Assembly (NCBI GenBank): GCA_002928535.1
Contig: PERG01000013.1
Span: 1-58,082 of the forward strand
DNA length: 58,082 nt
From: Methylotenera sp.
GTDB taxonomy: Bacteria; Pseudomonadota; Gammaproteobacteria; Burkholderiales; Methylophilaceae
Direction of reading: 5' to 3'
A model generated the notes under the pieces. It saw nothing but the letters and a program-made list of their open reading frames with translations. It was not told where the DNA came from and searched no databases. A program made the position numbers and the translations under genes. How positions within the stretch are numbered: position 1 is the stretch's first letter; each line of letters begins with the position of its first letter. Below are positions 1-58,082 of the stretch, piece after piece.

Positions 1-150
1 GACAACGCCTTCGTATGACTGCACACGTTTACGTGTACCTTCAACGACGTTTACGCCAACTACTACTGTGTCGCCTGGTGCAAAGTCAGGGATGGTTTTG
101 CCTAAACGGGCAATTTCTTCCTGCTCTAGCATTTTGATAATGTCTGCCAT
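1..150 (-). CDS. rplS: 50S ribosomal protein L19, 5' part only
   Basis: The first 50 codons of L19 run off the left edge. The translation starts [20 protein letters not shown] and continues through the L19 core ([20 protein letters not shown], then VQSYEGVV). L19 lies at the 30S-50S interface of the ribosome. It is the last gene of the order rpsP-rimM-trmD-rplS, read leftwards here, and lies 89 bases after trmD. The ATG at 148-150 is preceded by a purine-rich AAAGGAAAG stretch suited to ribosome binding. The remainder of the gene is outside the window. Confidence 0.96.
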
Positions 151-239
151 TTTCTTTCCTTTATCCGCTGGTTTAAATCTTAGGTTTTAAATCTAAAGAC
201 TATCCTTGGCGGTTCCTTTTAGTTATGAAGAAACTGTTC

Positions 240-1022
240 CTACTTATCCGAACTGTTTTCAAGCTCTTTGAGTAGCCGTGCTTCTTCTTTCGTCAACAGC
301 CTTTCGGCCAATAAATCGGGACGTAAATCCCGAGTTCTTTGCAATGCCGTTTTTAAACGCCATTGCTTGATCTTTGCATGGTTACCAGACATCAACACTT
401 CCGGTACTTTCACGCCTTTATATTCATCTGGTCGCGTGTAATGCGGGCAATCCAGCAATCCATCGACAAATGAATCTTCAATTGCCGAACCACCGTCACC
501 CAAACTACCTGGCAACTGTCTGACTATCGCGTCTATTAACGCCATGGCGGGCAACTCACCGCCACTTAATACATAATCCCCGATGGAGATTTCTTCATCG
601 ACTTGTGCGTCTATCAGGCGTTGATCAACCCCTTCATAACGACTGGTGAGCAACACCAAACCTGATTTCTCACTCAATTGCATCACTTTCTGATGCGTCA
701 GCGTTTTACCCGCTGGAGAAAGATGGATAACCCAGCTTTCTTGTTTTTCTTCTACAGTATTTTCTTCTGTACTCTTTTCAAGCTGCGCTTGCTTCGCGGC
801 TTTAATGGCTTTTTCCAGCGGCTCAGCCAGCATTACCATGCCAGGGCCACCGCCAAACGGCCTGTCATCCACCGTTTTATGATTATCAGTGGTGAAATCC
901 CGTGGGTTCCAGCACTGTAAATCATATATTTTCTGCTTCAACGCCCTGCTGGTAATGCCATGCTTAGTGATGGCATCGAACATCTCAGGAAACAAGGTGA
1001 TGACATCAAATCTAAAAGTCAC
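240..1022 (-). CDS. trmD: tRNA (guanine-N1)-methyltransferase TrmD
   Basis: TrmD methylates G37 next to the anticodon of tRNAs using S-adenosylmethionine, which prevents +1 frameshifting. The 260-residue protein is close to the usual 250-255 residues. The N-terminus [11 protein letters not shown], the GGGPGMVM loop near residue 57, the RYEGVD motif near 128-133 and the trefoil-knot segment [13 protein letters not shown] near 147-159 are all intact. A short charged insertion (about residues 82-95, [12 protein letters not shown]) is the only departure from compact homologues. It is 23 bases downstream of rimM in the rpsP operon. Confidence 0.97.
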
Positions 1023-1045
1023 TCAGTTCTCCCAATGAGACCAAG

Positions 1046-1558
1046 TTAAAAATCTTCATCCCAATCTACCAGCATCGTTTTTGCTTCTAGATCTACTTCT
1101 AACACCACCGCTGCGATAAACGGCAATAATTTTTCTTCATTCTTAGGCGCATCGGCTTTTTTGACAACCAGCACATCATTGGCACCAGTCTCAAATACGT
1201 CGATGATGCTACCGAAATCAGCACCTTGCTGGTTCTTAACGTTTAAACCAATCAGGTCTGACCAGTAATATTCGTTATCTTCCGGCTCAGGCAGTTGTTC
1301 TCTTGGCACTGCCACTTGTTTACCTTTGCAAGCAAACGCTGCGTCGCGGTCATCGATACCAATCAGCTTAACTACCAGTACATCATTATGGACTTTGGCG
1401 GTTTCAACCTGATACTCGCGCCAGTCATCACCTTTACCTAGCCACCATGTTTCGTAATCAAATAGCCCGTCAAACGCTTCGGTATCCGGTACGACTTTCA
1501 GCCAGCCAAAAACGCCGTAGGGCGCAACTATGCGCCCCATGACTACCATATTACTCAT
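1046..1558 (-). CDS. rimM: 16S rRNA processing protein RimM
   Basis: RimM binds ribosomal protein S19 and helps mature the 3' domain of 16S rRNA during 30S assembly. The product has the N-terminal RimM barrel (MVVMGRIVAPYGVFGWLKV) and a C-terminal PRC-barrel ending LEVDLEAKTMLVDWDEDF, about 170 residues in all, normal for the family. I chose the ATG at 1558 (MSNMVV) because the 10 extra codons upstream would run into the intercistronic hairpin at 1578-1600. It lies between rpsP and trmD. Confidence 0.95.
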   Translation of the reverse strand: MSNMVVMGRIVAPYGVFGWLKVVPDTEAFDGLFDYETWWLGKGDDWREYQVETAKVHNDVLVVKLIGIDDRDAAFACKGKQVAVPREQLPEPEDNEYYWSDLIGLNVKNQQGADFGSIIDVFETGANDVLVVKKADAPKNEEKLLPFIAAVVLEVDLEAKTMLVDWDEDF

Positions 1559-1577
1559 TGCTGAATACCTTGTCTGA

Positions 1578-1600
1578 CAATGATTCACCAGGAATCATTG
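1578..1600 (-). other. Intercistronic hairpin between rpsP and rimM
   Basis: A perfect 9-bp inverted repeat, CAATGATTC / GAATCATTG, with a 5-base loop sits between the rpsP stop (1615) and the rimM start (1558). No U-tract follows, so it is not a classical terminator. It may stabilise or process the rpsP mRNA, or reduce readthrough into rimM-trmD. The differing cellular demand for S16 and for the two maturation enzymes makes this plausible, but it is inference. Confidence 0.6.
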
Positions 1601-1614
1601 TGCAAACAAACCAA

Positions 1615-2115
1615 TTAAGCGTCAGCAGCTGGTGCGTCAGTAGCTTCTGCTGCTGGCGCTTCAACTTCTGCTGGTGTTTCAGCTGCAGCGGCGGCTTCTG
1701 CTTCGGCAGCCGCTTTAGCTTGAGCAGCTTCTTCAGCGGCTTTCGCATCAGCTTCAGCTTTTGCAGCATCTGCAGCAGCTTTTACTTTTGCAGCTTCAGC
1801 AGCGGCAACTTTAGCTTTTGCAGCTTCAGCTTTGGCAGCGTCTTTTGCTTTAGAAGCGATTGCGTGCTCTGGGCCTTTAGCGTGGAATTTAACCAAGCGT
1901 GCAACTGTGTCAGACAGTTGTGCACCGTTGCTTTGCCAATGAGTTACGCGTGCTTCGTCGATACGCAGGCTTTCAGCATTAGCTTTAGCAGATGGGTTGT
2001 AAAAACCAACGCGCTCAATAAAGCGGCCGTCACGACGGTTACGTGAATCAGCAACTACAATATTGTAGAAAGGAGTTTTTTTCGCGCCACCACGAGCTAA
2101 ACGAATAATAACCAT
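1615..2115 (-). CDS. rpsP: 30S ribosomal protein S16 with long Ala/Lys/Glu-rich C-terminal extension
   Basis: Residues 1 to about 83 are an ordinary S16 ([34 protein letters not shown]), a core 30S assembly protein. S16 is normally about 80-90 residues, but this protein is 166. The extra half consists almost entirely of A, K and E (for example [20 protein letters not shown]), becoming acidic and proline-containing at the very end ([17 protein letters not shown]). The composition predicts a long solvent-exposed helix or disordered tail. The ORF is continuous with no sign of a frameshift. It heads the rpsP-rimM-trmD-rplS operon, with a sigma-70-like promoter about 45-75 bases upstream. Confidence 0.96.
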
Positions 2116-2159
2116 ATCTTATGTTCTCTTTTTGAAAAATTTATCGCAGAAAGGCGCGG

Positions 2160-2189
2160 ATTTTACGTTATTTGTAGTGCCTTTGGCAA
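2160..2189 (-). promoter_or_regulatory. Candidate sigma-70 promoter for rpsP operon
   Basis: On the minus strand, TTGCCA and TAAAAT are separated by 18 bases, about 45 bases before the rpsP start codon. The elements match -35 TTGACA at 5 of 6 positions and -10 TATAAT at 5 of 6. This is a sequence match only. Confidence 0.45.
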
Positions 2190-2223
2190 GCGGTTTCTCG
2201 TTAATTTGATAATTAACTATTGA

Positions 2224-2967
2224 TTAACTTACACAATTTTTATAACGCGTTGGGTCTGCCAAGCCCGCAGCTAGAAATCCTTGGCGACGCAAGCGACATG
2301 AATCGCATAAGCCACACGCTTCACCATGTAAGTCAGCCTGATAGCATGACACAGTCATTGCGTAATCCACACCCAGTTCCGTACCAAGCGTCACAATCTC
2401 AGCCTTGGTCATATCAATCAATGGCGCATGCACGGTAATGGTTTTGCCTTCCACCGCACTTTTGGTCGCCAGGTTTGCCATGTTCTGAAATGCTTTAACA
2501 TATTCGCCGCGACAATCCGGGTAACCAGAATAATCCAGTGCATTCACGCCAATAAAGATATCTTGCGCTTCCAGCACTTCTGCCCAGGCCAAAGCCAGTG
2601 ACAGCATAATGGTATTTCTTGCGGGTACATAGGTGACTGGAATACCGCTGGTTTCGCTTTCAGGTACCGCGATATTATCGTCAGTCAGTGCAGAACCGCC
2701 AAATAATGAGAGATCCAACTGCGCGGTTTTATGTGCACTAGCGCCCAATTTGGCGGCTACGTTTTTAGCAGCATGTAATTCAGCAATATGGCGCTGATGG
2801 TAATCCAGACTCAGGCAGTAACAATTAAACCCATGCTTTCGGGCAATCGCCAGTACCGTGGCGGAATCCAGGCCGCCGGACAATAGAACAACTGCTTTGG
2901 TGCCGACACTGTCGCTATGCGACTTGTGCTCGGGGGGCATGCCCCTTGCTGGTATATTAGTATTCAT
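2224..2967 (-). CDS. queC: 7-cyano-7-deazaguanine synthase QueC
   Basis: QueC converts 7-carboxy-7-deazaguanine to preQ0 with ATP and ammonia, in the queuosine tRNA-modification pathway. The PP-loop motif [10 protein letters not shown] lies near residues 26-35. The zinc-binding cysteines lie near the C-terminus ([18 protein letters not shown]). The length of about 247 residues is slightly long at the N-terminus but normal overall. I chose the ATG at 2967 because it overlaps the queE stop as TAATG, typical of translational coupling. An in-frame start 24 bases further upstream is less likely. Confidence 0.94.
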
Positions 2968-3605
2968 TAAACCCCCGGCCTTTCGCCCCATAGCACTTTA
3001 TGCAACTGTATTTGCATACGCACCGGCAACTTGTCCGCCAGCACCCATTCAGCCAGCTCAGTCGGATTAACTTGCTGATAAACGGGCGAAAACAGTACTG
3101 TGCATTTATCCGCCAGTTTATCTTTCGCTACTAGCGCTTTAGCCCACTCGTAATCTGCCCGGTTGCACAGAACAAACTTCACTTCATCGGTCGCTTTCAG
3201 GTGATCCAAGTTAGTCCAGATATTATTTTCCATCTCACCGGAAGCCGGTGTTTTGACGTCAAGAATCACTGATACGCGCTGATCGACCTTGCTGATATCT
3301 ATTGCGCCTCCTGTTTCCAATGAAACACTAAAGCCTGCATCGCACAGATCTTTTAGCAATACATGGCAGTCTTTCTGCGCCAAGGGTTCGCCACCGGTCA
3401 CCGTCACATAATGCGTGCCATACTCAGCCACTTTAGCTACGATATCGTCAATCTCCATATTGCTGCCGCCGCTAAATGCATACGCTGTATCGCAATATAC
3501 ACAGCGCATTGGGCAACCTGTAAGGCGCACAAACACGGTAGGCAAGCCTACCCGTGTAGACTCGCCTTGCAGTGAATGGAAAATTTCGTGGATTTTCAAC
3601 TTCAT
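2967..3605 (-). CDS. queE: 7-carboxy-7-deazaguanine synthase QueE
   Basis: QueE is a radical SAM enzyme that forms the 7-deazaguanine ring of queuosine precursors. The characteristic cluster motif C-x3-C-x2-C appears as CPMRCVYC (residues 31-38), preceded by IFHSLQGES and followed by a VTGGEP substrate/SAM motif. The ATG at 3605 (MKLKIHEIF) gives a family-length protein of 212 residues. An upstream start would add a hydrophobic stretch that runs towards the terminator at 3638-3668. It precedes queC with a one-base stop/start overlap, so the two form an operon. No preQ1 riboswitch was recognisable in the short upstream spacer. Confidence 0.94.
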
Positions 3606-3637
3606 TGAGTATTTAATCTTTAAGAATGGCACGCAAA

Positions 3638-3668
3638 AAAATAGCGCCTGCAATATAGGCGCTATTTT
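3638..3668 (-). terminator. Rho-independent terminator after the tol-pal operon
   Basis: A 12-bp perfect stem AAAATAGCGCCT / AGGCGCTATTTT with a 7-base loop is followed on the minus strand by a run of T. It lies 36 bases past the cpoB stop and before the queE start, separating the tol-pal operon from queEC. Confidence 0.85.
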
Positions 3669-3703
3669 AACTTAAAACGACTTAAGTCGCTGTTTTATAG
3701 TAC

Positions 3704-4558
3704 TTACCTGATGGCCTCGAGAGCCTTCAAGCGCTTTTGTGCGCTTGGAGCAACTTCGCTACCTGGGTGCTTAGCAATCAACTCTTTCAAGGTTTTTTTC
3801 GCATTTGAAACCTGGCCTAGCTGGATTTGGCTATTCGCCATATTGAACATCGCATCCGGTACTTTAGGGCTATTGCTATGTAAATCGATCAATTTTTGCT
3901 GGGTCGAAATCGCAGATTTATAGCTCTTCAAGGCAAATTGTGAATAACCCAATCCGTAGATTGCATCTGGTGCGAGGCTGCTGGCTGGATAATCTTTCAA
4001 GAATTTATCATAAGCGGCAAAAGCATCTTTGTGCTTACCTTCTTTAGATAGTCCATTGGCAAGTTCTAAAGTCTGAAACTCTTGTGTAGCCTTCTCAGGT
4101 ACTGCGGGAACAGCAGGTAATCCAGCAACCGCACCACCTGCGGCAGGATCAACCGCCGCTACAGTTGCGCCGCTTTCAAGCTTGCGTAAACGTGTATCGG
4201 TATCAGTGTATAAATCCTTCTGCCGTTGCTGAGTCGCATCTACATTATGTGCAGCCACTTCCAAATCACCCTTCAATCGGGCAATTTCTTGCTTTAAAGC
4301 TTCAATCTGGTTTTGCATATCACCAAGGAACTGGCCTTTAGTGATTGCCTCAACGGCATTTAACCGCTGTTCAATCGCCTGTTGCGTTTTTTTAAGCTCA
4401 GCCAAACTCGCCTGAGTCGCCTGATGCTGGCTTTGCATTGCTGCATCCATTTCCGTTATCTTTTTACGCGCTTCTTTATCATCAAATAAAGCCGCTTGAC
4501 TGCTTAACGAAAATAATTGCGCACACAACAATGCGCCTGCCAGGATCAGGTTTTTCAT
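3704..4558 (-). CDS. cpoB: Tol-Pal cell division coordinator CpoB (YbgF)
   Basis: CpoB is a periplasmic protein that links the Tol-Pal complex to peptidoglycan synthesis during division. The 284-residue product has a signal peptide (ending LSSQA-ALFDD near residue 22), a long Gln/Lys/Glu-rich coiled-coil trimerisation region (about 30-120), an Ala/Pro linker (PAAGGAVAGLPAVPAVPE) and tetratricopeptide repeats to the C-terminus (for example YDKFLKDYPASSLAPDAIYG and LKELIAKHPGSEVAPSA). It is the last gene of tolQRAB-pal-cpoB, 30 bases after pal. Confidence 0.93.
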   Translation of the reverse strand: MKNLILAGALLCAQLFSLSSQAALFDDKEARKKITEMDAAMQSQHQATQASLAELKKTQQAIEQRLNAVEAITKGQFLGDMQNQIEALKQEIARLKGDLEVAAHNVDATQQRQKDLYTDTDTRLRKLESGATVAAVDPAAGGAVAGLPAVPAVPEKATQEFQTLELANGLSKEGKHKDAFAAYDKFLKDYPASSLAPDAIYGLGYSQFALKSYKSAISTQQKLIDLHSNSPKVPDAMFNMANSQIQLGQVSNAKKTLKELIAKHPGSEVAPSAQKRLKALEAIR

Positions 4559-4588
4559 GGTTTACTTTGCTTTAGCTAGGTTACGTAC

Positions 4589-5164
4589 TTATTCACGCTC
4601 GTAAGTGATGTCAACGCGACGGTTCGCTTGGTAGCAAGTTTCGTCTGCACAGCTTTGTGTGGCTTTTTCTTCGCCGTAGCTCACAGTTTCGATTTGCTTG
4701 TCTTGCACGCCTAATTGGTTCAAGGCTTGTTTAACAGCAACTGAACGACGTTGGCCTAATGACAAGTTGTATTCACGTGTACCGCGCTCATCAGTATTAC
4801 CTTGCAATACCATTTTCGCACTGTCATGAGACAACAGGTATTTTGCATGCGCCTCAATCAATGGACGGTATTCCGCTTTGATGGCATCGCTATCGTAATC
4901 AAAATAAACATTACGTTTTGAAAGAATATTGTTAGGGTCGTTTAAAGCGCCGCTACCAGTAGCATTGCTATCAATGGTCACTTCTTTAACGCCTGAAGTA
5001 TCCGCACCATCATTAGCACCAGCACCCGTAGTTGCTGAAGCATTTGGACTTTTATCTTCTACGCCAGCCGGTTTATTTGCTATAGGGGTGCTTTTACAGG
5101 CTGTCAATACCAAAGCCAATAACAATCCCCCTAGTAATTTTTTATTTAAAATTGTTTTATTCAT
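4589..5164 (-). CDS. pal: Peptidoglycan-associated lipoprotein Pal
   Basis: Pal is an outer-membrane lipoprotein that binds diaminopimelate in peptidoglycan and interacts with TolB and TolA. It has a lipoprotein signal with lipobox LTAC (Cys at about residue 23), a low-complexity Asn/Ala/Gly linker, and an OmpA-like domain (from about residue 85: NVYFDYDSDAIK; then GNTDERGTREYNLSLGQRR and the terminal ANRRVDITYERE). Length 191 is normal. It is the fifth gene of the tol-pal operon. Confidence 0.96.
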   Translation of the reverse strand: MNKTILNKKLLGGLLLALVLTACKSTPIANKPAGVEDKSPNASATTGAGANDGADTSGVKEVTIDSNATGSGALNDPNNILSKRNVYFDYDSDAIKAEYRPLIEAHAKYLLSHDSAKMVLQGNTDERGTREYNLSLGQRRSVAVKQALNQLGVQDKQIETVSYGEEKATQSCADETCYQANRRVDITYERE

Positions 5165-5216
5165 TTTACTCTCCTATTGTTAACGCCAAATCTGGCGCAG
5201 ATTGATTAACTATTAG

Positions 5217-6494
5217 TTAATTAAGTAGCGGGCCCCATGCGGGCTCACGAATGTCGCCTCCAGCTTCACTAAGGCGTTGCTTCACCCGTCCATCTGACGA
5301 TACAGCTGCTAGTGCACCATGCCCACCTGCACGCGTTGCAAATAAGATCATACGTCCATTTGGAGCAAAGCTGGGGGATTCGTCTTGACTGCCATCACTT
5401 AACAATTGCACTTGACCACTCGCCAAATCTTGCAAGGCAACACGGAATTTACCGCCTTCATTGCGGATCATCGCAAGCGATTTACCATCGGGAGAGAAAC
5501 GCGGGCTGACGTTATAAGCGCCATCGAAGGTTACACGCTGGGCATCCCCGCCTGATGATGAAACTTTATAAATTTGTGGCCTACCGCCACGGTCAGAACT
5601 AAAGTAAATCCATTTAGCGTCACGAGACCAGGTAGGCTCGGTATCAATGGCTGTACTTTTGGTGACTTGCTTAAGCCCCGTGCCATCGGCATTAATGGTA
5701 TACATTTGGGAATTAGCGCCATAGGTCAGTACGATGGCCAATTTAGTGCCATCTGGTGACCAGGCGGGCGCACTATTATTGCCTTTAAAGTTAGCCAATG
5801 TTAGGCGTTGGCCACTGGTTAACGACTGCACGAAAACAATCGGCTTTTTCTTTTCAAATGACACATAGGCGAGCTTGGTACCGTCAGGCGACCAGGCAGG
5901 TGAAATAATCGGTTCATTAGAAGATACAACTGTTTGCGGATTCACACCATCGACATCCGCTACTTGTAAGGCATAGCGCTTATTCACTTTGGTAATGTAT
6001 GCAATGCGACTTGCGAAAAGAGGGGACTCGCCTGTGAGCTTCTGGTAAATCACATCAGCGATCTTATGTGCAGTAAGACGCAATTGGTTAGGCGTAATAT
6101 TATATTCCATGCCTGCCAGCTGATTTTGCTTCAGCACGTCTACCAACGCGAAAGTGACTTTCAATCGGTTACCGGCAATAGGCTGCACTGTGCCAACTGC
6201 AACTGCCTGCGCTTGTAAACTAGCCCACTCGGGAAATTTAATCTGACTGACGTCAGTTGGTTGATTGGCTACCCCACGGGTTTCCAGAATACGGAACATA
6301 CCAACACGACGCAAATCTGCATTAATGATATTGCTGAGGTTCTCTTGATTGGATTTAGCAGACTGGCCGAACGGCACCACAGCGATTGGAATTTGTTGCG
6401 TACCACCACCGGAGATTTCAATAGTCAATTCCGCACGACTCAGTAGCGGCATTAATAAAAACGATAAAATTAAGACTAGGCGCATTTGCATCAT
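5217..6494 (-). CDS. tolB: Tol-Pal system beta-propeller protein TolB
   Basis: TolB is the periplasmic component of the Tol-Pal complex. The chosen ATG (6494; another at 6485 is equally possible) gives MMQMRLVLILSFLLMPLLSRA as signal peptide. An N-terminal TolB domain (about 25-150) follows, then five or six propeller blades with repeated signatures: SPAWSPDGTKLAYVS, SAPAWSPDGTKLAIVL, TEPTWSRDAKWIYFSS, SPRFSPDGKSLAMI and SPSFAPNGRMILFAT. About 425 residues, normal for the family. It is separated from tolA by a hairpin at 6609-6634 and followed by pal. Confidence 0.96.
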   Translation of the reverse strand: MMQMRLVLILSFLLMPLLSRAELTIEISGGGTQQIPIAVVPFGQSAKSNQENLSNIINADLRRVGMFRILETRGVANQPTDVSQIKFPEWASLQAQAVAVGTVQPIAGNRLKVTFALVDVLKQNQLAGMEYNITPNQLRLTAHKIADVIYQKLTGESPLFASRIAYITKVNKRYALQVADVDGVNPQTVVSSNEPIISPAWSPDGTKLAYVSFEKKKPIVFVQSLTSGQRLTLANFKGNNSAPAWSPDGTKLAIVLTYGANSQMYTINADGTGLKQVTKSTAIDTEPTWSRDAKWIYFSSDRGGRPQIYKVSSSGGDAQRVTFDGAYNVSPRFSPDGKSLAMIRNEGGKFRVALQDLASGQVQLLSDGSQDESPSFAPNGRMILFATRAGGHGALAAVSSDGRVKQRLSEAGGDIREPAWGPLLN

Positions 6495-6608
6495 GTAGTT
6501 TGTAAGATTCCTATTATAAAAGTTCCATCTCAGGCTTATTTGAATAAAACTCAATCTCAACAAGCAGGCTTATTCTACCCGAATGGTCATTTAGCTAAAG
6601 TAACAAAA

Positions 6609-6634
6609 TGTAAATGACAGGGTTGTCATTTACA
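6609..6634 (-). terminator. Strong hairpin between tolA and tolB, possible partial terminator
   Basis: A perfect 11-bp inverted repeat TGTAAATGACA / TGTCATTTACA with loop GGGT begins two bases after the tolA stop. On the minus strand it is followed by TTTTGTTACTTT, a weak U-tract. It may attenuate transcription between tolQRA and tolB-pal-cpoB or protect an mRNA end. Confidence 0.55.
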
Positions 6635-6636
6635 AC

Positions 6637-7449
6637 TCACTCATTGGGGTGGAATTTAAGCTTAAGGTTCCGAAATTCGGCACGTAGATTAGGATCAGCT
6701 GGTAAAGGCAAAGGTTGCGATTGCAAAATAGCACGCTCTACTGCATCGTCACAGGCACTTAAGCCACTGGACTTAATGAGTTTAGGACTACCTTGCACAT
6801 CGCCTGTGGGCATTAGTGTAATTTCATAATGAAGCTCCGGATCCCCATCACCGCATAACGACTGATTCACATTCCGCTGGATTTTGGCCTGGATCATGGC
6901 TTTGTATTTATCCACTTCACCTGCCGAAGCTGCACTACTGGATTTGGCTGTCGACGCTTTTGGGGCCTTTGCATCATCGTCAGCAAGCATATCCTGTTGC
7001 AATTTGCGCAAAGCCTCTTGCCGCTGTTTTTCTTTCAAGGCTTCCTGTTTCTCCAGCTTTTCTTCAAGCAGCATTTGCTTTTTCAGCTTTTCAAGTTCAG
7101 CCACCTTTTTCTTTTCTTCTTCTTTACGTTTTTCTGCTTCCTTACGCTTTTTCTCCAGCTCAATATCGGCTTTAGGCTCTTCTTTTACTTCGGGCTCAGG
7201 TTCAGGTTTTGGTTCAGGCTCAGGAAGCGGCTTGGGCTCTACTTTCTTAACTGGCTCTGGCAAAGGCTTGGGCGGGACGACAGTGGGAGCGACTGGCAAG
7301 TTTTCCCATAATTCGACTTCAGCGATACTGATAGGCTGCGGCGTATGCCAGCTGAATGACACCAGCATGGCGATAATCAAAATAGCATGCACGCCAAGGG
7401 AGAACATGCCCGCTTTAAAGGCGACTGGATTTTCGTGCTGTCTAATCAT
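6637..7449 (-). CDS. tolA: Cell envelope integrity protein TolA
   Basis: TolA is the inner-membrane-anchored rod that spans the periplasm and couples TolQR energy to Pal/TolB. It has one N-terminal transmembrane helix (about 12-35, AGMFSLGVHAILIIAMLVSF), a Pro/Lys/Glu segment (PEPVKKVEPKPLPEPEPKPE), a Lys/Glu/Leu coiled coil (about 95-160), and a compact C-terminal domain with Cys residues and the ending LRAEFRNLKLKFHPNE. At 270 residues it is shorter in the coiled coil than enterobacterial TolA (about 420) but typical of betaproteobacteria. A long plus-strand ORF over this region is an antisense shadow. Confidence 0.94.
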   Translation of the reverse strand: MIRQHENPVAFKAGMFSLGVHAILIIAMLVSFSWHTPQPISIAEVELWENLPVAPTVVPPKPLPEPVKKVEPKPLPEPEPKPEPEPEVKEEPKADIELEKKRKEAEKRKEEEKKKVAELEKLKKQMLLEEKLEKQEALKEKQRQEALRKLQQDMLADDDAKAPKASTAKSSSAASAGEVDKYKAMIQAKIQRNVNQSLCGDGDPELHYEITLMPTGDVQGSPKLIKSSGLSACDDAVERAILQSQPLPLPADPNLRAEFRNLKLKFHPNE

Positions 7450-7485
7450 GAAGGTACATCATGTGATTCAAATACATGTTGGCAA

Positions 7486-7878
7486 TTATTTAGCCGGTTG
7501 GAACAACAAGCCTACTTTTTCGACTTTTGCTTGTTTTAATAAATCCATTACTTCGATCACTTTGCCATATGGCGTTTTTTCATCCGCAGCAACTACAACC
7601 GCACGCGGCTGCTTTTCCAATTTGCTACGAATCTCAAACAGCAGCTGGTCGCGTTCCAGGGTTTTACCTTCCATCTCCGCAGCGCCATCTTTTTTTATCG
7701 TTACAACGATGGGCGCTCCCGTCTGCTTGAGGGTTTGGCCAACTTGTGGCAGCTCCACCACACCAGGGTTGGTCATGGGTGCCGTGACCATAAATATCAC
7801 CAGCAGTACGAGTGTGACGTCAATATATGGCACGACGTTGATTTGGTTCATGAGCCGGCGTTTGCGTAAACGAGACAT
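7486..7878 (-). CDS. tolR: Tol-Pal proton-channel subunit TolR
   Basis: TolR is an ExbD-family protein that forms the proton channel with TolQ. A single transmembrane helix near residues 15-38 carries the essential aspartate (VVPYIDVTLVLLVIFMVTAP), followed by a periplasmic domain ending FQPAK. 130 residues, usual length. It is 9 bases downstream of tolQ and 36 bases upstream of tolA. Confidence 0.95.
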   Translation of the reverse strand: MSRLRKRRLMNQINVVPYIDVTLVLLVIFMVTAPMTNPGVVELPQVGQTLKQTGAPIVVTIKKDGAAEMEGKTLERDQLLFEIRSKLEKQPRAVVVAADEKTPYGKVIEVMDLLKQAKVEKVGLLFQPAK

Positions 7879-7887
7879 AGCGCCCCC

Positions 7888-8562
7888 TTAACTCTTACGT
7901 TGCAAGATATTGGTGAATTCTTCCATAAAGCTCTCGTAACGTACGGCCATACGGTCAACACCACTACTAAACCGGTTATAGGCGATTACCGCTGGAATCG
8001 CTGCAAATAGGCCAATTGCTGTTGCAACAAGCGCTTCAGCAATACCTGGTGCGACTTGCGACAAGGTCGCTTGTGCTGAATTTGCCAAGCCACGGAACGC
8101 ATTCATGATGCCCCATACTGTACCAAACAGACCGACGTAAGGACTCACTGACCCGACTGAAGCGAGAAATGGCAGATGTGCATCCAAATCATCAAGCTCG
8201 CGATTATAAGCGGCACGCATTGCACGTCGAGCGCCTTCCATCACGTCACTGACTTCCATACGGCCCTGTTGTTTGTGGCGGATATATTCTTTAAAACCGG
8301 CTTCGAAAATACTAGCCATGCCCTGTGGCTTACGCCGAGTGGATGAAATACCTTCGTAAAGCTTATTGAGGTCGCCACCGGTCCAAAAAGCGTTTTCAAA
8401 ACTTTCTGCATTGGTTTCAGCGCGCTTAATGGTAAACAACTTGATAAAAATGTACCACCAGGAAATCAGCGAAGTGATAATCAACACTGCCATCACCAGC
8501 TGCACCGGCACACTAGCCCCAGCAATCAGGGTAAATAACGACATATCATTTGCTACATTCAT
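7888..8562 (-). CDS. tolQ: Tol-Pal proton-channel subunit TolQ
   Basis: TolQ belongs to the MotA/TolQ/ExbB family and has three transmembrane helices: about 18-40, 125-150 (GSVSPYVGLFGTVWGIMNAF) and 165-190 (ALVATAIGLFAAIPAVIAYN). It harvests the proton motive force with TolR to drive outer-membrane constriction. 224 residues, typical. Its start overlaps the stop of ybgC by four bases (ATGA-type), placing it in the ruvB-ybgC-tolQRAB-pal-cpoB operon. Confidence 0.96.
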   Translation of the reverse strand: MNVANDMSLFTLIAGASVPVQLVMAVLIITSLISWWYIFIKLFTIKRAETNAESFENAFWTGGDLNKLYEGISSTRRKPQGMASIFEAGFKEYIRHKQQGRMEVSDVMEGARRAMRAAYNRELDDLDAHLPFLASVGSVSPYVGLFGTVWGIMNAFRGLANSAQATLSQVAPGIAEALVATAIGLFAAIPAVIAYNRFSSGVDRMAVRYESFMEEFTNILQRKS

Positions 8563-8981
8563 AACTTCTCCATTTTTGCTTTCATTTGGGCAGGGATGCT
8601 AACCGGTTTGAATTGCTCAGCATCTATACACACCACACCCACAAGGGCTTTGCTTAAAGTTTCGGTGCCGCGTTTGATCACCTGCTCAAACTGCAGGCTG
8701 CTGCGGCCAATTTTATTCAATCTGCACTCCACATTCAATTCATCATTGAATTTAGCAGGACGCTGATAGGTGATCGACAAGTCATGCACCACAAATAACA
8801 CGCCGAGCTGGTCTTTTAATAGTGTTTGTTCATAGCCTAAGCTGCGTAACCATTCTGTCCGAGCACGTTCCATAAAGTTCAAGTAGTTGGAATGATAGAC
8901 CACGCCGCCGCTATCCGTATCTTCATAATAGACGCGGATTGGCCAGGAGAACTGCGCTTGCAAAAGACTTACTGTTGCCAC
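8559..8981 (-). CDS. ybgC: Tol-Pal associated acyl-CoA thioesterase YbgC
   Basis: YbgC is a hot-dog fold thioesterase encoded with the Tol-Pal genes and thought to act on acyl-CoA or acyl-ACP in phospholipid metabolism at the membrane. The catalytic motif is seen at the N-terminus ([20 protein letters not shown], Asp near residue 21-23). 140 residues, standard. It overlaps the end of ruvB by 13 bases and tolQ by four. Confidence 0.94.
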
Positions 8982-10006
8982 AAATCACCGTTATTTAAAC
9001 TGTTAGGTACTGGCAACCCAAAATGCTGGTAAGCCTGGTTGGTCGCCACCCGACCACGCGGCGTACGCATGAGGTAACCCTGCTGAATGAGGTAAGGCTC
9101 TAGTACATCTTCAATCGTTTCACGCTCTTCGCCGATGGCGGCTGCTAGATTATCCAAACCTACCGGTCCGCCACCAAATTTCTCCAGCACGGCCTGCAGC
9201 AATTTTCTATCCATTACATCAAAACCCAGTTTATCGACATCGAGCATTACCAGTGCTGCATCCGCAGTTTGTGCTGATACAGTGCCATCACCTTTGACTT
9301 GAGCATAATCACGCACTCGACGTAACAGGCGGTTGGCGATCCGTGGTGTACCCCGCGAACGTTTTGCAATCTCCATAGCACCGCTATCGACCATTTCCAC
9401 TTCCAGCAAAGCGGCTGAGCGCTGCACGATACGACTTAATTCTTCGGAGGTATAAAATTCCAGACGCGATACGATGCCGAACCGGTCACGAAGCGGATTG
9501 GTCAGCATACCTGCTCTTGTGGTGGCGCCAATCAAGGTAAATGGCGGCAAATCAAGTCGTACGGAGCGCGCTGCTGGCCCTTCGCCGATCATGATGTCCA
9601 GGCGGTAATCCTCCATGGCGGGGTAGAGAATCTCTTCCACCACGGGCGAAAGCCGATGAATTTCATCGATAAACAAGACATCATTCGGCTCTAAATTGGT
9701 TAGCAAAGCGGCCAAATCGCCCGCGCGTTCTAAAACGGGACCAGAGGTTTGGCGCATGTTCACGCCCATTTCCTTGGCAATAATATGCGCTAACGTGGTT
9801 TTTCCCAGGCCAGGAGGACCGAACAGCAGCACATGATCTAATGCTTCGTTGCGGCCGCGTGCCGCATTGATGAAAATATTGAGTTGGTCCCGTGCTTTTT
9901 CCTGGCCGACATATTCTTCCAGCAATTTCGGGCGTAGCGCACGTTCAATCGCTTCTTCCTGTGGGCTAGCGGCTGCGGGTGCAATGAGTCGATCGGTTTC
10001 AATCAT
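8969..10006 (-). CDS. ruvB: Holliday junction branch migration helicase RuvB
   Basis: RuvB is the hexameric AAA+ motor of RuvABC. Walker A GPPGLGKT is at residues 63-70, Walker B LFIDEIH near 109-115, sensor and arginine-finger region GATTRAGML...RDRFG, and a C-terminal winged helix ([17 protein letters not shown]). 345 residues, normal. In most proteobacteria ruvB directly follows ruvA. Here 6.3 kb carrying four unrelated genes lies between ruvA (16319) and ruvB, while the downstream link to ybgC-tol is preserved. Confidence 0.97.
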
Positions 10007-10101
10007 GATGGATGCTTAAAGGCTCTGACTTAACTTGTTTTTGAAGTGAATTTTTAAATGTGCTGAACACTAAATTCACCCGCTTCTAAAAATTAACTCA
10101 A

Positions 10102-12216
10102 TTATGCATTCAATATGGAAAAACCCTCAATCAAATCTTTTACCGGTTGGGGTGAACCGAGGTAGTAACCTTGACCGTAATGGACGCCAATCGCCTCTAG
10201 TTCTTTGAGAATAGCTGCATTCTCGACAAACTCAGCAACCGTTTTAATGCTCATGGCTTCTGCGACGCTGTGAATGGAGCGTACCATGGCGTGGTCAATA
10301 GTGTTGAGATGCATCTCCCGCACAAATGAACCATCAATTTTTAGGTAATCGACTTCAAAATGCTTTAGATAATTAAACGAAGACATGCCACTGCCAAAAT
10401 CATCCAGTGCAAAGCTGCAGCCAATTTTTCTTAATGCAGTGAACAAGTTAATGGTATTTTTAAGATTCACAATCGCAGAGGTTTCGGTAATCTCAAAACA
10501 TATATTCTTGGGAGGCACTGCATAAATGGAAAATTGTTCGCGAATATAGCCAAGCAGGCTTTTATCACTGACTGAAGTCCCTGATAAATTAATGGAAAAT
10601 ACATAATCACACTTTTCCCGGCTCTTATCCAATAGCTCACGGTAGGCGGCCAAGGTATTTTTAATGACCCAACGGTCCATATTCGGCATGAGGTGATAGC
10701 GCTCTGCAGAAGGGATAAATGCGATAGGCGAAATGATGGTGCCATCAGGGGCAATTTTGCGGATAAGGATTTCAAAATGACGTCGTTGCGAAACTTGATC
10801 TGATAAAGGCATAATCGGCTGGCAATAGAGTGCGAACTGTCCGCTATCCATCTCGTGAGTCAGGTTGGCAATAGCCTCGGCAGCACTATGTAACTCAGCC
10901 ACCTCAACATTGCCCCCAGTAAAGAGATAACTCTGGTTGCGGCCCGCCTTTTTTGCCGAATAACAGGCAGAATCTGCAGCATGCATAATATCGCTGGTAT
11001 TTTTGAAATCATGGTTGATAACGACCACACCGATGCTGACGCCGATATTAAATATTTTATCTTCGTAGATGAAACGGAAATCCCGTACCAGTTTAAGTAA
11101 GTCGTTATTGATGAGATTCGCATCTGGCAAACTACAATTTTCCAATAACAAACCAAACTCATCGCCGCCTAAACGTGCGAAGGTATCGCGTTCCCGGATA
11201 CGCTGGGTAAACAAGGTACTGATCTGTTTCAACAACTCATCTCCTGCTACATGGCCACAGGTATCGTTGACTAATTTAAACTGGTCTAAATCCAGGTAAC
11301 AAAAAATGTGTTGGGTATGGTTGGCATAAGCACTTTTTAAGCATCGCTCCAACCTCACTTCAAACTCACGACGATTGATCAGGCCTGTCAAATCATCATG
11401 CTGTGCTTGATGACGCAGCATCTGAGTGGCTTCATGAATCTTTTCCTGCATATGTTCATAGCCTCTTTGCAGGCTTTGGGACATTGAGTTAAAACCACTT
11501 TGTAAAGTACGCAGTTCACCACTGGAGTTTTCATTGATCTTCTGGGCATAAAATCCTTCGCCCACTTTACTAATCGCCTGGGCAATTTCTTGGATCGGCT
11601 TAGTGATATTACGGCCAATGCGCCAAGCAATAAGTGCGCTTAAAAATAGTCCCAGCAAGCCTATCAGGGCAATTTTGGTGATAAGGCTTCGCTTAAGTCC
11701 AAGCAGCGTTTGCGTCCCAAGCTCAACATATACCCGGCCAATCACAGGTTGGTCACGATTCAGACCCACATCTGCCCCTTGGTTGTAGAGATCATAGAAA
11801 TCTTCAATCTCGACCAGGCTACGGTAAATGGGTGCACTAAAAATAATACTGTTGGTCCGTGCCAGCTCCGGGGTATTCGTTTTTTTTATCTGGGTTAACA
11901 AAGCCGGGGCGATTTCATGACCACTCAGTGCCAATAGATCGCCTTGATTATTCGTTACCAATACTGATCTGACATCCTGTTCATTGGACAAGGCCAGTTG
12001 CACGAGTTTTTGCAAAATATTGGTATTCCCGGAAATTACGCCATACTCTGCCGCGGGCGCCAATTGTGCCGCGATGATACGGCCGCGATCACGCAAAGAA
12101 TGATTCAATACACCGAATACATTTGAAATGGCATAGCCCGCTAGAATAATTGCAAATAGTGCGGCAGGTATGGTGCCAAGTAGAATTACCCGTGCCTTAA
12201 TCCCTAAGTTCATCAT
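10102..12216 (-). CDS. Membrane sensor GGDEF/EAL protein (c-di-GMP turnover)
   Basis: The protein has two transmembrane helices (about 7-30 and 175-200) that bracket a periplasmic sensor region. A HAMP-like segment follows (NITKPIQEIAQAISKVGEGF), then a GGDEF domain and an EAL domain. The diguanylate cyclase motif LGGDEF is intact, with an upstream RxxD inhibitory site (RERD). In the EAL half the signature reads FEILIRK instead of EAL, but the other catalytic positions look present: NLSG, FEITE, DDFGSG, YLKIDGSF and VAEFVEN. It could synthesise, degrade or switch c-di-GMP. Start chosen at 12216 (MMNLGIKAR); the 16 upstream codons run inside the preceding gene. It overlaps that binding-protein gene by 20 bases. 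Confidence 0.9.
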   Translation of the reverse strand: MMNLGIKARVILLGTIPAALFAIILAGYAISNVFGVLNHSLRDRGRIIAAQLAPAAEYGVISGNTNILQKLVQLALSNEQDVRSVLVTNNQGDLLALSGHEIAPALLTQIKKTNTPELARTNSIIFSAPIYRSLVEIEDFYDLYNQGADVGLNRDQPVIGRVYVELGTQTLLGLKRSLITKIALIGLLGLFLSALIAWRIGRNITKPIQEIAQAISKVGEGFYAQKINENSSGELRTLQSGFNSMSQSLQRGYEHMQEKIHEATQMLRHQAQHDDLTGLINRREFEVRLERCLKSAYANHTQHIFCYLDLDQFKLVNDTCGHVAGDELLKQISTLFTQRIRERDTFARLGGDEFGLLLENCSLPDANLINNDLLKLVRDFRFIYEDKIFNIGVSIGVVVINHDFKNTSDIMHAADSACYSAKKAGRNQSYLFTGGNVEVAELHSAAEAIANLTHEMDSGQFALYCQPIMPLSDQVSQRRHFEILIRKIAPDGTIISPIAFIPSAERYHLMPNMDRWVIKNTLAAYRELLDKSREKCDYVFSINLSGTSVSDKSLLGYIREQFSIYAVPPKNICFEITETSAIVNLKNTINLFTALRKIGCSFALDDFGSGMSSFNYLKHFEVDYLKIDGSFVREMHLNTIDHAMVRSIHSVAEAMSIKTVAEFVENAAILKELEAIGVHYGQGYYLGSPQPVKDLIEGFSILNA

Positions 12217-13168
12217 TCTGTGGACCCTCCAAAAGCAATATTTTCCTGCGCAAGGTTTCATCATCGATCAAAGGTACACTGAGTGACCGCGCCACTTGGG
12301 CATTCATCATCACCGAGAAATAGCGAGGCGCTTGGGGAGGCGGCAACAAACCTGAGCTATGTTGCACTAAGGTGATTTCTGCGGCCTGTCGTGCGAGCTG
12401 CTTCACGCTACTATACACCGCAGCTAAAGCCCCGGCACGTACATACGATTGCGAGTAACCGAATACTGGTTTTTGATGTCGATAGCTCGTTAACAAAATA
12501 GGATGTGCCGTTTCCCGGTTATAAATCATCGGATCAGGAATAGCCAACAAAGCGTCATTCTCTTCTAATACTTTCCTTAATTTTGGAATGAGGTCTGCTT
12601 CCTGTGGAACCATTTCATCAGCAATATGGAACGCTGACTTTTCCCCGGCCTCTTGTAAAAGTTCGGCATATTTACCTGAAGTAGGTCCAAGCAATACGCC
12701 AACATTTTTGCTACCGGGTAAAATAATGCGCATTAGCGCCATCTGGCGACTGAAGGGCTGATCCAATAAAATCGCACTAAAATTACCTAGGTCGCGCTTG
12801 TTACTTTCTAGCAGTACATTGAAAGTGGGTAAGGGAGTAAAGACACCTAATACCGGGGTATTCGCTTTAAGTTTACTGGTCAACTGCAGGGCGCGCACGC
12901 CCACAGCTACTACCAGCTCGCCAGGTTCATCTACAATAAGCTGATCCCCATCCTGCAAGTTAATGACTTTTATCTTGAGATGCTTATTTCTGGCCTTAAG
13001 TAACTCCTCTTTGAATTGCTCGGCAAACTCTATATTCATTGTGCTAGGCGAACTCACGACTACGGTAACACCGTGCGCCATAGCAGTACCCGACACCAAT
13101 AGGCCAAATGCTCCAGCCACAAAGAGCCTAAGCCTATTCAACAACTGATGGTTGATGCTACTTACCAC
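12197..13168 (-). CDS. ABC-type periplasmic substrate-binding protein
   Basis: The product, of about 323 residues, has an N-terminal hydrophobic signal (LFVAGAFGLLVSGTAMA, cleavage near 31) and resembles the ABC-sub_bind family of solute-binding proteins (motifs VAVGVRALQL, PVLGVFTPLP, ILPGSKNVGVLLGPTSGKY and NRETAHPILLTSYRHQKPVFGYSQSYVRAGALAAVYSS). No ABC permease or ATPase is nearby. The stop lies inside the start of a GGDEF/EAL gene with a periplasmic sensor, so a likely role is ligand capture for signalling rather than transport. The start is uncertain: GTG at 13168 has no clear ribosome-binding site and a TTG lies nine codons further in. Confidence 0.85.
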   Translation of the reverse strand: MVSSINHQLLNRLRLFVAGAFGLLVSGTAMAHGVTVVVSSPSTMNIEFAEQFKEELLKARNKHLKIKVINLQDGDQLIVDEPGELVVAVGVRALQLTSKLKANTPVLGVFTPLPTFNVLLESNKRDLGNFSAILLDQPFSRQMALMRIILPGSKNVGVLLGPTSGKYAELLQEAGEKSAFHIADEMVPQEADLIPKLRKVLEENDALLAIPDPMIYNRETAHPILLTSYRHQKPVFGYSQSYVRAGALAAVYSSVKQLARQAAEITLVQHSSGLLPPPQAPRYFSVMMNAQVARSLSVPLIDDETLRRKILLLEGPQNDELRD

Positions 13169-13172
13169 ACTG

Positions 13173-13254
13173 CTTCACTATAATTCGTTATCACTATAAG
13201 TTTGTGTTTCACTATTAATCGGTTTCACTATAACTTGGTTTCACAATAAATTTG
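13173..13254. repeat. Five degenerate copies of a ~16-nt direct repeat
   Basis: The spacer between the receptor gene and the binding-protein gene contains five imperfect tandem units built on TTTCACTATAA followed by 4-5 variable bases (13173, 13188, 13207, 13223, 13239). The third and fourth units are closest (TTTCACTATTAATCGG, TTTCACTATAACTTGG). Their function is unknown. The position suggests a leader or operator for the binding-protein gene, or slipped-strand duplication. Confidence 0.75.
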
Positions 13255-13286
13255 ACTCATTTAACCTTTTGAATCAGCTTCTACTC

Positions 13287-15341
13287 TTAATAATTCACGC
13301 TTACATTAAGGCGTGCACGTCTGCCTAAGGTATTGTAATCAGCAAATTCTTCATATTGATGATTAAACACATTTTCGATAACAGCTGCGATTTCGCCATG
13401 CCATTTACCGCTGTTAAATTTTCGTGCAAGCCGGACATCGGCTCTCCTCATCAAATCTACCGGGTCGCCATCGCCCAGCATGGTTGCTTGACTGGCTTGG
13501 TAATAGGCAAAACTGGCATCCCAATGTGAATTGAACTTGTGTGTCAGTAAGGCGCTGAATGTATTATTAGGCATTGCTTTTTCATAATTCCTTTCCAGCC
13601 CCTCTTGAGTTTCGCGTATATGCACATGGGCAAAATTCATGAGTAGCTGGGTGCTCGACAAAATTTGCCATTTGACTTGTGCTTCGATGCCATCTATGAC
13701 GGCACTACCATCATTCAGGCCGGTATCTGCCTCTCCTGCAACGCGCACAAAACCAGGTGGCGGAATAAAGTCACCTGCACGCCTGCCCCGTAAGCGGATA
13801 TGGTCGCTGATGCTATCGTGAAAAATCCGGCTATCGATATTCAAGCGGCCAAATTTACCAATGTAACCGATTTCCCTGGATACAATCTGCTCAGGTTTTA
13901 CATTGCCCTTACTTGCATAAAACTGTGCCAATAACGAAACTCCCGGAAACACGGTGGGCGCGGTCACAAATCGATTAAATTTTTCTTCCAGGTAGTTGGG
14001 GGTGCGTAATGCACTGGATGCTCCAATGCGAATGATGTGGTTGGGGCTAGGTTGGAAATTAAGACTCATGCGCGGAGAAATATCAGTCCCGCTAAAATCA
14101 TTATGTTCAATCATGGCACCAGCATTGAATAACAGCTTCTCATGCGCTCGCCATTCTGTGTGGCCAAATAAGCGCTGCAAATCAAAATAATCCTTCTTAT
14201 CTGTGCCTAGGTAATGCGGTGCAAGCATCGAGTCTTGGCGTACGCTCCCGCCCCAAACAGCCCGTATATGCGGACCCACGGAAAAGTTGTGCTGTGCTTC
14301 TACATCGTATCGTTCGGTTTCGACCAGGATTTTTTCATTAATAAACGTCCCTGGTGCCACGGCCCCGGGAAATAATGTGCTGATATCAATGGAAGTCGAC
14401 TGATCATCTGAGCGATCAAAAGAGTGGTAGCCTTGTAGGGTTAAATCGCTGGTTTCGCTCATATTGTGCCGCCAGCGTATCAATTGAAAATGATTATTGA
14501 TTTGCTTGGTACGGGGTAAGAATAGAATCGGATCTTCGTTGATATTGCCTTCACCGCGCGCACCATCCACCAGACCAAATTCAAACTCCACGCTGTTTAG
14601 GTCGTTAAGCCGGTAATCCGCCTGGGCGTTTAGCAATCTAGTACGTTTAAAATCGTTGCGCTCACGTAAGCCGTCATCTTCTCTAAAACCCGTGGTTACG
14701 CGATAGCTGAGTTGATCCCATTTTCCAGCTTGTCGATAAAACGCTTCATTGCGGCCATTGCCATGGGTGGCAATGATTGAATTATTGGATGAAGTACTCA
14801 TGGTTTGCGGCGACTGAGTAATGATATTAATCACGCCGAAGAAAGAATTAGCCCCATAACTGGCGGCATTAGGGCCACGGGTAATTTCAATGCGCTCAAT
14901 ATCCGCAATGGCCAGCGGCAATTCGCTCCATTGCACACCCCCATATAAAGGGCTATAAACAGAACGGCCATTAATAATCACTTGCATGGCGCCGGAATAA
15001 GCCGTAGTTAAGCCATGATAACTTACTGCGTGATTAGTGCTGTGTACATAACCGGCATTGGTGCCTACATAAAAACCTGGTATCAGACGAAATACTTCCG
15101 GCAAATCAACGATGCCAGCTGCACGAATGGTTTCACGGTCTATGACTGTGACTGCAGAAGGTGAGTCAGCTATGGATTGCGGCAACCTGGAAATGGTTAA
15201 TACTTTAGGGACCTCGCCAATGTAATCTTCTTCATAAACGATTTTGGACGGTGCAATCGAAGTCACTTCTTCTGCATAAGAAATGCCCGTGCTAAAGCTC
15301 AGCGTAAAGAAAATAGGGACAATTAATCTGGGGTTAAGCAT
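13287..15341 (-). CDS. TonB-dependent outer-membrane receptor
   Basis: A 684-residue receptor with signal peptide (FFTLSFSTGISYAEE). Its plug domain (about 45-170) has ISRLPQSIADSPSAVTVIDR, DLPEVFRLIPGFYVG and RIEITRGPNAASYGANSFFG. A 22-stranded barrel follows, closing with RRARLNVSVNY (terminal aromatic). Substrate unknown: the plug is of the vitamin B12/colicin-receptor type rather than the siderophore type, and no Fur box was seen upstream. It is followed on the same strand by a periplasmic binding protein and a GGDEF/EAL protein, suggesting one ligand-responsive unit. Confidence 0.93.
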   Translation of the reverse strand: MLNPRLIVPIFFTLSFSTGISYAEEVTSIAPSKIVYEEDYIGEVPKVLTISRLPQSIADSPSAVTVIDRETIRAAGIVDLPEVFRLIPGFYVGTNAGYVHSTNHAVSYHGLTTAYSGAMQVIINGRSVYSPLYGGVQWSELPLAIADIERIEITRGPNAASYGANSFFGVINIITQSPQTMSTSSNNSIIATHGNGRNEAFYRQAGKWDQLSYRVTTGFREDDGLRERNDFKRTRLLNAQADYRLNDLNSVEFEFGLVDGARGEGNINEDPILFLPRTKQINNHFQLIRWRHNMSETSDLTLQGYHSFDRSDDQSTSIDISTLFPGAVAPGTFINEKILVETERYDVEAQHNFSVGPHIRAVWGGSVRQDSMLAPHYLGTDKKDYFDLQRLFGHTEWRAHEKLLFNAGAMIEHNDFSGTDISPRMSLNFQPSPNHIIRIGASSALRTPNYLEEKFNRFVTAPTVFPGVSLLAQFYASKGNVKPEQIVSREIGYIGKFGRLNIDSRIFHDSISDHIRLRGRRAGDFIPPPGFVRVAGEADTGLNDGSAVIDGIEAQVKWQILSSTQLLMNFAHVHIRETQEGLERNYEKAMPNNTFSALLTHKFNSHWDASFAYYQASQATMLGDGDPVDLMRRADVRLARKFNSGKWHGEIAAVIENVFNHQYEEFADYNTLGRRARLNVSVNY

Positions 15342-15366
15342 TACATACCTCTAAGTGGGCATTACA

Positions 15367-16305
15367 TTACTTCAGCTTGGTTTTTATTCTTGTCCAAAAT
15401 TTGCGTACCAGCAGAATAATAGGGATACCAAAAATAAGCCACGGCAGCGCAGCCATGATGAAGGTGATGACATTGGCCAGGCTTTCCATCATGATCCGCC
15501 CGGCATTATTAAGCGCTTGTGCTACTGGTGCGAAAAAGCCTTTTTCGGTAATGCTTTGTGCGGCAGTGAAGGCTATATTTACGGCGACCAGCTCAGTTTC
15601 CTGTGCCAAGGCTTTGCGCATGCCTTGCAGGCTATCCAGCTGAGCCTGTGTATTCGCGAGCTCACGTTCGATCTCGATGACATCTCTAAACTTTGCTGAT
15701 TTATCCTGCAACATGACACGCAGGCGATCCCGCAAGTCTGTGAGGTTTTTAATGCGCGCTTCCGTATCAATCACAGCATCCGTTTTATCTTCACTATTAC
15801 GGTGGTGCTGCAGAATTTCACCGCTTTTTGCTAAACCTGCGATAAAAATCTCAACGGATCTAGGCGGGATACGTAATGACAAATTGGCAGAAGGTGGGCT
15901 ATAAAGTGTTGCGCGATTGAAACTTGCGTTGAGTATTTGACAGTCGAGCTTTTCACAATGCGCGGCTGTCGCATCAAATGCTGCCTGCATTTTGCTTGCA
16001 GGCGTTTCTATAGTGAGTGAATGACGTAAGGCAATAAAACGTTTGATTTGATTAGCCGCTGGGGATGGTTCACTAAACTCAGTTAGCGATTGCTCACCAC
16101 CGCCAGACCCCTTGACAGATGCGGCCATATCGTTGGCAGGTAGGCTACGCTTTAAGGCTTCTACTGCTGGCGTTGGGTTAAGTGATTCGGGTGATTGCTG
16201 CCCACAGGCAATTAGCAGCATGCTGAAAATGATTGTTAAAGACCATTTAGTGAAAGCTTGTTTTTTAAAATCTACTGCGGTGATATTAAACATTGGCTTT
16301 CTCAT
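15367..16305 (-). CDS. DUF4349-family lipoprotein
   Basis: A 312-residue protein with an N-terminal lipoprotein signal (TIIFSMLLIACGQQ, lipobox Cys near residue 34), a periplasmic domain resembling DUF4349 (SLRIPPRSVEIFIAGLAKSG, then a coiled coil containing EIERELANTQAQLDSLQGM), and a C-terminal transmembrane helix (about 280-302, FIMAALPWLIFGIPIILLVR) with a basic tail. DUF4349 has no established function. It is the first gene of the four-gene block between ruvA and ruvB, 13 bases after the ruvA stop, and may be cotranscribed with ruvCA. Confidence 0.82.
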   Translation of the reverse strand: MRKPMFNITAVDFKKQAFTKWSLTIIFSMLLIACGQQSPESLNPTPAVEALKRSLPANDMAASVKGSGGGEQSLTEFSEPSPAANQIKRFIALRHSLTIETPASKMQAAFDATAAHCEKLDCQILNASFNRATLYSPPSANLSLRIPPRSVEIFIAGLAKSGEILQHHRNSEDKTDAVIDTEARIKNLTDLRDRLRVMLQDKSAKFRDVIEIERELANTQAQLDSLQGMRKALAQETELVAVNIAFTAAQSITEKGFFAPVAQALNNAGRIMMESLANVITFIMAALPWLIFGIPIILLVRKFWTRIKTKLK

Positions 16306-16318
16306 TTTCAGCTATCTG

Positions 16319-16897
16319 CTATTTTGACAGAGCTTTCAATGCAAGCTTTATGCCATCCGCCACACTGGCGTCAGCGGGCAGCTGTTTCACGGCAGCCAAT
16401 GCCTCACGTTCGTTATATCCCAAGGAAATTAGCGCATTTAGCACATCACTGCTGGCAGATTTGGGATGGCTGGCACTCGTCGCAGTTAAGCCTGATACGC
16501 TAAATTTATCTTTCAGTTCCAATAACAAACGTTCTGCGGTTTTTTTCCCCACCCCAGGCACGCGTGTGAGCATACTGGCTTCTTGTAGCGCAACAGCCTG
16601 TACGAGTTCATCAATCGACAAACCGCTTAAGATAGAAAGCGCAGATTTTGCACCGATGCCATTGACCTTGAGTAGTTGCCGAAACGTTGCGCGCTCCTGA
16701 TCACTGCCGAAGCCGTACAACAACTGCGCATCTTCGCGCACAACAAAATGCGTCAACATGACTACTTTTTCGCCAATCGCTGGAAGATTATAGAAAGTGC
16801 TCATGGGTACTTCGCATTCATAACCAACACCGTTGCAATCGATGAGCACCAACGGCGGGGTTTTCTCTAACAGAATGCCATTAAGTCTGCCTATCAT
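16319..16897 (-). CDS. ruvA: Holliday junction DNA-binding protein RuvA
   Basis: RuvA binds four-way junctions and loads RuvB. It begins [15 protein letters not shown], with an OB-fold, two helix-hairpin-helix motifs ([10 protein letters not shown] about 79-88, [12 protein letters not shown] about 114-125) and the C-terminal RuvB-contacting domain ([22 protein letters not shown]). 192 residues, normal. It overlaps ruvC by four bases. ruvB is not adjacent. Confidence 0.96.
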
Positions 16898-17463
16898 ATC
16901 AATCTCCCACCTTTCACGCGATAACCGGCCGTTGCCAGCTTACCCATACCCTGACCACCGTGAGCATGGCAAATAGCACATGCCAGTGCATCGGCTGAAT
17001 CTGATTTTGGGGCTGCCGGGAGGTTAAGTAAGCGTTTGACCATTTCTTGTACTTGTTCTTTTTGTGCGTGACCGTTGCCGACCACCGCTTGTTTGACTTG
17101 TAGCGCCGTATATTCAGCTACAGATAAATGACGTATCACTGCAGCACTAATTGCGGCACCCCGCGCTTGCCCTAATAATAGGGTAGATTGCGGGTTCACA
17201 TTTACAAATACTTTTTCGATCGCCACCTGTTGCGGCGTGTACGTATCGATAACTTCGAACAAACCATCCAATATTATTTTCAAGCGTGCTGGCAAAGCCT
17301 CACGCTCTTCATCATCTTCAGATTTCTTACTAGCGGTTTTGCCACTAGCAGTTTTAATAGTACCGCTGGCAATATAGGTAATTTTCTCGCCAACTTTTTC
17401 AATAATACCAAAGCCTGTGATGCGCAGGCCAGGATCGATGCCGAGAATACGGATCACGCTCAC
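16894..17463 (-). CDS. ruvC: Holliday junction resolvase RuvC
   Basis: RuvC cleaves Holliday junctions in the RuvABC complex. The first catalytic aspartate lies in [15 protein letters not shown] (about residue 9), the glutamate in VAIEKVFVN and the C-terminal acidic pair in [16 protein letters not shown]. An insertion of about 15 residues ([15 protein letters not shown]) lies after residue 40, so the protein is 189 residues against about 173 in E. coli. It is 124 bases downstream of yebC. Confidence 0.95.
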
Positions 17464-17587
17464 CTAAAATTAGCGAAAAAAGTTAAGTCAGATGCGGCAC
17501 GCGTGAAAAAAAACATCGATGCATATGGCTTATATGTGAGAAGTTTTTTTTTGCAAGCAACAAGGTATGACGACAAGCTTTTCACTT

Positions 17588-18316
17588 TTAGTTTTCTTCG
17601 ATGACAGCAGTGGTATACACGTCCTGCACATCATCCAAATCTTCCAGCGCATCGAGGATTTTCTGCATCTTCACCGCATCGTCACCCGTGAACACAGTTT
17701 CGGTGCCGGGCTTCATGGTCACTTCCGCCAGTACAGCTTTTAAACCGGCCGCTTCCATGGCTTCTTTAACAGTAAGAAAGTCACCAGGTGGAGTAATCAC
17801 TTCAATACTACCGTCTTCATCTGTCACCACATCTTCCGCACCTGCTTCAAGGGCCACTTCCATCACCTGGTCTTCTGAAGTGCCCGGTGGATAGAGCAGA
17901 CTGCCACAGTGTTTGAACATGAATACCACGCTGCCGTCGGTACCTAGGTTGCCGCCGTGTTTACTCAGCGCATGGCGCACATCCATCACGGCACGTTGCT
18001 TGTTATCTGTCAGGCAATCGATAATGATGGCCGCGCCATTGATACCATAACCTTCATAGCGGATTTCTTCGTAATTCACGCCTTCCAATTCGCCAGTACC
18101 TTTTTTGATGGCACGCGTGATATTGTCTGACGGCATGTTTTCTTCTTTGGCTTCGGCGACTGCCGCACGCAAGCGTGGATTCATGGCCGTGTCACCGCCA
18201 CCTAGGCGGGCCGCTACCGTGATTTCTTTGATGAGCTTTGTGAAGATTTTGCCGCGCTTTGCATCCTGGCGACCTTTGCGGTGCTGGATATTGGCCCATT
18301 TACTATGTCCTGCCAT
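17588..18316 (-). CDS. yebC: YebC/PmpR family protein (TACO1-like)
   Basis: A 242-residue YebC-family protein that starts [20 protein letters not shown], the family's hallmark N-terminus, and ends [15 protein letters not shown]. Family members act as transcriptional regulators and, in recent work, as translation factors at proline-rich stretches. It is the first gene of yebC-ruvC-ruvA, a very common order. Confidence 0.95.
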
Positions 18317-18420
18317 GCTATTTCCTTAGTATTTTTTACATGATATTGCTACGTGTTTATACTATTTTAGCATAGCTCCAAGCCGCGGCTCAGGCCGATA
18401 TTTGAGGTGATTTCCGGCGA

Positions 18421-19338
18421 TTATTCCTGACCTTGGGCGACAGGCACTTCCTGATGTTTACGCATCGTGATGATTGAAATCAATATCAATGCAAATGCAA
18501 TAAAGATCATGCCAATCAACTCTGCATGACTCGGCACTTCGTTCAGCTGGATCCATGCTGCAATCACACCAATAACTGGTGCCAGCATGGAGGCCATACT
18601 TGCCACACCAGCAGGCAAGCGTTGCAAAGCATACAGCCAAAGCAACCAGGCTAATGCACCGCTCAGTAACACATTAAATAGTACGGCGCTGATGAAATAA
18701 CCAGTCCATTGAATAGGTGGCGCCGGCACAATCAAAGCAATCGCCACCATGGGGATAGAGCCTATCAGCATAGGCCATGCTGTCAGGTTTAATAAATCCA
18801 GATCTGGGCTGCGCTGATGCAGCTTTTTGGAAATAATGGCAGAGAGCGCCCATGACACCCCTGAACATACCGCCAGGAACATACTGAAGCCATCGGCCTT
18901 GATATGCAGGGGGTCAAAAATGAACAACATCCCGAAAATAGCCGATATCACTGCCAACCATTGCCATCCTTGGACTTTTTCACCGAGCAGTGGCCAGGCA
19001 AATAGCAATACCCAAAAGGGCATGGTATAGGTGAGGACTGCTGTCTTACCCGCACCCCCTTCTACCAAAGCCCATATTAACAAGCCAGTAAAACCAATGG
19101 TTTGCAGTAACCCCAACACTAGCATGGTCGGGAATTCTTTTAAACCGAGCGGACGTTTGGTGAAATAGATCACCACAAACAATACCAACGCACCCAGGAA
19201 AGTACGCAGTGCAGCAAATTGAAAAGGCCCGGCATATTGCAGGGCGCTTTTCATCACCACCCAGTTATAGCCCCAGATAATGGTTAATACGATTAAAGCC
19301 ACGAATGCGCGTATGGTAGTACTCGTTTGTTTTTCCAT
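18421..19338 (-). CDS. EamA-family (DMT superfamily) transporter
   Basis: A 305-residue inner-membrane protein with ten predicted transmembrane helices in two EamA repeats. The first half opens ALIVLTIIWGYNWVVMKSAL; the second carries GVSWALSAIISKKL and ends with MIFIAFALILISIITMR. DMT exporters of this type move metabolites, amino acids or drugs; the substrate cannot be told from sequence. It is the third gene after marR and the DUF4440 gene, so export of a MarR-sensed compound is plausible. A short 8-bp tandem repeat lies just upstream, with no strong ribosome-binding site visible. Confidence 0.88.
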   Translation of the reverse strand: MEKQTSTTIRAFVALIVLTIIWGYNWVVMKSALQYAGPFQFAALRTFLGALVLFVVIYFTKRPLGLKEFPTMLVLGLLQTIGFTGLLIWALVEGGAGKTAVLTYTMPFWVLLFAWPLLGEKVQGWQWLAVISAIFGMLFIFDPLHIKADGFSMFLAVCSGVSWALSAIISKKLHQRSPDLDLLNLTAWPMLIGSIPMVAIALIVPAPPIQWTGYFISAVLFNVLLSGALAWLLWLYALQRLPAGVASMASMLAPVIGVIAAWIQLNEVPSHAELIGMIFIAFALILISIITMRKHQEVPVAQGQE

Positions 19339-19359
19339 TTGTTTTCAGCTTGATTCACA

Positions 19360-19383
19360 GGGTTACTGGGTTACTGGGTTACC
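19360..19383. repeat. Three tandem copies of GGGTTACT
   Basis: The spacer between the DUF4440 gene and the EamA gene holds GGGTTACT three times (the last copy ends CC). It is a short microsatellite-like repeat just ahead of the EamA start, where slippage could alter spacing. Confidence 0.8.
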
Positions 19384-19392
19384 CGAATTTTA

Positions 19393-19757
19393 TTAATTCC
19401 AGATATGCGTCACGGCTTTCCAAGTCCCGTCTGCTTGCTTCCGGTATACCAAATGCCAAAGGTCTGTTTTTCACCTTTTTCGTTCAACATAGCCCCTGCC
19501 CATAGCCCACGTTGATAAGCCAAGTTGCCGTCTTCCACTGCCGCTGTCAATGTGAGTTGATGTTCAATGACGCCAGCATTGATCAAACCGCCAAAGAAAT
19601 CTTTAATGGCTGATTGGCCTGAAACAGGTGCACCGGCAGGGGCTGGCATGACTACGGCATTTGCATCGTATAACGCCGCTATTGCAGTGGCATTCTTGCT
19701 ATTGAATGCGGTATCAAATTGCTGGTTGATCGCACTAATCTGAGTCTGAATATTCAT
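19393..19757 (-). pseudogene. DUF4440/SnoaL-like protein, frameshifted near its end
   Basis: Read from 19757 the product is a SnoaL-like DUF4440 domain (AINQQFDTAFNSKNATAIAA, then PVSGQSAIKDFFGGLINAG). The frame then ends abnormally (TFGIWYTGSKQTGLGKP, stop at 19410). The family's usual C-terminus, VYRKQADGTWKAVTHIWN, is present in another frame and ends at a TAA at 19393-19395. The interval 19393-19757 is 365 bases, one short of a multiple of three, so a single base appears missing near 19440-19455, within TTTGGCATTTGG on the coding strand. It could be a real mutation or a sequence error. Restored length would be 121 residues. It lies between marR and the EamA gene. Confidence 0.8.
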
Positions 19758-19778
19758 TACGTTTCCTTTAATTAAAAA

Positions 19779-20303
19779 TTAAGATTTTTTACTGAATGCC
19801 GGAATGCCTGCATTAATGGCATCTAAAATTACATTAAGTTGCTGTCGACTAGCCTCGTCCAAGCCTTGCATGCATTCACGCAAACGCTGGTAATAATCAG
19901 GCATCACTTCGTCTAGTTTGGCCTGGCCAGCTTCCGTAAGCCGGATCTGGATACTGCGCCTATCGTCCTGTGCAAACACCCGTTCAACCAGCCCACTTTG
20001 TGCTAAGCCATCGATTAAGCCGGTCATGGTTGCGCGCGTCACGCCTGCTTTCTCAGCCAAGCTGGAGGGCATGGCCGTATTGTTATCTTCTCGCATCAAT
20101 AAAATCAGCACCCACCATCTTCCTTGTAATAATCCGTGCTGACTTAAGCAGCTATCCAATGCAATTGAAAGGTCGGTAGCAACCCGAAGCAGATGTAGGA
20201 AACTGGAAATCGCAGTGACATCCGCTTGCGGATACCGTGCTGCGAATTTATTCAGCGTTTCTAAAGTAGGTAGATCTCTTAGATGCAACATGATTAGGGA
20301 CAT
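19779..20303 (-). CDS. MarR-family transcriptional regulator
   Basis: A 174-residue winged-helix regulator. The DNA-binding part reads MPSSLAEKAGVTRATMTGLIDGLAQSGLVERVF, with the MarR wing DDRRSIQIRLTEAGQAKL. An extra N-terminal stretch of about 25 residues precedes the dimerisation helix. Its start codon is only 3 bases from a perfect 7+7 bp palindrome (20307-20322), and a second inverted repeat lies 16 bases beyond, so autorepression is likely. It heads a three-gene operon with the DUF4440 gene and an EamA exporter. Confidence 0.92.
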   Translation of the reverse strand: MSLIMLHLRDLPTLETLNKFAARYPQADVTAISSFLHLLRVATDLSIALDSCLSQHGLLQGRWWVLILLMREDNNTAMPSSLAEKAGVTRATMTGLIDGLAQSGLVERVFAQDDRRSIQIRLTEAGQAKLDEVMPDYYQRLRECMQGLDEASRQQLNVILDAINAGIPAFSKKS

Positions 20304-20306
20304 TAT

Positions 20307-20362
20307 AGTTAGCTGGCTAACTAAGTCAAATGATTAATTAGCCCTAACAGCTTATTGGCTAA
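20307..20362. promoter_or_regulatory. Two inverted repeats, likely MarR operators
   Basis: AGTTAGC-TG-GCTAACT (20307-20322) is a perfect inverted repeat immediately upstream of marR. TTAGCC and GGCTAA (20338-20343 and 20357-20362) form a second, wider one with the same half-site core TTAGC/GCTAA. Both lie in the divergent spacer between marR and the CBS gene. MarR proteins usually bind 16-20 bp palindromes overlapping their own promoter. Confidence 0.6.
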
Positions 20363-20452
20363 AATTTTTATCGGTGTATATTAATTATTAGCTCGCCCAC
20401 TGACGTAATAACATGGCGTAATAACATTAAAGGAGCTGTTTTGGAGAACATC

Positions 20453-20884
20453 ATGAAAACATTACAAGAAGTCCTGGATGCCAAAAAGCATAAGGAAGTC
20501 ATTTCGATTGCACCACATCGTCCGGTATTTGATGCGCTGGTTATTTTGGCAGAATATAAAATCGGTGCGCTTGTAGTCATGGAACAAGACAAAATGGTAG
20601 GCATTTTTTCGGAGCGGGATTACGCACGCGAAGTGATTTTAAAAGGTAAATCTTCCAAAACCACCCAGATTGATGAGGTCATGACAAAAAATGTATTGTT
20701 CGGGAAACCGGAAGATACGGTAGATAGCGCGATGGACATCATGTCTCAAAAACATATACGCCACTTCCCTGTGGTAGATGGCGATAAAGTAGTAGGGGTG
20801 CTTTCTTTAGGCGACCTTGTAAAAGAGACTATTGCTTACCAGAAAGAGCTCATTGCGCAGCTGGAAAGCTACATTAATAGCTAA
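20453..20884 (+). CDS. CBS-domain protein
   Basis: A 143-residue protein of two CBS domains: the first about residues 5-60 with GIFSERDYAREVIL, the second about 70-130 with MTKNVLFGKPEDTVDSAMDI and HFPVVDGDKVVGVLSLGDLV. Such stand-alone pairs bind adenosine nucleotides and often sense energy state. I took the ATG at 20453, which has GGAG six bases upstream, over an in-frame TTG at 20441. It is transcribed divergently from marR and ends before a strong terminator. Confidence 0.9.
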   Translation: MKTLQEVLDAKKHKEVISIAPHRPVFDALVILAEYKIGALVVMEQDKMVGIFSERDYAREVILKGKSSKTTQIDEVMTKNVLFGKPEDTVDSAMDIMSQKHIRHFPVVDGDKVVGVLSLGDLVKETIAYQKELIAQLESYINS

Positions 20885-20906
20885 TGGCATTTTTAGGTCT
20901 AAACAA

Positions 20907-20935
20907 TAAAAATCCACCAACATGGTGGATTTTTT
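20907..20935. terminator. Bidirectional terminator between CBS gene and PepSY gene
   Basis: ATCCACCA-ACA-TGGTGGAT with flanking A-run and T-run, 23 bases past the CBS stop and 28 bases past the PepSY-gene stop on the other strand. It can serve both convergent units. Confidence 0.85.
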
Positions 20936-20962
20936 ATAGCTGCTTGGAGCCTTATACAAAAA

Positions 20963-21619
20963 CTACAGCATAAGCGCAGTTGCCCAAATCGAGAGGAATG
21001 TGGAACCCCCGATCAACCCCACCATAGCTAACCTTGAGCCACGCATTTTCGTCCAGAGCAACACACCGGTAATTGAAAGCACCAGCAAAGCACCAGCAAT
21101 GGTATCTGCTAGTAATACCCAGAATGCATTGGCACCTACGCCCTTATGCATGCGGGTAATGAAGCCCCAGACATTTGCATCTTCGCGCTTTACAGTGGCA
21201 TATTGATTGCCAGCAACATATTCTGCTTGAATACGCACTTGCGGTAATTGAAAATCAACCTTGAATATTTGAGGCTGTTTTAGCTCTTTATTCATAAATG
21301 TGGCTTCATGTTCAGGTTTACCACCCTTGTCTCCTTTGGGTTTGACAGGATCGTGACTAATATCGAAAGTGCTTTGGATAAAACGGATGAACTCTTTGGT
21401 ATTGGCAGGAGTAGGTGCGGGCACGGCAAGCTGGATTTCGCTTTCTTCCATTTTTGCTGCTGGAATTTTCAGCACTGCACGGTGATTCAACAAGAAACCG
21501 CTGATGCCAAATAGCAAACCTAACAAAGCGCCCCACAAGCCTAACCAGCCATGAATCTTTCTTAGCAGTCGAATCGTATTAGCCCGTTTGGTATGTTTAA
21601 TTGGATCCGTTTTTTTCAT
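20963..21619 (-). CDS. PepSY-associated transmembrane protein, iron-uptake operon
   Basis: A 218-residue inner-membrane protein with PepSY-associated helices: RLLRKIHGWLGLWGALLGLL with GISGFLLNHR near the N-terminus, a periplasmic loop, then ITRMHKGVGANAFWVLLADT and two further helices. Proteins of this type beside TonB receptors are thought to reduce ferric siderophores or otherwise assist iron release. The ATG at 21619 (MKKTDP) was chosen because the longer frame crosses the terminator at 21740-21765. It is the last gene after the siderophore receptor and DUF4198 genes. Confidence 0.85.
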   Translation of the reverse strand: MKKTDPIKHTKRANTIRLLRKIHGWLGLWGALLGLLFGISGFLLNHRAVLKIPAAKMEESEIQLAVPAPTPANTKEFIRFIQSTFDISHDPVKPKGDKGGKPEHEATFMNKELKQPQIFKVDFQLPQVRIQAEYVAGNQYATVKREDANVWGFITRMHKGVGANAFWVLLADTIAGALLVLSITGVLLWTKMRGSRLAMVGLIGGSTFLSIWATALML

Positions 21620-21739
21620 GAGTATTAAGCTTTTAATTGATTTTTGTAGATTTGATAGCGTTCGCCAGAGTTTCCACCATATGCAAATGCATCTTGGTTG
21701 TTTTGCGTCAAGATTATCTGTATCTGGCCCACTGATAGA

Positions 21740-21765
21740 AAAACCCAGCATGATGGCTGGGTTTT
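21740..21765 (-). terminator. Terminator after the DUF4198 gene
   Basis: AAAACCCAGC-ATGATG-GCTGGGTTTT is a 10-bp perfect stem followed on the minus strand by T residues. It lies between the DUF4198 stop (21850) and the PepSY start (21619), so the PepSY gene may be transcribed by readthrough or from its own promoter. Confidence 0.8.
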
Positions 21766-21849
21766 TAACTATAAATTATTTCAGTTAATCCTTCAAAATG
21801 ACCCTTACATCCAAGTCAATAAAGGACTTGGCACTCCTATTTGCAGCTT

Positions 21850-22500
21850 TTAATTATAGATACTCAATGAGCTGACATGACGAATATTTTCGTAAGGTTC
21901 ACCCTGGTAACTACCCTTCGCAGGTTCCAGATGGATGACTTCCATCACATATAAGCCAGACCATGGCATATAGAATGACACTTCACCTTTATCATTCGCA
22001 TCTAACTCTTGTTGCCATTGGTTAGGCGCTGTAATTTTTAACTTGGCTTTGGCCAAGGGTTTACCATGTAGATTAATTGCTACTTTATGGTTACCCAAAG
22101 GCTGAATATCTAACATATGTGTTGAAGCGGCCTCAGGTTTATCTGAGCCCAGGCGTGTGTAATACATAGGTTTAGCGATGCCATAACCATACTTGGTCAT
22201 GTCTTTGACCTTCATGCTCAACTCGCTAGCAATGACGGCTGGGGATTGTGCATTTTCTATTGCAATATGGTCTGCATTACGCTTTAAGCTTAACTTTGCT
22301 GTGGCAGATTCAAGCAAACTTGCTTCCGGTGCGGCGATATTATCTAACTTACCGCCGGTTTTTTCACGTAAGTTATTTTCATACTCGCCAAAAAATAATT
22401 TGGTTTGGCCATCTGCTTGTTCTAGCCAAATATAGTGCGCTTGCACTGGCAATACGACCATCATTGCAAGCAACAAGACTAAAAAGTGATGTTTTTTCAA
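21850..22500 (-). CDS. DUF4198-family periplasmic protein
   Basis: A 216-residue exported protein with signal peptide MKKHHFLVLLLAMMVVLPVQA followed by HYIWLEQADGQTKLFFGEYE, the N-terminal pattern of DUF4198 proteins, and an immunoglobulin-like C-terminal half ending MEVIHLEPAKGSYQGEP and the tail. Such proteins recur next to TonB-dependent metal receptors and may bind metal or metallophore in the periplasm. It is 28 bases downstream of the siderophore receptor gene. Confidence 0.82.
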   Translation of the reverse strand: MKKHHFLVLLLAMMVVLPVQAHYIWLEQADGQTKLFFGEYENNLREKTGGKLDNIAAPEASLLESATAKLSLKRNADHIAIENAQSPAVIASELSMKVKDMTKYGYGIAKPMYYTRLGSDKPEAASTHMLDIQPLGNHKVAINLHGKPLAKAKLKITAPNQWQQELDANDKGEVSFYMPWSGLYVMEVIHLEPAKGSYQGEPYENIRHVSSLSIYN

Positions 22501-22528
22501 TTGTTTTCCTTAAGTGGTGCGGAGATTA

Positions 22529-24699
22529 TTATTTAAAGTCAAAACGCAGGGTGGCATAAATGCTACGAGGATCGCCAGGCAATGCGCCTGAGAAAGTCGG
22601 ACTCGTGTAATAAGTCTTATCTGTTAAGTTATTCATGATCACTGCAGCTTCCCACTTAGGCTGTTTGTAGCCAATCACTGCGTTAAACACTGTGTATGAA
22701 GGTACAACCAGGGCATTGGAAGCATCGGCATAGGATTCACCTTTATGCACCGCACCAATACCAAAACTGACACCTTGAGCAAAACCGGATTGAATCGCAT
22801 AGTTACTCCATAAGCTTAATATTTTTTCACTTACAGCGGTGGGACGTAAGCCATACGCACTTTGAGATGGTGCATATAACGTGGCTGCTAGTACGTTACG
22901 TGATTTATTTTTAGCATCCATGAACACGGCATTACCCGTCAACTTCCAACCTGGAAGTGGAAACAGTTCTGCTTCAAATTCCACACCTTTGGTTTCATCT
23001 TTGCCATCCGGCGTTGCTTGCCCATTACTGCCTGGCAAAGTGACGAAGTAATTTTCCCGATTGCTTTTGAATAAAGCCACGTTCAAATGGGCTTTATCTT
23101 CAAAAAATGAGGTTTTCGCGCCGACTTCAACCTGTTTAGAAGTTTCAGGCTCAGTTGCAACACGCGTGGCTTCGGTGGCCAAGTTGATAAATCCACCTTC
23201 GCTATAACCTGTATAAAATGCCAACTGATCATTGGGTTGGTATACCGCGCCCACATTACCGGAAACAATGTTGGTGGTCTCATCGACTACGCGGTAAGTA
23301 TAGGTAGCGGGCGTTCCAAAACGTTGAAAACCTTTGTCTTCATAACTCACACGGTCGTTTCTTAAGCCTGCGCGCACTTTAACTTGCTCACTCAACTCTA
23401 GTTGATCTTGCACATAAACTGACACTGTTTCGCTATTGATTTTGCGGTCAAAGCTTGGCGTTACTGCCAGGCCAGCCAATGAAGTCTCAAGTATTACTGG
23501 GTTATAAATATTAGCAATATTAGGCAGCGTATAGTCGATACGACGTGTATCAACGTCCGTTTTATTGAACTCCAAGCCGCCAAGCAAAGTGTGCTTAATG
23601 CCGCCTGTGTTCACTTTCCAGGTGAGTTCATTCTGAAATGTCATGTAGTGAGCATCATCGTATTGCTGGCGCACATTACGTGCATTGCTGACATTACTTG
23701 CATTCACTGCACCCCCTGCATTACGCAGGATATATAAGTCCCGTTGATCGTTAATAAAAGCTGTTCGTAAGCTTAAATCATCAGCAATCTGCCAGTCATG
23801 ACTCACGCTTAGGCGCGTAATGTCCTGATCAGTGGTATTAAATGGTGAGTAATAACGAGTATCACGCGTAACGTCGGTAATTTTGCCTCTGTTATCAAAT
23901 AATATGCCGTAGTTATCTGGCTTAATCTTGAAACTGCGTTGGTCAACATCCACGGTTAACGTTTTGGTGTCATCAATATTCCAGCGCACGCTCGGGGAAA
24001 TTTCAGTGATATCCCGACTTAATCCACGGTAACCATCTGTGTGCTCGGCATCCATAATTAAACGACCCGCAACACCATCGGTAATTTTTCCGGTTAAATC
24101 TACAAAACCATTAAATGTACCGAAACTGCCAAACGTGGTGCCAACTGATAACTGTGGTTTGTCTTGAGGCTGCTTGCTTATTACATTGATGGTACCGCCC
24201 GGACCCACTGGTCCGAATAATGCAGAGCCTGGCCCTTTTACACTTCAATACGCTCTATATCGTGCATGGTACGGAAGTAATTGTTTTGTGCAGTGCCATC
24301 CGGCATGGTGTCACGCAAAAAGCTCAGCGATAAGCCACGGGAATTAAAGCTGTCGCCAAAACCATAACCGCCGCCTAATTGTGGCTGTACGCCTGGCGCA
24401 TTAGCGATCATCGCCTGGTTCATATCTCGGACGCCTTGTTCTTCCAGCATCTCTGATGTCACGACAGAAATACTCGCCGGCACATCGCGAATGGGTGTAT
24501 CGGTTTTAGTCCCCGTTGTTACGGTGTCATTTGGGGTGGCTTGCTGTATGCGCTTCTGCTGCACAGAAACCTCAGGCATTGCTTCAGTTTCAGCGTCACT
24601 CACTTCAACTTTCTGCTTGTCTAATTCTGCAGCTGCGAAGCCACTGTGAATAGCGAGGATGACCGCTAAAGTTAGCGGTTTGTATTGGTACAGCTTCAT
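22529..24699 (-). pseudogene. TonB-dependent siderophore receptor, split by a one-base deletion
   Basis: The 5' part (24238-24699) has a signal peptide and the start of a FhuA/FpvA-type plug (VQQKRIQQATPNDTVTTGT; PASISVVTSEMLEEQGVRDM) and stops right after MHDIERIEV. The 3' part (22529-24208) resumes the plug (VGPGGTINVISKQPQDKPQ) and contains the complete barrel, ending YATLRFDFK. On the coding strand the junction reads GAAGTGTAAAAGGGCCAGGC; one extra base after GTG would give V-L-K-G-P-G-S-A-L-F-G-P, the expected plug motif. The whole interval is 2171 bases, one short of 724 codons. Either the receptor is inactivated or the base was lost in sequencing. It lies between exbD and the DUF4198 gene. 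Confidence 0.9.
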
Positions 24700-24712
24700 G
24701 GTATTGCTCCCT

Positions 24713-24728
24713 AATGATATATGTCATT
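24713..24728. promoter_or_regulatory. Possible weak Fur box upstream of siderophore receptor
   Basis: AATGATATATGTCATT is a short palindrome (AATGA / TCATT) resembling part of a Fur box. It lies 14 bases before the receptor start, just beyond its GGGAG ribosome-binding site. It is much weaker than the hemP box at 27069. Confidence 0.35.
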
Positions 24729-24799
24729 GGCTGGCTAACTGAGCAATACTCACTGGCTGGCTACTTGTTTTTTTACTTATGAATGGTAAATCTGATACC

Positions 24800-25231
24800 T
24801 CAATTTTTTCCCTGACCTGGTTCGCTGACAAACCCTAGCTTGGTGACACCGGCATTTTGCGCATCCGCCATGACTTCAGCGAGGATTTGATAACGGGTTT
24901 CTTTGTCGGCACGTATATGCAATTCCGGCTGTGGATCCTGCTTGGAGATTTGCTGTAATTTCACAGCGAGTTCGCCATCAACCATGGGTGTGTCATTCCA
25001 GTACATCTTGCCATCCGCATCAATAGATACTGAGATCACTTCAGGCTTTTCTGGCAAAGGCTGGCTGCTGGCTTGCGGCAGATCAATCTTCACCGCATGC
25101 GTTAACAAAGGCGCAGTTATAATAAAAATTACTAGCAATACCAACATTACATCCACCAAGGGCGTGGTGTTGATCTCTGACATCGGTGCAGTGTGGCTGG
25201 CTGTCCCAGCGCCGTGACCTGAGCCTATCAT
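24800..25231 (-). CDS. exbD: Biopolymer transport protein ExbD
   Basis: A 143-residue ExbD with one N-terminal transmembrane helix containing the proton-channel aspartate (MSEINTTPLVDVMLVLLVIF, residues about 17-36) and a periplasmic domain (QPELHIRADKETRYQILAEV). With ExbB and TonB it energises outer-membrane receptors. Its start overlaps the exbB stop by four bases. Distinct from tolR at 7486. Confidence 0.94.
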   Translation of the reverse strand: MIGSGHGAGTASHTAPMSEINTTPLVDVMLVLLVIFIITAPLLTHAVKIDLPQASSQPLPEKPEVISVSIDADGKMYWNDTPMVDGELAVKLQQISKQDPQPELHIRADKETRYQILAEVMADAQNAGVTKLGFVSEPGQGKN

Positions 25232-25974
25232 GCTGGCACCTCAGCGATATGCACGCTGTCTTTTAGGGATGTACGGTCTTTAGCCACTGCATTGTTAGCT
25301 GGGCTATTGATTACTGCACCAGTCGTTAACAATGTGTGCAACTCATCGCCAAAATGCTCAATCTGAACGATCAGATTGCGATTACCACGCACCCGCATGT
25401 TATAAGCCAGTACGGCCGGGATGGCTACAGCCAAACCAAAAGCCGTCATGATCAAAGCTTCGCCAACCGGGCCGGCGACTTTATCCAGCGTTGCTTGACC
25501 GCTTTGGCTAATGCCCGCCAAGGCATGATAGATACCCCAAACAGTACCGAACAAACCGACAAATGGCGAAACACTACCTACTGAGGCCAATACGGTCAGG
25601 CCCTTTTCCAACTCTGCATTCTCTTCGGAGATACTACGGTTCATCGCACGGGCGATAAATTCATCGCGGCTCACCGCACCTTCATGCGTGGCATGCGTTT
25701 GGTGGTGCTCTGCCGCTGCCAGAGCACGCGTTGCCAAGCGGGACATGGCATGGTCGCCCTTCAGTTGAACAGCTTTTGCCAAGCTGGGCGCTGCCCAGAA
25801 TTGCTGCGCATACGCATTAAGCAATTTACGTGCACGTAATGCCTGGAGGCTTTTTGCCACCATGAGATACCAGCTTGCCACCGACATGACGAGCAAGATC
25901 AGGGCGACTGTGATTGATACCGGGCCACCCGCAGAGATGAACTCCAGGCTGTTGAATTCATAGCCGTTTTGCAT
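25228..25974 (-). CDS. exbB: Biopolymer transport protein ExbB
   Basis: A 248-residue MotA/TolQ/ExbB protein with three transmembrane helices (about 15-38, 133-155 with GSVSPFVGLFGTVWGIYHAL, 175-197 with ALIMTAFGLAVAIPAVLAYN). A C-terminal cytoplasmic tail of about 30 residues extends past the core. It works with ExbD and TonB in the same operon. Confidence 0.94.
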   Translation of the reverse strand: MQNGYEFNSLEFISAGGPVSITVALILLVMSVASWYLMVAKSLQALRARKLLNAYAQQFWAAPSLAKAVQLKGDHAMSRLATRALAAAEHHQTHATHEGAVSRDEFIARAMNRSISEENAELEKGLTVLASVGSVSPFVGLFGTVWGIYHALAGISQSGQATLDKVAGPVGEALIMTAFGLAVAIPAVLAYNMRVRGNRNLIVQIEHFGDELHTLLTTGAVINSPANNAVAKDRTSLKDSVHIAEVPA

Positions 25975-26014
25975 TTAATTACATTCCTTCATTTATAAAT
26001 TACAACTAAATTGA

Positions 26015-26815
26015 TTAACTTTCTAAAGAAAACTTCACGGGCACCAAAACATAGGCGCTTACGGCTTGATTACTACGTTTGGCTGGTATAAAGCGCCATT
26101 TTTTTACTGCATTAATAGCCGCTTCATCCAGTCTTTCAAACCCACTACTGTTTTCCAGCTCTACCGTTTCGGCATTACCATTGGTAGACACTAACACGCG
26201 CAACATTACACGGCCTTCTTCACCAGCACGACGTGATGATGAAGGATAATTCGGGGCAGGATTGTTCAGGTAAGCAACACCGAATTTTGGCGGCTCCGTA
26301 ACTGGTTCAGGTTGCGGTTCAACTTCTTTAGGCGCTTCTGCAACTACTGGCGCTTTGGCTTCTACGACTTCAGGTGTAGGTGGAGTTTCTGGCGCATTGA
26401 CAGGCTCAGACACGACTGGCTGCTGTACTACAGGTTCTGGCGTGGGTACTTTTTCTTTCACAATTGGCTTCTGTTTTACCACGGGTTTCACAACCGGTTG
26501 AGGTTCCGGCTGCACTGGTACAATTGGCACCACTTCAGCTTCGGGAATCGGGTTACTCACGAGGCTTACCATCATCGGCGCAACGGGTTTGATTTCCGGG
26601 GGCGTGGTTTTGTTATTCACCAATACCAGCGCTGCAGCTATGTGCAACAAGACTACCGTACCAAGCAATAGATAAGAAGGCTTCTTTGTTTCAATTACAG
26701 TAGAAGGTCGCTGGCTTAACGGCAACTCGCGAATATTGAGCATTGGCCCAAATGAAGTTTTGGCGCGAGGTTGGGCTAAATGCGTATTGACTACCAGTTT
26801 TAAATTCGTTTTCAT
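26015..26815 (-). CDS. tonB: Energy transducer TonB
   Basis: TonB carries energy from ExbBD to outer-membrane receptors. The product has one inner-membrane helix (about 50-68, SYLLLGTVVLLHIAAALVLV), a long Pro/Val/Glu-rich periplasmic spacer (PVVKPVVKQKPIVKEKVPTP) and a C-terminal TonB domain (YPSSSRRAGEEGRVMLRVLV; AINAVKKWRFIPAKR). The cytoplasmic leader of about 50 residues before the helix is longer than usual. The ATG at 26815 is chosen because GGAG lies five bases before it; an in-frame start 21 bases upstream is possible. Confidence 0.93.
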   Translation of the reverse strand: MKTNLKLVVNTHLAQPRAKTSFGPMLNIRELPLSQRPSTVIETKKPSYLLLGTVVLLHIAAALVLVNNKTTPPEIKPVAPMMVSLVSNPIPEAEVVPIVPVQPEPQPVVKPVVKQKPIVKEKVPTPEPVVQQPVVSEPVNAPETPPTPEVVEAKAPVVAEAPKEVEPQPEPVTEPPKFGVAYLNNPAPNYPSSSRRAGEEGRVMLRVLVSTNGNAETVELENSSGFERLDEAAINAVKKWRFIPAKRSNQAVSAYVLVPVKFSLES

Positions 26816-26863
26816 ACTCACTCCAATACGCCGCACATTGCCGGATTAGAACCGTTTAATGAA

Positions 26864-27061
26864 TTACTTGGTTAAGATCAACTTACCTTGGCTGGTCTGA
26901 CGAAGCCGATACTCTTGCCCGGCATGGGCAATCACCAACTCTTTAGCACCGGCAAATAAAACTGCACTGCTTAATGTTTGTACGATAGGCTGTTTAATGG
27001 CCAATCCCTCAATATGTGTATCGAGTAAAACTTTGTTTTGAGTTTTTAGTACCTTATCCAT
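26864..27061 (-). CDS. hemP: Hemin uptake protein HemP
   Basis: A 65-residue HemP-family protein. The C-terminal signature is clear (ELVIAHAGQEYRLRQTSQGK, then LILTK). HemP homologues are needed for expression of haem/siderophore receptor genes in some betaproteobacteria. It heads the minus-strand operon hemP-tonB-exbB-exbD-receptor-DUF4198-PepSY. The ATG at 27061 is taken instead of a TTG inside the Fur box. No clear Shine-Dalgarno precedes it, and the Fur box begins only 8 bases upstream. Confidence 0.88.
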   Translation of the reverse strand: MDKVLKTQNKVLLDTHIEGLAIKQPIVQTLSSAVLFAGAKELVIAHAGQEYRLRQTSQGKLILTK

Positions 27062-27068
27062 TAATCTA

Positions 27069-27087
27069 AATGATAACAATTATCATT
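27069..27087. promoter_or_regulatory. Fur box controlling the hemP-tonB iron operon
   Basis: AATGATAA-CAA-TTATCATT is a perfect 8+8 bp palindrome and a close match to the Fur consensus GATAATGATAATCATTATC. It is placed directly upstream of hemP, so ferrous-Fur should repress the whole uptake operon. It also lies about 210 bases upstream of the divergent pqqA. Confidence 0.88.
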
Positions 27088-27294
27088 TGATAAGTCAATG
27101 TAGTGGTTCTTTTGCTAATTTACTTATCACTAGTATGAAGATCAATGAGGCTAAGCTCATAATTTACATGATGGTTCAATCATGAAAGGTGATAGGGTTA
27201 AATTTTGGCAGCGGCGCATAATGCAGTCATACAAACAAGCAAGTGACCGCGGTTTGTAGCAATACATAATTATTTAACGAACAGGAGATTTATC

Positions 27295-27366
27295 ATGTGG
27301 ACAACACCATCAGCAACAGAAATGCGTTTTGGCTTTGAAGTTACAATGTACGTGATGAATAAATAA
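27295..27366 (+). CDS. pqqA: PQQ precursor peptide PqqA (orphan)
   Basis: A 23-codon ORF starting MWTTPSATEM and ending FEVTMYVMNK. Glu15 and Tyr19 stand exactly four residues apart (E-V-T-M-Y), the two residues cross-linked to form pyrroloquinoline quinone. AGGAG lies 8 bases before the ATG. The gene stands alone: no pqqB, pqqC, pqqD or pqqE is in the window, and a strong terminator begins 16 bases after the stop. PQQ is the cofactor of methanol and sugar dehydrogenases; synthesis enzymes must be encoded elsewhere. Confidence 0.93.
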   Translation: MWTTPSATEMRFGFEVTMYVMNK

Positions 27367-27381
27367 GCTAAGCGCATAAAG

Positions 27382-27406
27382 AAAAGGGAGCTTTGTGCTC
27401 CCTTTT
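27382..27406. terminator. Terminator between pqqA and kefB
   Basis: AAAAGGGAGC-TTTGT-GCTCCCTTTT, a 10-bp perfect stem followed by a T-run on the plus strand and TTTTC on the minus strand. It ends the single-gene pqqA transcript and can also stop the opposing kefB transcript. Confidence 0.9.
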
Positions 27407-27447
27407 TTATTGCCTTAATTTCAGGACTATTCTCCTTAACTTCTTCG

Positions 27448-29250
27448 TTAAGCTTCACCAAAGCCAGCATCTTTAGCTTGTACGGACGCCTCCTTAGACT
27501 CTTGATTCAGCAATGCGATTAAATCCTGCCTTGATTTCACATTGTGCGAGATGCGCTGTTTTTCATCGTTCCGAATACTTAAGGATTCACGCATAATTTT
27601 TTCATCATGCTGCTTGAATTGCCACATCATCTTATGGGCCTGGAACTTACCGAAGCCCAAACTCACCAGCGAGCTTTCTGCTGCGGCTAAGGCCGAATGA
27701 AACGTTTCACGCACATTCTCAATGCCCAACTCCATGTAGTCGTAAGCATCTGTCCGGTTACGCGCCCTTACGATGAGCTTTACTTGCGGGTAGTGCTGCT
27801 GCACATATTTGGCAATCGTTAACGCTGTGTCAACGTCATCAATCGCAATGACGAATAATTGCGCTTTGGCAATCCCGGCAGCCTCTAGCACATCAGGCCT
27901 GGCGATATCCCCATAATACGCTTTTAAGCCAAAGCGCCGGATCAGCTCGATTTGGTTAGGGTCATGCTCAATCACTGTAGGCGCAATGTTCACGCCATTC
28001 AATAACCTGACTACCACCTGCCCAAACCGGCCGTAACCCGCCACAATCACTTTTCGCTCTGTTTCAAAGGTATCAAAAGCACCCTGCGGGTTATAGTTCT
28101 TATTGCATGTGCGCTGATGCAAGTACATTAATATTGGCGTAGTCATCATCGATATCGCGACCACAGCATTCAACATGGATGACTCTGGCAAATTGATCAG
28201 TTGCAATTGCAAAGCAGTATTGTGAATCACAAAGGCAAATTCACCGATCTGCGATAGCGTGAGTGCGAAGATAATGGCATCAGACTTCTGCTGTTTAAAG
28301 AGATGTCCTAGCCCAAATAGCAACATAATCTTGAGGGTAACTAGCGCAAGTGCAAGGCCGAATATCAGCATTGGCCGCTTTAAGATCAAACCGATATCCA
28401 CCGACATGCCTACGGCAATAAAGAACAGGCCCAATAACAAACCTTTGAATGGCTCAATATCCAACTCAAGCTCTTGGCGGTATTCGGAATCTGCCAGTAG
28501 CACGCCCGCCAAAAATGCCCCTAACGCCATGGATAACCCTACGTACTGCATAAGCATAGCCACGCCCATGATGAGAAATAAGGCGAATGCAACGAAGATT
28601 TCCCGCATACCCGTGTTAGCGATATAACGCAAAATCGGACGCAGAAAGTAATTGCCACCGACCACAATTGCCGCAATCAGCACTAATGCGCGTACCGCAA
28701 CCATCCAATCCACGCTTTGCGCATGGCTCTGTGGAGCGAGCATAGCGAGCCCTAGTAATAATGGAATCACAGCGATATCTTGAAACAACAATACCGAAAA
28801 TGCAGACTGGCCTGAAGGTTGTTTCAAAAAACCGCGCTCATTTAAGGTTTGAATCGCAATCGCTGTGGATGACATGGCTACGCCCATGCCCATCACCAGA
28901 CTTAAGCGCCAATCCATATGAAAAGCCATGGCCAGTAAAGTCGTAATCCCCAAGGTAAGCAACACCTGCAGGCCGCCTAAACCAAAAATAGGCGCTTTCA
29001 TTTGCCATAGCTTTTCAGGTTCCAGTTCCAGACCAATCAGGAATAACATCATCACTACGCCGAATTCTGCAAAGTGCAACACCGTATCAACATCAGAAAT
29101 CAAGCCTAATACCCAAGGCCCGATTAAGATCCCTGCGAGCAGGTAACCCAACACAGCACCCAGCCCGAAACGCTTAGATAGTGGGACGGCAATGACTGCG
29201 GCGCCTAAATACACCACGCCTTGCAGCAATAAACTCGGAGTTTCTATCAT
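27448..29250 (-). CDS. kefB: Monovalent cation:proton antiporter-2 with RCK domain (KefB/KefC-like)
   Basis: A 600-residue inner-membrane antiporter. Residues about 1-380 are a CPA2 sodium/proton-exchanger fold (LGYLLAGILIGPWVLGLI; FLIGLELEP; GMGVAMSSTAIAIQTLNERG; ALGAFLAGVLLADSEYR), followed by a TrkA-N/RCK nucleotide-binding domain (VIVAGYGRFGQVVVRLL, about 400-520) and a basic, charged tail. KefB/KefC expel potassium when glutathione adducts of electrophiles accumulate. The partner quinone reductase gene overlaps its start by four bases, supporting the glutathione-gated type. Confidence 0.93.
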   Translation of the reverse strand: MIETPSLLLQGVVYLGAAVIAVPLSKRFGLGAVLGYLLAGILIGPWVLGLISDVDTVLHFAEFGVVMMLFLIGLELEPEKLWQMKAPIFGLGGLQVLLTLGITTLLAMAFHMDWRLSLVMGMGVAMSSTAIAIQTLNERGFLKQPSGQSAFSVLLFQDIAVIPLLLGLAMLAPQSHAQSVDWMVAVRALVLIAAIVVGGNYFLRPILRYIANTGMREIFVAFALFLIMGVAMLMQYVGLSMALGAFLAGVLLADSEYRQELELDIEPFKGLLLGLFFIAVGMSVDIGLILKRPMLIFGLALALVTLKIMLLFGLGHLFKQQKSDAIIFALTLSQIGEFAFVIHNTALQLQLINLPESSMLNAVVAISMMTTPILMYLHQRTCNKNYNPQGAFDTFETERKVIVAGYGRFGQVVVRLLNGVNIAPTVIEHDPNQIELIRRFGLKAYYGDIARPDVLEAAGIAKAQLFVIAIDDVDTALTIAKYVQQHYPQVKLIVRARNRTDAYDYMELGIENVRETFHSALAAAESSLVSLGFGKFQAHKMMWQFKQHDEKIMRESLSIRNDEKQRISHNVKSRQDLIALLNQESKEASVQAKDAGFGEA

Positions 29251-29837
29251 ATAAATTGTCCGTAATCCGCCTGAGAGGCATGATGCGTATTAACGATGGG
29301 TGGCAATTGCCCAGCAACAATGCTGCTTATCCAGGCACGATATTTCTCAGCCTGTTCGGCAAGCACAGCTTCCGTTAAATTACGCACACCTTGCGTCAAA
29401 AATGGTTGGTGATAGGTCATTTCGCATAAGTCTGCGGTCTGCTCAAAAGGCCGGAGTAACTCAGCCAGCGTGAAATTATTATAGCCACCGCGTTGGTATA
29501 CAGCCTCGGGCCCACCGCTGGAAACTGCCTGTAAAAACGCTTTGCCGCGCAATGCATTACCACCCTCACCATATGCCCAGCCTAAGGTCATTACGCTATC
29601 CAGCCAGTTCTTCATAAGTGCAGGGCACGAGTACCAATACAAAGGGTGCTGTAACACCAGCGCATCAGCTTCATTAAGCAAGATTTGCTCATGCTGCACA
29701 TCAATGATTTGCTGTGGGTAAGTATCGTATAGGTTATGCCAGATCACATCAGGCAAACCTTGAACCGCCTGATAGAAAGCTAAGTTGATACGTGATGTTT
29801 CAAAAGCGGGGTGCGCAAAGACAATCAGAACTTTCAT
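29247..29837 (-). CDS. kefF: NAD(P)H oxidoreductase KefF/KefG-type ancillary protein
   Basis: A 196-residue flavodoxin-fold quinone reductase (VLIVFAHPAFETSRINLAF; ADALVLQHPLYWYSCPALMK; VSSGGPEAVYQRGGYNNFT). KefF/KefG bind FMN and are required for full activity of KefC/KefB. Its stop overlaps the antiporter start, and it follows yjbQ by 10 bases. KefF and KefG cannot be told apart from this sequence. Confidence 0.9.
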   Translation of the reverse strand: MKVLIVFAHPAFETSRINLAFYQAVQGLPDVIWHNLYDTYPQQIIDVQHEQILLNEADALVLQHPLYWYSCPALMKNWLDSVMTLGWAYGEGGNALRGKAFLQAVSSGGPEAVYQRGGYNNFTLAELLRPFEQTADLCEMTYHQPFLTQGVRNLTEAVLAEQAEKYRAWISSIVAGQLPPIVNTHHASQADYGQFI

Positions 29838-29847
29838 CTAAACTCAA

Positions 29848-30267
29848 TTACTCGCCTATGATTTTCACGAGTACGCGCTTTTTGCGACGGCCATCAAACT
29901 CACCGTAGAAAATCTGTTCCCAGGGACCAAAATCCAAACGCCCTTCGGTTATCGCTACCACCACTTCTCGACCCATGACTTGGCGTTTCATATGAGCATC
30001 TGCATTGTCTTCACCGGTATCGTTATGCCGATAGCTGCTCACTGGCTCATGCGGCGCCAAGCGTTCCAGCCATTGCGTATAATCATGATGCAAGCCGCGC
30101 TCGTCGTCATTAATGAATACGCTGGCGGTGATGTGCATGGCATTTACCAGTACAAAGCCTTCTTTAACACCGCTTTCACGCAGACATTCATTAACCTGCT
30201 CGGTAATGCGGATAAAAGCGACACGGGTGGGTGGGTTGAACCATAATTCTTTACGATAGCTTTTCAT
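29848..30267 (-). CDS. YjbQ-family protein (UPF0047)
   Basis: A 139-residue single-domain protein of the YjbQ family. Conserved motifs include [41 protein letters not shown] and a C-terminal [19 protein letters not shown]; the His and Asp residues form the family's metal-binding site. Some members have weak thiamine-phosphate synthase activity, but the physiological role is unsettled. It is the first gene of yjbQ-kefF-kefB and has a good AGGGGG ribosome-binding site. Confidence 0.92.
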
Positions 30268-30330
30268 AAGTCCCCCTAATTAATGGCTAGAATTTTAGCA
30301 CCTGTTAAAAGAAATCTTTAACGGCCAAAT

Positions 30331-30357
30331 AAAAAGGCCTCATTTAGAGGCCTTTTT
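30331..30357 (-). terminator. Terminator after the SoxYZ-like gene
   Basis: AAAAAGGCCTC-ATTTA-GAGGCCTTTTT is an 11-bp perfect stem with a T-run, 15 bases past the SoxYZ-like stop. It separates that gene from yjbQ. Confidence 0.9.
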
Positions 30358-30372
30358 TTGAAATGGAAAGTA

Positions 30373-31182
30373 TTAACTTTTTACATCAACCTGATGCGTA
30401 AAGGTTTTACCTTCGTTATCAGTCGCAACGACTTCTAACTTGCCGGGTGCGTCTGGGATGAAATTAAATTTCATGTAAGGGTCTTCGCTGGTACCTACAT
30501 TCACATCGACTGTCATGACTTCTTTGCCATTATAGGTAAAGGTCGCTTTATTAATATAGAACGCCGGTACAAAGCCTTGAGAGACCAGGTCGCGCTGCAA
30601 GCCAGTACGCATGACGTGGCGAATATTAAAAGTGGCAGGTATTGGAGCGCCAAATTTAACTGGTGACTCTACGTTAAGCTTAATTTTACCCGCTGCTGCG
30701 CGCACGGCTGTATCGTCATTTTCAACAGTACCGCCACAGCCACCAGCCGCGCGGATCTCACGTTTCGCCATATATAATTTGCCATCGGCTGATTCGCCGA
30801 TCAAACGTACATAAGAATCTGTTTCCATGCGGATGCGTGTTGCAATCTGGAAATTACCCAGCAAATCAGTGAGGTGATAGGTGGATGCGAGCTGGATTGG
30901 GTTTGCATCCACTAGCACATAGATTTTTTTGATATCCACGCCGTTGGCACCGGCTTTTTCGTAACTGAACGTTACCGGCACCTGTGCACCGCTTTCGGCG
31001 CGGCGGGGTGCTTCGATTTTAAGGAATTCCACTTCCTGTATATCGCGTTTAGCGAAGAAAGCCTCTTTAACTACCGGCCATAATTTAGGATCAGCTTCCG
31101 CCTGTGCATTCATGGATAAGGCTAAAAAACCTGAAGCCAATAAAGCGAAAAAGCCGTTTTTTATCGTGTGTTTTGTGTTCAT
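30373..31182 (-). CDS. Quinoprotein dehydrogenase-associated SoxYZ-like carrier
   Basis: A 269-residue exported protein that fuses a SoxY-like half (about 35-150) and a SoxZ-like half (about 165-269). Signal peptide MNTKHTIKNGFFALLASGFL, cleaved after NAQA. The SoxY half ends in REIRAAGGCGGTVEN, where the cysteine in GGCGG corresponds to the substrate-carrying Cys of SoxY. No soxX, soxA, soxB or soxCD genes are nearby. This fused type is associated with PQQ-dependent methanol/alcohol dehydrogenase systems, but its biochemical role there is not established. It is a monocistronic unit flanked by a terminator, with a 12-bp palindrome (31209) upstream. Confidence 0.88.
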   Translation of the reverse strand: MNTKHTIKNGFFALLASGFLALSMNAQAEADPKLWPVVKEAFFAKRDIQEVEFLKIEAPRRAESGAQVPVTFSYEKAGANGVDIKKIYVLVDANPIQLASTYHLTDLLGNFQIATRIRMETDSYVRLIGESADGKLYMAKREIRAAGGCGGTVENDDTAVRAAAGKIKLNVESPVKFGAPIPATFNIRHVMRTGLQRDLVSQGFVPAFYINKATFTYNGKEVMTVDVNVGTSEDPYMKFNFIPDAPGKLEVVATDNEGKTFTHQVDVKS

Positions 31183-31208
31183 GTTCAACTCCAAACTAAG
31201 CCCGGTAT

Positions 31209-31220
31209 AACGTTAACGTT
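31209..31220. promoter_or_regulatory. Perfect palindrome AACGTTAACGTT upstream of SoxYZ-like gene
   Basis: A 12-bp self-complementary sequence 27 bases before the SoxYZ-like start. On the coding strand it follows a TATAAT-containing AT-rich stretch at about 31224-31258, so it could be an operator downstream of the promoter. Confidence 0.4.
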
Positions 31221-31325
31221 TTAAATTATAAAAAGTTTATTTTTTGTAAAAATTATACCGATGAGTATATACCCGATTTCAAATCAAAACTATGGCCTGA
31301 AAAGCTAGATGGAAGCTCGATATTC

Positions 31326-31715
31326 TTACACACGATATTCTTCAAAATTAAGCTCGATACCATTGCCGGCAGGGTCTTTGAAATTGATCTGCTTCACGCC
31401 ATTGTTTAGGGTGCGGGTGGTGTATGGAATGTTGTGCGCATTGAGGTGCGCCTCCATGCCGGGCATGTCATTGCAGGTAAAAGATACATGGTCGTAAGTA
31501 CCATTCACATGCAAGTCCGGTGCGCCCACACCCTTATTATATTCGGCAATATGCACCACATCGTTATCACCGATATACAGCCAGAAACCATAACTTGTCG
31601 TAGCAACGCGCGGCCCCACTTTTAGACCGACGATATCGCAATAGAAGTCGCGCAGCACATGCATCATGTCGCGGTTAGCACGTAGGTTGATATGGTTAAT
31701 TTCGGTGACTGGCAT
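31326..31715 (-). CDS. VOC-family (glyoxalase-like) protein
   Basis: A 129-residue vicinal-oxygen-chelate fold protein with two beta-alpha-beta-beta-beta units: INHINLRANRDMMHVLRDFY, then HVNGTYDHVSFTCNDMPGME, ending FKDPAGNGIELNFEEY. Candidate metal ligands are His8, a mid-sequence His and the C-terminal Glu. The substrate is not predictable. It lies upstream of the SoxYZ-like gene and 44 bases downstream of apt. Confidence 0.88.
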   Translation of the reverse strand: MPVTEINHINLRANRDMMHVLRDFYCDIVGLKVGPRVATTSYGFWLYIGDNDVVHIAEYNKGVGAPDLHVNGTYDHVSFTCNDMPGMEAHLNAHNIPYTTRTLNNGVKQINFKDPAGNGIELNFEEYRV

Positions 31716-31759
31716 GGTATGAATTCACTTTCGATAAGGCATTAACGCTAATAGTCTCA

Positions 31760-32287
31760 CTAATCGCCTTCAAATTCGCATAAAGCAAAAAGACTATAGC
31801 CCTTGTCCTGCAAACGTTTGCGACCACCAAGATTGATAAGGTCGATAATAACCGCACACTCTACTAGCTCGCCACCCAATTTTTTTATGAGTGCTGCGGC
31901 AGCGATAGCTGTACCACCGGTAGCAATAATGTCGTCCACTAGCAGAATGCGTTCACCTTTTTCAATTGCGTCGACGTGGATTTCAACACGGTCGCTACCG
32001 TACTCAAGTTCGTAATCGTGGCCTAGAGTCTCAGCAGGGAGTTTGCCTTGCTTACGGATAGGTACAAAACCCACACCTAAGCGATATGCCAGCGGGGTAC
32101 CCACCATGAAGCCACGCGATTCAATACCAATGACCTTATCAATACGCTGGTTCTCATAACGCTTAAATAACTCATCTACCGTCACTTTAAGACCCAATGG
32201 GTCTTTGAGTAAGGTCGTGATATCACGAAATTGCACACCCTCTTTAGGGTAGTGTGGAATGGTTCGAATGAGGGATTTAATAGTCAT
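31760..32287 (-). CDS. apt: Adenine phosphoribosyltransferase
   Basis: Apt salvages adenine to AMP using PRPP. The PRPP-binding loop RILLVDDIIATGGTAIAAA lies near residues 115-133, the conserved KVIGIESRGFMVGTPLAYRL near 51-70, and the hood region RKQGKLPAETLGHDYELEYG near 78-97. 175 residues, normal. It lies downstream of aspS and a possible 42-codon ORF. Confidence 0.96.
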   Translation of the reverse strand: MTIKSLIRTIPHYPKEGVQFRDITTLLKDPLGLKVTVDELFKRYENQRIDKVIGIESRGFMVGTPLAYRLGVGFVPIRKQGKLPAETLGHDYELEYGSDRVEIHVDAIEKGERILLVDDIIATGGTAIAAAALIKKLGGELVECAVIIDLINLGGRKRLQDKGYSLFALCEFEGD

Positions 32288-32296
32288 TGATATGAC

Positions 32297-32425
32297 TCAA
32301 CTTCTAAAAATTATTAGACAGCTTTTAAAAAATGAAATTCGCGCCGCGCTGATAAGGCGCAAGCGCGTAGACAGTACAATGAGTACGGCAAGCGCTAGTA
32401 ACAAAGTCAGCGCAAGCGAGTTCAT
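32297..32425 (-). CDS. Possible 42-residue single-helix membrane protein
   Basis: A short ORF beginning three bases after the aspS stop and ending ten bases before apt: MNSLALTLLLALAVLIVLST then a basic, hydrophobic tail ending KSCLIIFRS. It has one clear N-terminal transmembrane helix. GGTGG lies about nine bases before the ATG, inside the end of aspS, which would allow coupled translation. It fills the spacer exactly, but no family is recognised and chance cannot be excluded. Confidence 0.35.
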   Translation of the reverse strand: MNSLALTLLLALAVLIVLSTRLRLISAARISFFKSCLIIFRS

Positions 32426-32427
32426 TT

Positions 32428-34215
32428 TTATGCCACCGGATTAGGTGTACGAACGCGAATATGGAGCTCACGTAATTGTTTTTCGTCAACCTCATTCGGC
32501 GCATTGGTCATCAAACACTGCGCACGTTGTGTCTTCGGGAAGGCAATCACGTCACGGATCGATTCAGCACCGGCCATCAATGTCACCAAACGGTCTAAAC
32601 CGAAGGCCAGGCCGCCGTGCGGAGGTGCACCGTATTGCAAGGCATCCAGCAAGAAGCCGAATTTCTCTTGCGCTTCTTCTTTGCTGATTTTCAATGCATC
32701 AAACACTTTGGATTGCACGTCTTGTTTGTGGATACGCACTGAACCACCACCCACTTCCCAGCCGTTCAACACCATGTCGTACGCTTTGGATAAACATGCA
32801 CCCGGGTTGGATACCAGCATCTCCTCGTGGCCATCTTTTGGCGCTGTGAACGGATGATGCAAGGCTGCCCAGCGGTCATTCTCTTCGTCATGTTCGAACA
32901 TCGGGAAATCCACTACCCACAGTGGTGCCCAAGCACGGCCATCGACATGGCCTTTATCATGACCGACTTTCAAGCGCAACGCGCCTAAAGCTTCGTTCAC
33001 CACTTTCAATTTATCTGCACCGAAGAACACGATATCGCCATTCTGGGCGCCAGTACGGTCGATAATTGCTTGCAGTGCCGTGACATGAATATTTTTAACG
33101 ATTGGGCTTTGCAGGCCTTCTTCGTTCAATTTGGTAATGTCATTAATCTTGATATATGCCAGACCTTTGGCGCCGTAGATTTTGACAAACTCGGTATAAG
33201 CATCGATCTCGGAACGTGAGATTGCGGCGCCGTTAGGTACGCGCAATGCAGCGACACGACCACCTGCCATGTTGGCTGCGCCTGCGAACACTTTGAAATC
33301 GACATCTTTCATGACATCGGATAGCTCGGTGATTTCTAACGTCACGCGCATATCCGGCTTGTCTGAACCGTAACGATTCATGGCCTCAGAGAATGGCATA
33401 CGGGGGAATTTGGCAGGCAACTCTACACCTTGCACTTTTTGCAGCATCTGGCGAATCATCTCTTCTACCAGATCCATAATATCGTTTTCTTCCATAAAGG
33501 AAGTCTCGATATCCACTTGAGTGAATTCGGGCTGGCGATCTGCGCGCAAGTCTTCATCGCGGAAGCATTTGGTGATCTGGAAATAACGGTCGAAACCGGA
33601 CACCATGAGTAATTGTTTGAACAACTGCGGTGATTGCGGCAAGGCAAAGAACTGACCAGCATGCACCCGGCTTGGTACCAGATAATCACGGGCACCTTCC
33701 GGCGTAGAACGCGTGAGCATCGGTGTTTCCACTTCAATAAAGCCATTGGTGTCTAAATAATCACGCAAGGTTTTTGCCACACGATAGCGTAGCATCAAAT
33801 TCTTTTGCATGGCTGGGCGACGCAAATCGATATAACGGTGTTGCAGACGTACCGTTTCAGTGAGGTTTTCATCGTCTAGCATAAACGGCGGCGTGAGTGA
33901 TGGATTGAGGATTTCAATCTCAGTCGCCAGCATTTCCACTTCGCCGGTTGGGATATTCGCGTTAACCGTGCCTTCAGGACGCGCACGGACTTTACAGACC
34001 ACTTTCAATACAAACTCGTTACGTACAGTTTCCGCATTGGCAAATGCTTCGGGGGTATCCGGATCGATCACGATTTGCGCCATGCCCTCACGGTCACGCA
34101 AATCAATAAAAATCACCCCGCCGTGATCGCGGCGGCGATGAGCCCAACCGCATAAAGTCACTGTTTGGCCAATGTGTTCGCGGTTAAGGTGTCCGCAGTA
34201 ATGTGTACGCATCAT
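32428..34215 (-). CDS. aspS: Aspartyl-tRNA synthetase
   Basis: A class II bacterial-type AspRS of 595 residues: N-terminal OB-fold anticodon domain ([20 protein letters not shown]), catalytic motifs including [20 protein letters not shown] and the C-terminal [20 protein letters not shown], plus the bacterial GAD insertion. The RRRDHGG motif with His near residue 31 is the form found in non-discriminating enzymes such as that of Pseudomonas aeruginosa, suggesting it also makes Asp-tRNA(Asn) for GatCAB (inference). The start may be the second Met. It lies 44 bases downstream of the DUF502 gene. Confidence 0.97.
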
Positions 34216-34259
34216 ATTAAGTCTTGTTATCGTCAGTTTAGGTTGGAATAAAGGTGAAA

Positions 34260-34880
34260 TTAAAAAGGTTTTTCGATCGCGGCTACGACCTTGGCTGATG
34301 GTGCAACCACGCCCATGGAGATGATATATTTCAAGGCTTCATCTACGGTCATATCCAATGCAATCACAGATTCACGGGGCAGCATCAGAAAATAACCACC
34401 CGTTGGATTTGGCGTAGTGGGCACATATACACTCACGAAATCTCCTAGTAGATGATTAGCCACATCACCGCCCGGTGTGCCAGTGACAAAGGCAATGGTC
34501 CAAGCACCTTCGCGCGGGAACTGCACTAACACAGCTTGACGGAAGGCATTACCAGTATCGGAAAATAATGTGTCCGACACTTGCTTTACGCTGGAATAAA
34601 TGGACTTCACCACGGGCACCCGGTTAAGCAAGGATTCCCATAACAGGATTACTTGCATGCCGAAAAAGTTGGTCGCAATCAGCCCGGTGACAAAAATAAT
34701 GAGTAGCGTCAGTAATGCGCCTATGCCTGGAATCTCCAGGCCAAGTTGCGCTTTTGGGCGCCAGCTCTCAGGCAATAGCAGCAAGCTTTGATCCATCATG
34801 CCAATAAGACTGGTCAATACCCATAGGGTGATGAACAGCGGCACCAGTACCAGCAAACCCGTAATAAAATATTTTTTCAT
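34260..34880 (-). CDS. DUF502-family membrane protein
   Basis: A 206-residue protein with two N-terminal transmembrane helices ([20 protein letters not shown] and [20 protein letters not shown]) followed by the DUF502 domain ([40 protein letters not shown]). Function unknown. It is conserved next to aspS and an FmdB-type gene in betaproteobacteria. The ATG at 34880 (MKKYF) fits the family; the longer frame adds a non-conserved Met/Cys-rich leader. Confidence 0.93.
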
Positions 34881-35014
34881 TATCAATATAAAATGCGTCG
34901 CAATATTTTGTTGCTCACAAAAAAACATTTCTAGCATATCCATCATATGCAGCATCTGTTTTTTTGCTTCGCGCCTCGTCTTGCTTAGCCTTTTCTATTT
35001 CTCAGTAAGTTAAG

Positions 35015-35305
35015 TTAATGGCAAGCACAGCCGGTTGCACACGGCGTGGAAGCAGCCGCCGACTCTGTCTTGGATTCAGTCTTTGTCTCAGTTGCTGATT
35101 CGGCTTTTGCCGGTTTAGCACCGCCGTTTTTAAAGTCTGTAGCGTACCAGCCGCTGCCACTTAGCTGAAAACTAGGTGCGGACAATTGCTTACTGAAAGC
35201 TTCTACGCCGCATTGTGGGCAGGCTTCAACATTGGCGGCACTGATTTTGCGCATGACTTCAGCCTTATGGCCGCAACTACTGCATTGATAATCATAAATA
35301 GGCAT
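35015..35305 (-). CDS. FmdB-family zinc-ribbon protein
   Basis: A 96-residue protein with an N-terminal zinc ribbon (MPIYDYQCSSCGHKAEVM; then ACPQCG; four Cys in two pairs about 20 residues apart), a variable Ser/Glu/Thr/Lys linker and a Cys-rich end (CATGCACH). The FmdB family is described as putative regulatory protein without firm function. It is the first gene of the FmdB-DUF502-aspS run. Confidence 0.92.
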   Translation of the reverse strand: MPIYDYQCSSCGHKAEVMRKISAANVEACPQCGVEAFSKQLSAPSFQLSGSGWYATDFKNGGAKPAKAESATETKTESKTESAAASTPCATGCACH

Positions 35306-35447
35306 TTGTAATTATCCTTAAAAATCGAAAAACGAGATTATACCCCACAGTACCCGCCAATGCGACTTGCAGAAACAACACAGTTATTTGAAAACAAAGC
35401 CTTACGGAACATATTACTGGAGGATTTAAAAAGCTTTAGGCAAAAGC

Positions 35448-35472
35448 AAAAAGCCGGCAATGCCGGCTTTTT
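35448..35472. terminator. Terminator between Crp-like gene and FmdB gene
   Basis: AAAAAGCCGGC-AAT-GCCGGCTTTTT, an 11-bp perfect stem with a three-base loop and A/T tracts on both sides, 27 bases beyond the stop of the first Crp-like gene. Confidence 0.85.
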
Positions 35473-35499
35473 GAAGGAAGTTCCTAAATTGTTTTTGTA

Positions 35500-36270
35500 T
35501 TAAGAAAGCAGGCGATTGCGTGCCCGTTTTACCGCCATATAGCATTCGCAACTGCGTTGCTCTAAGCCTTCTCTATCCAATACGGTAATATGACCGCGGC
35601 TATACTTGATAACACCCGCTTGCTGGAGTTTAAGCGCAGCTTCTGTCACGCTTTCTCGGCGCACGCCTAGCGCATTAGCGAGCATTTCATGTGTCATCAT
35701 TAAATCGTTGGAATTCAAACGATCCAGGCTTAATAACAGTCTGCGGCATAATTGCTGATCAATGGAATGATGACGATTGCATACCGCCGTTTGGGTAAGC
35801 TGGTCGATCATGGATTGGGAATATCGCAATAAAATATCCAGCATTGGGCCCGCGCGGGTAATTACATTTTTAGCCAATTGCGCCCGTAAACGATATCCCT
35901 GACCTGCACTTTGTACCACGGCCTGGCTAGGTGTATTGCTGCCATGTGTGAAGAGGGAAATGCCGACCACGCCGTCATTACCAACTACGGCAATTTCCGA
36001 AGAGGCCCCGTCTACTGTGGTATAGGTGAGTGAGACCACCGCCGTGGTAGGGAAAAACATGTAGGCAGGCTGTTTACCAGGTTCGCACAATATTTGATTC
36101 GCCTGCAAATTCACTGGCTCCATATCAGGTGCCCAGTGCTCCCATTCATCAAAGGGAAGTGCAGCTAATAATTGGTTCTGTGGCAGTACAGTTTGAGGAA
36201 ATGGAACAGATGCTAATAATCTATTTTGTTGAATATTATTAATTTGGGCAGTTCTTAAGATTGCACTCAT
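35500..36270 (-). CDS. Crp/Fnr-family transcriptional regulator (first of three)
   Basis: A 256-residue regulator with a cyclic-nucleotide-binding-like beta-roll (YMFFPTTAVVSLTYTTVDGA; VVGNDGVVGISLF), a dimerisation helix (CNRHHSIDQQLCRRLLLSLD) and a winged helix-turn-helix (MTHEMLANALGVRRESVTEA). The Arg/Ser signature that binds cAMP in CRP is not evident, and there is no Fnr-type N-terminal cysteine cluster. After the wing it ends SCECYMAVKRARNRLL, a Cys-x-Cys-Tyr motif shared by the other two regulators here. An N-terminal extension of about 25 residues repeats the LLAxxPF pattern. A palindrome at 36335 lies 64 bases upstream. Confidence 0.9.
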   Translation of the reverse strand: MSAILRTAQINNIQQNRLLASVPFPQTVLPQNQLLAALPFDEWEHWAPDMEPVNLQANQILCEPGKQPAYMFFPTTAVVSLTYTTVDGASSEIAVVGNDGVVGISLFTHGSNTPSQAVVQSAGQGYRLRAQLAKNVITRAGPMLDILLRYSQSMIDQLTQTAVCNRHHSIDQQLCRRLLLSLDRLNSNDLMMTHEMLANALGVRRESVTEAALKLQQAGVIKYSRGHITVLDREGLEQRSCECYMAVKRARNRLLS

Positions 36271-36334
36271 GAGACTCTCCTAGCTAGAGGAACTCATAGT
36301 GCTGATTTAGCGCTTTAGTGGACATCAGTAAACA

Positions 36335-36351
36335 CCTACATTTTGTGTAGG
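36335..36351. promoter_or_regulatory. Palindrome upstream of first Crp-like gene
   Basis: CCTACA-TTTTG-TGTAGG is a perfect 6+6 inverted repeat with a five-base spacer, 64 bases before the Crp-like start. It lies between that gene and the dehydrogenase gene, whose 3' end is at 36403. The spacing resembles Crp/Fnr-type operators, but the half-site is not TGTGA or TTGAT. Confidence 0.5.
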
Positions 36352-36402
36352 ATAACTTTGATTTTTTTGTAAGAATGCGCCTATAAATACGTTAACAAGC
36401 AG

Positions 36403-37734
36403 CTATTTAGCTGCGGATACCCGCCATATGGTATTGCCTACATCATCCGCTACTAACAATGCACCTTGCTTATCCAAAGCCACGCCTACCGGGCGACCAT
36501 AAGCTTCATTATTTTTATTCACAAAACCGGTTAACACATCGACAGGTTCGCCTGAAGGTTTACCATTTACAAAAGGAACAAAGATCACTTTATAACCGCT
36601 ACGTGGCTTGCGATTCCAAGAACCATGCTGACCGATAAACATCCCTTTTTGAAAAATAGGCGGCAGGCTATTACCCTCACTGTAGGCAAGCCCTAATGAG
36701 CCTGTATGAGAGCCCAGTGCATAATCCGGCACAATGGCTTTTTTAACCAAGTCCGGGTTCTGCGGCTTGACCCGTTGATCTACATTTTGACCGTAATAGC
36801 TATAAGGCCAGCCATAAAAGCCGCCGTCTTTAACGGAGGTCAGGTAATCCGGCACCAAATCACTGCCAATCTCATCGCGCTCATTCACAACTGTCCACAA
36901 AGCCCCAGTATCCGGCTCCCATGCCATGCCATTCGGATTACGTAAGCCTGATGCAAAAATGCGACGTTCGCCTGATTGAATGTCCAGCTCCAAAATCGCC
37001 GCGCGCTCTTGTTCTACTTCCATACCGTGTTCAGCGACATTGCTATTAGAGCCTACGGTTACATACAATTTTGTGCCCTCAGGATTAGCAATGATATTTT
37101 TCGTCCAGTGATGATTTAATGGGCCGCCGGGTAAGTCAGCGACTTTGGTACCTTCTTCAGAGATATGCAAAGCATTTTCTTTATAGGGAAACTTGACGAC
37201 TGCATCAGCATTCGCGACATACAGGTCGTTCCCTACCAATACCATGCCAAATGGAGAGAACAAGTTTTCGAGAAACACCGATTTTGCTTCCGCTACACCA
37301 TCGCCATCAGCATCTTTAAGTAAGACTATCCTATTGGCACTGGGTACGGCAGCACCGGCTCTTTTCATCACCAGTCCCATAATCCAGCTCTTAATTGATT
37401 TCTGGTCTTCAGGCTTGGGTGGCGCATTGGTTTCAGCCACTAACACATCGCCATTGGGTAATACATACAGCCAGCGCGGATGATTTAGCCCTTGTGTAAA
37501 GGCTTCTACTTGCGTACCTGTTGCAGAAGCGGGTTTTGCATCAGCCGGCCATCCAACCGCTTTTGCGACATTCACTAGTGGAATTAAAACTTTTTTAGGC
37601 GGGGGTAAAGTAGGGTTGGGTCCATAACCTGCTGAGACTGGTAAGGTGGCTTGCTGCCCACAAGCTACCAAGCCGAATATCGTAGCAGTTGCTAAAAAAA
37701 TTAAAGATTTTTTAGTATTAAGTAACTTCACCAT
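36403..37734 (-). CDS. PQQ-type sorbosone/sugar dehydrogenase-like lipoprotein
   Basis: A 443-residue lipoprotein (signal ending GLVACGQQ, Cys near 25) with a six-bladed beta-propeller of the soluble glucose/sorbosone dehydrogenase type: [80 protein letters not shown] and [18 protein letters not shown]. Characterised members oxidise aldoses or sorbosone with PQQ in the periplasm. The QHGSWNR motif carries a likely PQQ-site His. It is a single gene; function on PQQ is inferred from the family. Confidence 0.88.
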
Positions 37735-37760
37735 ACTTCCCCCACGACCATTAGCAATGA

Positions 37761-37919
37761 TTAAATTTTACCCATTACTAACAAGATAACAATAATTAGC
37801 AAAATTAATCCCAAGCCGCCACTTGGACCATAGCCCCACCCTCTACTATGTGGCCAAGCCGGAATTGCACCTAACAACAATAACACCACGACAATCAATA
37901 ATATTGTTCCAATACTCAT
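37761..37919 (-). CDS. DUF3309-family small membrane protein
   Basis: A 52-residue protein with two hydrophobic helices around a conserved centre. It begins [20 protein letters not shown], continues [17 protein letters not shown] and ends with a second helix and MGKI. This matches the DUF3309 pattern (GAxPxWPHSxxWGYxPSGGLG). GGAG lies six bases before the ATG. Function unknown; members are common in alpha- and betaproteobacteria and often near stress genes. Divergent from the gene at 38096. Confidence 0.9.
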
Positions 37920-37977
37920 CATATTCTCCGTTTTTATTTAACGAACTAATAATATAAGTTGTAATGAATATCTTACT

Positions 37978-38027
37978 CTGTGCGCTAGCAAACATTACAT
38001 CGAAATTCTATGTTTGCTAGCGCACAG
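37978..38027. repeat. Perfect 18-bp inverted repeat in a divergent promoter region
   Basis: CTGTGCGCTAGCAAACAT and its exact reverse complement are separated by 14 bases, midway between the divergent DUF3309 gene (start 37919) and the repeat-protein gene (start 38096). No T-run follows on either strand, so a terminator is unlikely. It could be a large operator or a cruciform site. Confidence 0.85.
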
Positions 38028-38095
38028 ACCCCACATAAAACTTTCTATTGAATAGCGTTGTGCAAGTTACTTTTTACAACTTTAAGGATTTCAAT

Positions 38096-38488
38096 ATGAA
38101 TAAATTACTATTAAGCTTAATCGCTGCCGCCATGGCAGCTAACACTTATGTCGCTATTGCAGCAACGACAACAGAGAATACCGATGACGCTAGCAAATTA
38201 GGCACATCAGATTCTCCACAAATCAAAAAGCAAATGGATCGTACTGATAAAGGCCCTACCGGTGTGAATCAAGGTGCGACGGATCATCATGACGCTAGCA
38301 AATTAGGGACGGAAGATACACCCGAAATTAAGGAACAAATGGACCGTACTAACAAAGGGCCAAGCGAACCTGTGAAGAAAAACACTAAAAACAAAGTGTT
38401 AAAGGAAAAACATCAGAACCATGGCACAACTAAAGGCAATCCAGTACAACCTACTGAGCCTGAATCTGCACCGCCGGCTTCTAACTAA
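38096..38488 (+). CDS. Secreted hydrophilic protein with two ~27-residue repeats
   Basis: A 130-residue protein of no recognised family. A signal peptide (MNKLLLSLIAAAMAANTYVA, cleavage near AIAA) is followed by two near-identical units, DDASKLGTSDSPQIKKQMDR-T-DKGP and HDASKLGTEDTPEIKEQMDR-T-NKGP, then a Lys/Asn-rich tail ending QPTEPESAPPASN. Mature protein is highly charged and probably unstructured in the periplasm. AAGGA lies before the ATG at 38096, which I prefer to an in-frame start 48 bases upstream. It is divergent from the DUF3309 gene across an 18-bp inverted repeat. Confidence 0.8.
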   Translation: MNKLLLSLIAAAMAANTYVAIAATTTENTDDASKLGTSDSPQIKKQMDRTDKGPTGVNQGATDHHDASKLGTEDTPEIKEQMDRTNKGPSEPVKKNTKNKVLKEKHQNHGTTKGNPVQPTEPESAPPASN

Positions 38489-38536
38489 TAATTTGAATTA
38501 ATCAAATTTAAACGGTCATATCTTATTAATGGCTGT

Positions 38537-38572
38537 ATTACAGGACACACCTATTCGGGTGTGTCCTGTAAT
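38537..38572 (+). terminator. Strong hairpin after the repeat-protein gene
   Basis: ATTACAGGACACACC / GGTGTGTCCTGTAAT form a 15-bp perfect stem with a six-base loop, 48 bases past the stop at 38488. Only a weak T-rich tail follows (TATGTTCATG), so termination is probable but not certain. Confidence 0.6.
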
Positions 38573-38646
38573 TATGTTCATGAGTAATGTTTGCCATTGT
38601 ATGTACTAAAACATGTACTAAACTATGTATGTCCTAGGGAGCATTC

Positions 38647-39648
38647 ATGCAGTTAATCATCAAACGCATCATAGGCAGTTTTGAATTCCTAAAATCCAAT
38701 CTATTGAAATTGGATATTTCTAAATTGGATTTTTCTAAAATAGATACTTCAAAATTAGAAGCTTTGAAGAATCCATTTGAACGGTCTCTTATCTTTCTGA
38801 TGGTATTTGCTTTGGCCTTTGTGGGCAATGCCGAAGCCGCTGTGCCTGCCAACGCCAAAGATCTAAAAGCCCAGCAATTAAAAGCCAAGCACAGTGAATT
38901 ATCCAGCCAGCTTAAAAACAACCAGTTTAACCGCGAACTTTATATTACCTCGTCAGAATCTGACACCAACTTAAAAGGGGAGATTTATGCCGTGGTGGAT
39001 TACCCATTTGCTACAGTGAACAAAGGTTTGAACGATGCCAGTCATTGGTGTGATGTGCTCATTCTTCATATCAATATCAAATATTGCTATGCACAGCCGG
39101 GCAGTGCCAACACGGTATTAACCGTTGACCTGGGGAAAAAATTTGAACAGGCATTAGACGATACTTACCGGGTTAATTTCAATTACACCCCGATAGCAAC
39201 CAGCAATGATTATTTCGCCTTAGCACTTAGTGCAAAGGATGGACCGATTGGTACCCATGACTACCAAATTTTGGTGGAAGCGACGCCTTTAAACGCCAAA
39301 CGCACTTTTCTGCACTACACCTACACTTATTCATTTGGCTTAAAAGGCCAGGTTGCGATGAAAACGTATCTCGCGACCACCGGTCGTAAAAAAGTCGGTT
39401 TTACCAAAGTAAACCATCAAGGTGGTGAGCAAGCCTATATTCAAGGCGTACGCGGCGTGATTGAACGTAATACCATGCGTTACTACCTGGCGATTGATGC
39501 CTATCTGGCGAGTCCACTACAGGAAAAACGTTTTGAACATTGGTATGACAGTACCAACCAATACAGCCGCCAGCTTAAAGAAGTGGAACGTGAAGATTAT
39601 CTCGCTATGAAACGTAAAGAATACCAGCGCCAGCAGACGCAGCAATAG
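38647..39648 (+). CDS. Unknown membrane-anchored protein with N-terminal KLDxS repeats
   Basis: A 333-residue protein. Residues about 20-43 hold four pentapeptide units (KLDIS, KLDFS, KIDTS, KLEAL). A single hydrophobic segment follows (SLIFLMVFALAFVGNAEA, about 47-64), so the repeats should be cytoplasmic if it is an anchor. The periplasmic part has alpha/beta character (NLKGEIYAVVDYPFATVNKG; YTYSFGLKGQVAMKTYLATT) that recalls START-like lipid-binding domains, a weak inference. It ends with a charged helix (LKEVEREDYLAMKRKEYQRQ). Cys pairs occur at HWCDV and KYCYA. Function unknown. Confidence 0.8.
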   Translation: MQLIIKRIIGSFEFLKSNLLKLDISKLDFSKIDTSKLEALKNPFERSLIFLMVFALAFVGNAEAAVPANAKDLKAQQLKAKHSELSSQLKNNQFNRELYITSSESDTNLKGEIYAVVDYPFATVNKGLNDASHWCDVLILHINIKYCYAQPGSANTVLTVDLGKKFEQALDDTYRVNFNYTPIATSNDYFALALSAKDGPIGTHDYQILVEATPLNAKRTFLHYTYTYSFGLKGQVAMKTYLATTGRKKVGFTKVNHQGGEQAYIQGVRGVIERNTMRYYLAIDAYLASPLQEKRFEHWYDSTNQYSRQLKEVEREDYLAMKRKEYQRQQTQQ

Positions 39649-39665
39649 CTATATACAAATAGTAC

Positions 39666-39857
39666 TTATAAATCTTTTTCTTTACGTTTCTGTGGACTGT
39701 TACGTGCTTTATCTTGATAAGATTTTTTCGCCAACTCCCGCACGTCACGATTCACTTCCGCAGCATGTTCATCGACTGTAGCCGGTGGATCAACGGCTAA
39801 ACCCGCATTATCCGGGGATGGTTTAGATAGATTATCCGGTGTCGTTTTAGGTTTCAT
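39666..39857 (-). CDS. Small hydrophilic protein, unknown
   Basis: A 63-residue, highly charged protein (starts MKPKTTPDNLSKPSPDNAG, ends SPQKRKEKDL) with no membrane segment and no recognised family. GGAG seven bases before the ATG supports translation. It follows the YihY/BrkB gene by 13 bases on the same strand, so it probably belongs to that transcript. Confidence 0.65.
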   Translation of the reverse strand: MKPKTTPDNLSKPSPDNAGLAVDPPATVDEHAAEVNRDVRELAKKSYQDKARNSPQKRKEKDL

Positions 39858-39870
39858 TACTACTCTCCAA

Positions 39871-40755
39871 TCACTTATGTTTCAGGCTGCCATAAAGCAA
39901 GGCATATTGACGGGTGAACTCAGCGCCAAAGAAAAATATCTGGGCCGAGTAATAAATCCATAACATCACGGCCACGATTGAACCCGCCGCACCAAAACTG
40001 GAAGACACAGCGCTATTACCGAGATATAAGCCAATAAAATATTTACCCAAGGTAAATAAACCGGCCGTAAAAATGGCCCCAATGATCACATCGTCCCAAT
40101 CCAGCTTAATGTCTGGCAGCAGCTTATAGATCATGGCGAATAACACTGTGATGACGAAAAAAGAAAAGATCGCTGAAATAATGCTGAGTATGGGTACGAT
40201 ACTAGCCCATACCCCGCCTACGTAACTTTCTAGCATCCCCAGCAGGGCGCTTACTACTAGGGAGATCAGCAGCAAGAATGCAAGGACCAGTACCAAGCTC
40301 AGTGATAACAAGCGTGTTTTCAATAAAATACTGATGCCCGATGCCGTGGGGGTTTTTGATTCAGCCCCCCATAAATCATCCAAAGTCCCTTTCAATTCAG
40401 TAAATACACTGGTAGCCCCCACTATTAATAGCACTAATGCCACCGCAGTGGCCCATAGACCTGCTTCCGGATCACGGGCAGCCGCTAGCAAAGCTTGTAT
40501 GGCTTCCGCCCCGTTAGGGCCCACCAAGGATTGAATCTGGTGAATGATTTGACCCTGTGCTGCTTCCGTACCAAAAAAATAGCCTGCAATGGCAATAGAC
40601 AGGATCAGAATAGGGGTCATGGAAAATAAGGTATAAAAAGCCAAGGCAGCGCCCCGGCTTGCATCACGATGGTCCAGCCAGGATTCGAACGATAAACGGA
40701 AAATCCTGATCGCTTTATAGTCCCAAAACCGGCTGAAAGGCTTAGCGAGTTCCAT
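39871..40755 (-). CDS. YihY/BrkB-family inner-membrane protein
   Basis: A 294-residue protein with six transmembrane helices and the family motifs RGAALAFYTLFSMTPILILS (about 34-53), a central segment TSVFTELKGTLDDLWG and C-terminal SIVAVMLWIYYSAQIFFFGAEFTR. The molecular function of the family is unknown; the old ribonuclease BN assignment was withdrawn. Its ATG is three bases after the stop of a 23-residue hydrophobic peptide gene and has no Shine-Dalgarno of its own, implying coupled translation. Confidence 0.92.
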   Translation of the reverse strand: MELAKPFSRFWDYKAIRIFRLSFESWLDHRDASRGAALAFYTLFSMTPILILSIAIAGYFFGTEAAQGQIIHQIQSLVGPNGAEAIQALLAAARDPEAGLWATAVALVLLIVGATSVFTELKGTLDDLWGAESKTPTASGISILLKTRLLSLSLVLVLAFLLLISLVVSALLGMLESYVGGVWASIVPILSIISAIFSFFVITVLFAMIYKLLPDIKLDWDDVIIGAIFTAGLFTLGKYFIGLYLGNSAVSSSFGAAGSIVAVMLWIYYSAQIFFFGAEFTRQYALLYGSLKHK

Positions 40756-40758
40756 ACT

Positions 40759-40830
40759 TTAGGTTAACAAGGCAATCAAGATAATGATAGGAATAGGAAT
40801 GCCTAAAAACAACAATAGTAATGAACGCAT
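40759..40830 (-). CDS. 23-residue hydrophobic peptide upstream of YihY/BrkB
   Basis: A short ORF MRSLLLLFLGIPIP then IIILIALLT, a single membrane-spanning peptide with a Pro-Ile-Pro kink. A strong AAAGGAG ribosome-binding site lies seven bases before the ATG. Its stop is three bases before the YihY start, which lacks its own Shine-Dalgarno. The arrangement argues that it is translated, either as a small membrane subunit or as a leader peptide. Confidence 0.65.
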   Translation of the reverse strand: MRSLLLLFLGIPIPIIILIALLT

Positions 40831-40866
40831 GATTTTTCTCCTTTAGCGATGGTTTACAAATATGTT

Positions 40867-41808
40867 TTATTTACCAACTACGTTATTGGCATCGCGGCAG
40901 CGACCACCCCAGGTAGCCGCGAGGCTGGCAGTAAATGCGCCTATCAGTAATGCAATGAAACCCCACAAAGCGATATAAGCGGAAGCCTTACGTGCTTTAT
41001 CAGCGGATTCCTTCAGCTTAGCTTCGGCAGTTTGTATGGCCGTATATGTATCTTTCACACGTTGTTCAGCTTCTTCTTGGGTAAGGCCGGTGCGTTGTGC
41101 GATAAGCTGGCCTAAATACGTAACATCCTCATCAGCAATCACGCCATCTTCCATGCTTTTATTAAAGATTCTGCGTACTTCCGCATTTGAGCCTCCATGA
41201 TAATTAGCAGCTGCGTTAGCCGCTGTGCTCGGATTCGATTTAGCCGAGGTAGGCACCAGTGTTGAAAAGTTTTTACGGAACAGCGAATCAATATAATAGC
41301 CTTGATCATTGGGTAAGTTTGTCGCACTCATTGCACCGGCTGCAACTGCGCCGCTGCTGACCTTGGCTGCCGCTTGCACGCCACCATTAATGACTGCCCC
41401 TAATGCGGAAGCAAATAAAGTGGCCGTTGCGATGAGTGCAACTGCCCAAGTCAAAAATCCATGTGCAGTATCCCTGAAATAGACCTCATCCCGGTCCACA
41501 TTCAGCGTTCTATTGCGTAACCTCCCTGCCAGGAAGCCGCCCATTCCTGAGGCCACCACTTGGGTAAGTGACAGCCATAAAATGGCTGAAACCCCAAAAG
41601 CCGTTGCAGATATACCTTCAGAAGACCAAGGTGACACTGCAGTAAACCCTAGCCCGGTACCTAAAATGCACAGAATGATGGTTAGTGCTGCGGCAGCTGT
41701 TGCCCCAGCAAAAATGGCCCGCCAGCAGACTGCATGTCCGTGATGGTAGTAATCAGTATCGACCCTGTTTACATTGCGATTTAATTCGTCCGAATTTTGA
41801 ATAGCCAT
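40867..41808 (-). CDS. Four-helix membrane protein of unknown function
   Basis: A 313-residue protein. Hydrophobic segments near residues 28-55 (RAIFAGATAAAALTIILCIL), 70-95 (LWLSLTQVVASGMGGFLAGR), 120-150 (GFLTWAVALIATATLFASAL) and 280-305 (ALWGFIALLIGAFTASLAAT) flank a periplasmic region with a predicted helical Glu/Lys segment (EEAEQRVKDTYTAIQTAEAK). No family is firmly recognised; similar proteins occur with stress-associated membrane genes. GGAG lies seven bases before the ATG at 41808 (MAIQNS); an adjacent ATG at 41811 is also possible. A palindrome (41837) is just upstream. Confidence 0.85.
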   Translation of the reverse strand: MAIQNSDELNRNVNRVDTDYYHHGHAVCWRAIFAGATAAAALTIILCILGTGLGFTAVSPWSSEGISATAFGVSAILWLSLTQVVASGMGGFLAGRLRNRTLNVDRDEVYFRDTAHGFLTWAVALIATATLFASALGAVINGGVQAAAKVSSGAVAAGAMSATNLPNDQGYYIDSLFRKNFSTLVPTSAKSNPSTAANAAANYHGGSNAEVRRIFNKSMEDGVIADEDVTYLGQLIAQRTGLTQEEAEQRVKDTYTAIQTAEAKLKESADKARKASAYIALWGFIALLIGAFTASLAATWGGRCRDANNVVGK

Positions 41809-41836
41809 CATTATTCTCCAATTGATTATTAGCCAC

Positions 41837-41851
41837 ATTCACTAGGTGAAT
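41837..41851. promoter_or_regulatory. Palindrome upstream of the four-helix membrane protein
   Basis: ATTCAC-TAG-GTGAAT, a perfect 6+6 repeat, 28 bases before the start codon. Operator-like position. About 45 bases further upstream lies TCCTACAACAAAAT on the minus strand, similar to one side of the palindrome at 36335. Confidence 0.4.
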
Positions 41852-41966
41852 CTTGAAGGATTATGCGTACGAAATTTTGGACTAACTATCAGGACAACTA
41901 GAATTTTGTTGTAGGAAAATATTTATTACAGCAGGTGTGCGAGCCGCGCACAATATAAAATTACGC

Positions 41967-43505
41967 TTAGGTGAGTGATCTTTCTAGCAAAGTGGCAAAG
42001 TCACGGGCAGGTAAAGCTTCGCTAAAAAAGAAACCCTGTCCTTCTGCGCAATGACAGCTTTTAAGAAAATCCAGTTGCTCTTGGGTTTCAATGCCTTCAG
42101 CCACGACACGGTGTTTCAGGCTAAGTCCCATTGCAATGATGGCTGTTACGATAGTCTCGCCGGTGCTTGCGTTAATATCCTTGACGAACGTCTGGTCAAT
42201 TTTAAGGGTATCAATCGGAAAGTTACGTAAATAGCTTAGGCTGGAATAGCCCGTGCCAAAGTCATCTATCGCAATCTGGACTCCAATCTCTTTAAGGGCA
42301 TACAAGATGGCTGTGGTTTCTATATCCTGCATCAAGCCACTTTCGGTGATCTCGACCTCAAGCAGATGCGGGGGCAACCCTGTCTCTTGCAGAATCGCTC
42401 GTACGCCTTCAAAAAAACCTTTATTGTGAAATTCAGTGGCTGAAACATTCACAGCAATCTGGCCGATGGGAAGTCCAGCTTTCAGCCATGCCTGTGTCTG
42501 ACGGCAAGCTTCACGCAACACCCAATGACCTATCGGTAGCATAATGCCGCATTCTTCAGCAACACTCACAAAATCGATGGGCTGGATCAGGCTATGTTGT
42601 GTCCTTTGCCACCGGATCAGCGCTTCAGCACCGATAATCTGTTCAGTCTCCAAATTCACCTTGGGCTGGTAATACACCACAAATTCCTGGTTTAAAAGCG
42701 CCTGATGCAAAGCCTGCTCAATGGATTGACGCGCTACGGCTCTCAAATTCATGTCTTGAGTAAACATCATGTATTTGTTGCGGCCTTTTTTCTTGGCTTG
42801 ATACATTGCAGTATCTGCATCCCTCACCAGAGCCTCCGGATTCTTCGAGTCCACTGGAAAAAGACTAATGCCGATACTCATGGTCACGTGTAATAAGTGG
42901 CCGCTGATTTGATGCGGCATCGCCATTGCTGAAATCAGCTTATCCGCAATAATAATAGAATCTTCCGGGTCTTTAACTTCACTGAGCAACACCACGAACT
43001 CATCGCCGCCATAGCGGCTCACCGTGTCTGATAAACGGACGCAGGCTTGCAAGCGCTTGGCAACGGATTGCAATAATTCATCACCAATCGCATGCCCCAA
43101 GGAATCATTAATATTTTTAAAATGATCAATATCCAGGAACATCAGTGCCACTTGGTAATTATTACGTTGCGCCAAGGTCATGGACTGTTCTAGGCGGTAG
43201 GTCATCAGCGAACGATTAGGCAAGCCGGTCAATAAATCATGCTCTGCCATATGCGACATCTGTGCATTCGCTTGCTCGGCTGCCTCCATCATGGTCTGGG
43301 CACGGATGGACGCTACCACTAGATTTTGATTGGCTTCAACGAGCTGCGCCTGGTTAAGGGCGTTTAGCGCAGCATTGGCTGCAGTGTTGTTTTCCCCCAG
43401 GTGTAATGCTTTTTCCCTTTGCATAATCTCTGCTTCACGCAGTAAGATTTTCTGCTCTCTGGCCATAATGGCAAGTTCACGTTGCTTTAAGAAATTAGTA
43501 GCCAT
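41967..43505 (-). CDS. Cytoplasmic GGDEF/EAL protein downstream of KaiC-like ATPase
   Basis: A 512-residue soluble protein. The first 80 residues are a Gln/Glu/Ala coiled coil (AREQKILLREAEIMQREKAL). The GGDEF domain follows (LTGLPNRSLM; motif RYGGDEF at 164-170) with an intact RxxD inhibitory site (RLSD at 157-160), then an EAL domain with EALIRW, NVSATEF, EITESGLM, DDFGTGYSSL, TLKIDQTFV and VVAEGIE. Both catalytic signatures look intact, so it could be bifunctional. It lies 62 bases after the KaiC-like gene on the same strand and is probably its output partner. Confidence 0.93.
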   Translation of the reverse strand: MATNFLKQRELAIMAREQKILLREAEIMQREKALHLGENNTAANAALNALNQAQLVEANQNLVVASIRAQTMMEAAEQANAQMSHMAEHDLLTGLPNRSLMTYRLEQSMTLAQRNNYQVALMFLDIDHFKNINDSLGHAIGDELLQSVAKRLQACVRLSDTVSRYGGDEFVVLLSEVKDPEDSIIIADKLISAMAMPHQISGHLLHVTMSIGISLFPVDSKNPEALVRDADTAMYQAKKKGRNKYMMFTQDMNLRAVARQSIEQALHQALLNQEFVVYYQPKVNLETEQIIGAEALIRWQRTQHSLIQPIDFVSVAEECGIMLPIGHWVLREACRQTQAWLKAGLPIGQIAVNVSATEFHNKGFFEGVRAILQETGLPPHLLEVEITESGLMQDIETTAILYALKEIGVQIAIDDFGTGYSSLSYLRNFPIDTLKIDQTFVKDINASTGETIVTAIIAMGLSLKHRVVAEGIETQEQLDFLKSCHCAEGQGFFFSEALPARDFATLLERSLT

Positions 43506-43567
43506 TTAAACCTGATTGCCTTAGGCGATAGACGTTCATTAAACGGTATTAAATAAGTTTCTGAACA

Positions 43568-45073
43568 TCAAATGAGACGATCACCATCATATGGCGGTAT
43601 AGCAGTATTTTGCGTCGATAAAGTTGGCTGTCCTCCTAACAGGCCTTCATAATCCAACATCAAATCGCCAATCACTAGCCCTTCATCCGTTATTTCATAA
43701 CTACGGATCGCTTTACTATGATTACTGGATCGCACTTTGACGACTGACATCACACGCTGTAAATTACTGCGGACTTCAATGTAACGTTGCACCACAATGG
43801 CGTCGGTCAAAAAGGCCGACCCATAAGGACTAAAACGTAAATCGGTATAGCGGTCCTCAAGCTCTGAAGTCATCAGTACCGTTACGCCAAGCCCGGCCAG
43901 CAACGCGACCATGCGGAACAGCGATTCCCGAAAGTCTTCCCTAAAAGTAGGCGCTACCGCCAGTTCAAAGCCGGATAAGGAGTCAATGACTACCCGCTTG
44001 GCTTTCATTTTATGAATAGTAGTGGTCAGGTGCTGCACAATTTCATCAATGCACAAATCAAGTGATCGGGTATTAATTAAGCCAATTTTCCCAGAGCGCA
44101 CCATATCATCAATGGCAGGGTTCCAGGATTGGCTTGGAGTCTGCTCAAAAGCGACAATGACTCCCGGCTCACCCCGTTCTAGGCCTGCAGTTAAAAATGC
44201 CGTGGCAAGAATGGTTTTACCCGAACCGGATGGCCCGGCCACTAGTAAAGAATAGCCTTCTGGCAAGCCTCCGCCCAGCATTTCATCCAATTGCGGTATG
44301 CCCATGGATAATCTGGACTTGGCTTGAAAAATCCGCGTATGGTTAGCATGTGCCACCGGATCATCATGTATGACGATTGCCGGAAATATCTGTAGCCCTG
44401 CATTGGTAATACGGAAAGTATGCATGCCCGGTCTTGTAGGCTGGCCGCGCATTTTGAGTACCTGTATCTGCCGCACCATGGAGTTACGGTGCACATTTTG
44501 CGTAAGCATGAGCAAGCCATCAGCGACAGCGAATACCGGATTTGCATCATTCTCCTTAACGTACTCTCCAATTAAGAATGTTGTGGCTTGCCAGCTACTC
44601 ATCTGGTTGCCGAGCTTGTGCACAAACTCTTCTGTGCTCAATGGTTTATTGGCTAAATGTTGAAGGTTGATAATGATTGAGCGAAATGAATCAACAAATA
44701 CCAATCCGGCTGAATAAGCCTTGATCTCCTTGGCAATTCGGCTCATTACCGTATCAAAGTTACCAGTGGCCACATCATCACTTATATTAATAAAATGGAT
44801 CGATTGGTTGACTTTAGCGAGATCGAAAAAAGAAAACTGCTGTTGATACCGCAGCATTTTCAAGGGCGTTTCTCCTAACACCGTAAAGAACAGCGCAGGT
44901 TTTTCCGGCGTAGCCAAGGCGAACATGATTTGATGGGCGAGCGTCGTCTTCCCTGACCCTGGGGCCCCGACGATGAGGTTAAAAGAAAACTCCGGGATGC
45001 CCCCACCCAATACTTCATCGAGACCAGGCACACCGGTTGCAAGCCGTCGAATAGATACTTTATTACTCATCAT
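43568..45073 (-). CDS. KaiC-like double-domain RecA-fold ATPase
   Basis: A 501-residue protein with two KaiC domains. Domain I (about 5-245): GVPGLDEVLGGGIPE, Walker A GAPGSGKT (36-43), Walker B LVFVDS (124-129). Domain II (about 250-500): GIPQLDEMLGGGLPEG, Walker A GPSGSGKT (280-287), Walker B RVVIDSLSG. The catalytic Glu pair is altered: G67-E68 in domain I, E310-Q311 in domain II. Alignment by eye of LTDAIVVQRYIEV with the KaiC segment after Ser431/Thr432 places Ala and Phe at the two clock phosphosites. It is thus unlikely to run a KaiC phosphorylation cycle; no kaiA or kaiB is present. Its start overlaps the upstream gene by four bases. Confidence 0.93.
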   Translation of the reverse strand: MMSNKVSIRRLATGVPGLDEVLGGGIPEFSFNLIVGAPGSGKTTLAHQIMFALATPEKPALFFTVLGETPLKMLRYQQQFSFFDLAKVNQSIHFINISDDVATGNFDTVMSRIAKEIKAYSAGLVFVDSFRSIIINLQHLANKPLSTEEFVHKLGNQMSSWQATTFLIGEYVKENDANPVFAVADGLLMLTQNVHRNSMVRQIQVLKMRGQPTRPGMHTFRITNAGLQIFPAIVIHDDPVAHANHTRIFQAKSRLSMGIPQLDEMLGGGLPEGYSLLVAGPSGSGKTILATAFLTAGLERGEPGVIVAFEQTPSQSWNPAIDDMVRSGKIGLINTRSLDLCIDEIVQHLTTTIHKMKAKRVVIDSLSGFELAVAPTFREDFRESLFRMVALLAGLGVTVLMTSELEDRYTDLRFSPYGSAFLTDAIVVQRYIEVRSNLQRVMSVVKVRSSNHSKAIRSYEITDEGLVIGDLMLDYEGLLGGQPTLSTQNTAIPPYDGDRLI

Positions 45074-45477
45074 GAACTCTCTTTCGGATTGCTTGTTACC
45101 AATACAGGATTTAATAGTTGATAAGTCAAGGACTCACCAATTAAAGCGACCAATAGCTGGATAAATGTTACTAATAAGGCTTCACTTGCTTTAATCGCGT
45201 GTCCTGGCTCCTGCAGCTCATAAAATTGCTTGAAATTGCCAAGTTGTGAAGTGTCATATGTATGATCTTCAATCGTCAGCCACGGAAAGTCTTTACTGAT
45301 AATATGGATAGCACGATTAAAAAGCGCCTCGGTGCCATAGGGGCCAATGACAGGATCTATTTGGCTTGCAAGCTGCTGCCATACAGTGAAAGTAGCCTCA
45401 GCAATCATTGTGGAATCTGAATCAGAGACTATCTGTTGGGCTAAGATGAGTTGTATCGTTTTAGTAAGCGGACGCAC
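45070..45477 (-). CDS. Small protein of unknown family coupled to the KaiC-like ATPase
   Basis: A 135-residue protein with no recognised domain, predicted mostly helical (TIQLILAQQIVSDSDS; FTVWQQLASQIDPVIGPYGT; ASEALLVTFIQLLVALIGES). The stop overlaps the KaiC-like start as ATGA. The only available start in frame is GTG at 45477, with no Shine-Dalgarno. Five bases upstream ends a 22-codon ORF that does have a perfect Shine-Dalgarno. Reading both as one gene needs a single extra base near 45500 and gives a 160-residue protein. The start should therefore be treated as unresolved. By context it may be a KaiC regulator or adaptor. Confidence 0.75.
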   Translation of the reverse strand: MRPLTKTIQLILAQQIVSDSDSTMIAEATFTVWQQLASQIDPVIGPYGTEALFNRAIHIISKDFPWLTIEDHTYDTSQLGNFKQFYELQEPGHAIKASEALLVTFIQLLVALIGESLTYQLLNPVLVTSNPKESS

Positions 45478-45482
45478 TTTTG

Positions 45483-45551
45483 CTACTGCATTGATTTCTT
45501 ATGACTCATGGCAGTCACAACTAGGAGGATTAGGTGGAGATAATGATACAT
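45483..45551 (-). CDS. 22-codon leader ORF, or displaced N-terminus of the KaiC partner
   Basis: The ORF begins MYHYLHLILLVV and ends MSHKKSMQ. AGGAGG stands exactly six bases before its ATG, the best ribosome-binding site in the region. It ends five bases before the GTG of the next gene, which has none. Two readings fit: a translated leader coupled to the next gene, or the true N-terminus of that gene separated by a one-base deletion in the AAGAAA run (joined sequence would read SHKK-INAVAKVRPLTKT). Confidence 0.4.
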   Translation of the reverse strand: MYHYLHLILLVVTAMSHKKSMQ

Positions 45552-45615
45552 AGTTAACCTCCTTAAATATTAAGGACTGCTATTTAGAAATCCATTCAAA
45601 ATGGAAGTAATGAGG

Positions 45616-45730
45616 TTCACTGATTGGGTAAACCAGTGAATGATATAGAGATGGTAGTTAGGGGAAATTAAAGTGTCTGTCCTGTAGCGGACTTAGGTTT
45701 GGACCTAACACATATATTAGGAAAACCTAA
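45616..45730. promoter_or_regulatory. Cluster of four inverted repeats upstream of the KaiC-like operon
   Basis: Within 115 bases: TTCACTG / CAGTGAA (45616-45640), GTCC-TGTAGC-GGAC (45679-45692), TTAGGT-TTGG-ACCTAA (45693-45708) and TTAGG-AAAA-CCTAA (45717-45730). The last two share half-site TTAGG/CCTAA with centres 23 bases apart. They lie between the second Crp-like gene (stop 45769) and the leader start (45551), where the KaiC operon promoter should be. The GTCC-N6-GGAC element recurs at 47707. Confidence 0.6.
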
Positions 45731-45768
45731 ATATTAAGCACTGGCCTGTTGTCCTAGTAAGCGTTCTA

Positions 45769-46512
45769 CTAGTGGGATTGTTGTAATGGGGCGGTATCGT
45801 CGTACATTTCCAGCATGGCATTATAAGTTTGCTTGTCGGTCTGGTAGCAAATGCAGGAGGAGGCTTCCAGGCCAGCTAAATCATGAATATCCATATAGCC
45901 ACGGTTATAGGTGATCAAAGCCTTTTGCTTTAAAGAAGTGGCCGCTTTTGACACACCTACCCTGCGAACCCCGAGCATCTGGGCTAATAATTGCTGGGTG
46001 ATCTTGAAGGTTACAGATTCTTTTCTATCGTAAATCATAAGCAGTAAGCGCGCCAGGCGTTCTTCAACCACATGAAAACGGTTACATACCGTCATTTGCA
46101 CTAATTGACTGAAGGATACGCAAATATAGCGTTTTAGCCTTAATTCTAGCTCAGGGCATTTTTTTAGTTCTTCAAGGAATTGCTTGGCCTCGATGCGCAG
46201 CGTAGAGCCTGCACCTTGCACAATAGCGCGAAAAGGCGCTAGCTTAGATTCCAGCATGAGGGTAATGCCTAACATGCCTTCATTACCGATGAGCGCCACC
46301 TCCATGCCGGCATTTTTATCGACCGGATTAACTAAAGAAACAATACTTTGGAGGGGAAAATAAACGTATGTGATAGGCTCACCAGCTTCGTAAATCACCT
46401 GTGCCAGATTGAAGTGAACAAGCTCACACTGGCCCAAGAAGGCGAGCCGGCTCTTATCAGATAATGCATCTAATAACAGATTTTTAGTTGGAATTATTTT
46501 TTGAGATGCCAT
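45769..46512 (-). CDS. Crp/Fnr-family transcriptional regulator (second of three)
   Basis: A 247-residue regulator, the most divergent of the three. Beta-roll VYFPLQSIVSLVNPVDKNAG and ALIGNEGMLGITLML, dimer helix CNRFHVVEERLARLLLMIYD, recognition region ITQQLLAQMLGVRRVGVSKA, then a C-terminal GLEASSCICYQTDKQTYN with the Cys-x-Cys-Tyr motif. It carries no iron-sulfur cysteines at the N-terminus. It lies directly upstream of the KaiC-like operon on the same strand and could regulate it. Confidence 0.9.
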   Translation of the reverse strand: MASQKIIPTKNLLLDALSDKSRLAFLGQCELVHFNLAQVIYEAGEPITYVYFPLQSIVSLVNPVDKNAGMEVALIGNEGMLGITLMLESKLAPFRAIVQGAGSTLRIEAKQFLEELKKCPELELRLKRYICVSFSQLVQMTVCNRFHVVEERLARLLLMIYDRKESVTFKITQQLLAQMLGVRRVGVSKAATSLKQKALITYNRGYMDIHDLAGLEASSCICYQTDKQTYNAMLEMYDDTAPLQQSH

Positions 46513-46613
46513 CTAGCCCTTTGCGGAAATGCTGCAAGATATTACAGCACCACTACTGGCAAAATCAAGGAACTGATGGGCTAGAAGTCAAGGTAGCTGT
46601 AGGGTAAATAAAT

Positions 46614-46647
46614 CCATTGAATTAGAAAATGCATGTTAATTCAATGG
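46614..46647. repeat. Perfect 11-bp inverted repeat between two Crp-like genes
   Basis: CCATTGAATTA and TAATTCAATGG are separated by 12 bases. They lie about 100 bases before the second Crp-like start and 140 bases after the third Crp-like stop. No T-run follows, so an operator or mRNA hairpin is more likely than a terminator. The rest of the 275-base spacer shows no gene. Confidence 0.6.
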
Positions 46648-46787
46648 GAAATTTCATAGGTGCAGGTGATTGAATAAATACAAAAATCCACAGCCTGTGT
46701 ACCATCTTGGCATTTAATGACGTAATTAGCTATAGAAGAATATATATAGCCGGGCTATTGTTTAAAAGATGATCCGTATGGTTCAGC

Positions 46788-47513
46788 CTAATGAGCAATT
46801 GCATGCAACGCTGGTAGTAAGCGTTCAAATTCCGCTTTTACCACGTGGTAGCATTCACATACCTGCTTTTCTAGCCCTGGGCGGTTTAACACGCGGATCT
46901 TGCCTCGGCTGTAGTTAATCAAGCCTGCTTTTTGTAGTTTACCTGCTGCCTCAGTCACACCAACTCTACGCACGCCTAACATATTGGCAATCAACTCTTG
47001 GGTCATAACGAGCTCGTCGCTTTCCAGGCGATCCAGGCTTAACAATAACCAGCGACATAATTGCTGATCCACGGAATGATGACGGTTACATACCGCTGTC
47101 TGTGACATTTGAGTGATCAAAGCTTGGGTATAGCGCAATAAAAGCCGCATCACCGGGCCGGCACGGTTGAATTCATCTTTAAGCAACTTGGATTTGATTT
47201 TATAACCGTAGCCCTCGCTTTGCACCACGGCGCGGCTGGGGGTGGTTTCCCCGCCCATAAAAATCGAAACCCCTAAAATGCCCTCTTTGCCGACCACGGC
47301 AATTTCAGCAGAAGCACCATCTTCCATTACATATAAGAGTGAAACGATGGAGTTAACTGGAAAATAGACATATGGGAGTATGGCGCCTGATTCATACAAC
47401 ACTTCCCCCAACGATAGTTTAACTAATTCGAGCTGTGGAAAGAGGCGATCATATTCAGATTTGAATAATGCATCTAATAAGTGATTCTGCCGCGGATTAT
47501 AGATATCTGACAT
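46788..47513 (-). CDS. Crp/Fnr-family transcriptional regulator (third of three)
   Basis: A 241-residue regulator, close paralogue of the one at 35500: both share ASxEIAVVGxxGxxGxSxF, CNRHHSxDQQLCRxLLLSLD and MLANxLGVRR-type helices. Here these read VYFPVNSIVSLLYVMEDGAS, CNRHHSVDQQLCRWLLLSLD and MTQELIANMLGVRRVGVTEA. The tail is GLEKQVCECYHVVKAEFERL. The effector is unknown. The upstream 420-base spacer is rich in palindromes. Confidence 0.9.
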   Translation of the reverse strand: MSDIYNPRQNHLLDALFKSEYDRLFPQLELVKLSLGEVLYESGAILPYVYFPVNSIVSLLYVMEDGASAEIAVVGKEGILGVSIFMGGETTPSRAVVQSEGYGYKIKSKLLKDEFNRAGPVMRLLLRYTQALITQMSQTAVCNRHHSVDQQLCRWLLLSLDRLESDELVMTQELIANMLGVRRVGVTEAAGKLQKAGLINYSRGKIRVLNRPGLEKQVCECYHVVKAEFERLLPALHAIAH

Positions 47514-47936
47514 ATCACCCCTGATTGATGACGACTATTGTTTTGACAAATTTTGTAAGCCGAATACATCAATATAGTGGAAATTTGCAATCATGTATGT
47601 TCGCTTTAGAACATATAGATCATCATTTAAAAAATTAATTCACATCAGCAGCCAGTAACTACGTCAATAAATTGGGATTTAACTAAATTTGTTAATTTGT
47701 CGATATGTCCGGTAACGGACAGATGAAAGCCTATATGCAACCCATACTGGGTTTCCAATGATTGAAGATGTGAGATAGATAAAAAATGCTTTGTAATTAA
47801 ACTCTAGGACATTTTCAACTTCATAAAACCTTAGAAACTTGCAAATACCATCTGGGCTTTCTGCGGCATAAATTAAGCAGCGCGCTTATTGATCGTCTTA
47901 CACATCTTTGTTCAAGAAAGTATTGGGTGAACGAGC
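47514..47936. promoter_or_regulatory. 423-base divergent spacer with three palindromes
   Basis: No gene is visible here. The AT-rich spacer between the third Crp-like gene and the GAF gene holds TATGTTC-GCTTTA-GAACATA (47596-47615), TGTCCG-GTAA-CGGACA (47706-47721) and AACCCA-TAC-TGGGTT (47739-47753), all perfect. On the minus strand the second reads TCTGTCC-GTTAC-CGGAC, matching TCTGTCC-TGTAG-CGGAC upstream of the KaiC operon. The region probably carries both promoters and several operators. Confidence 0.6.
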
Positions 47937-48455
47937 ATGAAATCAATTCTAAAGAAATTAGGCTTAGAAACTAAAGTCCTTACCGGGATTCATCCTGAAC
48001 GCAAACTTCAGGTCATGGATTCTCAATATGAGACTTTATATCAATCCATCAATAAACTTGCCGCGACTATTACTAGCACGCCGCTCGCGATGATCACTTT
48101 TTATAATGAGCAGCATGTATGGGTTGAATCGGATGCAATTAAATCAGACACGCTCCAATATACCCATAATGAGACTTTTTATAATTGGGCAATTACCAAT
48201 AAAGAATATATTGAAATTTCAGATACCTCATTAATCTCAGACCAGGGCCCTCATGCTTTAAACCGCTATTATCCCAATCTCAAATTCTATGCGGGTGTGC
48301 CTTTGAAGTTACCCTTGGGTGAAGTAATCGGCGTATTAAGCGTATTTGATATCAAGCCAAATAGCATGAATCCACACCAGAAAAGTATATTGGTTGCCCT
48401 TGCCGATGTGGTGGCAAAAAGCATGGTGTTTAAGCATCACCTTATAATGAATTAA
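47937..48455 (+). CDS. Stand-alone GAF-domain protein
   Basis: A 172-residue soluble protein made of one GAF domain (about 20-165). Recognisable parts are TSTPLAMITFYNEQHVWVES, the helix after ETFYNWAITNKEYIEISDTS and the core FYAGVPLKLPLGEVIGVLSV followed by FDIKP. GAF domains bind small molecules, haem or bilins, or mediate contacts. There is no conserved chromophore Cys at the expected place. No output domain is attached, so it may act with a regulator nearby. Divergent from the third Crp-like gene. Confidence 0.87.
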   Translation: MKSILKKLGLETKVLTGIHPERKLQVMDSQYETLYQSINKLAATITSTPLAMITFYNEQHVWVESDAIKSDTLQYTHNETFYNWAITNKEYIEISDTSLISDQGPHALNRYYPNLKFYAGVPLKLPLGEVIGVLSVFDIKPNSMNPHQKSILVALADVVAKSMVFKHHLIMN

Positions 48456-48621
48456 CCCTCCAGACTAAGCGCCAATCCTCGTCTTACCAACCAATTTGTC
48501 AAATATTCATAGTCTATTCGGACTATTTGCGCCTGAAAAATACACTGTTAAATTAAGCTTAGCTGGTCAAAATTGACACCCAGCCTTTTTAATGCCTGAT
48601 CTCAATAAAAGGAATTTTCCG

Positions 48622-49377
48622 ATGAGAACATTTAAATGCAGCTTCCTCTTGGTATGGTTGATATTGTGTTCATCTTCGGCATTCGCAGCCAGCGCTTCAG
48701 CCTATTTGGATAACTTCAGTTTGGACGTGACGGGCGGCAGTCTCACGCAGCGTGATAACTCTTTCGTCAATACAGATGTTTCCGTAATCGGTGATAGACA
48801 ACAGCATTATTCTTATACGCCTGAGGCAGATTTTTCGTTCTTTTCTTCAACGTCTCTTGCTAATGCAACGGATACCGCAATAGCGGAAGTATCATTTGGT
48901 CCCAATGACCCAAACTCTTATATGTCTGCCTCCGTAATTGGGGAGGATCAGCACTTTACTTTTGCACAATCGTCTTTATTTTATACTTACAATTATCAAG
49001 CCAATACGGCTGTCACTGTTTCTGCCGATGCATTTATCGAGTTCCAACCAGATCCTGGGAGTGAGTTTCTAGCTTCTACTGGTGCTGGATTCTATTTTCA
49101 CAATGTGATGAATCCCAATGAATATTCATTCAGCCGTTTTTTAATTGAAGAAAATACGACATCGCCCTATAGTCGGTTTGATAGCTTATCAGCAACTTTC
49201 CAGGCGCCAGTAGATATGATCTTACTTATTGGCTACGGCGTCACAGCCAGGATCAATGACGCACCTGTGACACCAGTACCCGAACCTGAAACCTACGCCA
49301 TGCTGCTGGCAGGTTTGGGCTTAATAGGGTTTGTGGGTAAACGAAAATCTAAAAATGATATTCGTGAGAGAAATTGA
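48622..49377 (+). CDS. PEP-CTERM exported protein (first of three)
   Basis: A 251-residue exported protein: signal peptide (TFKCSFLLVWLILCSSSAFA), a beta-rich Ser/Thr/Ala/Asn domain, and a C-terminal PEP-CTERM sorting tag PVPEPETYAMLLAGLGLIGF then VGKRKSK. PEP-CTERM proteins are recognised by exosortase (EpsH) and released into the extracellular matrix or surface; no exosortase is in this window. AAGGA precedes the ATG at 48622 (MRTFK). The N-terminal motif AYLDNFSLDVTGG is shared with the third gene, marking paralogues. GTCAA-AA-TTGAC (48566-48577) lies upstream. Confidence 0.9.
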   Translation: MRTFKCSFLLVWLILCSSSAFAASASAYLDNFSLDVTGGSLTQRDNSFVNTDVSVIGDRQQHYSYTPEADFSFFSSTSLANATDTAIAEVSFGPNDPNSYMSASVIGEDQHFTFAQSSLFYTYNYQANTAVTVSADAFIEFQPDPGSEFLASTGAGFYFHNVMNPNEYSFSRFLIEENTTSPYSRFDSLSATFQAPVDMILLIGYGVTARINDAPVTPVPEPETYAMLLAGLGLIGFVGKRKSKNDIRERN

Positions 49378-49380
49378 ATC

Positions 49381-50058
49381 ATGGATACTTTAGCCAGATT
49401 TGATTGCCATAAATTGTTCCGAAATGCCATCCTATACATTTCCACCCTGGCATTAGCCATATTTTCCAGCATTTCATATTCGGCTTATCAGTACACTTAC
49501 TACGGCAATACCATCACCGGTACTTTTACCCAATACCATCCTGAGATTCCGGAACCATATAACACACCTACTGTTTCAGAATTTACCGGCGCAGTATTCG
49601 TACAGTTTGTTTCACCCACCTTGTTAACCGGGGCTATCGACATGTCTGATATCGATAGCTTTATGATGGGTGGGGAAACGACTCCGGGCTTTTCTGGTAA
49701 CGGCTCTATTATTGGCAATTGGGTATATCCCTATCCATATCAAGTGCCCGCTTATAGCAGTTATGGCGAGTTTGCAATCAACTCGGTAGATGCCAACGGC
49801 CTGCCGACGGATTGGAATATCAAAATGTTCGGCAATGAAGGTTACACACGCCATACTTACTACAATTTTGAAACAACGCCCTTTCTGGACAAGATATACG
49901 GTTATAGCGAATATGGCTCTGAATGGTCAGGTGAAATTGCAGTGAACCCAGGCCAGTGGAAGGTCACTTCCGTGGTACCTGAGCCAGAAACATACATCAT
50001 GCTTTTAGCCGGCTTAGGCTTAATCGGTTTTGTATATAAACGCAGACGGTCGTTTTAG
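49381..50058 (+). CDS. PEP-CTERM exported protein (second of three)
   Basis: A 225-residue protein starting three bases after the previous stop. The signal sequence is preceded by a longer basic N-region (ILYISTLALAIFSSISYSAY). The mature part is rich in Tyr, Pro and Gly (YTYYGNTITGTFTQYHPEIP; GNWVYPYPYQVPAYSSYGEF) and ends with the tag VVPEPETYIMLLAGLGLIGF and VYKRRRSF. Its body is unrelated to the other two. The tight spacing indicates cotranscription with the first. Confidence 0.88.
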   Translation: MDTLARFDCHKLFRNAILYISTLALAIFSSISYSAYQYTYYGNTITGTFTQYHPEIPEPYNTPTVSEFTGAVFVQFVSPTLLTGAIDMSDIDSFMMGGETTPGFSGNGSIIGNWVYPYPYQVPAYSSYGEFAINSVDANGLPTDWNIKMFGNEGYTRHTYYNFETTPFLDKIYGYSEYGSEWSGEIAVNPGQWKVTSVVPEPETYIMLLAGLGLIGFVYKRRRSF

Positions 50059-50120
50059 TATTTTGGAAGTAAATATAACTAAACACTTGTAGGCGCCATC
50101 AATCCTTTTTAGGAGGCAAC

Positions 50121-50852
50121 ATGAAAATTGTATATAGCTTCATCTGTCTAGCGTTTTTGTGTGCTTTTCCATCCGCGCAAGCTACTACCGCCTATGCTTC
50201 TTTGGATAACTTTAGTTTTGAAGTTTCTGGTCCGGGAATCAGTGTGGATACTGATGATTTTTTTGCATTCAGTAGAGGATTTCTGAACAATACCAGCACC
50301 TCTGATTCAACGACAACCCTAGGGCCGGATTATTCGTTCTCCATTTCAAATTTTGTGACCAATGGTATTAATTCTGCAAGTGGTGGCGCCACCTATGGGC
50401 TGGGAAATAGTAATTCTTTAGTATTTGCGCAAACAGATGGTGATCTTGCGTCAGCTTCAACCACGATAGTAGAGTTTGCTTTTGATTACCTCGCCAATAC
50501 AGTGGTTACACTATCTGCCGATGCATTCATTGATCATCAACCGCCCTTAGGTAGTGAGGGCGTAGCAGTAGGCCAGGCACAGATTAGCATGAATAGCCTT
50601 AGCCCTTATTCCAGCCATGCAGGCATCATTCGACAAACCGCTGATCCCTTTACCGTCGGAGAGCGCCTTACTGCTACATTTAGTGCGCCTATTGATACTA
50701 CGTTATTACTCTATTTTATTACTGCTGTAAGAATCAATGAGTTTCCATACACATCCCCAGTCCCAGAACCTCAAACGTATCTCATGCTGTTAGCAGGCAT
50801 GGGCATGATAGGCTTAGTCGCGAGGCGCCGCCGCCTAGTTGAACTCATGTAA
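50121..50852 (+). CDS. PEP-CTERM exported protein (third of three)
   Basis: A 243-residue protein with signal peptide (KIVYSFICLAFLCAFPSAQA), a beta-rich domain opening AYASLDNFSFEVSGPG, similar to the first gene, and shared motifs later (ANTVVTLSADAFIDHQPPLG against ANTAVTVSADAFIEFQPDPG). It ends PVPEPQTYLMLLAGMGMIGL then VARRRRLVELM. AGGAGG six bases before the ATG is a strong ribosome-binding site. A terminator follows within three bases of the stop. Confidence 0.9.
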   Translation: MKIVYSFICLAFLCAFPSAQATTAYASLDNFSFEVSGPGISVDTDDFFAFSRGFLNNTSTSDSTTTLGPDYSFSISNFVTNGINSASGGATYGLGNSNSLVFAQTDGDLASASTTIVEFAFDYLANTVVTLSADAFIDHQPPLGSEGVAVGQAQISMNSLSPYSSHAGIIRQTADPFTVGERLTATFSAPIDTTLLLYFITAVRINEFPYTSPVPEPQTYLMLLAGMGMIGLVARRRRLVELM

Positions 50853-50854
50853 TG

Positions 50855-50879
50855 AAAAAGCCCCTTAGCGGGGCTTTTT
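50855..50879. terminator. Bidirectional terminator after PEP-CTERM genes and ssb
   Basis: AAAAAGCCCC-TTAGC-GGGGCTTTTT, a perfect stem with A- and T-tracts, just after the third PEP-CTERM stop and 28 bases past the ssb stop on the other strand. Confidence 0.9.
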
Positions 50880-50906
50880 TGAAGCTAGTAATTTCAAAAC
50901 CTTGGA

Positions 50907-51407
50907 TTAAAACGGAATGTCATCCTCAAAGTCGTCAAAGTTATTACCCGCAGCAGGTGCTGCTTTGGTTGGCGCATTGGTCTGTTTTGCAGGTGCTTGG
51001 CTGTAGCTGCTGTCGTCCATGCCGCTGCTTTGATCCATACCGCCGCCATCATAACTGGCATTAGCACTACCACCTTCACGGCCACCTAACATTTGCATTT
51101 GGTCAGCAATGATTTCTGTCGTGTAGCGATCTTGGCCTTCTTTGGTTTGCCATTTACGTGTTTGCAAGCGACCTTCCACATATACCGGACGGCCTTTTTT
51201 GAGGTATTCACCGGCAATCTCGGCCAGCTTGCGGTACATCACGATGTTGTGCCATTCAGTACGTTCCTGCTTGGCACCGGCCTTGTCTTTCCAGCTATCG
51301 GTGGTCGCTATACTGAAATTACACACAGCTTCACCGTTAGGCATATACCGTACTTCAGGATCACGGCCTAGATTACCTACTAATATCACTTTATTGACTG
51401 ATGCCAT
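50907..51407 (-). CDS. ssb: Single-stranded DNA-binding protein
   Basis: SSB coats single-stranded DNA during replication and repair. The OB-fold (about 1-110) begins [20 protein letters not shown] with [20 protein letters not shown]; a Gly/Asp/Ser/Gln linker follows, and the acidic C-terminal tip [10 protein letters not shown] binds partner proteins. 166 residues, typical. It is three bases downstream of the MFS gene; ssb, MFS gene and divergent uvrA form a very common arrangement. Confidence 0.97.
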
Positions 51408-51410
51408 TTT

Positions 51411-52859
51411 TTATCCCTTCAACAATTTAAGCACATGGGTATCATCCCAATCCTGCTGTTTATCTATCTTTAATATCACGGTGAACTCTTGCGGCAATAC
51501 CACCGCTTCGATGACACCTTCAAGTTTTGCAAGCTTATTCCGCAGGGTTGTAGCGCGTCTGCCGGTCAATTCCCCCGCTGCTTGGTCCATGCTATACATT
51601 TTGGTTTTAACTGCTGGTGGCGCTTGCATTGAAAATGCCAATATTAGCCACAAAAACATCATTATGCTACAGAAGATAAACACACTGGAAAAACCTAAGG
51701 TATGTGAAAGATACCCCCCCAAAGCGCCACCCACAAAAATACCTAATGATTGCGAAGTATTGTAGACCCCGATCGCCGTGCCCTTGGCTGCTGCTGGCGC
51801 GATTTTGCTAATGATCGAAGGCAGTGATGCTTCCAGCACATTAAAAGCGATAAAGTAAAAGGTCAGCGAAGCAATAATGCCCCAGAAGTGATGAATAGAC
51901 GCTGCAAACATGATTTGCGCGACCAGCATAATGGCAATCGCGCCCACAAAAATGCGTTTGATTTTGGCTTGTTTTTCCGCGTAGATAATCGCCGGCACCA
52001 TCAAGATAAACGAAGCGATCAGCACCGGTAAATAAATCTGCCAATGCTGGTTCTCATGCATGCCGCTGGATTCAATTATGGCAAATGGCACTACCACGAA
52101 CATCGCCATTTGTGCCGCATGTAGCGCAAAAATCCCGTAATTCAAACGTAGTAGCTGGCTGTTTTTTAACACATCTTTGAGTTTAGCTGGTGCTGCACTC
52201 GCGTCGGAATGGTAATGGCTGTGAACTGGGTTTGGCACTACAAATTTAACGACAGCTATCGCACCCAAAGTTAATACCGCGGTCATGGCAAAAATACCTG
52301 GCACACCTATCCATTGATTCAGTATCGGGCCACCAATGAGAGAGAGTGCGAATGCAATGCCAATGGTGCCGCCAATGGTAGCCATGGCTTTAGTACGATT
52401 TTCGTCGCGCGTTAGATCCGCCACTAAAGCGGTGACCACGGCTGACACCGCTCCTGCGCCTTGAATAGCACGGCCGATAATGATGGTTTCAATATTAATC
52501 GCGAGTGCCGCCACCATGCTGCCAACGGCAAAAATCGCCAAGCCTATGTAAATCATCGGTTTGCGGCCAAATTTGTCTGAAGCCATGCCAAAGGGAAGCT
52601 GGAATAAGGCTTGTGTTAATCCGTATGCACCCAAAGCCAGACCAATCATGAGGCTGCTGGGTTTTTCCGGTAGTGTTGAGGCGTAAATTGCAAAAATGGG
52701 CAAAATCAGGAACATGCCTAACATGCGCAAGCCGTATATAGAGGCCAAACTGACAGTCGCACGCACTTCTATCGGAGACATGGTCCCGGATGGAACTTCA
52801 CTGATGGCGGTGGTCTGATTGAAAACCTGTTTGTCTGTGGGATTGTTGCTTGCGGACAT
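51411..52859 (-). CDS. MFS transporter with YajR-like C-terminal domain
   Basis: A 482-residue major facilitator with twelve transmembrane helices (GLRMLGMFLILPIFAIYAST at the first, PFGMASDKFGRKPMIYIGLA with the MFS loop motif). A cytoplasmic domain of about 65 residues follows (AKLEGVIEAVVLPQEFTVIL, ending DTHVLKLLKG), resembling the ferredoxin-like YAM domain of E. coli YajR. Substrate unknown. Start chosen at 52859 (MSASNNPTDK); the longer frame would overlap the divergent uvrA. It is upstream of ssb. Confidence 0.91.
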   Translation of the reverse strand: MSASNNPTDKQVFNQTTAISEVPSGTMSPIEVRATVSLASIYGLRMLGMFLILPIFAIYASTLPEKPSSLMIGLALGAYGLTQALFQLPFGMASDKFGRKPMIYIGLAIFAVGSMVAALAINIETIIIGRAIQGAGAVSAVVTALVADLTRDENRTKAMATIGGTIGIAFALSLIGGPILNQWIGVPGIFAMTAVLTLGAIAVVKFVVPNPVHSHYHSDASAAPAKLKDVLKNSQLLRLNYGIFALHAAQMAMFVVVPFAIIESSGMHENQHWQIYLPVLIASFILMVPAIIYAEKQAKIKRIFVGAIAIMLVAQIMFAASIHHFWGIIASLTFYFIAFNVLEASLPSIISKIAPAAAKGTAIGVYNTSQSLGIFVGGALGGYLSHTLGFSSVFIFCSIMMFLWLILAFSMQAPPAVKTKMYSMDQAAGELTGRRATTLRNKLAKLEGVIEAVVLPQEFTVILKIDKQQDWDDTHVLKLLKG

Positions 52860-52868
52860 GAAAAATAA

Positions 52869-52898
52869 TTGAGCTAAGAGCGTAAAAGTAGGTATATT
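52869..52898 (+). promoter_or_regulatory. Candidate sigma-70 promoter for uvrA
   Basis: TTGAGC and TATATT are separated by 18 bases, 32 bases before the uvrA ATG. No betaproteobacterial LexA box (CTGT-N8-ACAG) was found in this 70-base spacer. Confidence 0.4.
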
Positions 52899-52929
52899 AG
52901 CAGGTTGCCCAAATTTTCGTAAAAGCATT

Positions 52930-55743
52930 ATGGAATTCATCAAAATACGCGGTGCCCGCACCCACAACTTAAAGAATGTCTCCCTGGATTTACCGCGTAA
53001 TCAACTCGTAGTGATTACCGGTTTATCAGGCTCAGGAAAATCCTCCCTGGCATTTGACACCCTATATGCTGAAGGCCAGCGCCGTTATGTAGAATCCCTT
53101 TCTGCATATGCCCGCCAATTTCTAGCGCGTATGGATAAACCCGACGTTGATTTAATTGAAGGTTTATCCCCAGCCATTTCCATCGAGCAAAAATCCACTT
53201 CGCATAATCCGCGTTCAACCGTGGGTACGGTTACAGAAATTCACGATTATCTACGTCTTTTGTATGCCCGTGCCGGCGATCCGGAATGCCCGGAACATGG
53301 CACGCAATTACAAGCACAAACCGTAAGCCAGATGGTCGATCATGTGTTATCGCTGCCTGAAGACACCAAGCTCATGATCCTGGCACCCGTGGTGAGCAAT
53401 CGCAAAGGCGAACAGCTGGATCTATTTGAAGAATTAAAAGCACAGGGTTTTGTCCGGCTCCGCATTGATGGCAAAATCTATGAGGTAGATGCACTGCCGC
53501 AACTCGCCAAAACCACTAAACATAATGTTGATGTGGTGATTGACCGCATAAAAGTCAAAGCGGACATGAAGCAGCGTATTGCAGAATCCTTTGAAACCGC
53601 CTTACGCTTGGCCGAAGGTAAAGCGGTGGCAGTTGAAATGGATACCGATAAGGAACATCTGTTTTCCGCTAAATTTTCCTGCCCCTCATGTGATTACTCA
53701 CTTGCAGAACTGGAACCACGCTTATTCTCTTTCAATAATCCGATGGGGGCTTGCCCTAGTTGTGACGGCTTGGGCAATATTAACTTTTTCGATCCAAAAC
53801 GCGTGGTCGCGTTTCCACATCTATCGCTGGCTTCTGGTGCGATTAAAGGTTGGGACAGACGTAACCAGTTTTATTTCCAGATGCTGTCAAGTTTAAGTAA
53901 GCATTATAATTTTGACCTGGATACGCCTTTCGAAGAATTATCCGAGCATATCCAGCATGTATTGCTGCAAGGTAGCGGTAAAGAAGAGATCGCTTTCAAA
54001 TACCTGAATGAACGCGGCACGTTCTTCCAGAAAACGCATACGTTTGAAGGGATTTTGAATAACCTGAAACGCCGTTATCACGAAACTGACTCACAAACCG
54101 TGCGTGAGGAGTTAGCGAAATATTTAAATTCGCAAAGCTGCCCGGAATGTGCGGGTACCCGGCTACGTATAGAAGCACGTCATGTAAAAGTGGGTAGCAA
54201 AAATATCCACGAGATTTGTGAAGTACCGCTTAAGTTAGCACTTACTTTTTTTGATGCACTAGAGCTTAAAGGTGCCAAATTAGCGATTGCCGATAAAATC
54301 GTTAAAGAGATCAGCAACCGGCTTAAATTCTTAACCAATGTGGGCTTGGAATATCTATCGCTTTCCCGCTCTGCTGAAACACTATCCGGCGGTGAAGCAC
54401 AGCGTATCCGCTTAGCTTCGCAAATTGGTAGTGGCTTAACCGGCGTGATGTATGTGCTGGATGAGCCTTCAATCGGCCTACATCAGCGCGATAACGACCG
54501 CTTGCTGGATACCTTAAAACGCCTGCGTGATATCGGGAACAGCGTCATCGTCGTTGAGCATGACCAGGATGCCATCATGGCCGCTGATTATGTGGTGGAT
54601 ATTGGCCCGGGCGCGGGTGAGCATGGTGGGCATATCGTTGCGGAAGGTACGCCGGCACAAATTCAAGCTAACAAGAATTCGCTCACGGGTGAATACCTGA
54701 GCGGCAAAAAACAGATTATCTACAATAAAAAACGTACACCGCCAGATCCAGCGCGATGGATCAAACTCAGTAACGCTACCGGTAATAACCTCAAGAATGT
54801 AACCTTGAAACTTCCGGTTGGCTTATTAAGCTGCATTACCGGGGTTTCCGGAAGCGGAAAATCTACCCTTATCAATGACACCTTGTACCGTGTCGTATCT
54901 CAGCATTTATATGGTAGTAGCACCGAGCCAGCGGCTTTTGGTGAAATTGATGGACTGGCATTTTTTGATAAGGTCGTCGATGTCGACCAAAGCCCGATCG
55001 GGCGGACACCTCGTTCCAACCCGGCGACTTACACAGGCTTATTCACACCGATTCGCGACCTATTTGCTGGCGTGCCGGAAAGCCGCGCACGTGGTTATGG
55101 GCCGGGACGTTATTCTTTCAACGTCAAAGGCGGCCGCTGCGAAGCTTGTCAAGGTGATGGTGTATTACGGGTGGAGATGCATTTTCTGCCAGATGTTTAT
55201 GTGCCATGTGACGTATGCAAGGGCCATCGCTATAACCGCGAAACATTAGAGATTCAGTTTAAAGGCAAGAATATTCATGAAATCCTGAATATGACGGTAG
55301 AACAGGCGTTTGAATTTTTCAGCGCTCAACCGGTCATTTCCCGGAAACTCAAAACCTTGCTGGATGTAGGGTTGGGTTATATTACTTTAGGCCAAAGTGC
55401 CACGACTTTATCCGGCGGGGAAGCACAGCGCGTTAAACTGGCGTTGGAACTCAGCAAGCGTGATACCGGACGCACGCTATATATTTTAGACGAGCCAACA
55501 ACTGGTCTGCATTTTGCAGATATTCAATTGCTATTAGACGTGATCCATCGATTGCGCGACGCAGGCAACACGATTGTAATCATCGAGCACAATCTGGATG
55601 TGATTAAAACGGCTGACTGGATTGTTGATATGGGCCCAGAAGGCGGGGATGGTGGTGGGTTGGTTATTGCAGAAGGTACACCGGAGCACGTCGCGGAAAA
55701 TACGCAAAGCTATACCGCAAAATATCTCAAAGCCATGCTGTAA
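52930..55743 (+). CDS. uvrA: Excinuclease ABC subunit A
   Basis: UvrA recognises bulky DNA damage with UvrB in nucleotide excision repair. The 937-residue protein starts [20 protein letters not shown] and has both ATPase modules: Walker [10 protein letters not shown] (about 32) and GVSGSGKST (about 639), and two LSGGEAQR signatures. Zinc modules CPSC...CPSC (about 250-280) and [10 protein letters not shown] with CDVC (about 737-765) are present. Length is typical. It is divergent from the MFS-ssb unit and convergent with mtgA, 18 bases apart. Confidence 0.98.
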
Positions 55744-55761
55744 CAAAATTTGCGCTGACTA

Positions 55762-56499
55762 TTACTTTGGTATAACAGCTTGGTGCATGCGTGCTTGGAT
55801 AGTAGCTGTACGCCGATTGAGGTAGCGCGTGGATTTGTGTCTATCGTAGAATCGCGGATTAGGAATCATTGCAGCTAGCCTCGCTGCTTGATTCCTAGTT
55901 AGTCTTGACGCACTCGTTTTGTAATAATGCCGAGAGGCAGCTTCAGCACCGAACACGCCATCGCCCCATTCAATTACATTTAGATAAATTTCCAGAATGC
56001 GTCGCTTGGTAAGCATCTTTTCCAGCATCAGGGTGATGACAGCTTCTTCTGCCTTGCGCCAAGGTGTTCTTTTGGTCGATAAAAATAAGTTCTTAGCCAA
56101 TTGCTGGCTGATGGTAGAGCCGCCAGCAACAATTTTGCCTTTTTTCAGGTTTTTTTCATAGGCTTTTTGAATGCCTTCCCAATCAAAACCTTCGTGGTCT
56201 GTGAACCTTGAATCTTCAGCCGCGACAACTGCGCGCTTAAGGTGATTGGAAATTTTATTGTAATCCACCCACTTGTAGCGCAATTCTACATCTGGGTTTT
56301 TCTCTTGCATTACGGCCAAGCGGTCTTCCATAAAAGCGCTTGAGGATGGATTAAATTTGATCCACCAACAAATATGCAAAAATATCCATAATTGATACAA
56401 GACTAAAGCTGTAAATAAAACGAATATCACGCGCGTGATCAATCCGCCTAGGCCGATTGATTTAGCGCCTTTTTTATTATTGAGTAACCAACGAATCAT
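55762..56499 (-). CDS. mtgA: Monofunctional biosynthetic peptidoglycan transglycosylase
   Basis: MtgA polymerises lipid II glycan strands at the inner membrane. One N-terminal helix (about 14-36, GGLITRVIFVLFTALVLYQL) anchors a GT51 domain with the catalytic Glu motif AAEDSRFTDHEGFDWEGI, then GGSTISQQLAKNLFLS, KAEEAVITLMLEKMLTKRRI and EIYLNVIEWGDGVFGAEAAS. The ATG at 56499 (MIRWLLNNKK) gives 245 residues, near the family norm; a longer frame overlaps aroE. It is 32 bases downstream of aroE, with which it usually pairs in betaproteobacteria. Confidence 0.95.
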   Translation of the reverse strand: MIRWLLNNKKGAKSIGLGGLITRVIFVLFTALVLYQLWIFLHICWWIKFNPSSSAFMEDRLAVMQEKNPDVELRYKWVDYNKISNHLKRAVVAAEDSRFTDHEGFDWEGIQKAYEKNLKKGKIVAGGSTISQQLAKNLFLSTKRTPWRKAEEAVITLMLEKMLTKRRILEIYLNVIEWGDGVFGAEAASRHYYKTSASRLTRNQAARLAAMIPNPRFYDRHKSTRYLNRRTATIQARMHQAVIPK

Positions 56500-56531
56500 T
56501 GTGGGGTGGCTTTGAAAGTTAAAGTAAGCGC

Positions 56532-57377
56532 TTACCCAGCGCGTATCTGCTGCATGATAACTTGTGTAACAGGCCGAATGCCGCGCCACACAAAAAAAGC
56601 TTCGGCGGCCTGTTCTACCAGCATGCCTAAACCATCAGCCACTTGTGCACCATGTTGATATGCAAAGGTCATGAATGGCGTTTCCCTGCCATACATCATG
56701 TCATATGCAAGTGCGTTAGGTGCAAAGATCGTTGAAGGTAAGGGAAGTGTGCTATCTGTTAAACCGGTAGAAGTGGCATTAATGACAATATCAAATTGTT
56801 GACCTGAAAGATCTTCAAAAGCATATGCGTTCACGGACACGTATCGGTAATCGCCTTGCTCTTCCACCTTTTTGACCATGCTTAAGGCTTTATCTAATGT
56901 CCGATTGGTTATCACCAGCAAAGCCGGGCTTTGCGCCAGAATGGGATGTAATACACCCTCAGCAGCCCCGCCTGCACCAATGAGTAAAACACGCTTACCG
57001 CTAATCTTGATATGCAGATTTTGCTCGATATCGCGAACAAGCCCAGCGCCATCAGTGTTATCTCCAACAATACCTTCCGGGCTGAATATCAGGGTGTTGA
57101 CTGCACCTGCATCGTGCGCTCGCTCGGTTAAATGATGCGCTAGCTGGAAAGCTTCAAATTTGAAAGGTACGGTAACATTCGCACCTTTATAGCCTTGCTG
57201 TTGCAGGGTTTTTACGGTGTGCACAAAACCATCCAAAGGAGCTAATATCCGCTCATATTGCAAATATTGTCCGGTGTCTTTAGCAAAAGCCGCGTGGATA
57301 ATCGGCGATTTGCTATGTTCAATTGGATGGCCAATAACCGCATAGTAGTCTGGTGTGTTTGGTAAGGTCGACGACAT
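56532..57377 (-). CDS. aroE: Shikimate dehydrogenase (NADP+)
   Basis: AroE reduces 3-dehydroshikimate to shikimate in aromatic amino acid synthesis. The shikimate-binding motif YAVIGHPIEHSKSPIIHAAF is at 12-31, the catalytic Lys in ANVTVPFKFEAF, the Asp in GDNTDGAGLVRDI and the nucleotide-binding GAGGAAEGV near 134. 281 residues, normal. It lies 7 bases after the rhodanese gene. Confidence 0.96.
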   Translation of the reverse strand: MSSTLPNTPDYYAVIGHPIEHSKSPIIHAAFAKDTGQYLQYERILAPLDGFVHTVKTLQQQGYKGANVTVPFKFEAFQLAHHLTERAHDAGAVNTLIFSPEGIVGDNTDGAGLVRDIEQNLHIKISGKRVLLIGAGGAAEGVLHPILAQSPALLVITNRTLDKALSMVKKVEEQGDYRYVSVNAYAFEDLSGQQFDIVINATSTGLTDSTLPLPSTIFAPNALAYDMMYGRETPFMTFAYQHGAQVADGLGMLVEQAAEAFFVWRGIRPVTQVIMQQIRAG

Positions 57378-57384
57378 CAGCTAG

Positions 57385-57843
57385 TTATTTCTTGGCATGT
57401 GTCCAGGGCAAGTCTGCATGCTTCCAGCCATTTAGCATGGTGCGCTGTTGAAGTGCATTGGCTTCACCTTCAAAACCTTCCAGCATATTGTAGGCTTGCG
57501 CATAACCCAAACTAGCCGCTACAGCCGCAGCATTGTGAGAGCGCCCGCCCGTGCGGCACATAAAAATAATGGTTTTATTCTTATCGACTTGATTGGCTAA
57601 TTGTTGGGCAAAATCTGTATTCGCAACCATACCAGGATAAAAAGCCCATTCGATGTTAACTGCATCCGGCACCCTGCCCACCAGATCCAATTCAGCCTGG
57701 GATCTAACATCCACTAATTGCGCATTGGGGTTGTCCTGTAGTACTTCAAAAGCTTCTAGTGGCGTCATAGCGCCTGCATACGGCAAGCTATTATCTTGTG
57801 CGCGTTGATGGGCTTTTTGTAAAATTTTTTCTATTTCACTCAT
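57385..57843 (-). CDS. Rhodanese-domain protein
   Basis: A 152-residue single-domain rhodanese. The active-site loop FMCRTGGRSHNAAAVAASLG carries the catalytic Cys, preceded by NAQLVDVRSQAELDLVGRVP. An N-terminal helix of about 25 residues (MSEIEKILQKAHQRAQDNSL) precedes the domain. It probably transfers sulfane sulfur; the acceptor is unknown. The ATG at 57843 has GAGGT upstream; an ATG two codons earlier is also possible. First gene of rhodanese-aroE-mtgA. Confidence 0.93.
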   Translation of the reverse strand: MSEIEKILQKAHQRAQDNSLPYAGAMTPLEAFEVLQDNPNAQLVDVRSQAELDLVGRVPDAVNIEWAFYPGMVANTDFAQQLANQVDKNKTIIFMCRTGGRSHNAAAVAASLGYAQAYNMLEGFEGEANALQQRTMLNGWKHADLPWTHAKK

Positions 57844-58041
57844 ATGCATTACCTCAATTTCAGCAGATGGAAAGTATAACTTTTAATCATAAATAAATTC
57901 TTACAAAATCGATCAATAATAAACAGTTTTGATATGCACCAATTAAGTGCGCTTATTGTGGCGTATGCACAATTTTGGAACTCAGAAAGTGTTTGGTTTT
58001 TAGCAATCTACGAAAAAAGCCATGAATTAGCCTTTTCAGAA

Positions 58042-58057
58042 TGGCACAATTCCTGCT
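58042..58057 (+). promoter_or_regulatory. Candidate sigma-54 promoter reading out of the window
   Basis: TGGCAC-AATTC-CTGCT has the GG-N10-GC spacing of -24/-12 promoters and a perfect -24 half; the -12 half differs at one base from TTGCT. The window ends 25 bases later, so the gene it drives is not seen. The stretch 57850-58041 shows no gene. Confidence 0.55.
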
Positions 58058-58082
58058 AATCTATCGTGTTGAATTTTTTCAA

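What the first reader, a model, noticed from the sequence alone, without database searches (positions are those of the whole stretch)
41967..45551. KaiC-like ATPase operon with an unknown small protein and a GGDEF/EAL output, lacking kaiA and kaiB
Three same-strand genes form a tight unit: an unrecognised 135-residue protein overlapping by ATGA a double-domain KaiC-like ATPase, then a cytoplasmic GGDEF/EAL protein. Both Walker A and B sets are intact. Each half keeps only one of the paired catalytic glutamates of KaiC (G-E in the first, E-Q in the second), and by-eye alignment puts Ala and Phe at the KaiC phosphosites. This suggests an ATP-dependent switch, not a clock, feeding c-di-GMP metabolism. 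What is seen: the motifs and gene order. Known: KaiC and GGDEF/EAL families. Inferred: functional coupling.
Basis: partly seen in the sequence, partly recalled or inferred. Interest (0 to 1): 0.75.

Follow-up and report, generated by a model that had tools for sequence, protein, structure and literature searches.

The report
KaiC switch with swappable signalling outputs
A relative of the cyanobacterial clock ATPase that lacks the clock's phosphorylation sites occurs in several bacterial phyla together with its own small helical protein and an output enzyme that begins with one shared coiled-coil segment, which suggests a widespread molecular switch.

Summary
A homologue of the 135-aa protein (no Pfam or NCBIfam family for the window copy, predicted all-helical, no PDB fold match) lies upstream of the KaiC in 82 of 84 loci from nine phyla, overlapping it in 56. 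In 61 relatives the same 4 genomes hold KaiC, small protein and adaptor. All 81 aligned KaiCs have Gly-Glu for the first-domain Glu-Glu; 61 of 81 have no Ser/Thr at either phosphosite, 20 keep the serine. New here: the output gene carries a shared coiled-coil-like segment, 'LREANExLVxATxxAQ', before GGDEF(-EAL) or histidine-kinase domains (73 of 84 loci). Its spacing is constant for GGDEF (42 of 42 recognised hits) and steps by seven for HisKA kinases (nearest copy, 23 of 23 loci). One genome fuses the small domain to a GGDEF. Best reading: a KaiB- and phosphorylation-independent KaiC ATPase, with its helical partner, sets a coiled-coil clutch on interchangeable outputs. Biochemistry is untested. 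KaiC near kinases or GGDEF/EAL was published in 2011 (PMC3164672); my searches showed neither small partner nor adaptor.

The parts
45070..45477 (-). Small all-helical KaiC partner protein, 135 aa (GTG start)
   Evidence: no family; homologue upstream of KaiC in 82 of 84 loci; AlphaFold2 pLDDT 88.5, pTM 0.83, six helices
45483..45551 (-). 22-codon leader frame with AAGGAGG (45558-45564), ending 5 nt before the small gene's GTG; possible translational coupling, role unknown
   Evidence: Sequence
43568..45073 (-). KaiC-like double ATPase (KaiC*), 501 aa, start overlaps the small gene's stop (ATGA)
44945..44968 (-). First-domain Walker A GAPGSGKT (residues 36-43)
44870..44875 (-). Gly67-Glu68 in place of KaiC E77-E78; GE in 81 of 81 fetched relatives and 19 of 19 copies found by other routes
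44825..44860 (-). KMLRYQQQFSFF (residues 72-83); the KMLRYQQQ core is in 18 of 19 copies found by other routes than the peptide scan, the serine varies there; possible partner surface
44213..44236 (-). Second-domain Walker A GPSGSGKT (residues 280-287)
44141..44146 (-). Glu310-Gln311 at KaiC E318-E319; E318 kept in 81 of 81
43811..43816 (-). Ala420-Phe421 at KaiC phosphosites S431-T432 (A-F in 55 of 81)
41967..43505 (-). Output enzyme: adaptor coil + GGDEF + EAL, 512 aa
43254..43343 (-). Adaptor coiled coil, residues 55-84 (LVEANQNLVVASIRAQTMMEAAEQANAQMS)
42774..43247 (-). GGDEF domain, GGDEF motif and RxxD inhibitory site present
42018..42716 (-). EAL domain; EAL, DDFGTG, KID and AEGIE motifs present

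Best explanation
A three-part signalling module. (1) A KaiC-family double ATPase that works without KaiA, KaiB or Ser/Thr phosphorylation. (2) A dedicated small helical protein encoded in the same operon. (3) An output enzyme whose catalytic domain is preceded by a dedicated coiled-coil adaptor. Proposed mechanism: the nucleotide state of the KaiC* ring, read with or through the small protein, is passed to the adaptor coil; the coil, rigidly phased to the dimeric output domain, shifts register and toggles diguanylate cyclase/phosphodiesterase activity here, or a histidine kinase elsewhere. Shown by sequence: the parts, their linkage, the lost phosphosites, the constant or heptad-stepped spacing. 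Inferred: ring formation, physical contact, that the small protein is the bridge, the direction of signalling, and that ATP/ADP is the input.
For: Linkage: small protein upstream of KaiC* in 82 of 84 loci. In 61 relatives KaiC*, small protein and adaptor occur in the same 4 genomes. In 369 class genomes KaiC* (over 300 bits) is in 9; the small protein is in 7 of those plus one fusion elsewhere; strong adaptor hits (E<=1.1e-9) are 8 places in 7 genomes, each next to a KaiC*. Over the three small-protein searches 14 distinct genomes have it: 13 directly upstream of KaiC*, 1 as a fusion. Held-out cases: 4 of 4 plasmid copies have small protein, an adjacent adaptor and GE. Coupling: adaptor Asn to GGDEF Asp 31 residues in 42 of 42 recognised hits; nearest adaptor Asn to phospho-His 33 in 16 loci, 40 in 3, 47 in 2, 26 and 54 in one each, i.e. 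steps of seven in 23 of 23 loci. Swapping: 34 GGDEF+EAL and 32 kinase outputs of 73, of HisKA, HisKA_3 or HWE type where an adaptor is present; 6 switches on a FastTree KaiC tree against 20.5 shuffled. Fusion: small domain plus GGDEF in one frame, L187. No Ser/Thr phosphosite in 61 of 81; KaiA in 0 of 13, KaiB in 3 of 13 operon genomes.
Against: No interaction or activity was tested and the complex could not be modelled (predictor switched off). No adaptor near KaiC* in 11 of 84 loci (L100 has only 560 nt downstream); for L079, L082, L089, L093, L096, L113 and L115 the A2 profile found none in the genome either, though A2 also missed six genomes whose divergent adaptor the iterated model finds. 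G077 has KaiC* without small protein or adaptor within 14 kb, G234 has no adaptor hit. Deep-branching members keep the serine (S-F in 20 of 81), so phosphorylation is not excluded there. Same GGDEF spacing may be shared descent, and the heptad steps reflect only about four independent length changes. In three kinases the upstream adaptor copy sits at 64, 66 or 70, not heptad steps. In G041 and G142 a kaiC-kaiB cluster lies next door, so KaiB may still matter.
Confidence: 0.6

Rival explanations
1. A reduced KaiC hourglass timer: KaiC* still keeps time through its slow ATPase cycle and the small protein stands in for KaiB or KaiA.
For: Walker A lysine is kept in 80 of 81 (first) and 81 of 81 (second domain), E318 and the K/R interface residues in 81 of 81; the S431 equivalent is kept in 20 of 81; in G041 and G142 the module sits beside a kaiC-kaiB cluster.
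Against: First-domain catalytic pair is GE in 81 of 81 and no Ser/Thr at either phosphosite in 61 of 81; the small protein is all-helical with no PDB match; KaiB found in only 3 of 13 operon genomes.
Confidence: 0.15
2. The adaptor is an ordinary signalling linker (S-helix-like) with no special tie to KaiC*; the operon only groups signalling genes.
For: Position, length and heptads resemble the S-helix (passages of PMC1592074).
Against: Strong adaptor hits occur only beside KaiC*: 4 of 61 relatives and 7 of 369 class genomes, none at E<=0.001 in the 360 class genomes without KaiC* (three partial hits at 0.001-0.007); the S-helix ERT signature is lacking.
Confidence: 0.12
3. The small protein is a direct sensor for the output coil and KaiC* is its ATP-driven loader or remodeller, acting on the small protein alone.
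For: Small domain fused to a GGDEF, with no KaiC* found nearby, in G215 (L187).
Against: A single fusion in one genome; in 13 of 14 genomes found with the small protein it sits directly before KaiC*.
Confidence: 0.13

Closest known systems
Cyanobacterial KaiABC-SasA/CikA clock
   Same: Double-domain KaiC ATPase; kinase-type outputs
   Different: KaiA found in 0 of 13 and KaiB in 3 of 13 operon genomes; no Ser/Thr phosphosite in 61 of 81; GE in the first domain; different small partner; a coiled-coil segment where SasA has a KaiB-like domain (SasA as described in PMC3164672)
KaiBC clusters of Proteobacteria (M. extorquens kaiC1-kaiB2-kaiB1-kaiR1, passages of PMC8069551; the kaiC-kaiB-kaiB-kinase cluster in L119)
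   Same: KaiC operon with a signalling output
   Different: These have kaiB, and Ser at the phosphosites; both kinds sit side by side in G041 and G142
Ramlibacter KaiC contexts (PMC3164672, section 17 read): 'dark-blue' KaiC + Nt-kinase and 'black' group KaiC with receiver, kinase or GGDEF/EAL genes nearby
   Same: The black group (A-F and S-F sites are among those its legend lists) probably includes this KaiC; output types reported there. The own second KaiC (contig C4, S-Y sites, kinase next to it) looks like the dark-blue type
   Different: Called a less conserved arrangement; small partner, adaptor coil and heptad phasing not described in the text I read. Its Fig S6 marks 'HP' neighbours, which I could not see
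Signalling helix (S-helix; passages of PMC1592074)
   Same: About 40-residue coiled coil before kinase or cyclase domains
   Different: No ERT signature; strong hits found only beside KaiC in the genomes searched

Membership tests
KaiC superfamily (PF06745) | Two RecA-like KaiC domains with Walker A and B | tested here: met
   252.6 bits, cut-off 26.6; Walker A lysine in 80 of 81 (first) and 81 of 81 (second), Walker B Asp in 81 of 81 for both
Circadian KaiC (TIGR02655, NF006799) | Curated equivalog cut-off | tested here: not met
   167.8 against 546.25 bits; 240.2 against 408 bits
Circadian KaiC | Phosphosites S431/T432 | tested here: not met
   Ala-Phe in the window; no Ser/Thr at either site in 61 of 81, one of which (L059) has Tyr at the second; 20 keep the serine
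Circadian KaiC | Paired catalytic Glu in both domains | tested here: not met
   GE and EQ
KaiABC or KaiBC operon | kaiB (and kaiA) partners | tested here: not met
   None in the operon; own assembly KaiB 0, KaiA 0, 87.6% complete
KaiB or KaiA (for the small protein) | PF07689 or PF07688 match; KaiB has a thioredoxin-like fold (recalled) | tested here: not met
   No match to KaiA or KaiB among the families listed for 76 members; all-helical model, no PDB match at E<=0.001
S-helix | Parallel coiled coil of about 40 residues before the effector | tested here: inconclusive
   Heptad pattern and spacing; pairing and direction not tested
S-helix | ERT signature in the central heptad | tested here: not met
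   d columns are Ala/Ser or Met/Leu; definition from passages of PMC1592074
GGDEF/EAL enzymes | Full domains with catalytic motifs | tested here: met
   188.1 and 234.4 bits; motifs in the window; GG[DE]EF, RxxD and ExLxR in 34 of 34 GGDEF+EAL outputs, other EAL motifs by simple pattern in 24-32 of 34, some rows being cut
GGDEF/EAL enzymes | Cyclase or phosphodiesterase activity | not testable with these tools
   Needs an assay

The most novel reading that the evidence does not exclude
A separate branch of KaiC biology: a KaiB- and phosphorylation-independent KaiC ATPase with its own unnamed helical partner family and a universal coiled-coil plug, through which one energy-state sensor is wired, across phyla and by horizontal transfer, to interchangeable outputs (c-di-GMP enzymes or at least three types of histidine kinase), in places set beside a KaiBC cluster.
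Probability: 0.5. Interest if true: 0.82.

Novelty: new variant of a known kind. Interest (0 to 1): 0.73.

Why it matters
How KaiC proteins without phosphosites could act is an open question: a 2024 myxobacterial paper reports fifty such KaiCs, says that the KaiB-binding loop is missing in myxobacterial homologues, and asks how they act (PMC11832031, passages). This module offers concrete partners: a small helical protein and a coiled-coil adaptor phased to the catalytic domain. That makes the question directly testable in cultured bacteria, and it links KaiC ATPases to c-di-GMP.

Tried and rejected
KaiB or KaiA identity of the small protein: rejected. Stray single-member matches of the 76: ESX-1_EspG, Arabinose_bd, streptophobe; taken as chance. 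Anti-phage defence: PADLOC gives P-loop ATPase matches to KaiC (best mad8, E 8e-14, part of the chain) and none to the other two proteins. Promoter and terminator patterns: no more than in shuffles (9 against 11.7, 4 against 6.1), so operon limits rest on overlap and conservation. Crp-like regulators as a fourth part: only 5 of 83 loci. Phages: no match. E-Q as a family signature: not conserved.

Limits. The 84 loci are the best 80 of 132 relatives found, 3 from relatives and the window; the scan patterns favour near kin. Three KaiCs (L068, L070, L099) were dropped from the residue tally because the span I used held a stop. A2 was picked with a motif that fixes several positions (columns 11, 14, 15, 18, 19, 21, 22, 25), so their conservation, and five of nine heptad positions, are partly by construction; columns 28, 32, 35 and 39 were free and are 83-98% hydrophobic. 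The iterated adaptor model was trained on the same loci. The first profile alone finds the adaptor downstream in 57 of 84. In the class and phylum searches at most 10 first-look candidates per genome were scored for the small protein (4 for KaiC in the class), so counts are lower bounds. Of 89 adaptor hits, 42 were assigned a GGDEF and 26 a HisKA spacing, 21 neither (L040 failed the pattern). One search looks only past the best adaptor hit; L070, L073, L077 and L119 also have a GGDEF before it and were left out.
Full report
OBSERVATION. The window's - strand carries a 135-aa protein (45070-45477), a 501-aa KaiC-like ATPase (43568-45073, sharing ATGA with the first) and a 512-aa GGDEF/EAL protein (41967-43505, 62 nt on). 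Pfam gives two KaiC domains, one GGDEF and one EAL, and nothing for the small protein; NCBIfam gives it nothing either. The own genome has a second, different KaiC (contig C4, S-Y at the phosphosites) followed by a PAS/HisKA/receiver kinase.

CONSERVATION. A scan of genome contigs found 132 relatives and kept the best 80, with the KaiC at 49-74% identity, from Pseudomonadota, Thermodesulfobacteriota, Acidobacteriota, Nitrospirota, Verrucomicrobiota, Armatimonadota, Planctomycetota, Gemmatimonadota and Myxococcota. With three relatives and the window, 84 loci were examined. The small protein lies on the same strand upstream of KaiC in 82; the misses are L105, whose KaiC match starts at base 173 of the locus, and L074. 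It overlaps KaiC in 56 of the 82. In one of the 82, L092, a GGDEF/EAL gene lies between the two. Distances of the two proteins correlate (Spearman 0.78; highest of 500 permutations 0.15; 75 loci).

SPECIFICITY. In 61 relatives, the close KaiC (over 600 bits), the small protein and the adaptor described below occur in the same 4 genomes, 3 of them among the window's 37 same-genus genomes. In 369 genomes of the class, the close KaiC (over 300 bits) is in 9; the small protein is in 7 of these 9 and, as a fusion, in one other; strong adaptor hits are in 7 of the 9, always beside KaiC, and none reaches E<=0.001 in the other 360. Exceptions: G077 has KaiC but neither partner within 14 kb; G370 has only the KaiC C-terminal part plus adaptor; G234 lacks an adaptor hit. 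Seven class genomes had only distant KaiCs (28-33% identity, E<=1e-40); of these only G215 has the small domain, as the fusion. In 398 genomes of the phylum, the 3 new genomes with the small protein all have KaiC directly after it.

KaiC* FEATURES. In 81 aligned KaiCs, GE replaces EE in the first domain in all 81; E318 is kept in 81; E319 is K 33, Q 24, E 16, R 7, D 1; the phosphosites are A-F 55, S-F 20, C-F 2 and A-Y, A-I, V-V, G-V one each. So 61 have no Ser/Thr at either site (one of them has Tyr) and 20 keep the serine. In 19 copies found by other routes than the peptide scan, GE is in 19 and the following KMLRYQQQ in 18; the rest of RYQQQFSFF varies. The alignment shows a shortened stretch where the KaiB-binding loop of KaiC lies (loop position recalled).

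SMALL PROTEIN. AlphaFold2 on 76 sequences gives pLDDT 88.5 and pTM 0.83, with helices 4-15, 22-44, 46-60, 78-87, 91-113 and 115-127. Foldseek finds no PDB match (best E 1.2), and a sequence profile finds none better than E 0.44.

THE ADAPTOR. The output genes share a segment, 'LREANExLVxATxxAQxxxExAE', before the catalytic part. The first profile finds it downstream of KaiC in 57 of 84 loci; an iterated profile finds it downstream in 67, upstream of KaiC in 6 (5 before the small gene; in L092 between the two genes) and not in 11. The only other place in these loci is a second output gene in L063. What follows it, in 73 loci, is GGDEF+EAL 34, kinase 32, GGDEF alone 4 (L041 cut by its contig end), PAS only 2, too short 1. 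Of the ten proteins sent to Pfam, adaptor-bearing outputs show HisKA, HisKA_3 or HWE kinases; HisKA_2 is in L096, which has no adaptor hit. Outputs switch 6 times on a FastTree KaiC tree (64 labelled loci; shuffled mean 20.5). Hydrophobic columns fall on a/d heptad positions, of which four were not fixed by the picking motif. From the conserved Asn to the GGDEF start there are 31 residues in 42 of 42 recognised hits (41 loci). From the nearest copy to the phospho-His there are 33 in 16 loci, 40 in 3, 47 in 2, and 26 and 54 in one each: steps of seven in 23 of 23 loci, over about four independent length changes. Upstream copies in L060, L057 and L058 sit at 64, 66 and 70; each of these kinases has a second copy at 33. 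Two outputs can stand in one operon: G142 has two adaptor genes, one of them GGDEF/EAL.

TRANS AND HELD-OUT TESTS. One search took 17 genomes whose locus lacked an adaptor by the first profile and 3 positive controls. The controls hit in 3 of 3. Of the 17, 3 had a clear hit elsewhere: two belong to a second complete small-KaiC-adaptor operon (L188, L189), one lies beside a distant KaiC (L193); a fourth (G437) is weak. Six of the 17 (L102, L104, L106, L109, L112, L117) have a divergent adaptor in the locus by the iterated model which the first profile did not see, so its misses there count for little. Four plasmid records carry the KaiC; all four have the small protein, an adjacent adaptor and GE; in L196 the only adaptor is in the opposite-strand kinase next door, and its KaiC is split in two frames; three of the four have insertion-sequence genes in the 4 kb flanks.

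FUSION. In G215 one 373-aa frame joins the small domain to a GGDEF, with 'EIAEQLTLTVLRAEADARVA' between them, which looks like a degenerate adaptor by eye; the profile did not score it.

NEIGHBOURING KaiBC. In G041 a kaiC-kaiB-kaiB-kinase cluster and in G142 a kaiC-kaiB pair with a PAS/GAF protein lie directly beside the module. G269 has a KaiB match with an internal stop on another contig.

EVOLUTION. The window's KaiC groups (100/100) with 18 rows of Thermodesulfobacteriota, Pseudomonadota (Rhodocyclaceae among them), Acidobacteriota and Nitrospirota, apart from the two same-genus copies. This suggests horizontal transfer, but paralogy is not excluded.

MECHANISM. I propose that KaiC* and the small protein set the register of the adaptor coil, and with it the output. 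Coiled-coil register control of diguanylate cyclases is in print (PMC12805367, listing only). Physical contact, direction and the ATP/ADP input are inferred. In S. elongatus, degrading c-di-GMP shifts the clock, but c-di-GMP did not act on Kai proteins directly in vitro (PMC13001216, passages), so that is no precedent for this wiring.

PRIOR ART. PMC3164672 (section 17 read; other passages) described kaiC contexts with kinases and GGDEF/EAL, and a group with poor phosphosites. PMC11832031 (passages) reports KaiCs without phosphosites. In the listings of my ten searches and the passages that I opened I saw no description of the small protein or the adaptor; figures, supplements and subscription papers were out of reach.

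Noticed in passing
window 45483-45551 (-): A strong ribosome site and a 22-codon frame end 5 nt before the GTG of the small gene, which has no clear site of its own; possible leader peptide.
   Followed up: partly
window 45769-46512 and 46788-47513 (-): Two Crp/Fnr-type regulators in tandem just upstream of the operon; similar ones lie near the KaiC in 5 of 83 loci.
   Followed up: partly
L119 3142-7394; L202 8341-12543: A kaiC-kaiB cluster, with a kinase in L119 and a PAS/GAF protein in L202, lies directly beside the small-KaiC*-output operon in G041 and G142.
   Followed up: partly
L125 4745-8715 (own contig C4): Second KaiC of the genome, with S-Y at the phosphosites, overlapping a PAS/HisKA/receiver kinase.
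   Followed up: partly
window 48592-49377 (+): Protein ending in a PEP-CTERM-like tail (VPEPETYAMLLAGLGLIGFVGKRK), by eye only.
   Followed up: no
L187 7519-8637: Small domain fused to a GGDEF domain without a neighbouring KaiC*.
   Followed up: partly
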